Origin: Anthracocystis setariae
Lineage: Eukaryota; Basidiomycota; Ustilaginomycetes; Ustilaginales; Ustilaginaceae
NCBI GenBank assembly: GCA_928724745.1
Contig: CAKMXJ010000039.1
Span: forward strand, 310,001-374,000
Reading direction: 5' to 3'
Length of the DNA: 64,000 nucleotides
Numbering within the stretch: the stretch's first letter is position 1; the number at the start of each line of letters is the position of its first letter. The translations under genes and the position numbers were made by a program. The notes below the pieces were generated by a model, which saw nothing but the letters and a program-made list of their open reading frames with translations, made no database searches and had not been told where the DNA came from. Shown here piece by piece: positions 1-64,000 of this stretch.

Positions 1-1205
1 AGCCGATAATCTTTGCGACCATCTTGTGCAATCTGTGGAAGGTAGATCGACAACGGACCCAAGACCCTGTTTGCGCGCAGCCTGGCGGAAGAGAGGGTGG
101 CCTGAGATGCATCGGTATCATCCTCACCATCGAGAGCCGCGTTGTCGTTGATGGTCTCAGCTCTTTCAGTCCCATCGCAAGCGTTTGTTGTCGTGGAGGG
201 ATGGGCCGAAGCATCGTCGATCGCTACTGGCTTGGTCTCGGGAACAAGAAGCATCGACCAGACGATGGCAAGAAAGAAGACCCAGCAACAAGCAACAAGC
301 GCTGCAGGATTGCCGTGCTTCGACGGCATACCGGGTGCTCCAGGAATGGGGGATGGGATCGTCGGGTCAGACGGCAACTCCAAGGCAGCAAAGGGGTTAT
401 CGGGGAAAAGCTGCAACACTCGAGGGGAGCGAGCTTTGATCGAGGTTCTGAGAGCCCATGCGGCCAGAAGGGGGCCAAAGAAGGCTCCACACAAGGTGGC
501 GCTGATGAGCCAATTGAGATACACTGTGCGTCTGGTAGGAGGGGCAACATCGACGATCATCACGCGTAGAACGCAGAGGAGTAGGCCCGTGAACCCTCCG
601 AGGCCAGTGAGGAAGCTGCAGAGGAGCAGGATGACCAAGGATGCCAACGGCGAGATGGAAAGTTGGGACGGAATGTCACCGAAAGGGTAACCGAGTGGAA
701 GCAGCGCAAAAGGAACATAGTTGATGACGTTGGATGCGAGCGCAATGAGTAGCATGGGTTTGCGACCCCACTTGGACAGCCGAGGGCCATAAAAGAGCAT
801 GCTGCCGCTGGACACAACAAAGCTGAGCATGGTAGCCATGGCTACGACCAGTCCAACTTTGCTTTCCACCCCAGAGACTGCGCACGGTCGATCCCGATCG
901 CGAGGAAGCTGGGGATGCGGCTGCACGGGAAGCAACTCAGGATGTGTGCTATAGTGATAGCTGCACGTATATGCTCTGAGACCATCGAGGTAGGAAGGCG
1001 CCGCTCCGAAGTTGCCTGCTCCCCACAATACAGCGACGATTAGGATACGCAATACTGGCCACAGTCGCTGGGCTCGGGAAACGATGACGGTGAATCGGGT
1101 TTCTGGCTTTCGAGATCCCGCTTCGGGTTCGGAAGAGGCGACATCAACTCGGGTGGTGCGAGACGATCCCAGAAGCGGGCGGGTTTCTTGATCGGATGGC
1201 TGCAT
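1..1205 (-). CDS. MFS-type membrane transporter, C-terminus cut by window edge
   Basis: A single open frame runs on the minus strand from an ATG at 1205 to the left edge with no stop, so only about 400 N-terminal residues are present. The product starts with a hydrophilic cytosolic tail (MQPSDQETRPLL). A first hydrophobic helix follows near residues 55-70, then a polar loop, then several hydrophobic segments. Between two of these lies SKWGRKPML, which resembles the conserved major facilitator motif A loop. A long polar loop rich in Asp, Thr and Ala follows the helix ending near LLVPETK, a typical MFS position for the central loop. The substrate cannot be told. Helix pattern and motif A are seen in the sequence; the family call is inferred. 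The gene is divergent from SIN3. Confidence 0.75.
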   Translation of the reverse strand, partial: MQPSDQETRPLLGSSRTTRVDVASSEPEAGSRKPETRFTVIVSRAQRLWPVLRILIVAVLWGAGNFGAAPSYLDGLRAYTCSYHYSTHPELLPVQPHPQLPRDRDRPCAVSGVESKVGLVVAMATMLSFVVSSGSMLFYGPRLSKWGRKPMLLIALASNVINYVPFALLPLGYPFGDIPSQLSISPLASLVILLLCSFLTGLGGFTGLLLCVLRVMIVDVAPPTRRTVYLNWLISATLCGAFFGPLLAAWALRTSIKARSPRVLQLFPDNPFAALELPSDPTIPSPIPGAPGMPSKHGNPAALVACCWVFFLAIVWSMLLVPETKPVAIDDASAHPSTTTNACDGTERAETINDNAALDGEDDTDASQATLSSARLRANRVLGPLSIYLPQIAQDGRKDYR

Positions 1206-2109
1206 CGCGGCTGGTGTTCCTCTGGGTAGGGTCGTTTGCGCTTGAGATGGACCAAGAGCGGCCACCAACAGCCCAACGTGCTTGAAAGAGAGCCGTGGCA
1301 ATAGGAGACGGGATGTAAGGATGTGTTGGGAGAAGACCTCAAGCAGGAGCGACATGCAACACGCAAACGGAGTCAGCACGGGCAGCAACAGGGTCTGGCT
1401 GCAAGGGGCCGCGGCTAATCATGCATACGATTTTGGGAAAGAATGTAAGATCTAGCACTACTGCACGCGAATAATTCGAGGGATGATCTGAGGCTATACC
1501 CCAAATCGGGAAAGCACCAACGTTGAATCGCCTGCCAGGGTCTGAGGCAAGAGTGCGAAAAGGCGCGAAGCGCAAATCCACACTCTACTACTCTACCTAC
1601 AACTCTCTGTGTCTGTGTGGTTTGATTTTCGCGCTTCGGCCAACGAGGCTGGAGTTCATCTTCTGCGAGAGTTGGCTCTTCCGCCCGCGACATCGCTCTT
1701 CTGCCATCCGCACTCTGGACCGGTTCCGATGGCATCTTGAATCATTTCAGCCGCGTTTCCTCCTTTCCTCCGCACCGCACCATCCTCGGCACCCTTCCTC
1801 TTCCCTCTTCACTCACCCTTCGCGCGTCTTTGAGCTCGTCTCACTACGCTTCCCTTCTCGCTGGCGACACATTCCGCTGCGCTTTCGACTTGCTACGTTG
1901 CAGCCAACAGCTTGCTCGGTCCCCGCATTTCATTCTTTCGTATCTTGTCTGCTAAAGCTGCGAAGCTGCGGCTCGACGCGGTGACTTTTCCTCCAGCCTT
2001 CGTATCGCTCCACTCCCTGTGATCGCTCGTTTGCTGCGCCGTCTTTTCTCACGCGCATCAACACAACGTTGATCCACTTGCTCGGCGTCCACGCTGCTCC
2101 TTCGCCATC
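1206..2109. promoter_or_regulatory. Divergent intergenic region between the MFS gene and SIN3
   Basis: This 0.9 kb holds no supportable gene. The half nearest SIN3 (about 1740-2105) is strongly pyrimidine-rich on the plus strand, as expected of a fungal leader or core promoter. No TATA element or known operator was recognised. Confidence 0.4.
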
Positions 2110-5100
2110 ATGGTAAGTGACCGCACCATTCGCATCCGATCCTGCTCTTCCGAGACTCGGTTGCTGATTTTTGCATCATCGATGCTCTTTACTACAGGCG
2201 ACCCTCAACGTCAAGGATGCACTCTCCTACTTGGACCAAGTCAAGGTCCAGTTTGCAGAGCATCCTGATGTCTACAATCGTTTCCTCGATATCATGAAAG
2301 ACGTAAGTCGATTCTTCCCCCCCCGGTTTCCAATGCGATCGATGCACAGATCTTCTCACATTCACTGTGTGCTCCGTCGCTTTGCTTGCAGTTCAAGAGC
2401 CAATCCATAGATACGCCTGGCGTTATCGAAAGAGTCTCGACTCTGTTCCGCGGCCATCCCAGCCTCATCCAAGGCTTCAACACCTTCTTGCCCCCTGGCT
2501 ATCGCATCGAATGCAGTCTCGATCCCAGCGAAAGCAACCTCATCACCGTCACAACCCCTACAGGCACCACCACACAGACCCCTGGGGGCGTAGGTATCGC
2601 TGGTGCCATCAACCGCATGAGCGGAGCCGGTGCCGGACCACCTCCAGGCCCGTCCGCAACGTCGTCCACGCCCAGGGGCCCTGGTGGAATGGGTATGATG
2701 CACGGTTCTGCGCCTCGACATGCTGATCAGCCCCCTGCGCACATACACGCTCCTCACGGACACGACGGCCCTCCCGGCGCTATGCCTTACATGGGCGGTC
2801 CTCCAGGCCATCCCATGGGCCATGGTCCAGGCAGCGGCGGTTTCCCCGGTGGTGCTGGCCAACCAATGGGACCCGGTGGTCCTTCGCATCCCAGTCACGG
2901 CCCAGGACCTGGCGCGATGGGATCTGTCCCTCCGCATCACAGCCATGGTCGACCCCAATCCCCCATGCCTATGGGCCCAGCAGGTGCTCCCCCCGGTGCC
3001 TTAGGCTCTGGTGGTCATGCTGCAATGCACGGTGGTCCCGCCGGCCCTATGACACCCGTCCAAGACCCTAAGCGACCCCCTGTGGAGTTCAACCACGCCA
3101 TCAACTACGTCAACAAGATCAAGCAGCGCTTTTCTCAAGACCCTGACACCTACAAGCAGTTCCTTGAGATCTTGCAAACGTATCAGAAGGAGCAGCGCCC
3201 CATCCATGACGTCTATGCCCAAGTCACCGTTCTCTTCGACAATGCGAAAGATCTTCTGGACGAATTCAAGCAGTTTTTGCCAGACAATACCGCCGGCTCG
3301 CAACCCAGCGGAGGCCTGTTCAATATGCTCGGCCAGGTCACCTCCGGTCTCGGCGGCAATGCCGGCGGCGCGCCACCATCGGGTGCAATGACAGCGCAGC
3401 CCGGCTATCGTCCCGGGGAGGCGCCCGACGCTCTCGCCGGCCGCAAAGCCGGCTCCGCATCCATACCTGGAGCGCCCGGTGCCACTTCGTCCGGCTCGCG
3501 CAAGAAGCGTAGCGGCGCCAACGAATCCGGCAAGCCCGGATCTGGCAAGACCAAGAAGTCCAAACACGGTCACAAAACGGAGCAGCGCAGCCCGCCGCTC
3601 CGTCCAGAGCCACTCCCTGCCTCGCCTACCTTTGCACACCCCGGCCAGATGCACCATGTCTACGGCATCGACGGCATGGTGGCAGCCGAAGCGACCGGCC
3701 TCGTGCCTCAGGGTAGCGTCGTCAATGGCCTCGCTCTCGGTCAGCCTCAAGCTCCGCTGGCCACGCTCGACGAAGTTGCCTTCTTCGATCGTGTCAAAAA
3801 GCACATTGATGATCGAACCACCTACCTCGATTTCCTCAAGCTGCTGAATTTGTACACGCAGGACATCATCGATGTCAAGACCTTGGTAGATCGCGCAGCT
3901 CTCTTTATCGGAGGCAACCGTGAGCTTTTCGTTACCTTCAAGGGTCTTTGCGGCTACGACATGGGCCGCCACGGTTGGCTTGACAACGAAGACCCCATCG
4001 TCGAGAATGTCCCAGCTCCTCTCCGTGAGCGCGTCGACCTCAGCACCTGCAAAGTCTATGGTGCTTCCTACCGTAAGCTGCCCAAATCTGAGGTCAACTT
4101 GGCTTGTTCTGGTCGAGACCCCATGTGCTGGGAAGTGCTCAACGATAGCTGGGTGAGCCATCCTACCTGGGCTTCCGAGGGAGAAGGTTTCAACCCACAC
4201 AAGAAGAACCCGTACGAAGATGCTCTCTACCGTTCCGAGGAGGAGAGGCACGAGTATGATTACCACATCGAGGCCAACCTCAGAACCATCGCGCTTCTCG
4301 AGCCGATTGCCGCCCGCATCTCGACCATGGACAACGAGGAGAAAGCTGCTTTCCGCCTCAAGCCCGGCCTCGGCGGTCAGAGCAAGAGCATCTACCAGCG
4401 TGTCATCAAGAAGGTCTACGGTCGTGAGCAAGGGCTCGAAGTTATCAACGCGCTCCACGACACTCCATGCGTATCGGTACCCATCGTTCTGCATCGACTC
4501 AAGCAAAAGGACGAGGAGTGGAAGCGTGCCCAGCGAGAGTGGAACAAGGTCTGGCGTGAAGTCGATGCGCGAAACTACTACAAGAGTCTCGATCACCAGG
4601 GTGTCAACTTCAAGGCCTCCGACAAGAAGGCGATCACCGCCAAGGCCTTCATTGCCGAGATCGAGGCACGAAAGCTCCAACAGCAGCAACGCCGACTCAC
4701 TTTGGATCCCACTTTGCCAAGACCCAAGCCCCGTCACCAGCTCGTTTATGTCATGGACGACATGCATGTTTTGACCGATGTCCTCAAGCTCGCCTTCAGC
4801 TATTTAGATCGCGCTGCAGGAAGTTACAGCTCGAATGACCGGGAGAGGATTGAGACATTCCTCCGCTCCTTTGTGCCCAAACTTCTCGCAGTCGATCTGA
4901 CCGAGTTCGAGGAGCTCCTCAACGGCGATGTTGACCTGGACGACGACGAAGCCAAGAGCACGCTTGACGAAGACACCAGGAGCGAGGGAACCGCTCCCGA
5001 CGACGACGCCGACGGCCTGTCTACTGCATCTGGCTCTGCCTCGCGACGTGGCAAGAAGCAGTCCGGTGATCTTCGGAAGAAGATCCTCAGGAACCAAGCT

Positions 5101-6702
5101 GAGACCTCCAAGCACGACGGCACCGAAGACTCTGTCGACGCCACCGGCGCTGCTGCCTCTGCCAACGCCCGAGCCTCAAGCCCGACCATAGTTGCCGATG
5201 TAGACACTGCTGCCGAAGCCATGGCGAACCAGAGCTCCAACACGGTTGCTCCGGCTGTCGCATCGACAGAGGATGTGGATATGGAGGATGCCTCTAAGAC
5301 GGCGGAAAGCGTTTCCACCGGTACCAAGGATGCAGCCGATGCCAAGGATCCTGCCACTCACGCTGCAGCGGAAGCAGACGCGGCACGGGAAGCTGAGGCT
5401 GAAGACGCTGCCACGGAGACAAGGGTACAGGAAACCGTCAACAGCGACGAGGCACCAAATCAAAATGCATCCACCTGGATCAACACCGACCTCAACACCA
5501 CCCTTGACTCACAAAAGGGCCACGACGTCAACGTACGTGAAGCCGTCGACGAGGAAGACGGAGCATCCTTCCGGCCAGTCAACTTCTTCTGCAACAGTCA
5601 ATACTTTGTCTTCATCCGCCTGTTGCAGCTGCTCTACTCGCGGTTGCACAAGGTCAAGGCGCTCGGAGTCCAGATGACCAACAAGCACCCCCAGCGCAGC
5701 AAAATCAATCCATTAGCGATCGAGCTCGGTCTCCAGGACGGTGGCAGCGGTCCCGCTGCCGTCGTCGGCGCTGCCGCCAACGCTTCAAGTCTTGGGCCTG
5801 TAGCCCCTACCAACGAGGAGGCGGGCCTCACGCTTCATCCGTCGCGTTACTACGATACACTACTCGACATGTGTGAAAAACTGTTTGACGGTGACGTTGA
5901 CCAGGGCACGTACGAAGAAAGCGTTCGTTACATGTACGGTATCGAGGGCTACATCGTCTTTACCTTGGACAAGGTGATTGGTGCGCTGATCAAGGTAGTC
6001 CAGTTCCTGACCACCGACAGCAAGTGTCAAGAGATGCAGGCCATCATGGAGGCCAACCGCACCAATCCTCAAAGCACCTTGACCAGCTACCGTCAGCAGA
6101 TCGCAGATCGCATGGCTGCTGAAGGTCTGATCGGTAAAGATGAGAGTCTCTTCCGCCTCGAGTGGGTACCATCTTCGTGTACTCTGCTCATCCAAATGCT
6201 GTCCAAGGATGACCTGACTCTGGATGACGCCAAGACGATTGAACAGGACTGGCTTCACTATGTGTCGAGCTACAGCCTCTGGACTCCTACCGAGGGTTTG
6301 CCGGCGGAGGCACAGGCGCCCTTCGTCAAGAGGTCCCTGTCTGCAAACGCCACCAGCGAGACCGAGACGAGCGGGACACGGTACGTCACCCGCAGTGGGC
6401 TTGAGATCCGCATCTGCCTGCGCACGTTCAAGCTCTTCTTTCCGCATGGCACCGAGGATGTCTTTGTCCGCATCCGACCGGAAGAGGAAAAGACTGAGCT
6501 CGATCGTAAGGCGGCTGCGGTCAGCAAGCGTCGTGTGCAGCGATGGGACGGTTGGCTCTCGGCTCGGCGACAGGCGATCGACAATCCTAACGGCGTTGCT
6601 GAAGGTGTTGAGGACAGCAACGACCAGGATCGTGCTGATGCTGCTGCACCCAACGGTGCGACTGAGGCTGCTCCTGCGACTGAGCCGGCTTCAGAGGCGT
6701 AA
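2110..6702 (+). CDS. SIN3: SIN3 family transcriptional corepressor scaffold
   Basis: Exons are 2110-2112, 2198-2302 and 2392-6702, giving 1472 residues. The first exon is only the ATG, followed at once by GTAAGT; both introns end in CAG and restore an uninterrupted first PAH domain. Domains in order: PAH1 (about 5-70), a long Gly/Pro/His-rich linker, PAH2 (about 264-335), PAH3 (about 492-560), the histone-deacetylase interaction region (from about 583, [18 protein letters not shown]), an acidic Ala-rich stretch, and the Sin3 C-terminal domain (from about 1100, [18 protein letters not shown]). SIN3 scaffolds the Rpd3-type histone deacetylase complex in the nucleus, and PAH domains bind repressors. 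Length and order match the family. The start relies on the one-codon exon, because the third exon alone has no ATG near PAH1. Confidence 0.95.
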
Positions 6703-7184
6703 AGGGTCTTGCAACGGACTTTCCAGTAACTTGATCCATGCTCCCTTCCTTCCGCGTATTTTTCAGTCTTGACCTCTTCTTCTCTTCCATACTTGTTCCT
6801 GCACTGTACGAATCGCGATTCCCGTTTCTTTTTCCTTATCCATGTTCAAATGATGGTCTGTGGTGAGATAGGAATTCACGGTTCCGGCTACGTATTATAG
6901 GCTTCAAGTTTGAGAGATGCAAGCACTGTAGCGAACAGGAATGGATGAGAGTCTCTGAAAATTTTAAATTTTGGGTTGTGACGATACAGGATGCGGCGTG
7001 ATGGTGCGCTACCTGTGGGATAGTACAAAAAAAAGTCCTACGATGGAGACAGGACCGAAGGTGAAACTCTCTTAGGGGTTCCATCAAAGAGAGGATGTGC
7101 GTGGTAAAAAAAAGATACCGGGAGGATGCAGGAAGGGGGAGGGCGAACCGAGAAACTTGTCACTTCGAATAGGAAGAGGGATGT
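6703..7184. other. Convergent intergenic region SIN3 / RPS21
   Basis: This 0.48 kb separates the converging 3' ends of SIN3 and RPS21 and presumably carries both 3' UTRs. It is AT-richer than the flanking coding DNA. No gene or repeat was recognised. Confidence 0.5.
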
Positions 7185-8585
7185 TTACTTCTGGTAGCTC
7201 CAGACGTTGCGGAGGACTGTATTGATGGCAAGGCGGAAATACGAGAAGACGGATTAGATATGATGTGGACATTTAGAGAAACATTGCAAACGCACAACGA
7301 CCAGCATGCAACACCTGTCGATTTCCAGTTCGCTCTTGTTTCCTAAACCTATTGACCCAGCCCAAGTAGACTTGGACATGAAATGTAGCAAAGGTCTGAC
7401 TCTCTAGGGCCCACTGAAGGCGATCCTCACAGAGGTGCCGGGCATTGAGATCTTAATCCGATGCTGAGAGTTGTTCTTCGCTCCTTTTATGAAAAGGTTT
7501 GGAATCCTGCGAGAGACGTAGATGCGCCTAATGCAGACTGTCAAGGGCGTTGTCGGTTGTTGTTCTTCTGAGAAAGAAAAGGACCCTTATGCTAATGCTT
7601 CTTCCAACCTTTCCGACCTGCTTTGCGTCTCTGGTCGTACGGCAAGTTCCAAGATGCTCTGAGGTTGCAAGAGGTGCCGCTGCTGGTGGTTGGTGTTGTG
7701 CGTTTGCTGCATGGCGCGTGCAAGATACTTACGACCATCCTTCTGGGCAAGACGGTTGAGCGAGTCATCACCCTCGCCGAGCTGACGGACAAAGCCGGAC
7801 AAGGGGAAGACGGTGGACTGGCCGGGGATCATGCGACCGTTGGCATCGACGTCGGCAACGGCGATCTGGACGGAAGCGTGGTCCTTGGCCTCGATAATGC
7901 GGCCAGTGGCAGCGCACTTTCGGGGAACGTAAAGGTCAACAAGGTCTCCCTGTGAGATTCATGAATGAGTCGAGATCGAAATGCACCATGTCAGCGAGAT
8001 TTCCCAAGGTTAAGGAGAGACGGCGGCATTCACGGATAACTAGCATGAAGAAGCACTTCTGTTGGTGGCTGTTGTCGGTTTCTTGTGTTGGGTCGGCGAG
8101 GTGTCTGGGTATGGTGCGTGACGGGCCAGGATTCGATGTGATGTGACAAATTGCTGTGTGTCAGCAGCGAATCGTAGTATTGCTGCGAACAAAGCAGCCG
8201 GTCGATGCAAACGTCTGTTACAAGACTGATACGGGTGCTGAGTGACTTTGAGGGGCGGTCAGTCGCGACGAGTGATGAATGAGACAGATGATTCGAGGCG
8301 TATGTGTTGGCTATCCGGTCTCATGGTCGATGATCGTCAGCGAGCCGTCAGCCATTCTCCTTTTGGAAATGCCAGCATGCTATTGTTCGATAATGCTGAG
8401 CAAAAGCTGAACGGTAGTGCAAACTTGACGATGAGGCAGGTGATGTGGCTCGATGCTGTGCTCTGAAGGTTGGTGGTTGAAATCATGTCGAGTTGATGTT
8501 GGTGTCGATGCAGTGCTTGTCCATGCTGTTGTTCTCGATGATGCTGCCTGTCGTTGTAGCAGCAACTTACGCGGTCGTTCTCCAT
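7185..8585 (-). CDS. RPS21: 40S ribosomal protein S21 (eS21), three exons
   Basis: Exons on the minus strand are 8585-8571 (MENDR), 7949-7733 ([12 protein letters not shown] through LNRLAQKDG) and 7216-7185 ([10 protein letters not shown], stop). The spliced product is 87 residues, the usual eS21 length. It carries the conserved start, the VPRKC segment, KDHASVQI and the NVWSY tail. Splice sites are GTAAGT/CAG for both introns, in phases 0 and 1. The introns are about 621 and 516 bases, far longer than the others in this window. eS21 is a small subunit protein on the solvent side of the 40S ribosome. The short terminal exons would be missed by ORF-based annotation. Confidence 0.95.
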
Positions 8586-10350
8586 TTTGACAGTATGTGA
8601 TGTATGATGGTAGTGATGTCGAAGTGAGGATGAGATGCTGTTGTCTAGTGGCTTCACTGTGGACCTTCTGGCTGAACGATAAAGGACGATTATCGGACAC
8701 TGCCAGCCTCAATTATGCTGCATCTGAGCGAGCATAGCAAGGCTTCTGAATTTTGGGTGCGCGATCACTTGTTCAGCCGGGCAAGGAATGATTCGGGGAT
8801 TGGGATACGACCCGCGCCAGGTCATGAAAACGTGACCTCGGCCGAACTTGGATCAGCGTAAATTAACATATCGCCCAAAAAATACGAGAATGTAGATTTG
8901 TTTGAGGAAATTTCAACAGTGGTCTAACACGCTAATTTCTTTTGCATAATCGCATCAACATGGGCAGACCACGTCCTGAAGCAGTTTGCAGTTTCGTGGA
9001 GGAAAGCGTTGCTACTGTACCACGCTTCTCAACCGCGATCTTAGGCACCACCAAGGCCCCTCATCATGTCCGATATCCATACTGGCGGACTGGTGGAGCT
9101 CGTTCGTACCTTCCAGCCAATTGGTCCAGGGCTGATTGAGCTCCACAGTAAGTGTCCTTTCGAGATCAAGCAGTGTTCACGACAGGTTGGTGGTGCCGAG
9201 GGTCTTCATCCTTGACAAGCCTCGCACTCGAAATGATAGGGCAGGCAAACAAGCACGAGAAGGATCGCTGTCAATGGAACACCTAAGGTACATGGTCATG
9301 GCTCAGTGTCACGACGGTATCATGGAGGGCTATAATAAACTGTCCCGACCCCATCCAAGAGTATGAGAAATTGGCGGGGGGAGTGTCAGCAGAGGGTTCG
9401 AAGTCACAGGTGTTGGACTCGAAATCGCGGTTGATGGCTAGTCGAGACCTTGCGCGCAAGGAAACCCCATCTGTGTGACGTCAAAGGCACAATGCAATGA
9501 GTTGAGAAGGCAGACGATGAAGAAGGCAAGAGGACCAGGTTCCCAATGTGAAAGTGTGCGTCGGTCAAAGGAGACGCGGCGTGCTGGTTGAGAGGGTTCT
9601 ACATCGGCTGTTCCACAGGTTGTGGTCTAGCTTTCGCGATGACGGCTCAGGTCTACTTCAGCATTACTTGATGCGATCATGTTGATTGACCATGCCTGCA
9701 CAGGACGACAAACCATGATACCAGACCTAAATAGTTAACCTTGCATGCGAAAAGATTGAGCCCGAATCAAGCTCAGCACACAAATCGGAGAATTACCCTC
9801 TATCGAGATTGAAGAGATGGGCGTACAAATCAATAGATGGATGCCGTTGGTCAAAGCTTGTACTGTGTCATTGGTCGAGTGTCATGGTGTGCGTAGACGC
9901 TATCATCCTTTATAGATGTTGGGCCATGGCGATCAAATCACTCATGCAGGGACTGGGCTGTCAACGTCGAAACCTTAATCACACCCTGTGGAACAGCCGA
10001 TGTGTTAATAGTTGCTTTAATTCGTCAGACTTTTTCCCACGTGAGACTCCGTACCCAACCGTGCTGTACACTTGGCGGCGTCTTAACGAATACATCCCCA
10101 TCCGAGCTCGACGAAACATCGACCTCTTTCCAGATATCAGACGCCCGATTTCCCAGCAAGGCAGTACATTTCGCCAAGCGTTGATAAGCATGTTAAAAAC
10201 GCGACTTCGCTTGAAATCGTGGATCGAAGCTTAACTGCTCCTCGATGAGCGAAATTTTTGATCTTGCTGGTAGGGCTCGCCTCGCCGATCTGGACGTGGA
10301 TTTGCAGTGGAGTCACGCAAAGTGGAAGATGTTTTCGACTGATGACTGGT
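8586..10350. other. Intergenic region upstream of RPS21
   Basis: About 1.8 kb with no supportable gene. A short ATG-initiated frame at 9066-9215 (49 codons, starting MSDIHTGGLVELV) contains a GTAAGT donor-like site. It has no recognisable homology and no convincing downstream exon. The part next to 8585 should carry the RPS21 promoter; no specific ribosomal-protein gene element was recognised. Confidence 0.4.
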
Positions 10351-11736
10351 TCAGTCGCTCGACTCGCACCAGCTACTTGGTCCTGGATTCTGACCATGGC
10401 GATTGCCGTCTGCCGAGAAATCTGGGCTGAGGCGGTCCTTGGCATTGCGCGCGACGTCGTTCGGATCATCTCGTCCACGCCGTCCTCTGCTTTCGCAGAT
10501 GCTATCGTCAGGATACGGATCGAAATGTCCGCTCGTGTCTCTCACACAGGATCGCATGGGTTTCGTGAGCATCCTTGCGCCGCTGTGTGCTTGCGGCGTC
10601 CTGAACCCGGCAGTATTTGCCCTTGGTCGTCCACCAATTTGACTTGCAGACCCACTTGCCGCTTGATGCCTGTGGAGCAAGCCTCGCTGGAGGGAAGGAA
10701 GAGAATCTCGACGTACGCTTTGTCTTCGAGGTTGGTGTGATTTCCACCAAGCCCCCAGCTGCATCTTGAGTTCGGGAGACAGTCTTAGATGACGAGCATT
10801 GAGCATGACATTCTCCCATCGAATCTTGCCAGATTCCATGGCCGAAGCCAATCGACTGAAATTGCCCATGTAAAAGTACTCGACCAGCGCCGTGAAGCTC
10901 GAAGTGTCCGGAAGAATAACCTCGACACTTCTCTTCTTGGCGATAGCACCAGATGCTCCCGCTTTGTCCGCTTGACTTGTGTCTAATCTTTCGGACGTGG
11001 ATCCTAGCAAGTCGCGGAAGAAATCGGATTGACAAGTAAGGAACTCGCTATGCAGTGGGTAAATCTTTGTGGTGCAGCCCTCTTCATCGGTATTTGGGGG
11101 GCAATATGGACATGGATGATCAGCGGCAGCACCACACATCTCGGGTGGCGCACTCTCTCTGCGGGCGTCGCCGTTCCATTTCTTTGCGAAGGTGCTGCTG
11201 TTTGTCGTCCGATAAGCAGAATTCAGAGGTTTGCTTTGGTCCTTGGAGCAGTGCGTTTGTTGCCTCTCGTGTACATGGCCGTCGCGGATACTCCTACCAC
11301 AAAGGCAAGCTGGTGCCATCGTGTCTTCGGAGATACCTAACCTTTCAAAAGGGTCTGAATTGCTATGCTGCAGCAGGGCATCGATCGAGGGAGCAGCCTC
11401 CGGGCTGAGCTGGTGTGCGGTGTTGAGTGAAGATTCGATGGACTTTGAAGACGTGCCTGTCCTCGGCCCGTTGGTTTGCTTCACATGTCTGATCCGCTCT
11501 TCTTGTAGGGTTGATGAAGCGGCTGGCCATGTTGGGGGATGGTGAAATCGTTGCCGTTGGTGCTGACAGCTGGAAAGGCAAATCACCTTGATGAGACAGT
11601 CTGCGGTATCTGGACGATACCAATACCGTGCTCCTACTCTATGAAGGCTTTCGATTAGCGATTTGCGGGAAACGTCAGCGCTTAAATCCACACTGTGGCC
11701 TCCTGGCACCTCTCTCGCTCGTGCTGTGTCTTGCAT
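10351..11736 (-). CDS. BTB/POZ domain protein
   Basis: A 461-residue open frame. Residues about 221-320 look like a BTB/POZ fold: the strand-helix start KIYPLHSEFLTCQSDFF, a FRDLL segment, a variable insert, VEVILPDTSSFTALVEYFYMG, and a following helix NARHLRLSPELKMQLGAW. BTB domains mediate protein-protein contacts; related basidiomycete proteins are mostly uncharacterised. The C-terminal 130 residues are Arg/Ser-rich and look disordered. The first 140 residues are weakly coding in appearance, so the true start may be internal or an unrecognised intron may be present. Neighbours give no functional hint. Confidence 0.6.
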   Translation of the reverse strand: MQDTARAREVPGGHSVDLSADVSRKSLIESLHRVGARYWYRPDTADCLIKVICLSSCQHQRQRFHHPPTWPAASSTLQEERIRHVKQTNGPRTGTSSKSIESSLNTAHQLSPEAAPSIDALLQHSNSDPFERLGISEDTMAPACLCGRSIRDGHVHERQQTHCSKDQSKPLNSAYRTTNSSTFAKKWNGDARRESAPPEMCGAAADHPCPYCPPNTDEEGCTTKIYPLHSEFLTCQSDFFRDLLGSTSERLDTSQADKAGASGAIAKKRSVEVILPDTSSFTALVEYFYMGNFSRLASAMESGKIRWENVMLNARHLRLSPELKMQLGAWWKSHQPRRQSVRRDSLPSLQRGLLHRHQAASGSASQIGGRPRANTAGFRTPQAHSGARMLTKPMRSCVRDTSGHFDPYPDDSICESRGRRGRDDPNDVARNAKDRLSPDFSADGNRHGQNPGPSSWCESSD

Positions 11737-13113
11737 GGATCTATGGCAATGCGAGATACGCTCGAGCGGCTTGCAATCCTACTGATCCACACCGCTGGTG
11801 ATGTACAGACGCAGCGAAAGCTTGCTTTTATTAAAGCCCAAAAAGGGCTCTACTTGGAATGAATGAGTGGTTGTGAGAAGGGGATGAAGCAGGTAAGAAG
11901 CTGGAGCTTTCAGAAAGATGTGTGCTGATGGTCAGATCGCAGCAGAGGTGAGGCGGAACCAGGAACCAGGACCAAAAACGTGTCAGATGGGGCGAACAGT
12001 GATGCTGTAGACCACCACCATCAGCCTCGCTGTCAACTTTTCGGCATGCAGGTCAACCCCATGCATGGCTGCATACCTGCCGTGGCGTCTAGCGGTACCG
12101 CGGTAGCTACAGCGACCGCCAGGATACCAAAAAATCAGATGTGGCACACATACCTACAAAGCTGAATATCAGGACACAGCATTGAAGCCAAGTTGCACCA
12201 CGCTACCCGCGGGAAAAAGTGTGCCAAGATAAACCGTCAATAAAAGGTTATTGGTGGGATGAGATGATGAAAGGGCTGGACTGCGTGAGACAAGACGGAT
12301 AAAATGGGACCGTTGTGCGACGGACTGGGTCCATGTCCAGATGTATGCGTTCGGTGGCAAAGATGACTACTAGTGTGATGATGGCGGTTCAAGGAGTCGA
12401 GACTGTGGGCAGGTATGGCCCTGTAACTGCGATGTCTTCCAGCTCGACCGACCCACCACATCAGAAAAATTCCCATGCTCAAACAATGCCAGCTCGCATT
12501 CTTTGCTTGGCTGCGCGAGCGGACCTTTCCCCATTGGTCCCAAGACTGCCCTTTGTCTTGTATGCCGGCTCAGATGGGTATCGAATCGAGTCTGCGCCAC
12601 GTTTGCGAGGTGACTTAGCGAGCCATAAAGCGATTTAGACCAATGGACAGGTTTTCTTCCTGGCTCCTACGCGTGCAGTACTGCCCTTTGTCCTACACAC
12701 CGCGGCAAAGGATGGCTGCCACGGCTCCTTTATTGTAGCTGTTGGTCCGCAGAAAGGGCACTCCATCGAAACTCAGCGGAAGGTGCAGGCTTGCTGGACA
12801 TGGCTGACAAGGAAGGTGCCGTCTCATCACAGTCCGCACCAAAGCTCCTCGTCATGGTCAACGACATTCATTCTAGATCAGACAAAGAGATGCAGTTGCG
12901 CTAGACGCGGAAGCATGAAGATCCATGCTTTCCCTGCAGCGTTCCTCCGCCTAGCGCATGTTGGGCGCCGGTCATCACTGGTAGCACTTCATGCTGCGGG
13001 TTGGGTTGTTGCCATCGCGTAGAACAGGGTTCGTGTCGAATAACGAAAAGCAAAGGATTTAGGGTCAGTAAGCATGCAATGGCCCTCGCGCTTTCTCTTT
13101 GAGATCCAATGAC
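11737..13113. other. Intergenic region between FBP1 and the BTB gene
   Basis: About 1.4 kb. Short open frames on both strands show no conserved motif or consistent codon pattern. It would include the FBP1 3' UTR and the upstream region of the BTB gene. Nothing else was recognised. Confidence 0.4.
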
Positions 13114-14488
13114 TTACAGATCTTGAACATCTTCTTTCGAACCGAGGAAGACGGGGCAACGTTGGTGGATACTGGTAGGCTGAATGTCCAGAATACGCTC
13201 AGTGCCTGTGGTGGCCAAGCCGCCGGCCTGTTCGTTCAATTGGTGATAAGCATGTACTGAGGGTGGTCAGTCAACAGAGCGCCAATGGATTTCAAGAGGT
13301 GATGTGGCCCGAGAGCTTGTCGGAGCTCTGACGTGATGGATACTTGCCTGTTCAGTGAGGAATGCCATTGGGAAAGCCTCGTACAGCATCCTCAGCTTTC
13401 CGGACTTGGACTTCTTATCGTCGGGGTATCCGAAGATACCGCCATAGAGGAGAGTTCGGTGAACATCGGCGACCATGGAACCGATGTATCGGGCAGAGTA
13501 TGGCTTGGCACCCTCGGCCTTGGGGAACTTGATACTGTCGAGGTACTTGAGCACCGGCTCGTGGTAGTACATGCTGTTGCCTTCGTTGATCGAGTAAATC
13601 TTACCGCGGCTGGGAAGTCGAATGTTGGGGTGGGTCAAAATGAACTCGCCGATCTGGTTGTCCAGAGTGTAGCCGTTGACACCAGCACCTGTGGTCAAGA
13701 CCAGGTTAGCCGACGAGCCGTACATGCAGTAACCTGCGGCAACCATCTCGCGGCCCGGACGCAGGACGTCTTCCAGAGTACCTTTAGAGCCGTCCTTGAC
13801 AAGGTAGATTCCAAAGATGGTTCCGATGTTGACACCGGCATCGATGTTGCTGGAGCCGTCAAGAGGGTCAAAGACAACACAGTATTTGCCCTGTCCTCCC
13901 GCCTCCTTGTCGCCGACAAAGATGGCTTCGTCGTCCTCCTCGGAGACCAGCACAGCGGTCTTGCCAGAGGCTCGGAGAGCATTGATCATGATTTCGTTAG
14001 AGAGGACATCGAGCTTCTTTTGGTCCTCACCCTGTACGTTGGTGTTGCCCGCGGCGCCGATTCTATTGAAGATTCGACAATGTATGAGGATGCAAAGTGC
14101 AGCATAGTCAGCACCCGCAGCTTTTCTCGGCCGCTTCTCGTTCAATGAAGCGTATATTCTGGTTGCACCTACAGGTTGATCAAGCTGGCTTTTCGCACGT
14201 TGCTCTCGATGAATTTGCTGGGAGAAGTCACAAAAGCACAGCAAGAAGGCTGGTCGTCAGCAACAAGAGTTCGTGTGCAGATGCTTGGCCTCCTCTGCAG
14301 CTAGCAGCGTGCCGCTCGAGGGCATCTGGGTCGGACAGTACTCACCACGTTGTCTGGAGGGAGCTGAGCAGGATGGTGAGGTCACCGCTAGCAGCGCTCT
14401 GATCCCTGCGCTTAAAGCCCTCGGTCAGGACATGACGAGTGAGGGTGATGATATCGGTAGAAGGAGGGGAGTAGTCTTCGGCGCCCAT
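13114..14488 (-). CDS. FBP1: Fructose-1,6-bisphosphatase, four exons
   Basis: Minus-strand exons are 14488-14346, 14217-14173, 14062-13348 and 13227-13114, together 338 residues, the usual FBPase length. Recognisable segments are [30 protein letters not shown] (metal-binding acidic loop), [12 protein letters not shown] (catalytic metal site), [28 protein letters not shown] and [20 protein letters not shown]. The enzyme hydrolyses fructose-1,6-bisphosphate to fructose-6-phosphate in gluconeogenesis in the cytosol. Introns 1 and 2 are GT-AG. Intron 3 (13347-13228) opens with GCAAGT and is read as a GC-AG intron, because only that junction restores [10 protein letters not shown]. Reading through the junction loses the conserved C-terminus. 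Confidence 0.95.
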
Positions 14489-15029
14489 GTTGTTCAACGA
14501 TATCGACTATGCAGTCTGCAGTGCAAGGAGGTATCGGTCGTCAGTTAGGCTCGTTCGAACAACGGCGCCAGAACGGCAAAAACGGACTCACTTTTGGTGG
14601 ATCTGGTGGCTCTAGATGGTGAAGACGCGAAAATCAACCAGGTCACCGTTTTGTTGAGGATGGCAGAGGAAGTTGGTGGGCTGAAGACGGTGGTCGGTGG
14701 AGAGAGGCGGCCGATATCCGATCCTGTCTGGAGGTCTTGGCCTGTTTGTGTGGAGTGAAGCATTCGCGGAAAGGTCCGGTTACTGGATGCTGCCCTCCAG
14801 TACTGGACGGCCGGTGTCCGTGAATGCGCGTTGGCTTTGACCGGCTAATCAATTAGTCACGGGTCTAGCGTCGAGACTACGCACTTGACACAAGGCGCAG
14901 GGTTCGCCTGATCTGGCACCCAGCGGACTCACGTCGAAGCGGTAGCCTTCTGAGGGCAGGAGCGGTGGCAGCACGGTATGATGCGAAATTGCCGCTTTGT
15001 TGCTGGGGAAAGGGTGCAAATTCCACCGT

Positions 15030-15068
15030 GCTGTGCTGTGTTCTGTGCTGTGCTGTGCTGTGCTGTAC
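15030..15068. repeat. (CTGTG)n pentanucleotide array
   Basis: About seven tandem CTGTG-type units, with one interruption, seen directly. It lies in the intergenic DNA upstream of FBP1. Confidence 0.85.
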
Positions 15069-16460
15069 CATCGCACTAGCGTGTCTGCTGGCTGGTTCCA
15101 AGTCGCAGCGGTTTGTGGAGTATTTCGGGCCATTTGAAAGCCGACTTGGTCCTAGTCGGACGAGTCCGGATCAAGCGGCTCCCGTGACTTTCGCCCTGGC
15201 CCCACGCTCTTTCGTCGATTCACGACTGTGCAGGTTGGAATTCCTCGCACGCCAGTATGATCTCGTCGATGGATGGTTTGCATGCCTGCTACCGTGGCCG
15301 TTGGCATATCTCAAGCGTTCCCGGATGACCTTGGCAACCTCCACCGATAGGATATGTCTAGTCAGGCTCGATCGATGCCGGCCAGAAGGACCCAATCTGA
15401 TGGAGTGGCCTCTCGGCCAGCCGATACTTCCCAGTATCGTCGGTCCGAGCCCCGTTTTCCGGTCCGTCACTTGCATGTCATCTGCTGCGTATCACGGCCG
15501 TCCTTCCTTGATGCGCTCTGTCAACATTGGACTCTGCAAAGTAATGCACAGAACAAAAACGTCTTAGAAATGATGGACCCGAAATCCTGAATTAAATATC
15601 CAGAACGATCGAATGTTACATCGAGGACGTCGACATGCTCGGGTTCGTTGTCAGAGTGAGGGATCAGCCTCGCAACGGGTTCTGGGCAATCATCATATTT
15701 AGAGAACACAGACATCACCGAGTCAGATGGCCCGTTATGTTGCAAATGCGAAGAGCAGAAGATGATAGCGGTCCTGGCTGGATCCATCCTCGCACCAAGG
15801 CAGAGAGCCGTGCATCGCAGATATACCGGCACCACTCTGATGCCTAGCCAACAAAGCTCGAGAGAGCATCGTATGCAGGGCCGCGTACTGAACAACACAC
15901 CCACCAGGCAAGACAACAGCGATGCCTCACAAAAGAAAATCGACCTTACTCAGATCAGGGCACAGCAAATGCGGCGGTCTTGTACCACTGAATAGGCTCA
16001 AAGACTCTCCGTCACAAGGCTCGCACAGGTTGGCGATGCATGCAAGGAAGCAGGGGTTCCAGAAGGTGCGTCTGCAACACCGCGTGGCCAAACTGTAGCT
16101 ACGTGAGGAGGTAGCTGTACTGAGCCCGGATCGCAAGGCTAGCACATGTCACCTGCACGGCGGGCTATCTCGCTCGACTGGGGTGGTTGCCAGGTCCACA
16201 GTGCCCAGAGCCGCAAGGAGACGGTTCAACCGAGACCACCTGTGAGAAACACGAGGCGGCGTGGCTCTCTCTTACAACGTGTCACCTAAACACGCCAACG
16301 CACCCAATGTCAGGGTTTAGACAGTACGCACAGCTCAATGAACATAGGAGTGTCTACGGCCTGCTTTCTGATCATGCTTCATCGACATCAACGACGAGGG
16401 ACATCCTCGAGCCTCGTAGGCAGAGCACGTACCGAGGATCGGCGTGCCACGAGGAACCCG

Positions 16461-16484
16461 CAGCAGCAGCAGCAGCAGCAGCAG
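16461..16484. repeat. (CAG)8 trinucleotide run
   Basis: Eight perfect CAG units in non-coding DNA. Frames across it read as poly-Gln or poly-Ala, but no gene is supported. Confidence 0.85.
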
Positions 16485-19400
16485 CTCGAGACCGGTTCGG
16501 GGTGCCGAGGTTTGCTGGCTTAACATACAAAAGGGATTCCTCGGCCAGGCATCAGGCGATCGCAGGCTAATTTCGACATGTCCCGACCGAAGGTCACGGT
16601 AAATCTCAGGGTCCTGAGCTGATTGACATGTCTCGGGTGTTGGTTGGTCTCCTCCGCTTCTGAAACCGAATGCAATCTGTGCTCCCAGCCGCCCAGCTTA
16701 CTATAGCTCTCACAGAGAGACGTAAGAAAGCAAGATGCAAATCCATTTCACACACCGATGCACAGATAAGAGCAACCCAGACATCGATTCAATCATCCTT
16801 GAACGCCAGGCTGAAGGTCTTAAAACAGGTCCGTTAAGCGCAGCACCGTGAAGGCTGTCCCTTGGACTATTCAGCCATAAACCTAGCAATTGATTGCGCT
16901 ATAGCTCAAGCAGGTTATCGAGGCACGTCTCAACGTACGAGGACCGCTACACGATGTCGATGATGACGTCTTCTGGTCGGGTCTGTCCATTGCTCTATGT
17001 ATGTGAAGTTAATCAACCAGATAGCAGCCGGACCGCGTAGGCGCCACTGACTCACCTGTTCGAATGCTCAATGGCGACTTCGGCTCGTCCACTCGAAGCT
17101 TCCGTCATAAGATGCTCGCCAAGGGCTCACGAGCCCGTGCCGAGCTGAACAAGATTCTCCCTTCACAGCCAAGGATGAAGCCCTGCTGCACATCAGCATG
17201 CAAGCACGTAGCATAGGCGGCTGCTCAGCAACAGCTCGACCTGGAAGCACTCTTCTGCAAGTGTCGAAGGCTCGCAGCGCTGCTGACATGTTGAATGAGC
17301 CGCCAGTCCTACTTTTGCTAGCAGGCTCTACTGTTCTGCTCGTGGAGCATCGTCTAGCAAACTCGCAATCGGGTGTGTCTGACCTTGCCAGTCTTTGGAG
17401 TGCCTCGCTGCTTTCCGACTGTGGCCCGTCGCTTGTTTCATGGTCTTGGAAGCAAGCACACGGGTGCTCCCTGTCTTGGCCTCAGCTCTGCGTATTTGAC
17501 AAAGAGGCATCCATTCTTGCTTCTGTACTTCCACCATCCCCAACGTTGTTCCCCGGTCCTGTTTTGCCCTTTGACATTTGCAAGCCTTTGCTTCATTTCT
17601 TCGCTCTTCGACTCTTTGGTCGTAGAGCTCGTTCCTCGCTTCCTCTTCCTCTTTCTGCGCCTTTCTCTGACTCCTGCTCGACCTCTTACTAGCTTCAAGC
17701 TCTCGACTGGCTCGAGATCAGCTTGATAGTTAGCCCGCCAACCACGCCAACAGACCGACTGTCACTCAAAGAACACAAACCGAATCATAGGTCTGCATCG
17801 CCAGAGCCCTGCGATCGGAGCCCAAAGGCGTCAGCAAGGCAGCACTCACACTGGCGTAAGATCTTGGGATCCTTTGCAACACGATCCTTTTGTTTGTGGA
17901 GCTTATTTCGAGTTCCCTTGCAGCGGTTCAGCCCTGAGCGTACTATCAAGGTGTTTGACATCTGCTCTCGCTGTTGCCAACCCTAGCCGACCAGATTCCA
18001 ACTGCTTCGCTCTAACACAACAAAAACTTTCTTCCGCCCATTTATCCATCGAAACCTCCTCTGCGTGCCCGCCCGGAACCGCTGCCACTATATTGCCCGA
18101 CCCGTGACCGACACAGGACCCATCACCTACGACTTCAACGGAGCTGAGAACGACCGACAAAAGACAGCGCATTGCAGAGAACAGGAGGAGCGAAGCTGAG
18201 AGAAAGTGCAGTGGCGTCCAAGTAAGCCAAGGCGCTCATCAAACTCTACGCGACACTCGATCTCACGGTAGCCACCAAAGGCATCGCGACCACTCCGACC
18301 TTCTTGTTATCTTTGTTCGAAACCGACGCGTAGATCCCGACCGATCTTGATCTAAGGTGAGTAAACGATGCCTTCCAGTCTCCGTCGGGCTGTCGTGGAT
18401 GAGCTTGGCGTGGGAAGCAGCGCGCTCTTGTCATCTTTGCCGGTCATCAAGCTGTACATCGGCGAGGCGCCATTGGCGCCAGTCGATTCTACGTTGGGTT
18501 TGCATGACCGTGATGGGGCGTGGAGCACGAGGGCGGCCATATAAGCCCATGGCAGTAGCGGCATAAACGCCCGAGAGAGAACCAAGCGGCTATGTGGGCA
18601 ACCCAAGCGGAGCCTAGGCGCACCATCCGAGGCGATGCGGTGGATCGAGTAGCTAAGGTGTTGAACTGCACCATTGCAGCCCAGCATGCAGCATGGTGAG
18701 TTGGCTGAATGCGCACAAGCTTGGGAAAATCCGAGCGGCCCGCGTCTCGTCCGACCATCGAAACGAGCGCTTCGGAGTCTAGCCGCTGCGGCTGAGATTG
18801 CGTTTTCGATGGAATGCAGCCAAAAGTCACCCAACAGCGTTTAAAGCTGTACTGTACAGCTCCGTTGAAGCGCTCGGGGAAAGCGTGGGCCTGGGATCAA
18901 TGCAGACTTAGGCAAATTTGCTTACTGCTGCTGCCAACAATCCATAACTCCATTTATGGACTCGCGTTTCTCCTGACCCGGACCAAATGAATTTCATGCA
19001 CTGTGCAGTGCAGCAGTGGCCTGAATTCATTTGCGAAGATTCATTTTTGTCGTCGACCCGCGTTGCCTGGCCTCGAGCCTCGGCAGAGGGGCGGGCAACG
19101 CGCCCTGCTGGGCTTTGAAAAGGCGGAGGAGGAATTCGAATTCTGCCTTGTCGAGGCTCTTGCCTGCTTCTCTCAGGCACGTCTGCGTCCACGATTGCAT
19201 CGACTGTTGCAGCTTTTCCGCTCAAGCTTCAGGTTGGATTGTCTCATGGTTCCCGAGCGTTGCTTCGTGGGATTCTTCTCTTGCCTATCTAGTGGCAATC
19301 AAGGTTGGCAATTTGCTGATTGTGCGCCTGCCCGGTTGGCCCACATCGTACTTGTCCGCGTGTGCTGCTTTGCAGTACTGTACTGTACAGTCCAAGTACA

Positions 19401-19588
19401 GAACCGGTAACTTTTTGCCGCGTACCTGATAGCAAAGCTCGAGCCAAAAGGCGTACCTTGTCCAGCTGTCAGACGCGGTCGGGGATGGCTTTGATTTGGC
19501 TCCGCCTCGGTGTTCGAAGCTTAAGTTGCCATCTGCTAGCACCTCGCTGTCTCCCGCCTCCGCCCCGAAACGGTGCGAAAAGCGTAGA

Positions 19589-19616
19589 ACTGTACCGTAC
19601 CGTACCGTACTGTACT
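19589..19616. repeat. (CGTAC)n / (TACTG)n pentanucleotide array
   Basis: Imperfect tandem CGTAC units turning into TACTG. A related cluster of alternating TACTG and CAGTA sits at about 19374-19400. Confidence 0.8.
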
Positions 19617-20173
19617 ATGGTTTAGTCTTCCGATTCGATGCCCGTCTCGATCTTGCTCTCACTTGCAGCCAGACCAGCGTCGCGGATCACAAACTCGTCT
19701 TAGCGCACGGGCTCGTCGTTCTCCACTCGAAACCGTTTCGATCGATCGTTCATTTGTGCGTTCCAGTATCTTTCCCGTTCGATTCGAAACTGCATGCCAA
19801 AGTGTCTTGCAACCTACGATCCGAGCGATCAGTGTCCAGCTGAGAGCAACGAGCTGTAGGCAAGGGGCGGGCAGCAGGGTTGCGATGGACGAGACGGCAT
19901 CAGATTTGCCAACCGCTTCAGCTGCTACATTGCGATGGACAAGGCGACTGGAGCGCAAGCCACCGCGAGCCCAGCTGCTCGGCTGGATGGTGGTGAACGG
20001 GGTCTGAGCTGAAGCGACGGTTTCCACCCTGCTGTCAAACCCCGTGCGGATTGTACCGTAGCCTCGCTTGCTCCCTTTTTTTTTCCCACCCATTGCACCG
20101 TGCTCGAGCGTGGCAGGCGGCTTGCACCTCGTCTGGAGTTGAATTTCTGCAGCTGCAATTTTTCGAGTACAGT

Positions 20174-20201
20174 TGCTGTACTGTACTGTACTGTACTGCA
20201 C
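20174..20201. repeat. (TACTG)n pentanucleotide array
   Basis: About five tandem TACTG-type units, on the opposite strand sense to the (TACAG/CAGTA) array at 24951. Confidence 0.85.
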
Positions 20202-21442
20202 TGCGAACCATCGATTTCAGCCTTGCATACCACTGTTTCCGCGTTGCAGCTCGGCTAAAGCGTTTCATTACCTCGCACCTGCATCTCGGACCTGTCAAGA
20301 CAGCGTGCATGTCTCGCCTTTCTGCACTTCAGCTGCCTTAACCCTCTGCTCCCTTGCATCCAACACTTTCCCCCCCCCCCAATTCTTCATGCTATCTGCA
20401 TCTGCTGTCACATCCCTCGGTGGGCTCCTCCCGCCGTTTCTTCTCTCCCTCACCTCCTTTAGCCTTTTTTGGCTGGACACGTTTCGACCACCTTATGGTT
20501 GGTCCGGCGTTGGCACTCATTTGTGCATTCCCTCCCTCGGCCTGCATTCACTCGTATTTTGCCACAATTGTCTCGACACTCCCACCCTCGCCGAAGCCGA
20601 TGTGTCCAAAGATTCTTTCCGCCTTGTTCTTCTTGACATGGCCTTGGCGTCACTTTCGCTTGAACGCCGCTGGAATGCCTCCTTCCAGCAGTCGGGAAGC
20701 GTTCGCTGCTCAAGTCGCTGAAGCTGTCATTTGGCTTCTTCCACTCGAGTCGAGAGTTCAGTTGCGGTGCGTGGCTTTGTGCTACCCGAGCCAGCCAGCC
20801 AGCCCCCCCCTTCCAATGCGCTCTGCATCCACAGCCCCTTCGCCTCGCCTCGCTTCACGTCCCCACCTCTCCTGACAACCTTGATCTTTCTTCCTGTCCC
20901 TTACCGCGTCCGCCCCTCCTGCGCCCACTCAACACCTACAGTTACAGTGCATCACTTATCAGCTCCTTCTCGTTCCTTATAAGTCCCCTCGCTTCGACCA
21001 AGTACACCAAGCCATTCCGATCCCAACCTCCCCCCTTGCTTCATCCACCATCCACGCCTTCGTCGTCCATTCCGCCTCGCTTAGCATTCTTCCCTACCTA
21101 GTCACTTCCGCCGCCTTCTTGTTTGGTCGTGTCACTTCCTTTCTGCGACTCCACTCCCAGCACCGATTCCCATCAACATCACCATCTACATCGACGTCTA
21201 GTCTCGGCTCTTCCTCACGACTTGTCTCTTCTCGATCAACCTTGTTTGGCTGTGGATTGTCTTTTCAAGTGCACGCCTCTCGAAGCATACATCCTCCGAT
21301 CGCTTCATAAGGGCTGCTTTGGTAGCATTCTCGACAGTAGATCTCGCGTTCCTTCTTCTTTGGCCTGCCGACGCCATCCATTCCTCCCCTTCTTAAACCC
21401 GACACTCTTTCTTCCACCATCCACCACATCCGTTCAGACACC

Positions 21443-22759
21443 ATGGCTTCCTCACAAGCTTCCACCTCGGCTTCTGGCATCAACTCTAGCTTTCTCCGCC
21501 GACACCCCGCCAGCTTGATACCCAAGCTTGTTCACAACCCCGCCATCACTGATCTCATCAAGAGCCCCGTCACTCGCGAAATGGTTGTCTACCTTGCTAA
21601 CCAGGCTGCACACGTGATCCAGTGCGGCTCAACACATTCCCCCGACTCGCCCCCTGCTACGCCAACCCGGTCCATCGCCTCGGCCGAAGCCGATCCTGCG
21701 GGCAAGCTCGAGGTCAACGGCCTTCCCAGCTTGGAGACCTTCATCGCTCTGCTCGTAGAGAGGTCCAACGTCCAGGTCCCCACCCTTCTTTGCACCCTCG
21801 TCTACCTCGAGCGATTGAGGTCCAGGCTTCCACGCGTTGCCAAGGGCATGCACTGCACTCGTCACCGTGTCTTCCTTGCCACCCTCATCGTCGCCGCCAA
21901 GTACCTCAACGACTCATCGCCCAAGAACAAGCATTGGACCAAGTACGCTGCTCTCTTCTCTCAAGCCGAGGTCAACCTCATGGAGAAGCAGCTTCTCTAC
22001 CTTCTCGACTACGATCTTCGTATCGAGGAGGAGGAGCTCATGCTTCACTTTGCCCCCTTCTTCCGTCGGGTCGAGACGCGTGCCGAGGCTGGTCGTCGCG
22101 AGATGCACCTTCGTGGTCTCGACTGTGGCCGCGAGCGCGAGCGTTACGTTCGTGCTAGCGAGCGCCGTGTTCATCTCCGCAATCTCCCCGCTTCCGAGGT
22201 GCCTTGCTGGAACCAGAAGAGCGAGGCAACACGCTACGAGCAGCATCGCCGCTCGTCTGCTTACGACTCGCCTGACTCGCTGGATGCCTCTCCGAAGGAG
22301 ATGTACAGCCACCAGTCGTCCTCGCTCATGACGCGACAGGACTCTGCGGAGTCTAATTCCAGCTCCACCTCATCCGAAGCTGATCTGACCGATGACAATG
22401 GTTCGTCCTCGTCATCGGCCGAAGACTACGATGACTACGAAGATGAGTACCTCGAGCATGAGGGGCTCGATGCACGAATGCAGCAGCATTCCGTATCTGG
22501 GCTGCCCTCCAGTCAATCGGTTCCGGTAATGGTCGCCAACGGCGAGGACCTTGATGGTCACAAGCCTGGCTCCATCATGCATCGCTACCTCGCTCAAGCA
22601 GTTCCTTCCAGTCTCAAGAAGGGCTCTTCCTCGCACATTGACATGCAGCAGCCAAGCCAAGCACATCTGCCTACCTCGCACTCGATGCGCAGCGTTCGAA
22701 GCAGCTCGAATCTCCTCTCTAGAATGCTCGGCGGCAATCAGCCCTCGGCAGCGTACTAG
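21443..22759 (+). CDS. PCL (Pho85-type) cyclin
   Basis: A 438-residue single-exon protein. The cyclin box lies at about residues 90-200: [20 protein letters not shown], a second helix with [12 protein letters not shown], then [30 protein letters not shown] and [16 protein letters not shown], the pattern of PCL1/2-type cyclins. These cyclins activate Pho85/Cdk5-like kinases and link the cell cycle to polar growth; in U. maydis one member, Pcl12, acts in filament formation. Whether this is that gene cannot be decided here. The C-terminal half is disordered, with an acidic Ser-rich tract (about 300-350). The ATG follows a long C/T-rich leader. Confidence 0.88.
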
Positions 22760-25225
22760 ATCCCCTTCCCCCCTCTCTCTCTGCTCCATTTCTCCCTTCC
22801 CTCTTTCCCTCGGGATCCGGGTTGAGTCGCATTCCTGCTCCTTGAACGGCAGATGATGACTTGAGCTGCGTTGGTGCGCCTGGTGCGTGCCGATGATGCC
22901 AAGACATTCCTGGCCTGAAGGAGCGTCAGGATGGACAACCGAAAAGATCACCGGACTGAAGATTCCCCTTTGCTTTCTCGTATCAGTATAAGTAGCAACG
23001 TCTTTCTCTTTCTCTGTCTGCAGTTGTAGCATTCATGTCGGTCACCGTCACAACATCACTTAGCATAGGATAGCATCCAATCTTTTAACTCACTAATCGT
23101 CCTTTGGACACACACACCCACCCACCCACCCACCTTTGCTCCATTCTGGAGAATTCCCCTTTTCCACTCCAGCATATCCGTCTACCATTTTCACCATACC
23201 TTTTGCCTTCTTTTCCACTCTTGCAAATGCAAAGCAAAACATCGATCTGCGAACAACCAACCAAAAACGCTAACGCTCGAATGTGATTGGTGAAGAAGTT
23301 TGGTGCAGTCGAAGATGAAGTTGAGCAAGGATGGGTGGAAGTATCGCCCAAAGATGGTTATGGTTAGGGGTAGGATTTTAATCGAAGCCGCGAAACCTCT
23401 CTGGAACGCAACAGGTCCGGCGCGTATGGCTCGATGGTCTTTATGGGCATGAATGTCGTGGCAATTCGACAGCTTGGCATTCACGGCTTTCGGCCTGTGG
23501 CGGCGCGAATCCTATCGGTGTCCGCCATGTCACGTTCCGCATATTGAACTTTGGCATGATTGGCCGGAAGAAAGTCAAGCGGATGTATGACGAAGAGAAA
23601 GGGAGAGGGAGGGAGAGGAGAGGAAGAAAGAGCAAAAATGCGAAACCATCAAAACTGTGGGGCCAGGATGCTCCAAGGTCACAAGGCTAGATCTCAAGGT
23701 TTCAGTCGGAATGAGCTGAATGAGCTGGGTTTCAGCGCGGCTGGAAGGAATGTGATCCAACTTTCGCCTGAGCAGAGTCAGTATCGCGTCTTGGCGAGAC
23801 ACAAGCTTTCAGGCTTGAACCACCTAGCGGCGACTTGAATTTGCCGTCACCTGGTCTCCGAGACATACTCGACCATGGCAGAATCCTCAAGCGATGCCTC
23901 ACAAGGCTGAAAAGGAACAAGGGTGCTCGACTGCAAACGCATACAAGATCACAAGCATGTTTGAATTTGGCCCACTCGGTTGGCAAGATGCGCTCGTGCT
24001 GACGGATGCCGTACTTGAGACGATGTACTCGATTGCGTTTCACTGATCGTCTCGCTGCAGTATATAGTATATCTGTGCGCTCTGCATGTGGCATCGGTCG
24101 GATCCAGAGTCTCTGTTTCCGGCGCCTCAGGTGTCCCATGTCGGAGTTTTTGGGTTTCGCAACCAAATGACATTTAAGCCATCAGCCACCAACATAGACC
24201 GACCGCACACGATCCGGCTTGCCGACAAGGCCCTCGCGCACAGTCTGTCGAACGGATTGGGAGCTGAACATAGGAAGGACGCGGATGGATACATGCGTAG
24301 TCGCGGTGGTCTGAATCCGAATTGTTGGCAAAATGGCCAAAAGTACAGCCAAGCTCAGCACAGCAACACGATCAGCAACACAAAGCCTTTCCGCATATGG
24401 CTGGTTCGGGAAAATTCAAACTTGGCAATGTCTGACAGACAGGTCGAGAGGCCGGTCCGACGACCCTCGTTTCAGGGCTAGATCTGGAATGAAACATGTC
24501 TCTATGCGACCTCGTTACCCTCACCTTGATACCCGCCCATCGCGCTCTTCTAGCCTTAAAATTTCATTTGGTTAGCCTTAGTCCCTTTCCATGCTTCAGT
24601 GCGATCCGTGTGGCTTGTCCGCTAGCCTCTAGATTCTGTGGCTTGTGGCGTTGCTGAGCTCGCAATCCCCCCCCCCCTCTCTCTCTTTCTTTCCTTGACG
24701 AAGCCACGCCATCCTTGGCGAATCTTTATGATTCTTGTCACAAACTGCCTATTACTTTATCTTTCATGTTCATACCCCGACCTGCTCCAGAAGACTCATG
24801 CGGTGAGTGAAGGGGTCTGAGCGACGTTTGGACCTGCACAGTTATAAGACACAGCGACTACCGCGATTGGCCTCGCAGATATCTCGAACAGCACAAGCAT
24901 CTCCAGTCGTTCGACGTCTCCGAACGGTCCTTCGCGCAGCTCCAGTACGGTACAGTACAGTACAGTACAGTACAGTACAGTACAGTACAGTACAGTACAG
25001 TACAGTACAGTACAGTCATCTGACAAAAGCTTCGTTGCTCTACAAGTACAAATTCTTGGACGATCTACGACTACTACTGCATAAACCCGTCCAGATCATC
25101 GCTCCATCCAGCGAACACCAGTTCAGCAAAAACCAACCAACTCTCTTTGACCTCCGTATCAGCTCTTTCCTTTACGCGTTTTCCCATTCTCGTCTGCACG
25201 ATCAGACGCTAACTCGTTGCCCGAG
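22760..25225. other. Intergenic region between the cyclin and the 7-TM gene
   Basis: About 2.5 kb without a supportable gene. It holds a CCCA-rich run (about 23109-23135), a polypurine stretch near 23590-23635, a poly-C/CT tract (about 24667-24690) and a prominent TACAG array ending 210 bases before the 7-TM gene start. Confidence 0.45.
24951..25015. repeat. (TACAG)13 perfect pentanucleotide array
   Basis: Thirteen uninterrupted TACAG units (65 bases), preceded by the variant CAGTACGG. It lies about 210 bases upstream of the ATG of the 7-TM protein, in its likely promoter or leader. Confidence 0.95.
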
Positions 25226-26449
25226 ATGCCCGATTGGTCGAGCCCCATTGTCACGCTGCAAACCCACTATGCACTGGTGTGCATCATGTTTTTCTGCATC
25301 GGCATCTTTGCTTCCGACACGCTCCGATACCTCAGTTTTGACGTGTCCATCATCCTTGGCAGGCGTCAACACCGATGGCCTCAGCTCCCCTACCTCTTCA
25401 GCAAAATCTGCATGTGGAGCTACCTGGCCTGCTGCATGGTTCTGCTCTTAGCCAACACATCGATCAATTGTCACAGCCTTATGCAGTGGATCGAGGTGCA
25501 GATGGGATGGATCGCGGTATCGTCTTCGGTTCTACTTGCTTTTCGTGCGGTTTGTGTCTACACTGGCAAGGCGAGGATGGCGGTGTCCGCGGTACTCAGC
25601 ATCATGACACTCGGCTTGCTTGCCGCCTGGATGGAGGGTGTGACAGACATTGTCGCCGTCTGGACACCCGCAACAGGCTTCGAATGGCAAGAGGGACAGT
25701 GCACCATCCAATACATTTCGACAAAGTACGCGATCAAGTATGTCGTTACCATCGCGTTTGACCTGATTGTCATGATCTTGACAATTGTCGGCGTGGTTCG
25801 CATGAGCGGTGGCTCTCGTATCGGTCAAGTGCTGATCAAACAAGGCATCCAGTATTTCGTCTTGACCTTCCTGATCAATGCGCTCGTCACTGGACTCACG
25901 CTAGCCAACGTGAACCCTATGATGTCGCTCATCGCGGCTGTTCCCAGTGCCACGGTGTGCGTCATGTGTGCTACGCGACTCTACGTCAATCTTGCCGAAG
26001 AGGCAAAGCCCAAGCCAGGCGGTGTCAACTCTTCTCAGATGTCGTCAAACTTTAGTGGAGAGAAGATCGCGCGCTTCTTCAAGCGCTCCACCTATGCTCC
26101 GAGCCAGCCCACCTCAACTTTTGCGCTGACGAGTGCTTCAAGCTGGAACGACGCAACCAATGCCGGCGAAAGAGTCACTTCGCTCAGCTACTCGGCAGAA
26201 ACTGGCAAACATTCGCACTTACCCGGAGAGATCAAGAGCTTTGCTACCGGGTCCAACGAGGATGTTGAGGCCCAGACGGAGAGGCATGGGCCGGCTATCA
26301 CCATTACACAGGAGAGGACGGTGGTGAAGGAGCCCATGCCGGAGCACTTGGTGGGAGTATTCAGTGAAGAGCAAGGAGATGGGTCGGGTCACCCTGCCAA
26401 CGCACGGGACAGTCTCAAGGAGCACTACCCTCGTCTCAGCAACCCCTGA
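25226..26449 (+). CDS. Seven-helix membrane protein, function unknown
   Basis: A 407-residue protein starting MPDWSSPIVTL at the first ATG of the frame. About seven hydrophobic segments are visible between residues 10 and 250 (for example ALVCIMFFCIGIFA, LACCMVLLLA, SSSVLLAFRAVCVY, AVLSIMTLGLLAAW, YVVTIAFDLIVMILTIVG, FVLTFLINALVTGLTLA, MSLIAAVPSATVCVMCA). A C-terminal tail of about 150 residues, rich in Ser, Thr and Glu, probably faces the cytosol. The topology resembles the 7-TM proteins common in basidiomycetes, some receptor-like, but no diagnostic motif was recognised. The smut 7-TM protein Dik6 would be one comparison. Confidence 0.75.
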   Translation: MPDWSSPIVTLQTHYALVCIMFFCIGIFASDTLRYLSFDVSIILGRRQHRWPQLPYLFSKICMWSYLACCMVLLLANTSINCHSLMQWIEVQMGWIAVSSSVLLAFRAVCVYTGKARMAVSAVLSIMTLGLLAAWMEGVTDIVAVWTPATGFEWQEGQCTIQYISTKYAIKYVVTIAFDLIVMILTIVGVVRMSGGSRIGQVLIKQGIQYFVLTFLINALVTGLTLANVNPMMSLIAAVPSATVCVMCATRLYVNLAEEAKPKPGGVNSSQMSSNFSGEKIARFFKRSTYAPSQPTSTFALTSASSWNDATNAGERVTSLSYSAETGKHSHLPGEIKSFATGSNEDVEAQTERHGPAITITQERTVVKEPMPEHLVGVFSEEQGDGSGHPANARDSLKEHYPRLSNP

Positions 26450-27147
26450 ACGCGGATCACGACCAGAACTCGTCTTTTTCACATTCACATTCGGATAGCC
26501 TCTCTTTCAAAAGTCATCTGAATCTATGACCTTCAGATTGAATCGTTGCGTACCTTAACCTAAGCGATGACATGAGAAGCTAGTCGATTCGACTGCGATG
26601 TCAAGACGGTGAAGTGCGACGTCTTCGGGCTTGATGCCTGATTCGATCGGGAATGCTGCGTTTGGATAGACGGAGGATTGAAAGTTGACATCGAAATGCA
26701 AGGAAGGATAGGAAGTATGGAAGAGTGCCCGGCAACGGCTGTTGCAGCAGAGCAGTAGAGGTAGATGCACTAGTGGCTGAAATTGAGCTTGGTTGGTGTG
26801 AGCGTTGGACCCTGAAGGGATCGAGTTGGGTTTAGACAAAACCGCGGCGGTGCTGATCCTGTCTATGGAAAATTGCAAGCAAAGCTTTGGCCAAGCCTGT
26901 CAAGGGGCCTCCCTCTTTTGATCTTGCATCTCATCTTGCCTTTTCATCTCGCACGCTTCAGCACATCCCGCCCGTTGCGCAACATTGCGCCACCAAGCTT
27001 TCGACTTGCAGTTGTCACACAGCATCGATCTAGCCAGCCACTGTTGCTGATCGACCGGAGCGTCACCTCCAAGGCACCGAAGATTGCGAGGAGGAGCAAT
27101 CGCAGACAAGTTGGATCGAGCATTAGGCGCCGGAAGCACGTTTCAGC
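26450..27147. other. Intergenic region between the 7-TM and VanZ-like genes
   Basis: About 0.7 kb. No gene, repeat or regulatory element was recognised. It should carry the 7-TM gene terminator and the promoter of the VanZ-like gene. Confidence 0.4.
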
Positions 27148-28140
27148 ATGCCACGTCTCGAGACTTCGTCTGGTTGGTCACGGCTACGCCAAGATCTGTC
27201 AGATCTCATCTCGCCAGCAACAGGCTCGTTGTCGGTTCGCGCTTCCATCCTGAAGACCGTCCTGCTGCGCTCTGTCCGCATCACGCTGGCGAATTCCTCT
27301 GCCTCATCTCCACATCCTCCACTTGTTCCTCTTCGCATCCGACCGGCTTTCGTTGTGCTCAATATCCTAGACCTAACGTTCCTCGGCATCCTCGGCTTCC
27401 ATCCAGGCGGCCAGACATGGATCCGAATCAACGACAAGATCCTGCACTTTGTGTGCTTCTTCCTAGCCACTGCCATGTTCTACATGATCTGGGATGTGGA
27501 TGAGCCGGCACGTGCCTCGTACCTCTGGCGTAACGCATCGCTCATCCTCACCGGCGTCACTTGCTTCCTGGTCGGCGGCATCGGCAGCGAAATCGTGCAA
27601 TCCCTCCTGCCTTACAAGGAGTTCCAGCTCGGAGACATCATCGCCAACCTACTCGGCTCCAGCTTGGGTCTCTTCTTCAGCTACCATGTCGAGAAGCGAC
27701 ATCGTGCTAAGAGGGAACTCGAACGCCTCTATGCTCCGCTTGACATTGAAGACTACGGCGATCTCGACGATGCGCAAGAGCACGACGACGTCGACTTTGC
27801 TCAACCCGCCGCAAGAACCAACGTACCAAGGTCGAGTCTCAAGCAGCAAAACGGCACAACAGCCAGCAGCGGTGCTGGTGCGAGCAAGAAGAAGGCTAGG
27901 TTCGACAACGACATTTGGGATGACAGCGTCGATTTTCAATCCTACGCTTCTCGGTCGAACAACAAGGCGGCAGCATCCGGCTCGAAACCAGCCTCGGATC
28001 CGCTCAGCCAACCTCGAGCGCATAAAGAGGATCTCTTCTCCATCGACGACGACGACAGTGACGACGACAGCGACGACGAAGTAACTACCCCAAATCAATT
28101 GTCTGCCGAGGAAACGCATGCATGGAAGCAGACCGATTGA
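27148..28140 (+). CDS. VanZ-like domain membrane protein
   Basis: A 330-residue protein. The VanZ-like part spans about residues 65-180, with four hydrophobic helices. It has the signature D96-K97-x2-H100 (NDKILHFVCFFLA), then GSEIVQSLLP (E148, Q151) and LGDIIANLLGSSLG (D163, N167, G170), the usual conserved positions. The C-terminal half is soluble, acidic and Ser-rich, ending in a Asp-rich tract. VanZ is named from a bacterial teicoplanin-resistance accessory protein; fungal members are uncharacterised. The family call rests on the spaced conserved polar residues in the helices. It converges with ROT1. Confidence 0.8.
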   Translation: MPRLETSSGWSRLRQDLSDLISPATGSLSVRASILKTVLLRSVRITLANSSASSPHPPLVPLRIRPAFVVLNILDLTFLGILGFHPGGQTWIRINDKILHFVCFFLATAMFYMIWDVDEPARASYLWRNASLILTGVTCFLVGGIGSEIVQSLLPYKEFQLGDIIANLLGSSLGLFFSYHVEKRHRAKRELERLYAPLDIEDYGDLDDAQEHDDVDFAQPAARTNVPRSSLKQQNGTTASSGAGASKKKARFDNDIWDDSVDFQSYASRSNNKAAASGSKPASDPLSQPRAHKEDLFSIDDDDSDDDSDDEVTTPNQLSAEETHAWKQTD

Positions 28141-28363
28141 ACCCCACCGACATCCACATAGCCAAACGGCCTGCACACCGAATCCTCATGCTCACCCATC
28201 CCATTCAATGAAAATGCAAACCGTAGCGCCGCTGCATCATGACCAAAGAGTTCAGAAACGAAGCCAGCCAATTGCAATTGTGACGAAACATGCATACAAA
28301 AGAGAGATACGAGGAAGAAGATGGCGCAGAAGAACTAGGGAGAGATGTAATTTGGTATACGAA

Positions 28364-28376
28364 GGGGGGGGGGGGG
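28364..28376. repeat. Poly-G tract (13 G)
   Basis: A homopolymer in the 3' space between the VanZ-like gene and ROT1, about 50 bases beyond the ROT1 stop. It is prone to length variation and sequencing error. Confidence 0.9.
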
Positions 28377-28426
28377 AAAGAATGGTCCATGAGAGGAGGG
28401 TGTCGAGATAGAGGATGGCCTTTTGG

Positions 28427-29053
28427 TTAGGCATCTGGACTGACAGCGTTGAGCGGCTGTTGGAAGAGCTCTTTGGTGGGTAACATGTTGGGCGGTCTGG
28501 ATTTGAGCCACATCAACGGCATCTTGGATGAATCGAAGCGAGACAGTTGCAAAGCATAGGCGCTGGTGCCCGCAGGCATGAAGCCAGGATGATTGTCCTG
28601 GTAATTGTACCAGCTTGGGATGAGCTCGAACTCGGAGTAGTGGTAGATGGCGCTGGTTTGGGCGCCACAAGGGTCGAGGACCTGGATGTAGCCGTCGGCG
28701 GGGAACGGGTAGAGCGTGATGGATCCGTTGGCGTTGAGCGAGTAGTTGCCATGCTGCCAGATGAGCGAAGCCTTGAAGCAGCGATTGGTGACGGCATTCG
28801 AGGTGAACTGGTACTTGGACTGTTCAAAGTGGCCCTGGTCGTCGAACGAGTAGGAGATGCCCGCGGTGGCAGGGAGGATGAATTTTTGGTTGATCGGGTT
28901 GAAGAACTCGAGGCCCGTAGTGACGTTTTGAGAGCCAGAGGACCAGGTGCCGAAGAGAGCGGTCACATTTTGAAACTGGGCCGATACGGATGGAAGCGCG
29001 CACGAGGCAATCGCAAGCGTTGCGCAGAGTGTCGAGGCGAATCTGGGCAACAT
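28427..29053 (-). CDS. ROT1: ROT1-like ER chaperone
   Basis: A 208-residue protein. An N-terminal signal peptide (about 1-25, ending SVSA) is followed by the Rot1 family body: LFGTWSSGSQNVTTGLEFFNP, ISYSFDDQGHFE, NRCFKASLIWQHGNYSLNANGS, DPCGAQTSAIYHYSEFELIP and MPLMWLKSRPPNML. Rot1 is an ER protein-folding factor needed for glycosylation and beta-1,6-glucan synthesis in yeast. Several N-glycosylation sequons are visible. Yeast Rot1 is longer (about 256) with a C-terminal membrane anchor; this frame stops soon after the conserved body with no hydrophobic tail. Either the anchor is absent or a small 3' exon was missed. Confidence 0.88.
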   Translation of the reverse strand: MLPRFASTLCATLAIASCALPSVSAQFQNVTALFGTWSSGSQNVTTGLEFFNPINQKFILPATAGISYSFDDQGHFEQSKYQFTSNAVTNRCFKASLIWQHGNYSLNANGSITLYPFPADGYIQVLDPCGAQTSAIYHYSEFELIPSWYNYQDNHPGFMPAGTSAYALQLSRFDSSKMPLMWLKSRPPNMLPTKELFQQPLNAVSPDA

Positions 29054-29884
29054 AGTTGAGGTGACAGTGAGATGATGAGCAGAAGAAGCGAGCGGATGTT
29101 GAGCTGCGAATGGTTGGATTGGTGGGTGGACCGAAGAATGAGGTTCGACGTGTTATGAGGCTTGTCTAAGGCTGGTGTGGGGAAGAGTGGGGTCGAATGA
29201 TGGAAGACGGGTCGCGTTACTGAGCCACTGAGCCTCGTGAAGAAAGGATGCTGGTGATCCAGGATCCAGGTGATAGGAGGAAAACGAGCTGGTACGCCGT
29301 GGAGAGGGTGATGATGGTGATGAGAAGAAGGGAGGCCAACGTTGCGAGCGACGTGATGTTGTCGAGAGGAACAGCAAATATTACAGAGTAGCAGCAGCAT
29401 CGCCCTCCCGCGCTGGCCGAAATAGCGCGCTTCATTAACAACGAGCGTCGCTTGACAGCGTGAAGGGCCGCTTCCGTGGCTCAAGTTTCAAATCGATGCT
29501 GCTGCGCCGATCTGTGCCAGATCGTTGCAGCTCTCACGCCTACGTCAATCCTTTCTTTCCATAATTTGCTCCGACCTGCATTTGCCAACAATTAAATAAT
29601 TGCGAAACACGGGCAGTACAGCCACAGCACTATACAGTACAGTAACTGTACACTTAAAATCCCAAATTTGCCTTTTCGTCGTATCGCATTTTCTTGACAA
29701 CCAAACTCACTTCGATTTTGAGTTTTTATTACAGTATAGTCACGCCGAGCATGTTCAAGATCGGGCTGCCCCGATCCGATTCTTCCATCCACCAGATCTA
29801 GCTCAACCTCGCCTCACACAAACTGCAGCCTCTCAGCATTCGGTTGCGTAACGTGGTACTGTCACGGCATCGCTAGATTGTAAT
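29054..29884. other. Intergenic region upstream of ROT1
   Basis: About 0.8 kb, containing a short CAGTA/TACTG cluster (about 29626-29652) and no gene. It should hold the ROT1 promoter and the 3' UTR of the armadillo-repeat gene. Confidence 0.4.
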
Positions 29885-32701
29885 TCAAGTGCAGACTGCA
29901 CAGACGGCTTCGAGCGCATCAGCGGCTGGCGTAAGCGCTTCGGTCGGCCCGTGATCCTTGAGACGCTCCAGCGCCGACTTGGTCTTGCGAGCAACACGCT
30001 TGACAGCATCCTGTCCAATCGCTCCTGTACTCGACTCGGCCGTGCTGCGTTGCGTAGCGTGGCAGAGACTGAGAACGAGGGCACAAGCATTGCATGCGAA
30101 TTGAGGGGGCATGCGCGCGTCTCGTCGCGCCAACACCAGATCCACCATGTCCAGCGCACAATCAGGAGCCGGTAGCGGGTCGGACGAAGCCGATGCCGTG
30201 CTGTCCACTGTCGATCGTCTTCGCGGTGCTCGTAAAGCTGGAGATTCGCTGTCCGAATCCATCTCCTCATCCTCGTCCGCTTGGACGCTAGCTTTGGTGG
30301 GCTCCGAGAGCAGTGACAAGCTGACAAGCTCGGCACCAATTCGCTCACTTCCCACCAAAGTCAGCGCAATGATTCCCTCGTTGACGAGCACCGGATACTT
30401 GGGGCTGGTTCGCACCATCTCGGCCAGCGCCTGCACCACATCCCTGCGCACGATTTTGCGACGCGCAGAGGCGATCGCGTCGTCCGCTACCGGGGCATCG
30501 CCGCTGCTGCGGGCGCTCGTCCAAACGCTCTTGACTGCATTGACCAGAACCCGCGTCGCCTCCATCTTGGTGGGAACATCGTCAATCCGCGAGATCATGT
30601 CCATCAGCGCATTGAGTGTGGATGGGTCACCCGCCTCGCCCTCGATGAGTCGTACAGCATTCTCCGTCACTCCGGAGCACAAGTGTTTCAGAAGACCGAC
30701 AGTCGCAAATTGGAGAGGTTGCACCATGTCCTTGTCCCGGCCCATGAATCGGGTCACTGCGCTGACCACACCCAGCTGGCCAATCACGGCCTTGTTCGGA
30801 GCCGGGATCGAGAGGTTCTTGAGGAGCGAAACCAGTCCGTGCGCCACCTTGATGTCGTCGGCTTGGCTGAGAAGCGAGGCGAGGAAGGGGGCCAGGCCGT
30901 GCTCCTGCACCAAGCTGAGGCAGTGTACATCGCTGCGAGCTAGGTTGCCGAGAGCGAGCATGCCGCAGCTGACCAAGTCGTCTCGTTGTTTGGCATCGTA
31001 GCGGATCCATGCCTTGAGACGATCCATCAAGCCCGAGGAGCTGCCGAAGAGCTCGGCCATGTTGGAGTCGTCTCCGGACACGGCCACCACGGCTCGTGCG
31101 GCCGAAGCTTTTACCTGTGCAAAGGCTTTGCGCATCTCGTCGGCTGCCTGCACGTCTTCTTCGGATGCAGTGCTTGCATCAGCGTCTTCGACCCATGCGT
31201 GCGGTAGCTCCGCCTTCTCGACGAACGCCATGAGCACATCCAGACCCGAACGGTAGCTCGTCTCGAACAGCAAGGGGTTTGGCTGGCCGACGGATTCGAC
31301 ATCGGCCTGAAAAGGTCGAACGGCGCGTTGCCTGAACTCGTGGTCGTCGGCTGCACAAGACTCGAGCAGAGTTGCGACGGTCTGCGTGATCTCGGCATCC
31401 GAGTCGACGAATTCGTCAATGTCATCTTGGTCCATATCGAGGCGGCGCTCTTCTCTTGAAGCTTCGAGACTGGCGACAGGAAGAGCATAGAGCGAGAGCG
31501 GACGAAGGAGGCTAGCAAAGCAGCGATGTGCAAGGATAGAGCGCACGTCCAAGGGTACGAGGTCGTCTTGGTCGTGCATCTCATCGGAAGGAGTGCCCGG
31601 CTGTGCTTCTTTGTCCTCGTTTGCATCGTCAAAAATGTCTTGGACGACTCGCCAAGCCCAGCTGGCGACAGTGGCGCCCATCTTGAGCTTGTCTACCGCA
31701 CTGCTGTCGTTTTCAAGCTCGACAGATGGCGGCAAGCTCCACAGATGAGGAAGGTAGATGCGAGGATGGGATGCTACGGATGTGAGCGTGACGATGCAGT
31801 CAACGCTGGCGAGTGACTGGCGTGTGGCGATGTGCTCGAGCTGCATGTTGAGTACGGCACCCATGGCGGCACGCAGAAAGCTGAGCGATTTGACCGAGAA
31901 GAGCGCGGTGGACCTGGATTGGTCGTGCTTGCGCAATAGTGCCGAAACGGCAGCTAGGATGGTGGGCGCGGCATTGAGACCGTCGAGGAGGGAGCGGTTG
32001 GCGTCGTGGTCGATGCATAAGTTGGCGAGCACTCGGAAGATCTCGATGGCTGCTTCGAGGATGTGATTGCTGGGGGTTTGTTTCGAGGTGGCGGAAAGGG
32101 TGCAGAGCCAGAGCTGGAGTGCGGAAACGCAGTCGGCTGGAAGTCGGGAGGTGCCAAGAGGCGTACGGTGTCGTCCGGAACGCAAGATATCGGCGATGGG
32201 TTTGAGCTGCCTGGCGAGACTATCCCACAAGTCGTTGAGCTCAAAGTCGTGAGAAGTGGAAGGCGAGAGGGAGAAGGAGGGACGGGATGACGACTCTGGC
32301 TGGAAGAAGGGCTCGCTGGCTTTGAGGGTGGAAGGGGAAGCGACGACATCTGTAGCACCGGAGAGCGGAAGACCAGCACCGAGACTGGGAAGTACAAGAG
32401 GGGCTGGCATGTCGGAAAGTGGTTTGGAATGGGAGCCAGCGCCAGCGTCGAGCGTAACAGTAGAGGAACGGGCTGGAGCGGAATCGGGAGTGATGGTGCT
32501 TGCTACGGAGCTACCTGTCGCTTGACGCGTGGTGTTGGTTCCGAATTGAGGTGCGAAGGTGGTAGCATCATCCGACAAGGAGACGCCAGAGTCATTTGTG
32601 ATGTTGTGGATGGTTGCTGTTTTGTGGATCTGATGTACGAGCTTGGCTAGATCGTCTTTGAGCCTGCCGGAGCTGGAGGGGATGGATGGCGCCGTGGACA
32701 T
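29885..32701 (-). CDS. SmgGDS/Bem4-like armadillo-repeat protein
   Basis: Read from the ATG at 32701 (MSTAPSIPSSSGRLKDDLAKLV) it encodes 938 residues; an in-frame ATG at 32824 would add 41 residues that look like translated leader. After a Ser/Thr-rich N-terminus, the body is alpha-helical with armadillo-type repeats, for example LGNLARSDVHCLSLVQEHG, LAPFLASLLSQADD and QFATVGLLKHLCSGVTENA. The pattern matches RAP1GDS1 (SmgGDS) and fungal Bem4-like proteins, which bind Rho/Rap-type small GTPases. An acidic stretch follows near residue 840. Family assignment comes from recalled similarity of the repeats; the partner GTPase is unknown. Confidence 0.72.
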   Translation of the reverse strand: MSTAPSIPSSSGRLKDDLAKLVHQIHKTATIHNITNDSGVSLSDDATTFAPQFGTNTTRQATGSSVASTITPDSAPARSSTVTLDAGAGSHSKPLSDMPAPLVLPSLGAGLPLSGATDVVASPSTLKASEPFFQPESSSRPSFSLSPSTSHDFELNDLWDSLARQLKPIADILRSGRHRTPLGTSRLPADCVSALQLWLCTLSATSKQTPSNHILEAAIEIFRVLANLCIDHDANRSLLDGLNAAPTILAAVSALLRKHDQSRSTALFSVKSLSFLRAAMGAVLNMQLEHIATRQSLASVDCIVTLTSVASHPRIYLPHLWSLPPSVELENDSSAVDKLKMGATVASWAWRVVQDIFDDANEDKEAQPGTPSDEMHDQDDLVPLDVRSILAHRCFASLLRPLSLYALPVASLEASREERRLDMDQDDIDEFVDSDAEITQTVATLLESCAADDHEFRQRAVRPFQADVESVGQPNPLLFETSYRSGLDVLMAFVEKAELPHAWVEDADASTASEEDVQAADEMRKAFAQVKASAARAVVAVSGDDSNMAELFGSSSGLMDRLKAWIRYDAKQRDDLVSCGMLALGNLARSDVHCLSLVQEHGLAPFLASLLSQADDIKVAHGLVSLLKNLSIPAPNKAVIGQLGVVSAVTRFMGRDKDMVQPLQFATVGLLKHLCSGVTENAVRLIEGEAGDPSTLNALMDMISRIDDVPTKMEATRVLVNAVKSVWTSARSSGDAPVADDAIASARRKIVRRDVVQALAEMVRTSPKYPVLVNEGIIALTLVGSERIGAELVSLSLLSEPTKASVQADEDEEMDSDSESPALRAPRRRSTVDSTASASSDPLPAPDCALDMVDLVLARRDARMPPQFACNACALVLSLCHATQRSTAESSTGAIGQDAVKRVARKTKSALERLKDHGPTEALTPAADALEAVCAVCT

Positions 32702-34033
32702 TCTCCTACGTTGGCAAAGAGCGCGGGATGGATGAGATGAGCAGTGATGACGCTTGAGGGATGGTCTGTGCTGATGGTGAATGGAAGAGGAGGAGAGCGG
32801 GTGAGCAGGTTGGAGTGAGAGCATGTCTACAAGGAGGATGGTATAGGCGAACAGAGACGTTGCTGATGTTTGCGCTCAAGAGCTTTGACGTTGAAGAAGC
32901 CAAGCTGTGGATGTGATGATGGTGGAGACGAGGGAGTTGTGGTGGTGGTCGGATACTTACAGTACGAAGAGGTAGGTGTTACAAAGTGAGGAGGTACGAA
33001 GACAGCCAGTCGGAGAAGGATGACGTCTGTGGAGCTGCGTCGAGTGGCGAGCGTAGAAGAACCGAGAGGCTGGGCGACAGGTGCAGGTGCAGTTGGCAAT
33101 GAGCGGAATGGCTGCGGAAGAGCGAGTTGATCTGCAGACAGTTGCCAAAGTGCAAGGAAGGCAGCTACGAGGAAATGAGAGCATATGCAGAATCGCTTGT
33201 TGCAAGGCAGTGCGACACTAACTATATTATTGACATTTGACAAGACTTTGCTCGACATGCACAGCTTGTCGAGAATTACCCTTTCCCTTTCCATGCAGCT
33301 CACGCTCCCACAGCCTTCAACTACCGCTTGATGTTGCAACACCAATTTCTTGGCAGACTGCGAGCAACACATGGACTTGCTAGCCAAGACATACAGTAGC
33401 ATGACACAATGGGGTCTCGATGCCACAAGAGCCAAGATGAACATTAATTGTCTACACTACTGTCTCATTTGGTTGCCTCGATGCAAGAGCCGCGCGTGCA
33501 CCACTGCAATGCAAGAGCGGCATCCATTTCGGCAGTCTCAGGCAATGCACAGCCCAACGCTTGGCTTGTTCTTGCATCGTCTGTCGTTACTACCCTTGGT
33601 GCTGGCTCACTGTGGCTCTGTCGTGCCCCTGTCCACAACCAGAGCATCCCTCGATGGGGCCTGGTCGTACTCATGACGTCCATGCCCAGCGCAACTTCGG
33701 CACCGTTCCTGTTTGTGTCGCCCACGAGGCATGGCGAAAAAGAAGCATACGGAAGCCAAAGTGGATGTGGAGGACGAGGTCAAGTTCTGAAAATGTTAGA
33801 ACTGTACCATCAACACTGTGAAGAAATGGTGCATCCACGTGACGCCAATTCGTCCGTCTGTGCCCAAAGTCACGGCGGCGCTCGACGCTGTTGCACCATT
33901 GGACCCCACGCTTTGCCTGCGCGAATCGGCGAATGAACAGGCTAATGCTCTCGTAGCTGCTTGCGCTTCTCTTGTCGCCACCACCAGAAGCAGCATTTCC
34001 ATTGTCCCTAAAGAGGACTCACAGCTGCCCAAC
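32702..34033. other. Divergent intergenic region, armadillo gene / SRP54
   Basis: About 1.3 kb between two divergently transcribed genes. Open frames extend through part of it on both strands without conserved features, including in-frame extensions of both neighbours. It is treated as promoters and leaders. Confidence 0.45.
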
Positions 34034-35998
34034 ATGGTTCTCTCGGATCTCGGCAGGCGTATCAACACCGCCTTTCAGGATCTCTCCAAAGTGCCCACCG
34101 TCGACGCTGCCTCCATCGACCAGCTCCTCAAATCCGTCTGCAATGCTCTCATCGAGGCTGATGTCAATGTCAAGCTCGTGGCTAACCTCCGCTCGCAGGT
34201 CAAAACACAGGTCACTACCCTCCTCAACGACAAGGCCAACGCCAACTGGTCCGATGCCCAACGCCGTCAGCGTGTCCAGAAGGCCGTCTTCGATCACCTC
34301 GTAGCCCTCGTCGATCCTCTCCACGGCCAGTCCAAAACCGATGACGAATCGGGCGCTGTCGTACCCTCCGCAAACGCCGGGCCTGGCGATATCTTCAAGC
34401 CCAAGAAAGGCAAGCCCAACGTCATCATGTTTGTCGGTCTCCAGGGTTCTGGTAAGACCACCTCGTGCACCAAGCTCGCCCTCTACTACCAGAAGCGCGG
34501 CTTCAAGACCGGTCTTGTCTGTGCCGACACTTTCCGTGCCGGTGCCTTCGACCAGCTCAAGCAAAACGCAAGCAAGATCAATGTCCCCTTCTACGGTAGT
34601 TACACCGAAACCGACCCTGTCGCCATCTCTGCTGCCGGTGTCGCCCAGTTCAAGCAGAACCGCTTCGAAGTCATCATCGTCGATACCTCGGGTCGTCACA
34701 AGCAAGAGCAAGAGCTCTTCGACGAGATGAGGGAGATCGATGCTGCCGTCACGCCCGATCTCACCATCATGGTGCTTGATGCCAACATCGGTCAAGCTGC
34801 CGAGGCTCAGTCGCGTGCCTTCAAGGAGGCTGCCGGCTACGGCGCCATCATCGTCACCAAACTCGACGGTCATGCCAAGGGTGGTGGTGCCATCTCGGCC
34901 GTCGCTGCCACCAAGACCCCCATCATGTTCATCGGTACCGGTGAACACGCAGCTGATCTCGAGCCTTTCCGCGCCCAGCCCTTCATCTCCAAGCTGCTCG
35001 GCATGGGTGATATCAGCGGTCTCATGGACAAGATGGAGGAAATGCAGATGAACGGTGGACAGGAGCGTCAACAGGAGATGCTCAAAAAGATCGGAGAGGG
35101 CGGCATCTTTAGCATTCGCGATTGGAGGGAGCAGCTCTCCAACATCATGGGCATGGGCCCGCTTAGCAAGATTGCAGGTATGATTCCGGGCATGGGCCAG
35201 ATGCTCAGTGGCGCTGGTGGCGACGATGAAGCCGCTGGAAACAAGATGAAGCGCATGATGTTTATCACCGATGCCATGACTGCCGAGGAGCTCGACAGTG
35301 ATGGTCGCCTCTTTACGGCCCCCGTTCGATCCAAGAAGCCGCCTGCAGCCGATTCCAAGGAGGTCGCCGTGGCAGAGAGCTCGACAGCCGCCGCCAAGAC
35401 CAAGAAGAAGAAAAAGCCACAACCCAAGGTTCGCATGACCGCACGAGCCCGCCGGGTCGCACGTGGATCCGGTACGTCGGTCAAAGAAGTCGAGGAGTTT
35501 CTCATGCAGTATAGGATGGTGGCACAGATGTGTTCTCGCTTTGGCAAGTCGGGTTGGCTTCAGCAGATGCAGGGTATGGGGGCTGGTGGCAAAGGAAAGA
35601 TGCCAGCACCCGGTACGTTACCACCGGGCATGTCACGCGAACAGGTCATGCAGATGCAGAATGCCCTTCCACCCGAAATCAAGGCCCAACTTCGTCAACC
35701 AGGCGGACGAGAAAAGTTGCTACAGCAGATTCAGTCCGGCAACATCCCCGAAGGCTTAGCAGGCATGGGCGGTGGCTTGGGTGGGTTTGGCGGTCTAGGT
35801 GGTCTCGCCAACATGATGGGCGGTGGCGGTGGAGGTCCAGCCTCAGCCGCAGGCGGCATGCCTAGCATGGCGCAGATGCAGCAAATGATGCAAACCATCG
35901 GCGGCGCAGGCGGTCTCGGCGGTGGTCTCGCCAATATGATGAAAATGATGGCCGGCGGCGGCGGCGGCGGCGGCGGCCCACCCGCTCCACCACGCTAA
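34034..35998 (+). CDS. SRP54: Signal recognition particle subunit SRP54
   Basis: A 654-residue GTPase starting [17 protein letters not shown], the conserved SRP54 N-terminus; an upstream in-frame extension was rejected for that reason. The N domain spans about 1-90. The G domain has [18 protein letters not shown] (P-loop, about 136), [18 protein letters not shown] and DTSGRH elements (about 215) and [11 protein letters not shown] (about 275). The M domain is Met-rich and includes the RNA-contacting [19 protein letters not shown]54 binds signal sequences and SRP RNA and docks ribosomes at the ER. Oddities are a Lys/Ala-rich insert of about 40 residues (about 434-475) just before the RNA-binding helix, and a Gly/Met-rich tail after about residue 560. 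Both make it about 100 residues longer than usual. Confidence 0.96.
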
Positions 35999-36008
35999 AC
36001 CTCTCTTT

Positions 36009-36023
36009 CCCCCCCCCCCCCCC
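36009..36023. repeat. Poly-C tract (15 C)
   Basis: A homopolymer 10 bases after the SRP54 stop codon, in the short convergent gap with NOT4. Confidence 0.9.
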
Positions 36024-36219
36024 GCTTTTCCCTTACCCTACATCTTCTTGAAATACACTCTCTAACCTCAAAAAGCGCTGCTACAACAATCGGACCGAGG
36101 CTATGGAATTTGTGTATTGCGTGCGTAGAGAAAAAAAAATCATGCAAAGTTATCTCAAGTAGACGGAACAAACAACACGACGGCGAGCAAGTCGGAAACG
36201 AGACCGACGGGTGGCAAAC

Positions 36220-39200
36220 TCACGACATGTTCGGATACGCAGAAGCCTGACCTTGTCCCTGCCCCTGCCCCTGCTGTTGCTGTTGCTGTTGCTGTTGCTG
36301 CATGAAGCGTTGGTGGTCGTTGAACTGCGGACCCGATCCAAAGCCAGCATTGGCGTTGGCAAGCTGGTCAAACGGCGAAAAGGAGCCGCCAAACCCTCCC
36401 ATGCCCGCACCATAGCGGTTGCCGCCAAACTGTTGCTGCTGCTGCTGTTGAGCGGCCTGAACCTGAGCACGCGTCATCGACATGATGGCAGGATCACTGA
36501 ACGGCATGTCAGCGCCTCCCGAACCAGGCTGAGCTCCATATCCAGGGCGACGGCCCGCAAGCAGCTGAGCCAACAGCGGTTCCGAGGGATTGCCGTTGCC
36601 GCTGCCGTTGGGTCGGTTCTCGGCGTGATCCCTGGTGCCTGATGCAAATTGGGCCTGTTGCTGCGCTCGCTGCGCCGCTTGCTGCTGAAGTTCGGCGAGG
36701 AAACTGGCGCCGCTACCATTGCTGAGCGCAGTCGGCTGCGGTTGCTGCAGCGAATCGGACGCATTGCCGAGGCTGCTACCGCCCAACTGATGCAACGAGG
36801 CAAGCAGAGCCTGCTGCTGACGACTGGCTGGCGCCGAAATCCCGGGAGGAGGTGTGTTGGTGCCGAAGCGACTTCCAAAGCCGGGGCCTCCGATGCCGGG
36901 AGGAGGTCGGTTGAGGCCCATGCCAGGGAAAGCGTTGGTATCGCGACCGAAAGGCGCAGCGGCACCTGCGTCGCCAAGTCCGTTCATGCGGCTCATCGAG
37001 TTATCCTGGTCAAAGACGCTGCCAAGCAGGCTGGTCACATCCTTGCCAGCGCCGTAGCCGTCTCCATCACGGAAGCCCTGCATCACTTGCGTTCGCAACG
37101 GCGATGCCGTCATGAAGGAATCCGATTCCTTGCGCTTGGCAAAGTCGAAGCGCGATGCCCGCTTCGATGCATCGCCTCCTCCTTCGATTGCTTCTTCCGG
37201 TCCGACTCCACTGTGTCCGCCTCCGACGAAGCTGTCCTGTCCAAGCATCCTCCTCGTCTGGTCGGCGAGGTTGAACGTGGTCGGATACACGCTGTCGGCG
37301 AAAGAGCTGCCGTCCTCCTTGATCGTTTCGCCAGCCCCGGGTGCAAAGGGATCGAAAGAGCCCGAATAGCTGAGTGGAGCTGGCGATGCTGTCGTACTGC
37401 GGTTGGGCGCCCTCACGATACCGGGAGGTGGCGTAGCCGTTGTGCCGAGACTTGCGTGCGCAGCTAGAACGCCAGGCGGTGCCCCAAAGGGACTGAAGGT
37501 GGTGAAAGCGCTGGTGAGCTCGGAGGGACCGTCGTTGCTGGGAAGCTGCGAGTTGGCGGGCAAGTTGAACGAGAAATCGCCGTCCTGGAAGCTGGACAGG
37601 GCATCGTCGAAGTCCGGGAATGGGCTGGGCTTGACCATGGCAGGCTGCGCCTCGCGTCTCTGAAGCATGTCGTCGAGGAGTGCCTGTGCGCTCGAGGATG
37701 GCTGGTAGGTCGACTTGGGGTGGTCACTGTCGGTGTGAGGCGTGGCGGGTCGGGAGTCGGTGCTCGAAGCCGAATGTCCGAGGCCGGGTGGAGGCGAGGC
37801 TTTGGAGAGTCCCGGGGGCGGAGGCAAAGGTGAGTCTGTGACGGCGGTCTTGGAAGCTCCTGCGAGCGCTGTCTGCTCCTTGCGAGGCGTCGAAGATGCA
37901 GCGTGACCGGCATCGCCCACCGAGACCGGGACTGCGCGGCTGAGAACGGGGGAGGACGGCTGCGATGTGCTTGGCGAATCTGTGGCAAAGCCTGCTGGGG
38001 AGTCGGGCCGATCACTGGCAAGGGCAAGCTTGGATTTGGACGCTGATTGTTTCTGTACCTTAGGGGTGGAGGGCTTCTGCGCACTTGCTTTCCTTGCCAA
38101 GGCCGATGCTGAGCTTGCGGAGAGCGGAGGCATATCCGAATCACGGAAGGGACTGCCGACGACCACGGAGGCAGACGAAGGTGCGGTCGACATCGGTTTG
38201 CCAGAAGCCCACGAGGCGGTCTTTGGCAGCGCCGACGATTCGACATCTGCGCTGCCGAGGAAGTCGGAGCGCTTGGGCGGTTGTGTGATGCCCAAGGAAG
38301 CGGGCTTGATCTTGTGCTCGGTGTCTTTGGCGGCATGTCGCAATGTGGAGAGATCCTCCTTGGTGAAGCTGTCGGCCTCCTCGCCAGGCTCATGCAAGTA
38401 TGTGCAACCGGGATTGGTACATGGCAGATTGCGCAAGTAGGTTGTGCAGTATTTGGTGGTTCCGTAGCTGGCGCGGATGATGCGACCATCGCTTCCCTTG
38501 CTGCCGTCGATGGCAACGATGGCTTTGGCAGCATCCTCCTTGCGGTGGTATGTGACATAGACGCCTAGCGCAGTCTCTGAAGTGCCCATGACGAGCTTGG
38601 AGGCGGTGTTGCGCTTGCTGATCAGGATTTTCGAGATACGACCGTATTGACCAAAGTACTCGTTGCTGCGTAGTGTAGGGATGAGCTCCTCCTTGGCGAG
38701 TTTGGAGCTGAGACCGACGACGTAGACGAGGTTCTTCTGCACCACACGCATATTGGCCAGATGCTTGCGGTTCATGGATTCCAACTCCTTCTTTTCCCTC
38801 TCTTTCTGTTTCTTTGCCTGTGTCAGCCTTTTGATCTCTTCGGCGGTCATAGGTTTGAACTCGACGGTCTGATCTGAATACTTTCGACGACATGCTGGGC
38901 ATCGACCGTTGAGATTCTGTTTGATATGATGCCAGCAGAATCGGCAAATCTGATATCCACAGGGACATGGCTTGAAGTTGGCGTCGGACAAGTCGATCTC
39001 CTCCAAGCACAAGGGGCAGTCCATATCCTCCTGTTGATGGGGATGGGATTGTAATTACGAAGCGGGGTGATTAGCATGGATTCGTGGCACTGGATACTCG
39101 GCGCTGATGGGATGCAAAACGTACCTCTTCATCGGACCAATACGCATCCTGCAAGCGGCATTGCTGAGCCTGGCTGACATCAAACTTGTTGGGTGCTGGT

Positions 39201-39391
39201 GGCAAGCCATTCGCAGGGGGCGGCTCGGAAGGTGCGCCAAGCTGAGCGGATGGGGTTGAGCTGGGGTTGGCGTACGAGGGGGAGGCGTGGTGGAGAGAGT
39301 GGGCGGCTGGGGCGCCTGGACCGACGACAAGGCCGAGGGGGGGAAAGGCGGGACCGGTGGTGCTGGTGGTGGGGGCGGTTCTCTTGGCCAT
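36220..39391 (-). CDS. NOT4: NOT4/CNOT4-type RING E3 ubiquitin ligase
   Basis: Exons are 39391-39125 and 39030-36220, joined in phase 0, giving 1025 residues. Exon 1 encodes a Pro/Ala-rich N-terminus ending YWSDEE. Exon 2 begins EDMDCPLC and holds the C4C4 RING (about 94-135, ending CPACRRKY), a coiled segment, an RRM (about 195-290, NLVYVVGLSS onward) and a CCCH zinc finger (YLRNLPCTNPGCTYLHEPG). A disordered tail of about 700 residues is rich in Ser, Pro, Gly and Gln. NOT4 is the ubiquitin ligase of the CCR4-NOT complex, in mRNA decay and ribosome quality control. The tail ends in a Gln/Gly run encoded by a hexanucleotide-like repeat, likely length-variable. The intron is GTACGT-CAG. Confidence 0.95.
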
Positions 39392-39955
39392 GATGACAAA
39401 GTAGAAACCACAATGGCCACCGCTCGAGACGAGTCGGTATGCTCAAGCACCGGGCAGCTTAGGAATGGAAGTTGGCGATGGCGAAAATGATGAAGACACG
39501 GAGCGCAAGGCGGTATGGCAGATGCAGGTGGGGTTGAGCGAGATGAGCGGGGCGGAGCAAAAGGGAGCGAGGCAAGCCAGCGGAAGGAGAGGCGGTGAAA
39601 ACAGCGTAGCTAGCGTTGCTGGAGGCGGAACGATGTTGAGCAAGGTAAGCGGAAGCGCTAGCGGCGAACGAAGAAGCAATCTTGGGTGGGCTCTGAAGAT
39701 GCTCCAGTGTCGTACGAGCCTTTGTGCTATCGGGACGATGATCAGCAGGAAAGCAATCGAGACTTGAATGCAAGATGATGGGCAACTCAAGTTGAATGAT
39801 GGCAAGGTCGATGATGCAGAAACGGTAGAAGCGCGTTGCGGTGGTTGAGGATCGATGTCAAGGTTGCATGGAAAGAAGACCGACGAGGTTGAGTGCGGTC
39901 CATACAGTTGGCTGATTTGCAGTCGCCGTCGCGTTGCGCAGTACTGTACTGCTGC

Positions 39956-39986
<31 letters not shown>

Positions 39987-40147
39987 TCTGCTATTCTATT
40001 CAAAGTGGGCTCAGTCGCGAGCGCAAAATTGTGTGTGACAAACACCAAAGCGCGCTGCTGTGCCTTTCTCTCACCACACTTTCAATACTGCACTGCAGAG
40101 TTGTCTTCTTTTCCTCTTTTCTTTTTCTTTTTCTTTTTCTTTTCTTT

Positions 40148-40180
<33 letters not shown>

Positions 40181-40783
40181 CTGGTCCTGAATCTAGCCAT
40201 AGTGACACGCACGCAGCTGAGGATCGCGCGCTGCTAGCTCTTTTTTAGGCACGCCTGTACTTCTAAAAAAGCAATTTTTTTTTTGGTGCTGTTTGAACCC
40301 TTCCTCGCCGCTTGGCCATCAGTCAACTGCCTACAACGGTGGAGGCTGAGCAGCAAGCTCAATTCCGATGTTATTTATTTCAATTTCAACTTTCCAATTC
40401 GATCACGATTTTCGACAGGTGCAGACCAGCACAGGAAGGTGCTGTTCAATACGAATCGGCCGGTAGCCACACAGCAACGTCGACTCCACATGGATGCAGT
40501 CCAAGTTGGGTCGTGCATGGTTGCGTTGCTATCGGACATCGTGTTCTCGTGTATCCAACTGCATACATCTTGTTCTCATCCGCAGCATTCTCCGTCAACC
40601 GCTCCTCAAAGTGCACCAGCGGTCGCCTACATCCGTACATCCGAACAGGGCACTTGTCCTATTCTCCACCCACCGCGTCCAAGTCCTTTGGCCAGTTTAC
40701 CGTTCCAGCTGTCTGCATTCAGCGTCTCTAGCGTCATCCATCCAATCGGCGCTCGTCGAGCCCCCTCCATCCATCCATCCATC
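39392..40783. other. Divergent intergenic region NOT4 / VPS55
   Basis: About 1.4 kb with no gene. It contains a CTG/TTG run (about 39943-39986) next to a TACTG pair, a long pyrimidine tract with about 31 T (40110-40180), and a CATC run (40768-40783) ending right at the VPS55 start codon. Confidence 0.5.
40110..40180. repeat. Polypyrimidine tract with T31
   Basis: CTTTTT-type units followed by about 31 consecutive T. Homopolymer length may be unreliable. Confidence 0.85.
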
Positions 40784-41279
40784 ATGGCTGCCGAACTCCG
40801 AAGTAAGTCGACCCAATCCAATCTCCTTTCCCATGGCTGACGATACGCTCAACTATGTACTGATGTGCTGACTCGCCTCATGTCGAATATCTTGTCTTGT
40901 TGGAATCACAGCCATCATTCTGCTATCCTTCGTGCTTGCACTGGGCTTCCTGCTCATCATCCTCTCCTGCGCTCTGTGGTCCAACTGGCTGCCACTTCTT
41001 GTTGCCATCATCTATGTCATGACTCCATTACCAAACAGCCTATGCGCTCGCTGCGCCGGCGCAGATGACTTTTCAGCAGACTACAACAGCGGCTTCCTCG
41101 ATTTTGGCAACTTTATGACCGGTGTCATGATCGTTTCCGGCTTTGCGCTGCCATTGTCTCTGGCGCACGCCGGTGTCATTGCACCCACCGCATGCTGGAT
41201 GTCCATCGCCGGCGGTGGTCTCGTCTATGGCACCATCCTCACCTACTCCGGATTTTTCAACGAGTCCGATGACTACTGA
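40784..41279 (+). CDS. VPS55: Vps55 / LEPROT family endosomal membrane protein
   Basis: Exons are 40784-40802 and 40912-41279 (phase 1, GTAAGT-CACAG), encoding 128 residues beginning MAAELRT. Four hydrophobic helices are visible: ILLSFVLALGFLLIILSCAL, LPLLVAIIYVMTPLPNSLC, GNFMTGVMIVSGFALPLSLA and the final segment ending FNESDDY. The APLPN-like turn (TPLPN) and the internal helices match Vps55 and the human obesity-receptor gene-related proteins. Vps55 works with Vps68 in late-endosome to vacuole transport. The length is typical. The 19-base first exon is recovered only by splicing. Confidence 0.92.
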
Positions 41280-41481
41280 TTCCCACCGCGATCGTCAGCG
41301 ATTCATATCCACTCACCACTACATCCGTCCAGCATCTCTGTATATACAACCCATCCTAGCAACTTCGTCTTTTCACGGGTCTCATACACGTCTGCCTTTC
41401 GCAGCTGGACCGATCCCAGGTGACTGAACTTTGTTGGAATAAGGTACAAGTACAAATGAATGCAACGGTAACGACAGGTCC

Positions 41482-42681
41482 CTACGACGAACTTTGCACA
41501 GCTGCGAGGCGCTGCTTTTTGCGCTCCAGATACCTCTGCTTTGCCTGTGAAATGGCCTCGCTGTCATTCCGCTTGGCATCCACCTTGCTGCGCTCTCGTC
41601 GCTTCTCCTCCTCTTCCTCGATTGCTCGTTTGCGTTCGAGCTCCAGCATCTGCTCTTCGATTAACGCGCTCTGTCGCGATCGGTGCGCATCTCGATTCAT
41701 TCGAGCCTCGTACTCCTCCCGACGTCTCTGATCGCGCTCCCTTCGCGTTTCCCTACTACTATCCATTTCCGACGAAGCCAAACCACCTTTCTCCAAGGTC
41801 TTCCGCCGCTTCGACACGATATTGAGCCCGGTGCTCAGAAGGGAGCGTTTGTCGACGATCTGGTTATCATCGTTGAGTTCCACCTCGAGTCCTTTGTCTC
41901 TCGCTTCTCTCGCAAGGTCTGCATCGCTTCGTTCTCGGGTGGGCTCGAAATCCTCTGCGGGACTTGCCGGCTTAACGGCCGAGGAAGTGCTCGCGGACTG
42001 TACTGCTAAAGAGGCAGCAATGGCCGCATCTCGGGCTGCGTTTGTATCGTTGAGCATGTCACGATAGAAAGAGGCCATCCCCTTGCTCGAAGCTCGCTGC
42101 TGCGCCTCATCTTTGTCCTGCTGTTCTTCAGCTTTGGCCAACTCTGCTTGCTGCTCCTTGTAGGCATTGGTGACAAACGACTCTTTGTCCGCAAATTCGT
42201 CGCCTTCTGCTTGCCTCTGCTTCTGGATGGTCCGCGCCTCGGCTCGTAAACGGTCGCGCTTGCGCTGCTCTGCCGACTCGAGGATGCCGTCTACGTACTT
42301 GGGCTTCTTGGAGGCATCTTCAATTAGCTTGGCCTGTTTCACCTTGCGTTCTGCTTCCTTGATCGTATCGTACACGCCGTCGTAGTCGAAGATCGAAGCA
42401 TCTAGCTGCTCGGCCTCCTGCTGCTTCTTCTTTTCGGCACGAGTGGCTGGCGTGGCAGCTTTGGCCGGAGCAAAGCCATCAAGGTGGACACGAGATCGTT
42501 TCCGTCGGTCGCCTTCTTCGAGCTGATCCTGAGCTCTGCTGAAACCGTCGTCTTCATCGCTGGCATCGTCGAAGGCACGGGCGCTAGGAGCCGCACTTGG
42601 CTTTGTTGTGGTCTTGAGGGATGTCGCCGCCGGCTTCAGCCCAAACGACAGCTTCGGTGCAGACGATGCACTTCCATACAT
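41482..42681 (-). CDS. NSRP1-like nuclear speckle splicing regulatory protein
   Basis: A 399-residue, highly charged protein starting MYGSASSAPKLSFGLKP. The frame upstream of this ATG reads as leader. The conserved NSRP1 N-terminal block lies at about 95-235: FDYDGVYDTIKEAE, KKPKYVDGILESAEQRKRD, EGDEFADKESFVTNAYKEQ and ASFYRDMLNDTNAARDAA. The C-terminal part is a long Arg/Glu-rich predicted coiled coil. Human NSRP1 (CCDC55) modulates alternative splicing in nuclear speckles; the fungal role is unproven. It converges with VPS55 and is divergent from the M13 protease gene. Confidence 0.85.
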   Translation of the reverse strand: MYGSASSAPKLSFGLKPAATSLKTTTKPSAAPSARAFDDASDEDDGFSRAQDQLEEGDRRKRSRVHLDGFAPAKAATPATRAEKKKQQEAEQLDASIFDYDGVYDTIKEAERKVKQAKLIEDASKKPKYVDGILESAEQRKRDRLRAEARTIQKQRQAEGDEFADKESFVTNAYKEQQAELAKAEEQQDKDEAQQRASSKGMASFYRDMLNDTNAARDAAIAASLAVQSASTSSAVKPASPAEDFEPTRERSDADLAREARDKGLEVELNDDNQIVDKRSLLSTGLNIVSKRRKTLEKGGLASSEMDSSRETRRERDQRRREEYEARMNRDAHRSRQSALIEEQMLELERKRAIEEEEEKRRERSKVDAKRNDSEAISQAKQRYLERKKQRLAAVQSSS

Positions 42682-43099
42682 GGCGACGACGTAACCGCTC
42701 GACACCAAGCCGAGCCGAATCCGATCTTGCCGTGATGCAAAGAGTATGGTGAGTAGGGAGCACAAGCTTGCAGAGTGTGACAACAAATCCAACTGAAAAA
42801 TTCAAGGTTTTGAAGCCTCCACACGCCAGCGGCCCCTCAAGCGCCGACAGAAGTGGTCTGTGCCAACGCACGCTTTTTCACCGCGCGCAGCTCGAAAGCG
42901 TCTGTCTTTGTTACTACACAAGCCTTCATCCTCTTTTCGACCTCTCCAACGACCTCTGGTTCGTAAGACAGCCAGTCATTCGTATTGTTCATTGCCTTCA
43001 CCTCTGGACTTTCTCTCCACTGCATCTGCGTCACCCGCATCGTGTCACAGCGGCTGACTCGTAGCCAAGTGATACATTTATCCATCCGCTCTGCCCACG
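42682..43099. promoter_or_regulatory. Divergent promoter region NSRP1-like / M13 protease
   Basis: A 418-base gap between two divergent starts. Both promoters must lie here; no specific element was recognised. Confidence 0.5.
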
Positions 43100-45760
43100 A
43101 TGGCGACGCGCGACTACGGTCGTCCTTCGACCGATGACCATGGCGAAGAGCGTCCTCTCCTGCAAGGTGAAACGTCTGGAGATGGTGCGGCTCACCAGTC
43201 CGTCTGGACTCGTTTCAAGAGGCAAGTCTCGTCGACCTTTGCACCCCTTGCAAAGCCCGAAGAGCTTCGTCCTTTGGAGCGCTTCCTCGTCCTCTTGTCG
43301 GTAGCTCTGCTCTTGCTCGCCGCCATCTTCATTGGCCTCTTTGCCGGCTCGCAGCACAAGCTTGCCCATCGTCCTGCTACGCCGGCTCCCGTCCCCGGCC
43401 CAGGCAACCCCAACCCCGAACCTCCCGAGGGTGACATTTGTACCACCAAGGACTGCGTTCTCGCTGCCGGCGAGATCCTCCGCGCCATCGACGAGACGGT
43501 CAATCCCTGCGATGACTTCTACGCCTTCTGCACCAACAACTGGCTCAAGTCCCATCCCATCCCTGGCGATGCGGGTCTCTTTGGTACCGGTCAATACGTC
43601 CTCGCTCAAAACGCCAAAATCATTCGCCAAATTATCGCTGATGCTCCTTCTCTTCAGGATCTCGACTTGATCGACGGCACCGAACACAAGGATGAACGGG
43701 CCGATGCCGACAGACGCAACCTGGCCAAACTCAAAGGCTACTACGAGTCGTGTATCGACGTCAAAGCGCAGGACAAGCTTGGATCTCAACCTCTTCTCGA
43801 TGTCCTGGACCACCTTCGCACTCTCATGGGATCCCACGAGCACGGCAAATACGAAGAAAAGCCATTCGGCGTCGAGTTCAACGAACACGTACACTTCCTC
43901 GTGCAGGCGGATGGGAAGCCGGTGCCTCCCAACCAGCCTCCTGGCCGATCCCCCAAGCCTCATCCTCCCCGCGAGAGCCCTCCACCTACTCCTCCTACTG
44001 GAAGGAGACAGAAGGGTCTCACCGAGGCACTCGCCTGGGCCCACAGCCGAGGTCTGCCCGCTTTCTTCGAGCTGAGCATCGACGGCGATGCTGTCAAGGA
44101 TCCTACGGCGGCGACTCCATGGTTCTTCCCCTCCGGCTTGGGTCTGCCCGACCAGGCCTACTACGAGGACAAGGACGAAGTTGCTTTCTACAACAAGGTT
44201 GTGTCCGATGGTCTGAAGGCCTACGACGCCGAACTCAAGCACGGCGCTCCTAACCAGATCGAGCACAAAAAGCACAAGCACGACGACAAGCCACGTCCGC
44301 CTCTCGCTCCCCTTGCCGACCAGGTGGTGGAGTTCGAGCGCCAGCTAGCTGACATCACACCCGACTCTGAAGAGATCAACGATCCCGTCGCCTCGTACAA
44401 TCCGGTCAACTCTACTACCCTGCCTTATACCTTCTCTGCGATCAGTTGGCCTGCCTACTTCTCTGCCCTGTCGGTCCGCATGCCAGAGAGGGTCATCCTC
44501 ACCAGCCCCAAGTTTGTCACTGCGCTCGATGCTCTCATCTCGCGTACCAGGACTGAAGTGCTCGAGGCGTACATCATCTGGACAGCGATGCGAGAGCTCG
44601 GCACTGCCCTTGGTCCCAATGTGAAGTTGCGCGCTGCAGCAGAGCGCCTCCAGCGTTACTCGAAGGGAGTCGCGCCAGATGCCAAGGAGGATCGTGAAAC
44701 GGTCTGCCTTGGTGAGCTCAACGCTGCTCTCGGCTTCATGGCGGGTCGCTACTTTGTGCAAGAGGCCTTCAAGGGGGACAGCAAGAAGAGAGTCGAGGAG
44801 ATCATCTTCTCGGTCATTGATGCTTTCAAGAGCCGTCTACCTGAGCTCGACTGGCTCGACGAAAAGACGCGCAAAAAGGCGCAGGAGAAGGCGGACGCCA
44901 TCCGCGTCATGGTCGGCTATCCCATGAGTCCCAACACCACCGACGCTACCTCGGTGTACCGCTTCTACGCCGATCTCCCTGTCGACTCGACCAACTACTT
45001 TGCCAACCGATTGGCATCGTCGACTCGCATGGAGAAGCGTGCCTGGGCCCAGGTGGGCCGCAAGCTCGACCGCCAGCTGTGGGACATGTTCCCCGCCGAG
45101 GTGAATGCCGAGTACTCGCCGCAGGGCAATTACATTCTCTTCCCTGCTGGTATCATGCAGCCACCCTACTTCCACGTCTCGTGGCCTTCGTATCTGCAGC
45201 GTGGTGCATTTGGAGCTGTCGCTGGCCACGAACTTTCGCACGCCTTCGATCCGGATGGCAGACTGTACGACAAGGACGGCTACTTGCGTGACTGGTGGAC
45301 CGAGGTCACGGCGAGAGAATTCCAGGAGCGCCAGACTTGCCTTGCCAACCAGTACCACTCATACACCGTCTCGGATGGCAAGGGAGGCGAACTGCACCTG
45401 CGCTCCAACTTCACCAAGGGCGAAGACGTCGCGGATGCCGGCGGTCTGGCCCAGAGCTTCCGGGCATGGAAGGACGAGCTGGCTGCCGGAGGAGAGGTAG
45501 TCGAGGCGGCCAACGCTCTGCTGCCTGGTCTTGGCTATACGCGGGAGCAACTCTTCTTCATCTCCTACGGTGTCAGCTGGGCTCGCGGTATCAGGGCCAG
45601 TGAGCAGGTGAAACGTCTCAGGACGGACCCTCACAGTCCCACAAAGTACCGAGTCAATGGCGTGCTTGTCAACTCGCCCGAATTCGCCGAGGCTTTCGGC
45701 TGCAAGGCGGGCCGTGACAAGATGGCCAAAACGCCCAAGCAACGCTGCAGTATCTGGTAG
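43100..45760 (+). CDS. M13 family zinc metalloprotease (neprilysin/ECE-like)
   Basis: An 886-residue type II membrane protein. A cytosolic tail is followed by one transmembrane helix (about 57-78, LLSVALLLLAAIFIGLFAG) and a large extracytosolic domain. The zinc site is HELSH at 710-714 with the third ligand E775 in GEDVADAGG. The substrate-binding VNAEYSPQGN segment and the C-terminal CSIW box are also present. M13 enzymes cleave small peptides outside the cell or in the secretory lumen. The N-terminal subdomain carries a Pro-rich insert (about 275-305) and a short His/Lys-rich insert (about 384-404) not typical of animal homologues. Catalytic residues look intact, so activity is expected. 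Confidence 0.94.
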   Translation: MATRDYGRPSTDDHGEERPLLQGETSGDGAAHQSVWTRFKRQVSSTFAPLAKPEELRPLERFLVLLSVALLLLAAIFIGLFAGSQHKLAHRPATPAPVPGPGNPNPEPPEGDICTTKDCVLAAGEILRAIDETVNPCDDFYAFCTNNWLKSHPIPGDAGLFGTGQYVLAQNAKIIRQIIADAPSLQDLDLIDGTEHKDERADADRRNLAKLKGYYESCIDVKAQDKLGSQPLLDVLDHLRTLMGSHEHGKYEEKPFGVEFNEHVHFLVQADGKPVPPNQPPGRSPKPHPPRESPPPTPPTGRRQKGLTEALAWAHSRGLPAFFELSIDGDAVKDPTAATPWFFPSGLGLPDQAYYEDKDEVAFYNKVVSDGLKAYDAELKHGAPNQIEHKKHKHDDKPRPPLAPLADQVVEFERQLADITPDSEEINDPVASYNPVNSTTLPYTFSAISWPAYFSALSVRMPERVILTSPKFVTALDALISRTRTEVLEAYIIWTAMRELGTALGPNVKLRAAAERLQRYSKGVAPDAKEDRETVCLGELNAALGFMAGRYFVQEAFKGDSKKRVEEIIFSVIDAFKSRLPELDWLDEKTRKKAQEKADAIRVMVGYPMSPNTTDATSVYRFYADLPVDSTNYFANRLASSTRMEKRAWAQVGRKLDRQLWDMFPAEVNAEYSPQGNYILFPAGIMQPPYFHVSWPSYLQRGAFGAVAGHELSHAFDPDGRLYDKDGYLRDWWTEVTAREFQERQTCLANQYHSYTVSDGKGGELHLRSNFTKGEDVADAGGLAQSFRAWKDELAAGGEVVEAANALLPGLGYTREQLFFISYGVSWARGIRASEQVKRLRTDPHSPTKYRVNGVLVNSPEFAEAFGCKAGRDKMAKTPKQRCSIW

Positions 45761-46010
45761 AGCTCGAAGTGTGTTCGAGTAGGGTTCTGAACGAAATCCA
45801 ATGATGTGTTTCGGGTTGAGAGTGCGATTTGTCTTGACAGGAGCGTCATTTGAAGGTGTTACCTCCACACGAGATCTCTGAGAGAAAGAGAAATCCGATT
45901 TCCAAAACTTTTTTTTTTTTTTGCTTTCCGCCGTGCTTTACGTTTGTGCATTCTCGACTTGTGACATCCACCACAGTTGCGGTGCTGGACTTTGCACGCT
46001 CAAGATCAGC

Positions 46011-48743
46011 ATGGTTGAGGAACGAACAAGTGGAGGAGGATCGTCGTCCTCCCGTCATCGAGACAGGGATGAACGCCGTTCGGAGCGAGACCGTCACCGC
46101 GGATCAAAGAGCAAGCATGAGGACGATAGGAAGCACAGTTCGAGGGGGGAGAGGGACGAGGATCGACATCGCCATCGAAACCATCATCGCAGTCATCGTC
46201 ATTCTGTTCACCGCCATAGAGATCACGACGAGGATGAACACGATCGTAATGAGAGGAAGCGGAAAAGGAGAGACGAGGATAACCACCGTCACAGGAGCGA
46301 ATCGCGAAGCCATCATGGACATCAGCGCGAGGATGTCGCGTCTAGACATCGATCTCACGGCGATGGCAGCCGTCACCATCGCGAAGAAAACCCTCGAGCA
46401 GAGGACAAACAGCCAGCCGCAGATTTTATCCCCACATCCGAGTCTTTGAACTTGTCCTCCAACTCCACCACCGCGGCTTCAACTTCGGAACCAGTTCTGA
46501 AAAGAGATGACTGGATGACAGCGGGTCTCCCCAGCGCCACCGACGATGAAGCCTCGTACTTCTCCTCGCTCGGAAAAGCTCGAATCAAAGCTCCTCGCCC
46601 GGAAAAGCCCGATCCGGAGAAACTCAAGATCAGCTCGCGCGAGCTCAACACCCAGCTCGTTCAAGGCAAGACGGTCGACGAGTACGAGGCGCCTTCGCAT
46701 CCTTCGCGCCCACCGTTCGGTGCGCCCGGATACGATTGGCGTATGACGAAGCTCAAGCGGACATGGGAGGCAGCCGAACAGGAAGGCAGGCGGGTAGAGG
46801 AGGTCGCGCTCGAGAGGTATGCGAGCTTGGAGGACTTCGAATACGCCGTGGCAGAGAAGAAATTTTTGGATGGCAAAGGTCAGGGTCAAGGGAAAGGGGA
46901 AAGGGGGGAGAATCAGGGTGTAAGGCGCACGCCTACTCTTCAAAGCGTTGCCCGGCGGAGCTATCTGCTTGCTGGTGGAAGTGCGGAAGAAGCGGAGGGT
47001 GCAGGTTCATCAAGAAGTGCAACCGACTCGCCAAGCATGTCGCGTCCAGCAAGCAGGCAAGGCTTCCGAAGACCAGGCGAATCTTCCACGCCTGCCACTC
47101 CCATGGCAGCTCAGCCATCCCGCCCTCCGCGCAACATCGGGTTCGAGACCTCGGCCTCCAAGCCGAGCACGCCCACAGCCATTCCCAGCGTCTTTACACC
47201 CGTACTTGAGCGTCCAGCTGCTGCATCGGATGCACCTCAAGCCGGCGTCATCGTGGACGACGGCTCTTGCGACCCGGACCGTCCCATCTTCACTCCAGAC
47301 CAACTCAACAAGCTGCAAGCCAAGATCCTGAAAGCCGAACTCATGGGTGAATCGGGCGTCTCTGAACTCCAAGTGGAGTACGAGCGCGAAACCGCTCGTG
47401 CCCAAGCGCATCGCTCTATTGCGGGCGATCGTGGTGGTGCTTTTGCTGCATCTTGTCACCGCGGTCAAGATGGCAAGCACGGCAGCACAGCAAGTGTGCT
47501 TGTTGAGGGAGGCGAGCGAGAGCTGCAAGTGCTGCCTACGCTCGATGCGCGCGGTCGGATGTACGATATCGGCTCGCTCACTGCCGATTCCTCGGACGTG
47601 CCGAACCCATCGGGTGGTAGTCGCCATCGCAAGCTCAAGGGTCGGGATACGTTTGAAGCGCGCGATCCGAAGACGGGCGAGATCGTGCGATACTCGGCCG
47701 ATGACGACACGGTGTCTCTGGGCGATTTGGTTCGGCAGGAAAAGTTTGGCGCCGGTTCACGTTGGCAGAAGGATGCGGATGCGGAGATGGCAGCCAACAT
47801 CATGTCGGATGCAGGGTTCAGTGGCGATTTGGAACAGCAGGATGACGAAGCGCATCGATATGCCAAGAAGCAGATGCGGAGTGACGCGCTCAAGAGGCAA
47901 TTTGCCATCAACGACTTTGCACGCACCAAAAAGGCGCTGGACCGATGTCGGTTTTGTTGGCAGGAGGAAGGGGCGAAGTCGCCGCGCGCGACCGTGGTCA
48001 GCTCCGGGTATCGAGCGTATCTGGCGATTCCGGAGGTGGAGGCTATCACGCCGGCGGCCAAGGACCATGTGTTGATCGTGCCGATGCAGCATCACTTGAG
48101 TCTGCTCGAGGCGGACGATGATACGTGGGAAGAGATCCGGAATTTCCAAAAGTGTCTTTTGCAATTGGCCGCCAGTCAGCGTCGTAGGGTTGTTTTCTTC
48201 GAGACGGTTCTCTCGCTAAAACCGCAACGGCATAGTGCGATTGAAGCGGTGGTGCTACCCGCTGAGGCGCTAGATCTCCTCCCGGGCGTATTCAAGCAGT
48301 CTCTGCGTAGTGTGGGGGACGAGTTCAGCACGCATGCCAAGGTGATCGAGTTTTCAGCTCAAAGACCATTTAGAAAGTCGCTTGTGCCCAACTTGCCCTA
48401 CTTTGCCGTCACCTGGGATTACAGTTGGTCCAATGGGTATGGGCATGTGATCGAGAATATGGACGCGGATGCGAGGCGCACGAACGAGGTGGATGCGTTT
48501 GATGTGCAGGAGATGTCGGCTGGCACGACCGGCGGCAACGAGGGAAAGTTCGACCCCAATTTTGCCAGAGATATCATCCGCGGTGTGTTGGAGGATCTCG
48601 ACAACGAGCAGCTGCATGCAGGCGGATACCTACGTTCATTTGGTACATCCAAACGCACCTCGGAAGAGGACAAGAAACGTACCAAAGCCACGTTCGCAAC
48701 GTCGTGGCACCAATTCGATTGGACCAAAATGCTCACCTCCTAA
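46011..48743 (+). CDS. Cwf19/CWF19L2-like splicing factor
   Basis: A 910-residue protein starting MVEERTSGGGSSSSRHRDRD; the reading frame upstream lacks an ATG. The first 150 residues are an Arg/His/Asp/Ser-rich tract. The middle is moderately conserved (EAPSHPSRPPFGAPGYDWR). The C-terminus has two CwfJ modules: the first from about residue 645 (CRFCWQEEGAKSP, then IVPMQHHLSL, a HIT-like motif), the second from about 790 to the end (RPFRKSLVPNLPYFAVTWDY). Cwf19 proteins associate with late spliceosomes and are linked to lariat debranching. The order and length fit CWF19L2 rather than the shorter CWF19L1. Confidence 0.9.
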   Translation: MVEERTSGGGSSSSRHRDRDERRSERDRHRGSKSKHEDDRKHSSRGERDEDRHRHRNHHRSHRHSVHRHRDHDEDEHDRNERKRKRRDEDNHRHRSESRSHHGHQREDVASRHRSHGDGSRHHREENPRAEDKQPAADFIPTSESLNLSSNSTTAASTSEPVLKRDDWMTAGLPSATDDEASYFSSLGKARIKAPRPEKPDPEKLKISSRELNTQLVQGKTVDEYEAPSHPSRPPFGAPGYDWRMTKLKRTWEAAEQEGRRVEEVALERYASLEDFEYAVAEKKFLDGKGQGQGKGERGENQGVRRTPTLQSVARRSYLLAGGSAEEAEGAGSSRSATDSPSMSRPASRQGFRRPGESSTPATPMAAQPSRPPRNIGFETSASKPSTPTAIPSVFTPVLERPAAASDAPQAGVIVDDGSCDPDRPIFTPDQLNKLQAKILKAELMGESGVSELQVEYERETARAQAHRSIAGDRGGAFAASCHRGQDGKHGSTASVLVEGGERELQVLPTLDARGRMYDIGSLTADSSDVPNPSGGSRHRKLKGRDTFEARDPKTGEIVRYSADDDTVSLGDLVRQEKFGAGSRWQKDADAEMAANIMSDAGFSGDLEQQDDEAHRYAKKQMRSDALKRQFAINDFARTKKALDRCRFCWQEEGAKSPRATVVSSGYRAYLAIPEVEAITPAAKDHVLIVPMQHHLSLLEADDDTWEEIRNFQKCLLQLAASQRRRVVFFETVLSLKPQRHSAIEAVVLPAEALDLLPGVFKQSLRSVGDEFSTHAKVIEFSAQRPFRKSLVPNLPYFAVTWDYSWSNGYGHVIENMDADARRTNEVDAFDVQEMSAGTTGGNEGKFDPNFARDIIRGVLEDLDNEQLHAGGYLRSFGTSKRTSEEDKKRTKATFATSWHQFDWTKMLTS

Positions 48744-48829
48744 CACAATCACCCTATCACATCAAAACCCTGCTCTTTTGACGAGTGAGTGTAGAACGAA
48801 AAACTATGAATACAGAACAGAACCGGCAT

Positions 48830-51800
48830 CTAGAGGCTAGAAGACTCATGACTAGGCCACACCTTCCTTGGCGGCGTCGCAGTAGGCACCCGCATCTCCC
48901 TTGGGAACAAGCCCTCCAACCTGGCACCACCCGCCACGGCCTTGACCAACCTCCTCGCTTCGGCGCCCGTAGGTGCATCGGCCTTGGGCGTAGCACCGGG
49001 CAACGTCACCAACCCTAACTCGACGAGCTTGCGGTGTTCCTTGGGCGACCTCCTGTTGGGTGCCACCTTGTACGTGGCGGCGGCATACAGACGTGGGTCT
49101 TCGGTGCGAAGATCCTCCAACGCTTCGCGAAGACGCGCTTGCTTCTTGTCGAGACGATCCGCGAGCTCCTCGCGCTGGGTGCGCTGGAAGAGCAGCCAAG
49201 CGCGCGTGATGGTCGAGTGGATCTCCTCCGACGCCTCACCGAACGGGAGGACGGCCGAGGCGGACGTGGCCGAAAGCGCCGCTCGATCCTTGGCTGAAAT
49301 GGGTGCAGGGGGGAAGACGATCTTGCGGATCGAGTCGGTGCGTGGGTCGGCGGCGGGCGCGACGTAGTTGGGATCGTTCGGGTTGCGCGAGCCTCCACCG
49401 GGCTTGGCGGCCGTAGCGTAGCCACGAACACCGCCAAGCACCTTGGAGGCGGCGGACTTGGCGGCACCCGCCGCGGCGGAGAAGGCACCGGAAAGTCCAG
49501 AAGCAGCAGAAGAGGTGGCTTGCTCACGGATCAGGTTGAGTGCCGAGCCGGCGCGGATCCAATCCAGGTGGGCGGCCGAGAGCGAGTGCTTGGTAGGCAG
49601 CTCGAAGGTCTCCTTGATCGTCTTGCCGTCCTGCTCGAACTTGGTCACGCGCAGCTTGACCTGCGTGGAGAGGTCTCCGCCGGGGCGGATCAGGTCGGTG
49701 AGGTTGACGGTCTCGACCACATCGCCCGAGCCGATCCTGAGATAGTCGTCCTCGTTCTCGAACAGGAGCGTCAGGACACCCTGCTTGCGCAAGTTGGTCT
49801 CGGCGATACGGGCGATGGAGCGGGCGACGATGAGGTTGCATCCGTAGAAGCGGGGCTGCAGAGCGGCGTGCTCACGGGCGGAGCCTTCGCCGTAGTTGTG
49901 GTCGGCCACCATCATCCAAGGCTGCTGACGCGACTTGTAGATCTTGGCGACGCCGGGAATGGTGTCCTGCTTGCCCGTCTCGTAGTCCTGAGCGACGTTG
50001 ACGGCGTCGAACTCGTCGTTGGTGGCACCGATCAGCGTGTTCTCGGCAAGGTTGGAGAGGTGACCCTTGTACTTGAGCCAGGGACCGGCCGCCGAGATGT
50101 GGTCGGTGGTGCACTTGCCCTTGATCCTCAACAGGCAGCGCATGCTAGGCAGCTCGTACTTGCCCTGAGCGGCCGTAGCGGCGAAGGGGCTGTCGAAGGG
50201 CTGGAGAGGCTCGAGACGGGCCGAGGTGGGACTGATCAGCACCTCGGTGTCGGGCTGAGGCTCGGGCATGGGGGTGGGGAGGTAGTTGACATCACCCTGG
50301 GCGAATCCGCTGGCGGGGAGCACATCGCTCTGGGGAGGCTCGAACTTGAAAGGCTTGCCGTCCGGCGCAGTGAGGCTGTCGGTCATGGGGTTGAAGTCGA
50401 GACGGCCGGCAAAGGCCATGGCGGTGACGATCTCGGGGGAAGCGAGCAGGTTCCACGTCTTGGAGTTGCCGTCGTTACGGCCTCGAAAGTTACGGTTGAA
50501 CGAGGTGAGGATGACATTGTCTTGGCCCTGAAGCTCCTTTCGGTTCCACTGACCAATGCAAGGGCCACAAGCGTTGGCAAGAACGCGACCCCCTACGTCG
50601 GTCAAGATCTGCTGGATCCCGTCGCGCTCGACCGTGGCACGGACCTGCTCGGAACCCGGGGTGACGTCGAAGCTGGCCTTGACCTTCATGCCGCGGTCGC
50701 GGGCCTGCTGAGCGAGCGAAGCGCAACGGGCCATATCGGCGTAGGACGAGTTGGTGCAACTGCCGATCAGAGCAGCACTGAGCTCGACGGGATGGTCGCG
50801 GGCCTCGGACTTGGCCTTGTTGACGAATTGCGAGAGAGGGGTGCTGAGGTCGGGCGTAAAGGGGCCGTTGAGGCAAGGCTCCAGATCGGACAGGTTGATC
50901 TCGATTCGCTCGTCGTATTCGGCACCCTCGTCAGCGGCCAGGAAGCCTTGCGCCGCGGCCTTTTCGGCAGCACGAGCCACCTCAGCGCGGCCGGTCGCCT
51001 CGAGGTAGGCGCTCATGGCAGGGGTGAAGGGGAAGGCCGAGGTGGTGGCGCCTACCTCGGCACCCATGTTGGACATGGTGGCGAGACCGGTGGCGGGAAG
51101 CTTCTGGAGACCGGGACCCGAGTATTCAACGATCTTGCCGGTGCCGCCTCGGACAGTGAGCTTGCCAGCGAGATGAAGGATGACATCCTTGGGCGTGCAC
51201 CAAGGGCTGAGCTCGCCCTTGAGGTGGACACCAAGCACCTTGGGTGCCATGAGCTCCCAAGGCGTGTTGGTCATGGCATCGACGGCGTCAGCGCCGCCGA
51301 CACCGATCGCAAGACATCCAAGACCGGAAGCGTTGGGCGTGTGGGAGTCGGTGCCGAGCATGAGGAGACCGGGGGCGGCGTAGTTCTCGAGAACGATCTG
51401 GTGGATGATACCGGAACCGGGGCCCCAGAACTCGATGCCGTACTTCTTGCAAGCGGACTCGAGGAAGGCGAAAACCTCTTGGTTGGAGGCGATGGAACGC
51501 TTGAGATCCGCCTGAGCACCCTCGTAGGCTTGGATCAGATGGTCGCAGTGAACACTGGAGGGGATGGCGACACGAGGCAGACCGCAGGTCATGAACTGCA
51601 ACAAAGCCATCTGAGCCGAGGCATCCTGCATGGCAAGACGGTCGATCTTGAGCTTGAGGTACTTGTTGCCTCGAATCGCCGAAACATCGGCGCCTACGCC
51701 AGCGAGGTCCTGCTCTGGGTTGCGAAGATGCGAGTAGAGGATCTTTTCGGAAAGGGTGAGAGGCCGATGGAGCTGCTGGCGAACGATCTCGAGGTTGGAG

Positions 51801-51955
51801 AGCAGCTCGGTGTAGGGAGGCACGCGCGATGGGTGGAAGGTAGGAACGCGGCCGTCGACAGCGGGCGTGGCGAGGGTGCGCTTGGCACCGATGGCCTTGT
51901 GAGCAGCCGAAAGGCCGTTGCGACCCCTCTGTACACGCGCGAGCGAGGCGATCAT
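48830..51955 (-). CDS. Mitochondrial aconitase fused to ribosomal protein mL40
   Basis: A continuous 1041-residue frame read from the ATG at 51955. Residues 1-30 form a basic mitochondrial presequence (ending AKRTLATPAV). The aconitase body (about 45-800) has MQDASAQMALLQF, LGTDSHTPNASGLG, the cluster cysteines in GSCTNSSY (about 401) and ANACGPCIGQW (about 465), FRGRNDGNSKTW, DHISAAGPW and NYGEGSAREHAA. An Ala/Ser/Gly linker (about 805-865) holds VRGYATAAK. The last 175 residues resemble mitochondrial large-subunit protein mL40 (Mrpl28): DSIRKIVFPP, HSTITRAWLLFQRTQREE, DPRLYAAA and the tail FPREMRVPTATPPRKVW. Aconitase isomerises citrate, or homocitrate-derived intermediates for Aco2-type enzymes, in the matrix. 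S. pombe aco2 is a known aconitase fusion to a different ribosomal protein. Confidence 0.9.
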   Translation of the reverse strand: MIASLARVQRGRNGLSAAHKAIGAKRTLATPAVDGRVPTFHPSRVPPYTELLSNLEIVRQQLHRPLTLSEKILYSHLRNPEQDLAGVGADVSAIRGNKYLKLKIDRLAMQDASAQMALLQFMTCGLPRVAIPSSVHCDHLIQAYEGAQADLKRSIASNQEVFAFLESACKKYGIEFWGPGSGIIHQIVLENYAAPGLLMLGTDSHTPNASGLGCLAIGVGGADAVDAMTNTPWELMAPKVLGVHLKGELSPWCTPKDVILHLAGKLTVRGGTGKIVEYSGPGLQKLPATGLATMSNMGAEVGATTSAFPFTPAMSAYLEATGRAEVARAAEKAAAQGFLAADEGAEYDERIEINLSDLEPCLNGPFTPDLSTPLSQFVNKAKSEARDHPVELSAALIGSCTNSSYADMARCASLAQQARDRGMKVKASFDVTPGSEQVRATVERDGIQQILTDVGGRVLANACGPCIGQWNRKELQGQDNVILTSFNRNFRGRNDGNSKTWNLLASPEIVTAMAFAGRLDFNPMTDSLTAPDGKPFKFEPPQSDVLPASGFAQGDVNYLPTPMPEPQPDTEVLISPTSARLEPLQPFDSPFAATAAQGKYELPSMRCLLRIKGKCTTDHISAAGPWLKYKGHLSNLAENTLIGATNDEFDAVNVAQDYETGKQDTIPGVAKIYKSRQQPWMMVADHNYGEGSAREHAALQPRFYGCNLIVARSIARIAETNLRKQGVLTLLFENEDDYLRIGSGDVVETVNLTDLIRPGGDLSTQVKLRVTKFEQDGKTIKETFELPTKHSLSAAHLDWIRAGSALNLIREQATSSAASGLSGAFSAAAGAAKSAASKVLGGVRGYATAAKPGGGSRNPNDPNYVAPAADPRTDSIRKIVFPPAPISAKDRAALSATSASAVLPFGEASEEIHSTITRAWLLFQRTQREELADRLDKKQARLREALEDLRTEDPRLYAAATYKVAPNRRSPKEHRKLVELGLVTLPGATPKADAPTGAEARRLVKAVAGGARLEGLFPREMRVPTATPPRKVWPSHESSSL

Positions 51956-52502
51956 GATGAGAAGAAGCTGCGTGCGGCGCACTCCGGGGCGGGGGTGGAT
52001 GGCGACCGAGTACGATGTAGCGCTGTCTTGCCTAGCTCTGGTGGTGGGAGAGTAGGGTGTGACGTCGAATGCGCAAGATGCAATGGCAAGAAGGAGGTAG
52101 CAAGGAAGGAAAGCAAGCAAGCAGAAGCAGAAACCGCGTTACGGTCAAAGTGCGAGTGTGTGACTGACTTGAGCGGCGCTATCGGAAGAAAAGCCTTTCT
52201 TCTCGTTTTTCAGGGTCGAAAGCGACGCACCCACTCACCCACTTTGCAAAATTCTACGGCAGCAGAGGCCGTCTCAAACGAAAAATCAGCCGCTGATGGC
52301 CAATCCACCGCTCCTCATTTGCTTTTCAAAGTTACGCGGATCGGGAAAAATCGGGGGCGATCTCTTGATTTGTTCGTACTTTGATCTCTACCCAGTGACG
52401 ACTCGCTAGGTCGACAACATTCATCATATCTAGTGCAGTCTATTCGATGTGGAGGCAGAGTGGTGTGTGATCGAGCTGGGAGGTGACGACGGGCTCAACA
52501 AG
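51956..52502. other. Intergenic region between aconitase fusion and RdRP
   Basis: About 550 bases. An ATG-initiated in-frame extension of the aconitase frame to 52120 exists but lacks presequence character. The region should hold the aconitase promoter and the RdRP 3' UTR. Confidence 0.45.
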
Positions 52503-55500
52503 TTATGCGTCAGGTCCGTTGGCTTGGGTCGATTCAAAGTTACGGGTGATGATCCTTTTGCGCAGTCCGAGCACGTCCAGCGTCGAGATGGGCATGGTCA
52601 GGCTACCGAGACCTTGCACCTTGACTCCGCTGCTCCCTTCGTTGCCTGCTGCTTCCGCTTTCAGATACATGATCCAACGCCATGCCATCTCGAAAGCGAA
52701 CTTGGGACGCGACGAATACGTGATGGAATACGCGTACGAGGCGCGCAGCGCCTCCAGCCTAGCAACTTCCATCCGATCCATCTTGGCGATCTGATCCACC
52801 ATCGATCGAGGCCATTGGCAGAATCGCATCGCCACTTCGCTTGTTGAGCCCAGGATCGTTGGCACTTCGATCGACGCCGCCAGCTTCGTGTGCCTGTCTC
52901 CTCGGTCGAGATCGTCGACCGCATGCGCCGATCCTTCCCCATTATGGTCGCGGCCAAAGAGCGCCGGCGTCGCCTCTGACCGAACCCGACGCAACGGCAC
53001 GCCTTTGGCTTTGGGCTTGGTGGGAGACTCGCCACGGCGCATCTCCCGCGCTTTAGTCTCGATCGTCTGGTACATTCGCACATTGGTGCGAATGTACGTC
53101 TCTTCCATGACCTTGCAATGCGACTGGATGGCTTCCTCTAGATCCGGTTTGATCCTCTTTTGCTCACGAGCATGCCTCCATAGATCCGAAATTGCCTTGT
53201 CTTCCGCTCCACGCAGCTTGGCTGCCATGTCGTACATCTGCTTCTTCAGCAGACCTACTTCCATTTTGCCTTCCTCCCACAGCGCGCAGAGCACCGACTC
53301 GGGTCGCGATGCATTCTTGACCGCCGTCAACCCCGGCGCAAGCTCCTTCATCGACGACCAATCGTACCGCGGTCCGTCCTCTTGGTGATCCTGCGCCCAT
53401 TCCGGCAACTCGGCTAGGTATTTTTTGCTATCCTCTATGCGAACTTCGGGCTTGATGACCAATCCGGTCTTGGCCGAGTCCATGCACTGGCAAAACTTTT
53501 GTGCAAGCTCCACAGCCTCGTCAGACTGGATGCCGAACTGCCAGGCGGCGTAGAGGTGCATGGCACCATACAGGCCCCGCACCGCTGGATCAAAGACGCC
53601 GGCGACGAGGCGCTCGATGAGGGCCGTGTCTCGCGCTGCCTTGTCTTTTGCCTGTTGCGCCGCCACGAACTCCCTGACAGTTTCCTTGGACTGGTTGAAT
53701 ACGTCGGCAGTCTCGAATGGAGACTTGGCATAGCGGAGATCGGCATTCCGGAATGGCTCGACCAGAGACGGTTCCCAGAACACTCGGATCAGATCACCGT
53801 CGTAGTCACCACCACTCAACAGAGACGCGAGCGGGGTCTGACCCTTGGTAGAGAAGACGACCACGTCCTGGTACAGACTCAGCTCGGGACGCACGACCGC
53901 CTTGACCTTGCGCACATCGGTCGGCAACAAGCAGGGATGGCGCGTGACCAGCACATCGCCTTCGGGCACGTGGTCAACGCCAAGCTTGGTGTCTGGATCG
54001 AAGAGGCTGCCGCTGCTGAAGCGAAACTGAATCTCCCCCTCCTCCAGGGTGCCCGTGGGATCTGGAATCACCATCGCCTCTGCACTTCGATGGATAGGGA
54101 TAGCAAAACGACCGATGACCTTCTTCATCGCCTGGGATGCGATGTCGATCAACAAGTCCGCAAGATACGAGCATGACTTGGGATGGAAGCCTACCAGCAG
54201 CATCTCGTAGGCACACTCGTGCTTGCTCAGCGGCTTGCCGTTCCACAGATGTCTTCCGTCCTGGCCGAAGAAGATGGAGCGATCGTCGTCGCCCAAGCCG
54301 TGTTCGCCGGTGTTGTCCCTTGCTACCAGCGAGTCCATCCCTTGAGCGCGATGTTCGGCGGCTTCGGTGCTCCTTTTCGCCTTCAAAGACTCCACCTTGC
54401 ACAGACGCTCGACCACCGTCGCGAGGCGGAGGCAGACCTGGGTTTTGGGGCCGTCCCAATTGACAATGTCGTCTCGGATCGCGCACAGCTCGGCTCTCTG
54501 CAATTCGGCGAACGTGCTGATCGAAACGCCGTTGCTGTGGAGCACCAGGATGATCTGCTTGGATAAGGTCGATTGCGCGAAAGTCCGGGACGGCCCGAGT
54601 AGATCGACGACATGTTGACTGAGGTCCAAAGGTTTGTTGTCTGGATAGCAGATTTTTTTCTGCGAATCCCGAATCGCGATGGAGCGGATCGGTTCTTGCC
54701 CCGGAAGCCAGCGATGGGCGGCTGGGTCGAGATACCATACGCCTTTGGAACCAGCAATTCGGCCTTGGAACGCCGACGGCACGGATGCGCTGCCGAGGTG
54801 CTGGGCAATGTCCTGTGCAACAGCAAGCGACATGATGCCGGCTCCATCGGTCATGACCTCTCGCTTGCCGGTGACCGTATCTGGCTCTCCAAGCACGTCC
54901 GGAATGTAATCGATGCCGTCCACGACCGATGCCGGGACGGAAGTCGACAAGCCGAGTTGAATGCGCTGAATGAACTTGCCAAGAGGAGCGTTCATGTTCT
55001 CTGCCCAAGGAGCATGGTGGTCGATGAAATCCCAGACGCAGTCGAACTCGGGTTGGTCCGGGGAGTCGATTGGCGAGCCAATCCAGAGGTAGAAGACGGT
55101 TTCATCCTTGCAGATGAAAGGACGATAGACACGTCCTAGAATTTGCAGAGGCTGAGCGAAGAAGTCGGAGATCTCTTGGTGGATCTCGCGGGTTTTGGGA
55201 TGCACGGCGAACCTTCTCGCGTCCTTGGCCATGGCTGGGTCGATCTTGAGCCGCAAAATGCTCTGGCTGCCAAAGCGTCTCGAGAAACGGCAGCTTCCTC
55301 CGAGCTTGGGTGGAAGCAGCTGCACTCTGAATTCGCGGTGCTTGCGAGGCTTGGTCGATCCTGGAACGTGGTCGACCTTGTCACTCGAGATGCGGCCCTC
55401 GAAAAGAACACGGCCACCAAACGACCTTGTCTTGGCGCCTGGAGGACCAATGACGCCATTGATGGGCGACTCGGCGAGCATCTGTGCCTCTCGATCAAGC

Positions 55501-56309
55501 TCGGCACACATCTGGCGCTCGCGATCCGTGACGCGTCTCGAGATGACGAGGGTGTCGGGGGATTGGGACTCCCAAAGTAGGTGCTGATTGGCAGGGTCGA
55601 AAAGGGCGCATAGGGAGGTTGCATGGGACTTGGAGCGAAGCACGTTGATGCCGGTTGTGATCTTGAGCTTGTCCAAGGACAGGGGGCTGAGGGAAGCTAG
55701 CGAGGCCAAGTAGAACTGGGTGACCCATGGGACAGCTTGCCGACCATCCTTCTGTGGCTGCATGACCTTGACGCGCATGTGGCTGTTGACGACGACGAAC
55801 GGGGGCCTGAGCTTCGATCGATGTGCGCCTCCGCTGACAGGGCTGAACGCTGGGCGTGATGCTTGTGTTCGGAGCGATTCGGCGACGGTGGTCAGTGTAG
55901 GGTCGTTCGAGGAAGCTGTGGGAGAAGGAGACTTGATCTTGCCCTTGCTGATGGGGGACGAAGATCGAGATGGCGGCGGTGATTTGGAGGTGGCCTGGGA
56001 GGATTGGGGTGAATCGAAGCAGGATTCGATCAGAGGCGCATCGAGGAAAGAGTCGGTGTCGGATGCGGAAGAGGATGTGGGATCCGGAACAGTAGTGCGA
56101 GCTTGCATGACGGTGTTGACGAAGAGGTCACTGCGAATGGCGTCTTTGGAAGATGAGGATTGTAGCTGCGTGGCTTGGCAAGCGAGCTTTTTCGAAGCGG
56201 GCAACGAAGCTTCTATGGCGGTCCTCTTGCGTGATGACTTGTCTTGATGATGCATAGCAACGTTTGAACTGCCAACATACCGATCAAGACTTGGCTCGTG
56301 TTGCTGCAT
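52503..56309 (-). CDS. RNA-dependent RNA polymerase (RNA silencing type)
   Basis: A 1268-residue frame read from ATG 56309 (MQQHEPSLDRYVGSS). A further ATG at 56486 would add 59 residues that look like leader. The eukaryotic RdRP catalytic loop is SGGDYDGDLIRVFW (about residue 833, DxDGD). Supporting blocks are IDYIPDVLGEPDTVTGKREV / MTDGAGIMSLAVAQDIA, PSAFQGRIAGSKGVWYLDP, VLVTRHPCLLPTDVRKVKAV and DVVVFSTKGQTPLASLL. These enzymes make double-stranded RNA that feeds Dicer and Argonaute. The first 150 residues are Ser/Pro-rich and disordered. No stop or frameshift interrupts the gene, so it appears functional. No other RNAi gene is in the window. Confidence 0.95.
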   Translation of the reverse strand: MQQHEPSLDRYVGSSNVAMHHQDKSSRKRTAIEASLPASKKLACQATQLQSSSSKDAIRSDLFVNTVMQARTTVPDPTSSSASDTDSFLDAPLIESCFDSPQSSQATSKSPPPSRSSSPISKGKIKSPSPTASSNDPTLTTVAESLRTQASRPAFSPVSGGAHRSKLRPPFVVVNSHMRVKVMQPQKDGRQAVPWVTQFYLASLASLSPLSLDKLKITTGINVLRSKSHATSLCALFDPANQHLLWESQSPDTLVISRRVTDRERQMCAELDREAQMLAESPINGVIGPPGAKTRSFGGRVLFEGRISSDKVDHVPGSTKPRKHREFRVQLLPPKLGGSCRFSRRFGSQSILRLKIDPAMAKDARRFAVHPKTREIHQEISDFFAQPLQILGRVYRPFICKDETVFYLWIGSPIDSPDQPEFDCVWDFIDHHAPWAENMNAPLGKFIQRIQLGLSTSVPASVVDGIDYIPDVLGEPDTVTGKREVMTDGAGIMSLAVAQDIAQHLGSASVPSAFQGRIAGSKGVWYLDPAAHRWLPGQEPIRSIAIRDSQKKICYPDNKPLDLSQHVVDLLGPSRTFAQSTLSKQIILVLHSNGVSISTFAELQRAELCAIRDDIVNWDGPKTQVCLRLATVVERLCKVESLKAKRSTEAAEHRAQGMDSLVARDNTGEHGLGDDDRSIFFGQDGRHLWNGKPLSKHECAYEMLLVGFHPKSCSYLADLLIDIASQAMKKVIGRFAIPIHRSAEAMVIPDPTGTLEEGEIQFRFSSGSLFDPDTKLGVDHVPEGDVLVTRHPCLLPTDVRKVKAVVRPELSLYQDVVVFSTKGQTPLASLLSGGDYDGDLIRVFWEPSLVEPFRNADLRYAKSPFETADVFNQSKETVREFVAAQQAKDKAARDTALIERLVAGVFDPAVRGLYGAMHLYAAWQFGIQSDEAVELAQKFCQCMDSAKTGLVIKPEVRIEDSKKYLAELPEWAQDHQEDGPRYDWSSMKELAPGLTAVKNASRPESVLCALWEEGKMEVGLLKKQMYDMAAKLRGAEDKAISDLWRHAREQKRIKPDLEEAIQSHCKVMEETYIRTNVRMYQTIETKAREMRRGESPTKPKAKGVPLRRVRSEATPALFGRDHNGEGSAHAVDDLDRGDRHTKLAASIEVPTILGSTSEVAMRFCQWPRSMVDQIAKMDRMEVARLEALRASYAYSITYSSRPKFAFEMAWRWIMYLKAEAAGNEGSSGVKVQGLGSLTMPISTLDVLGLRKRIITRNFESTQANGPDA

Positions 56310-57060
56310 GGTCTGGCGAGGAAGGATGGGAAAGAGAATGGAGCACGGGAAGATGGCTTGGCTGGAGCTGACAAAGGTGCGGATGCGTGGTGACAAAAAG
56401 AGGTTGTCGGGCTGAGCGAGTTTGAAGGGGGTCAGAAAGGCAGGATCAAGGAACCATGGTGCGACTGCGGCTCTTAAGCTGATCAAAGCAACAGGCGAAA
56501 GGCGGCGCTCATGATGCGGCGGAAAGATGTCAAGAAATCGAAGTGAATGGTGCAGGAAGAGGTGTGTGCTTTGCGTGTCGGGCCAAGAGGCAGCAGGAAG
56601 AAGAAATCCACTGTGCGCAGCTGATACTGCAGTCTAGTGAAATGAAGTGCGGAAGAGATGGTCGTGGGCGCGATGCTGAATTCCTTGCATGAACGGACCG
56701 CGACGAAACCCATTGGAAGCTAGAGTAAAGATCGAGATTCGCCAATCTTGTTTGCGCAGCTTTCTCGAGCACCGATCGCGGGATACGATGGTGGACTCGA
56801 GCAGTGACGCTGTTTTGATGGCGCCGAACAAAGCTGTGGAGGTCGAGCTCCGGTGCGGACCTGCAGGATCGAGTCGGTGAGGAAGCCGGAACGGTTTTGC
56901 GCGAATCGGAGCTTGGACCACGTCTGGAGCCATCCAAGGAGCCGACTTTAGAGCGTCAAGACGTGAACAATGGGAACTTTGAGGACCATAGCGGCGTGTG
57001 GGACCAAGCGCTCGACGAGGCGTGGATGGGAGCGCTGAGATTGCCAAAGCACTTTGCGTC

Positions 57061-57095
57061 GATACGATACGATACGATACGATACGATACGATAC
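57061..57095. repeat. (GATAC)7 pentanucleotide array
   Basis: Seven perfect GATAC units followed by one GAAAC variant, seen directly. Confidence 0.95.
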
Positions 57096-57150
57096 GAAAC
57101 GCAAGCCAGCTCGACAGGATCCAACGGCAGCGTCACATCAAGCCGAGATA

Positions 57151-57170
57151 CAGTCCAGTCCAGTCCAGTC
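57151..57170. repeat. (CAGTC)4 pentanucleotide array
   Basis: Four perfect CAGTC units, 55 bases after the GATAC array. Confidence 0.9.
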
Positions 57171-57764
57171 CATTTCATCGAGCAAGTCGGCCAAGTGCGC
57201 GCCCATCTGTGAAGCAGCTGTCAGAAGTCACATCATCCCATCGGCTCGAAATGAGCTCTAAACGTGACAGCTGACTTTGCGCAATCACGCAGCGACACAA
57301 GATCGTTCATCTCAAGACGCTTGCCCAATCGGGAAAGAGGATGCCGCCGATTCGATTAACTCGAGACCAACACTTTTCCAGGAAAATTCTCGGAAAAGCG
57401 CGCTGCAGCCGAGTGTGGAATGTCTCTCAACCACCCTCTCATATCATCCATCCACCTTCAACCTTGGCGCATCCAAACCGCAGCAACAGTTGTGAGTCGC
57501 TTGCCTACCAAAAAGAGCAGCGTCATGCACCCGAGTCTGTCCTCTGCCGATCGCTGCTTGGCGCAACATGTGGTGCCTTGTCATGCCCTTCCTGACTAGG
57601 CAAGTTACTTTTCATTTGAGTTCGTCCTCGTACAACTGAGCTTGCAAGTCATCCACATCTACTCCACCATCTCATCCACATCCACATCCTCATCCTCATC
57701 GACCCGAGTCTCTAGATTCACAGCCGAGAGTGCCTTGACTGTGCATCGCGCTGTGGATGCAACC

Positions 57765-60308
57765 ATGAACAGCAGCGTGCTTCTCTCCCCGCATGCGCTC
57801 CACTGCCTCAAGCGCAAGCAGCTCACCAACCTCTGCAGGCGTTTTGGTATCAAGGCCGTGGGCAAGAACACCGATCTCATCCAAAGCTTACAGCACTACG
57901 CTGCAAGCAACATTCCGTCCGACAGTCCAACAAAAGGCAACGTTGCGGTGCTGCGCCATGTCAAACGCTCCCGACAAAGCGACTCGAGCACCGAGTCCGC
58001 CAACTCTGACCAGCAGCTCGACGAGACGCCGCCACCCTCGCTCGCTTATCCACCGCTCACCCCACGTACAAAGCAGAAACGAGTCTCGGATCTAGTCAGA
58101 GCCATCCAAGAGGTCAAAACGCAGGTAGATGATATGGATACCGACGATGAGCAAGAGCCACTATCGCCATCGCGCAAAAACACCATCGCCTTTCCCATCG
58201 CAACTCCCGAGCCCTCCCGCCAGCGCATCCCGCTCTTACCTCCTTTGAGACTCCAAGACCAACTCGATCCTGCGACACCGGAAACCACACAGCCGCTTCG
58301 CATCATCAAGGCCCTTCCTAGTTCCAACCGTATCGCTTCCCCCTTGTCCACCTCCACCATCCTCGAGATGAGCCGCACATCCGCCGCCACAGAAACCAGC
58401 TCCGGCCTATATCCAGATCTCACCTCGCTTCCCATCCCCGACGCCGTCTCGAGCGAATGCCTCGCCAGCTCCTCGACGCTTCCCTCCATCACCTCGCGTC
58501 AATTCTCCGCCGCCGCTGCTTCCGTTCTCGCAGAGATGAACGCAAGGCTCGCCGCAGCCGGTAAGTCGACCACCAACGGCAGCGCCTCGCTGATCTCCTC
58601 GTCCAGTATGGGCAACGCGACTTGGCAAGCATTGGCGGCATCCGCGTCCACCCAAGGCATGTCAAACAGCCGTTCAGGAAGGTACGAGATCCATCACGAG
58701 CGTCAGTTTAACAAGATGGACTCGATCGTACACCATTACGCTGCTCGCCGTGTGGGAGGAGGCTTGACGGGACACAGTGCCGACGCGACCAAGGCTGTTG
58801 CAGCCAGTCGATCGGCAGCTCCGAGCTCAGCGGGTACGAGCGCCAGCACGAGGATGACTGCCAGCACTAGCTCGAGGCTGGTTCCAAGCATATCCTCTCA
58901 ACGGCGTCCTCGAGCCGATGCATCCACCTCGACACGCGGTTTGGCCGCAATGGCTCGCCCCACAAGCACACGCAACATGCCCGTCAAGCGTCGACCCCTA
59001 CCCGTCCCACCCGTCTCCAACCCCAAGCCTCCAACAACACTCAGCAGCTCCGCTTCCAACACAAGGAGCTTCCCATCCCGTCCAACTCCCAGCACGAATC
59101 ATACGGAAGCACCGCGCACCAAGCGTCTCCGCCTTGCTGTAAGCGAAGAGCAGGGCGCACTGCAAAACACGGTGCTCGAGATTCCTCGCGAGAAGAAAAC
59201 GGTCGTGATCCGCGTCACCAAACCCGAACGCGAGGGCATGCCGTACAAGTTCAGCGTCGCCGCTTCCGACTCTGACCACAAGATCGCCGGTGGCATCAGT
59301 GGTCCTACGCGTGCCGCTTCCACCTTGCGCAAGACGGTGATCAAAGCGACCAAGAGCACGTTTGTCGGTGGTGCGACGAAAAAGGCTTCTGCGTCCGCAC
59401 AGACGGGCAAGAGGGAGGCGGCGTTTGCCAAGCAGCAGCAACAACAGGCGGCTCTTTCGCGCAGTATCAGTTCGAAAGCCAACTTGAGCAGACGCGACGG
59501 ATCGTCCGCTTCGAGTAGTGGCAGGAACAAGTTCACTGGCGTTGTCACTCCTGCCGCTGCCGGTGGAGCTGCTAAGCCTACTGTGGGTGTGGGAAGCAAG
59601 GTGGCTTCGAGTGTTTGTCAGCCTTCGGTTGCTGCGTCTGTGAGCACTGTGACTGGCAGCAAGTTCGGCGCGAGTATGCGCAGCAGTGTTGCTCAAGGGC
59701 TTGACAAGGCGGAAGCGGCACGGCAGACTCGATTGCAAGAGATCAAGGCTCGTACCAAAGCGGCTTTGGCTGGGTTTGCAAGTCAGCGTAGCGTCAGTTC
59801 TTCCACCAGCGCCAGTGCTACCACATCGTCGTCTTTGCGTCAAGACGGTCAGGTCGGCTTCTCGTCGAGCGTCACGCGGCCGACCATTGCGAGTCTCAGT
59901 CGCGCTGTGGCCAATACAGCAGCGAGCCCCATGCTGTCTACGCCGCTGCAAACCATCCTCCAGCGCGCGGCGACGGTGCATGCGGGAGTGGGTCAGACCC
60001 ATACACCGAACCTGACACCGAGATCGTCGTCGCTACGCCATCTGCGTAGGGTCATGAGGCGACAGCAGAAGCAAGCGGATCTCGAGCAGGTGAGGATCGC
60101 GGCTGCAGAGAACATCGCACCGGGCACAGTGGTCGCGTCAGTGATTCCTGCGGTCCAGATGCAAGTGGAGAAGGGAGTGCAGCAACCGACGATTCGAACG
60201 GTGCGGGCGGATCGGTTTACAACATTGCCTGCAAGGACGAGGATGAAGCCGACCGCTGGTCCTAGACCCGCTTTGGTCACTACCGCAGCCATCAATTCTA
60301 CGCTTTGA
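57765..60308 (+). CDS. Ser/Thr/Ala-rich protein with an N-terminal SAP-like motif
   Basis: Read from ATG 57765 (MNSSVLLSPHALHCLKRKQL), it encodes 847 residues; upstream in-frame codons lack an ATG. Residues about 10-46 fit a SAP helix-turn-helix (LKRKQLTNLCRRFGIKAVGK then LIQSLQHYA), a DNA-binding motif also found at the start of NuSAP-type proteins. Most of the rest is low-complexity Ser, Thr, Ala and basic residues, with a moderately conserved-looking patch near 500-540 (KKTVVIRVTKPEREGMPYKF) and a basic helix near the C-terminus (RHLRRVMRRQQKQADLEQVR). The layout would suit a chromatin or microtubule-binding protein; this is inference. No firm family was recognised. Confidence 0.65.
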   Translation: MNSSVLLSPHALHCLKRKQLTNLCRRFGIKAVGKNTDLIQSLQHYAASNIPSDSPTKGNVAVLRHVKRSRQSDSSTESANSDQQLDETPPPSLAYPPLTPRTKQKRVSDLVRAIQEVKTQVDDMDTDDEQEPLSPSRKNTIAFPIATPEPSRQRIPLLPPLRLQDQLDPATPETTQPLRIIKALPSSNRIASPLSTSTILEMSRTSAATETSSGLYPDLTSLPIPDAVSSECLASSSTLPSITSRQFSAAAASVLAEMNARLAAAGKSTTNGSASLISSSSMGNATWQALAASASTQGMSNSRSGRYEIHHERQFNKMDSIVHHYAARRVGGGLTGHSADATKAVAASRSAAPSSAGTSASTRMTASTSSRLVPSISSQRRPRADASTSTRGLAAMARPTSTRNMPVKRRPLPVPPVSNPKPPTTLSSSASNTRSFPSRPTPSTNHTEAPRTKRLRLAVSEEQGALQNTVLEIPREKKTVVIRVTKPEREGMPYKFSVAASDSDHKIAGGISGPTRAASTLRKTVIKATKSTFVGGATKKASASAQTGKREAAFAKQQQQQAALSRSISSKANLSRRDGSSASSSGRNKFTGVVTPAAAGGAAKPTVGVGSKVASSVCQPSVAASVSTVTGSKFGASMRSSVAQGLDKAEAARQTRLQEIKARTKAALAGFASQRSVSSSTSASATTSSSLRQDGQVGFSSSVTRPTIASLSRAVANTAASPMLSTPLQTILQRAATVHAGVGQTHTPNLTPRSSSLRHLRRVMRRQQKQADLEQVRIAAAENIAPGTVVASVIPAVQMQVEKGVQQPTIRTVRADRFTTLPARTRMKPTAGPRPALVTTAAINSTL

Positions 60309-60576
60309 TGGGGTTTGTTTGTTTGTTTCTTTCTTTCGATTTCTTACCCACCTCAGGCTGGGCGTATATTGTTTCAGCATCGCTCATCGTGTTTAGATAC
60401 CCTCGCCTTGAATTCAGCGATGACGACACTTCAAGTGGGTGGACACAAGCGCTCGCGCGCGGGGGGGGGAAGGTTTCGATCCGCTCTGCGGGATTTGCAT
60501 TTGTGAATACGTATCGAATTGTCCCACATCTACGAGACCAAGAAAACACGAGAGGAGTGCGAAAATGAGAGAAAGA

Positions 60577-62058
60577 TTAAGCGAGCATGGCGATAGCCGA
60601 GAGAAGGATTGCGATGGAGAGGGAGGAGGCGATGAGGATAGAGGGGAACTGGGTGGTGGCTCCACTCTTTTGGTTTGCCTCTTGTTTGGACGAGCCTCCT
60701 CCGGATGAGGAGGAGGAGGACGAGGTGGGGGCGGAGTTGGAGTTGGAGTTGGTACCGGTGGGGACTCCACCAGTTTGAGTGCCTGATGCGGTCTGGGAGA
60801 TGGCGAGGCTGGGGTTGTACTTGTTGTCGCCCGCCTTGATTTGGGAGCCTTGGGGCAGGCCGGTGGCGTTGATGTTGCCGGCGACGTACTGGGCGAAGTT
60901 CGGGTAGGTGATATCTTCGGGGTAGGGGCGCGTTTGGTTGCGACAAGCGGTGAGCGGGACAATGTGTTTGAAGACAGCTTGAATGTTAGTGTATTGCTTC
61001 ATGAACTCGTCCATGGTGTGGCCGTTGATCTCGTGCGTGAGGACGATGTTGCCCTGACCAGCAGTGGGGCCGTTGGTCTCCTTGGCGATGATGGCTGCAT
61101 AGTTGGCATCGATCGAAGCAGTAGGAAGAGTACCAAGAGGAGCGATCTTCCAATCATCGGTATCGTCGGTCCAAAGAACCGACTCGAGACCAAGAGCCGA
61201 AGCAATCGCTCGAACACGGTCATCAATGTCACCGAAAGGAGGACGCCAGCACGTGGGCGTGACACCGACAATATCCTTGATCGCCTTGGCGGTGTAGTAG
61301 AGCTCGGCGAACACGGTCTCGGAAGGGAAAGCAGTCATGTACTGATGCGACCACGTATGAACGCAAATGTGGTGGCCATCCACAATACCACGCTGAGCCT
61401 CGAGAGGCCAGTCGAGCACGTTGGAACCGATGTAGAACATGGTAGCCTTCTGCTTGTTCTGCTGCAAAAAGTCGTAAAACGCGTTGTGGGTGCAGTTGGG
61501 ACCGTCGTCGAAAGTGAGACCCCAGGTGTTGGGTTCAGGGCACGAGATGAGGTCGGCGGGGACGTTGGGATGCTTGGGTGTGTCGCATCCGCTGTACGTC
61601 CACCAGCAGTCGGGATCCGAGGCAGGGTAGGTGGGAGTGAAGGCGGTAAAGTTGCCGTTGGGCTGACCCTTGGGCTGAATGCCGGCAGGGATGACACCGG
61701 AGGCCTGGATGGCAGACCATACAGCCTGAGCCTGGGTGTCACCGGCCACGATGGCGGCGGTCTCCCAGACGGTGGGGAACTGAGGGATCAGCGCGGCCAC
61801 CTCGGGGACAGAGTAGGCGGTGCATTCCTGGGTGGGGTTGGTGATGGCGGCCTGTTCGGGCTCGGTAACACGACGGTTGAGAGCAGCCTTGGCGGGGTTG
61901 GCACGCCTGTTGATGAGCCTGTCATACTCGCCACTGTCGCGATGACGCCTGTAGAGATTGTGGATGGCCTTGGAGTCGGGAACACCTCGGCCGATGTTGG
62001 CGGTGACCGTGGAGACGAGCGAGGCGACAGCCACGATGGCTGTTGAGGAGAACTTCAT
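60577..62058 (-). CDS. Chitin deacetylase (CE4), secreted and probably GPI-anchored
   Basis: A 493-residue protein with a signal peptide (about 1-20), a polysaccharide deacetylase domain (about 175-390) and a Ser/Gly-rich stalk. A C-terminal hydrophobic segment (FPSILIASSLSIAILLSAIA) suggests GPI attachment. The CE4 motifs are present: TFDDGP 182-187 (base and metal Asp), HTWSH 234-238 (metal His), WRPPFGDIDD from 271, VLWTDDTDDW (294-303) and THEING with H342. The enzyme would deacetylate wall chitin to chitosan at the cell surface; smut chitin deacetylases are linked to host immune evasion and morphology. All catalytic residues appear intact. It is convergent with the SAP-like gene. Confidence 0.94.
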   Translation of the reverse strand: MKFSSTAIVAVASLVSTVTANIGRGVPDSKAIHNLYRRHRDSGEYDRLINRRANPAKAALNRRVTEPEQAAITNPTQECTAYSVPEVAALIPQFPTVWETAAIVAGDTQAQAVWSAIQASGVIPAGIQPKGQPNGNFTAFTPTYPASDPDCWWTYSGCDTPKHPNVPADLISCPEPNTWGLTFDDGPNCTHNAFYDFLQQNKQKATMFYIGSNVLDWPLEAQRGIVDGHHICVHTWSHQYMTAFPSETVFAELYYTAKAIKDIVGVTPTCWRPPFGDIDDRVRAIASALGLESVLWTDDTDDWKIAPLGTLPTASIDANYAAIIAKETNGPTAGQGNIVLTHEINGHTMDEFMKQYTNIQAVFKHIVPLTACRNQTRPYPEDITYPNFAQYVAGNINATGLPQGSQIKAGDNKYNPSLAISQTASGTQTGGVPTGTNSNSNSAPTSSSSSSSGGGSSKQEANQKSGATTQFPSILIASSLSIAILLSAIAMLA

Positions 62059-62939
62059 GATGATGCTGTTGTACTGTTGCTGTTAGACTCGAGAGCAACG
62101 AAAGACGGACAACCAAGATGGAGGAGGAGAGATGGGGAAGGGATGGACGTGCGGAAACAAGGTCGGAGACAAGATGTGTGGGATAGGTATTATAAAGAGC
62201 TTGCCACAAGCTCTAGGGGGGGCAAGGAGGGACACAGGCAGCACAGAAGGCGCGGACGACACAGGCAGAAAAGAGGTGCGTCAAGACAGGAGAAGGGTAC
62301 AGTGCACAAGAGAGCGGAGATGGGTTGTTTGGGTGGGCATGTTGAGCAGGGCAAGGCACGGCGGCAACATGGTCAAGCGACGGTAGGTTCGGGACCGGCG
62401 GTTGTAGGTGTGTAGGTGTGGGACTGTAAGTGAGACAGCGGCAGTTTGGCGACTAGTGCAGGCAAGAGAGGGAGAGGGGGGACCAGCAGCTTGTAGGAGT
62501 CCCGAGCGATCTGCATGCAAGAAGCACACTCGAACGCGTTTGCGTCCAACATGGGCAAGAAAGCGTCAAGCAGCGAAGAGGCAAAGAGGAGAGCAAGTAG
62601 GATCGACAGAAGAAAGGGAGGTCGGGAATCAAGGACGTCCCGTCGGTGACAAGGTGGGCACCTCAGCCCGAAACAACGACACCGTGGGTTCGCCAATGCA
62701 TGAACATGACAAACACGACGACGAGGTGAAAGTGAATACAAGTACAGAGTATGATATGGATGCCAATGGTTTGCCAGCAATGCAACAAACGCGTGTTGTT
62801 CTAGCCGAGCGACGATCGCTGCTGGCCCTCTTTTTCTTTTTCTTTTCTTTTCTTTTCTTTTCTTTTCTTTTTCTCCTTTTTCTTTCCCTTGACTGAGCAG
62901 CATCCGAGGCCAACTGCATTGTCTGTCATTGTTTATTCC

Positions 62940-62976
<37 letters not shown>

Positions 62977-63441
62977 CTTTCTTTTTTTTTTTTTTTGCTT
63001 CTTTAGAAGGTTTGATCAGCACCGGACTTTGCACGCGCCGCCGCCAATTCGGCAAAGATTGGATTGGAACGCGTCAAGAAACGCTTTGATTGACGTCGAC
63101 TGGCAGAGCCTTTGGATTCGCAGTTTGCAAACCAACATTGCTCGTCGACGCTCAGTCCAGTATGACGACGTTGAACAGATACCTTGTACCACGCTAGTCT
63201 CACCGAGGCACACCAAATTGTGAGGCGTGCATTGTACTTTTCGAATTCACTGGCGTCATGGAAGTCCGTAGCCTGGAGAACTCAATCGCCACCTGTAGCT
63301 AGTGTTCTGTAAGCGAGCCGAGCTGCACAGCGGTTGGCTGGCTAGTGGTGCAACTGTCGCCGGCTCGCAGACGGGAATTACTTTTTTTTTTAAAGCGCAT
63401 CCTGTGTCTTGTTGAGAAATCCAAGCTATCGAGTTCAAATA
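62059..63441. other. Intergenic region between chitin deacetylase and Tc1 element
   Basis: About 1.4 kb without a supportable gene. It contains CTTTT-type and poly-T tracts (62830-62884 and 62948-62996) preceded by a C run. The chitin deacetylase promoter should lie in the first few hundred bases. Confidence 0.45.
62948..62996. repeat. Poly-T tract
   Basis: Nearly 50 bases of T with two C interruptions, next to a short C run. Confidence 0.85.
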
Positions 63442-64000
63442 CAGTGCGTTCGAAAATTGCCCACATAAAAATCGCATCACCATAAATCACCTCTTTACAC
63501 CATGACTACTCAATGCAACCTATGACTGTGTTATACCGTTAGAAAGCCCTGATTCACACCTTCCTGATGGTGTTGCTTGTTGAGGAATTGAACAACTTGA
63601 TGAATTGCAATTTATGTTTGCGCTTTTTGACACTTGTGGGCAATTTTTGGACAGCATATTCTTTTGCTCTAGTACTTTGTGTTCCGGCCTCTGGCCTTAA
63701 TGACCGCCTCTATCCTTCTGGGCATACTTTCTATGAGTGCTTGGCAAGTGCTAACCGGAATTTTAGCCCATTCCTCCCGCACCCGGCGCTCCAATTCAAG
63801 ATTTCCTTTTGGGGGTATCTGATGCTGACCAAGGCGCCTTTTTAGCTCCGTCCAGAGGTGCTCAATCGGATTGAGGTCAGGAGATTGAGCAGGCCAGTCC
63901 AGGACACGTATCTGGTAACTTTCAAACCATAGCTTGGTTGCCTTTGCTGTGTGTTTAGGGTCATTGTCTTGCTGGAAGATTGGATATTCATTATCAGCAA
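63442..64000 (-). mobile_element. Tc1/mariner DNA transposon, one end (cut by window)
   Basis: The element end is placed at 63442, where CAGTGCG follows a TA dinucleotide (63440-63441), the usual Tc1 target-site duplication. The 13-base arm AAAATTGCCCACA (63453-63465) recurs inverted at 63635-63647, giving a subterminal palindrome before the transposase stop. The rest of the element, including the other terminal repeat, lies beyond the window. Confidence 0.85.
63669..64000 (-). CDS. Tc1-family transposase, C-terminal part
   Basis: An uninterrupted minus-strand frame of about 110 codons ends at the stop at 63669 and continues past the right edge. It reads FQQDNDPKHTAKATKLWF, then WPAQSPDLNPIEHLW, ELKRRLGQHQ and a final SMPRRIEAVIKARG. 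The second catalytic Asp (in QQDND) and the Glu (in NPIEHLW) are separated by 34 residues, the DD34E spacing of true Tc1 elements. No stop or frameshift is seen in the visible part, so a recently active copy is possible. The first catalytic Asp lies outside the window. Confidence 0.93.
   Translation of the reverse strand, partial: ADNEYPIFQQDNDPKHTAKATKLWFESYQIRVLDWPAQSPDLNPIEHLWTELKRRLGQHQIPPKGNLELERRVREEWAKIPVSTCQALIESMPRRIEAVIKARGRNTKY

Follow-up and report, generated by a model that had tools for sequence, protein, structure and literature searches.

Aconitases have been found joined to mitochondrial ribosomal proteins before, and internally cleaved mitochondrial precursors are also on record. 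The closest precedents for the gene described here are fission-yeast Aco2-bL21 and yeast Arg5,6. In S. pombe, aco2 (SPBP4H10.15) is described as encoding an aconitase together with a large-subunit mitoribosomal protein, and the product is tied to mitochondrial translation (PMC11431987). Yeast Arg5,6 is described as a precursor cut internally by MPP, a process proposed in the same source for other composite precursors, and Rsm22-Cox11, Etp1, Atp25 and rice RPS14 are named there as further proposed tandem precursors (PMC8847149). The smut gene analysed here resembles the S. pombe gene, as that protein is described, in placing an aconitase and a large-subunit mitoribosomal protein in one polypeptide, and differs from it in the partner, which is mL40. 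It resembles the Arg5,6-type precursors, as far as these are described, in that a single precursor carries two mature proteins with a presequence-like site where they join, and differs from them in its partners, in a cleavage that is predicted from the site, and in a joint that gives no amphipathicity signal.

The window, that is the whole stretch of 64,000 nucleotides analysed, carries the complete fusion gene on its minus strand (48830..51955, stop included). A single intron-free open frame begins with the ATG at 51955, ends with the stop codon at 48830-48832 and encodes 1041 amino acids. Three Pfam domains are found in this frame: Aconitase (470 bits, residues 98-517), Aconitase_C (116 bits, residues 606-734) and MRP-L28, which scores 30.5 bits on the whole fusion protein (residues 911-963) and 30.0 bits with a slightly shorter piece, against a curated cut-off of 28.4 bits. 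A putative N-terminal presequence (residues 1-28, 51872..51955, minus strand) ends in RTL↓AT (residues 26-30), an R-3 type MPP/Icp55 site at which cleavage is predicted. The aconitase follows (residues 48-809, 49529..51814, minus strand); it matches TIGR01340 over the full length of the model with 1108 bits, aligns along its length with pig aconitase (1aco), and its Fe-S cysteines C400, C463 and C466 align with pig C358, C421 and C424. The preliminary description had read this frame as a full aconitase with intact Fe-S cysteines, encoded with mL40 as one polypeptide; both points hold, and the arrangement recurs in 56 homologues among the best 120 matches. That two genes were merged by annotation or assembly through a missed stop or intron is hardly credible: the genomic frame of the window is open without introns, and the long tail is present in 55 of 56 relatives among the best 120 of 7999 proteins. 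An annotation artefact is thus refuted at the DNA level by the open genomic frame and by conservation in relatives.

Judged by its sequence, the C-terminal part is mL40 (Mrpl28, MRP-L28). The mL40 moiety (residues 849-1041, 48833..49411, minus strand) contains the Pfam core, a helix modelled at residues 908-952 and a conserved tail, FPREMRVPTATPPRKVW (residues 1017-1033), which aligns with the C-terminus of the solved S. cerevisiae mL40. The mL40-like tail that had been pointed out from the letters is confirmed by this alignment. The best PDB matches of the C-terminal region are all mL40, from S. cerevisiae (5mrc and 3j6b) and N. crassa (6ywe), with E values of 5e-5 to 2e-4, and mL40 chains remain among the structure matches when a profile of 42 sequences is searched. 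R928 does not vary among the 42 aligned fused proteins and coincides with Arg295 of N. crassa mL40, a residue described as touching NAD in the mitoribosomal central protuberance (PMC7560712). At E 0.01 or better, 37 of the 42 fused relatives match MRP-L28 and five do not, and a domain scan of these 42 members at E 0.01 gives solely MRP-L28 and the two aconitase domains. The profile check of the C-terminal region that had been proposed therefore returned mL40 and no other family, and a different family is ruled out by the profile and structure matches. Two weak Pfam matches below the cut-off (E 0.23-0.25) were read as chance.

The existence of a separate mL40 gene, raised in the preliminary description, was addressed in two ways, and none was detected. 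A six-frame, intron-free search of the 21.5-Mb genome (36 contigs) with the MRP-L28 profile found no mL40 beyond this locus. The fusion locus itself reaches 27.4 bits in that scan, slightly below the cut-off of 28.4, so that the scan could overlook a further mL40 gene that is divergent or split by introns. A stand-alone mL40 from Rhodotorula, used as a query against the genome, recovered the fusion locus in two pieces and gave a weak match on contig C3 (E 0.0018, three internal stops), which was taken as chance.

The distribution of the fusion was followed with the aconitase part only, in the top 120 of the 7999 proteins that were scored; 56 of them fall in the fused clade and 64 outside. Among these 120, the long tail is found in 55 of the 56 clade members, and the remaining one is broken off in the linker. 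Measured after GSALN, the tail has a median of 235 aa in the 57 fused proteins (window included) and 56 aa in the truncated one, compared with a median of 7 and a maximum of 23 in the unfused proteins (62 of 64 parsed; two unparsed). The named fused genera are Ustilago, Moesziomyces, Kalmanozyma, Testicularia, Thecaphora, Violaceomyces, Exobasidium, Jaminaea, Tilletiaria, Ceraceosorus, Acaromyces, Tilletia and Malassezia. A lineage look-up placed Malassezia, Tilletia and Kalmanozyma in Ustilaginomycotina, with Rhodotorula and Mrakia as outgroups, and the other named fused genera presumably belong to Ustilaginomycotina as well. On this basis, all named fused-clade homologues among the best 120 are Ustilaginomycotina, the group in which the preliminary description had suggested looking for the fusion. 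A tree built with FastTree from the aconitase part, with Aco1 of this genome as root and single outgroup row and with P0060 and P0125 left out, groups the fused set as one clade (local support 100). Because the fused sequences form a single clade, they point to one old fusion event; the simplest reading, and a likely one, is that it took place no later than in the ancestor shared by the sampled Ustilaginomycotina.

Stand-alone mL40 proteins were found in few species, the named ones being Pucciniomycotina, by a search that did not reach Agaricomycotina. These proteins have an N-terminus of their own, whereas the smut mL40 is encoded at the end of an enzyme's reading frame. Four further entries (P0037-P0040) were read as fragments of fused genes and not as stand-alone mL40: P0037 starts within the linker, P0038 looks chimeric, P0039 is partial and P0040 retains the aconitase end.

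The earlier proposal that the partner differs from that of fission yeast is supported by the mL40 match and by the location of the L21 family elsewhere in the genome. No L21 domain was matched in the fusion protein at E up to 1, and the L21-family gene of this genome, regarded as bL21m, lies on a separate contig (C8), which together rule out a fusion to bL21 as in fission yeast. Since the partner differs, the smut fusion is not a member of the S. pombe Aco2-bL21 fusion; and since the nearest basidiomycete orthologues among the best 120 are unfused, the simplest view is that the two fusions arose separately.

Regarding the type of aconitase, the fused enzyme is by its diagnostic lysine of the fungal Aco2 (homocitrate-dehydratase-like) type, as far as a sequence marker can define it. 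K630 (50066..50068, minus strand) occupies the position of pig R580, and this arginine-to-lysine change marks the fungal Aco2 subfamily. Lysine is present in all 57 fused proteins and in 60 of the 64 unfused ones (the other four were unparsed), while the genome's own Aco1 has arginine. At the position of pig S643, alanine (A693 here) is found in all 57 fused proteins and in the 64 outside orthologues, and serine in the genome's Aco1. The positions of pig S642, R644 and R447, which we take to be catalytic residues, are kept in the fused aconitase. The same genome encodes a mitochondrial-type aconitase with the TCA-type arginine (Aco1, L007), a 3-isopropylmalate dehydratase (L008) and a homoaconitase (L009). 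With this separate mitochondrial aconitase present, the fused enzyme as the TCA aconitase is ruled out. Source labels carried by the nearest orthologues among the best 120 include 'aconitate hydratase ACO2' and 'Homocitrate dehydratase'.

In the work of Fazius 2012, as far as it bears on these proteins, a lysine in place of the substrate arginine sets apart the Aco2p subfamily (PMC3556520), an equivalence that here assumes pig R580 to correspond to R604 of yeast Aco1p. The smut enzyme shares this replacement with fungal aconitase group 2 (S. cerevisiae Aco2p, Aspergillus AcoB) and differs from that group in bearing a C-terminal mL40. The two characterized members behave differently according to the same source: yeast Aco2p is active on homoaconitate, its preferred substrate, and recombinant Aspergillus AcoB is inactive (PMC3556520). 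The fused enzyme may plausibly act in the lysine pathway. The inactivity of AcoB, together with A693 in place of pig S643, would also fit a catalytically silent aconitase retained chiefly as an import leader for mL40, an arrangement compatible with cleavage at the joint. We regard this as rather unlikely, given the conservation of the Fe-S cysteines and of the S642, R644 and R447 positions, the activity described for yeast Aco2p with the same lysine, and a mean modal fraction that is higher in the aconitase (0.83) than in the mL40 core (0.63), which fits selection on the enzyme.

Between the two moieties lies a hypervariable linker rich in alanine and serine, without acidic residues and for the most part modelled at low confidence (residues 812-843, 49427..49522, minus strand), followed by RGYAT (residues 844-848, 49412..49426, minus strand), a predicted internal cleavage site. 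Across an alignment of 42 of the 57 fused proteins (A1), the linker has a mean modal fraction of 0.35 and RGYAT one of 0.88, and R844 is the sole invariant residue lying between N807 and T915. A site of the form R-x-[YFL]-[AST]-[ST] occurs within the first 75 linker residues in all 53 parsed proteins, where shuffles expect 2.2; these shuffle and conservation counts take related sequences as independent. In the four proteins left out of the count (P0034, P0049, P0057 and P0060), the mL40 core missed the pattern used for parsing. Their linkers carry RGMHT, RAFST, RPYTT and RAMST, respectively; RAFST and RPYTT meet the strict pattern, and RGMHT and RAMST just the looser form. The consensus given for plant Icp55 is R-x-(F/Y/I/L)↓(S/A)(S/T), and yeast and mammalian sites are described as remarkably similar (PMC8847149). 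RGYAT is accordingly best regarded as a candidate cleavage site of the MPP/Icp55 type, at which MPP would cut after G845 and Icp55 after Y846.

The composition of the linker also recalls a presequence. Up to the site it contains 2.7% acidic and 13.2% basic residues, compared with 11.8% and 9.4% for the body of the aconitase, and residues 812-860 form the longest acid-free run of the protein, the second-longest being the N-terminal presequence region (residues 1-33). The linkers showed no excess of amphipathicity over their own shuffles (mean p 0.55; below 0.05 in 2 of 56, with P0060 left out), so that the presequence character rests on composition and on the site. By eye, RAYAT, RHYAA or RAYAA could be read near the N-terminus of four of the five stand-alone mL40 proteins (P0041, P0042, P0044 and P0045, named as two Rhodotorula, Rhodosporidiobolus and Pseudohyphozyma), and no such N-terminal motif was seen in the fifth (P0043). 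The presence of a similar site in stand-alone mL40 N-termini fits an ancestral mL40 presequence retained inside the fusion.

We therefore consider it probable that the gene encodes a tandem mitochondrial precursor of single origin, imported whole and cut by MPP into free Aco2 and mL40. Such a precursor would have arisen by extension of the Aco2 frame into an mL40 gene, with part of the mL40 targeting sequence retained, and would be composed, in order, of an N-terminal presequence, an Aco2-type [4Fe-4S] aconitase, a retained mL40 presequence and mL40. The entire chain would be imported into mitochondria, where MPP would remove the N-terminal presequence and cut within RGYAT, and Icp55 would trim the tyrosine left at that cut. 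The products would be an aconitase of residues ~29-845, presumably active, and an mL40 of residues ~847-1041, both free and supplied in equimolar amounts, and the free mL40 would join the central protuberance of the large mitoribosomal subunit.

If the fusion instead stayed uncut, mL40 would sit in the mitoribosome and carry the aconitase on a flexible tether, which would bring an Fe-S enzyme to the ribosome. A structure model built from 42 sequences leaves room for such a tether, with residues 818-874 under pLDDT 50. The fission-yeast gene, as described, likewise combines an enzyme domain with a mitoribosomal protein and is required for mitochondrially made proteins (PMC11431987). A tether, however, needs neither an invariant arginine and a conserved RGYAT amid a drifting linker, nor a type of site common to stand-alone mL40 N-termini, and we hold the uncut form to be very unlikely. 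Because the joint retains a presequence-type site, the mature proteins are more probably separate than permanently conjugated. The model has a mean pLDDT of 69.7, and parts of the aconitase active site are also of low confidence; it agrees with a disordered linker and a long mL40 helix, and is too weak to say more.

The two proteins could also be separated at the RNA level, with early polyadenylation giving an aconitase-only mRNA beside the full-length fusion mRNA, which would be compatible with cleavage by MPP. The fission-yeast aco2 gene is reported (Jung 2015) to use alternative poly(A) sites in this way, yielding aconitase-only and fusion mRNAs, and this precedent of Aco2-bL21 favours the possibility. 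On the other side, the 300-base junction has no GTRNGT splice donor, an observation that bears on splicing and not on poly(A), and an mL40-only product would have no AUG in the window frame. There is no methionine between M682 and M1021 in that frame, so mL40 is without an AUG start of its own. Among relatives, 36 of the 53 parsed proteins have at least one methionine in the stretch separating the aconitase from the mL40 core, which makes internal starts possible there. We judge RNA-level products rather unlikely as the explanation. Cleavage of a tandem precursor remains the reading that we favour; the alternatives are partly non-exclusive, and their probabilities and that of the favoured reading do not add to one.

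A second fungal lineage thus pairs an aconitase with a mitoribosomal protein, in an arrangement kept from Ustilago to Tilletia and Malassezia. Whether the repeated joining of aconitase and translation denotes a functional link, or whether such fusions are tolerated since a joint presequence can be cut, is a question raised by this comparison. A far-reaching reading would have all mL40 of Ustilaginomycotina born attached to Aco2, with folding or cluster loading of Aco2 taking place before release, and a mitoribosome that cannot do without an Fe-S enzyme of the lysine pathway. Assembly of the central protuberance would then be gated by the supply of clusters or by lysine metabolism, and fungi would have linked aconitase to mitochondrial translation on at least two independent occasions. 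We offer this whole proposal as speculation and think it unlikely to be right in full. On a practical level, deletion of the 'aconitase' gene in Ustilago or Malassezia probably also removes a mitoribosomal protein, and the phenotype could pass as metabolic; mL40 may in turn seem absent from the gene lists of these fungi. A literature search of titles and abstract openings, partly of top entries only, found no report of an aconitase-mL40 fusion. Some public proteins already bear all three domains together in their Pfam annotation.

Alignment with pig aconitase places A693 of the fused enzyme (about 49877-49879, minus strand) at the position of pig S643. Alanine occupies this position in all 57 fused proteins and in all 64 unfused Aco2-type proteins outside the fusion group among the matches listed, and serine is found both in pig aconitase and in Aco1, the separate mitochondrial-type aconitase of the genome. 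In the passages of Fazius 2012 on the Aco2 group (PMC3556520), no exception other than the lysine is named.

Regarding the linker between the aconitase and mL40, at least two motifs resembling presequence cleavage sites were counted in 14 of the 57 fused proteins (P0013, P0018, P0020, P0022, P0023, P0028, P0030, P0031, P0033, P0047, P0050, P0054, P0065 and P0066), using a loose pattern applied by eye and leaving out P0032, in which a motif lies immediately past the aconitase. Judged from these sequences, it is as if the internal presequence had been lengthened or were cut twice.

Downstream, a convergent CwfJ-domain gene (45921-48743, plus strand; PF04677 and PF04676) has its stop codon 86 bases from that of the fusion gene. 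An open frame of 954 amino acids (49520-52384, plus strand) overlaps most of the fusion gene in antisense; third codon positions rich in GC probably account for it. Upstream lies an RNA-dependent RNA polymerase gene (52503-56486, minus strand; PF05183, 360 bits). With this gene and one for a Piwi-domain (Argonaute-like) protein elsewhere in the genome (C11:421877-422797), A. setariae has probably retained RNA interference. Ustilago maydis has lost it.

A short aconitase-like stretch inside a small open frame (G000:C7:131261-131527, loci L005 and L010; 49 bits) is a possible gene remnant. P0038 (259 amino acids), from a contig of only 1.4 kb, joins an apparent methyltransferase domain (PF01596) to an mL40 piece; it looks like an assembly chimera.
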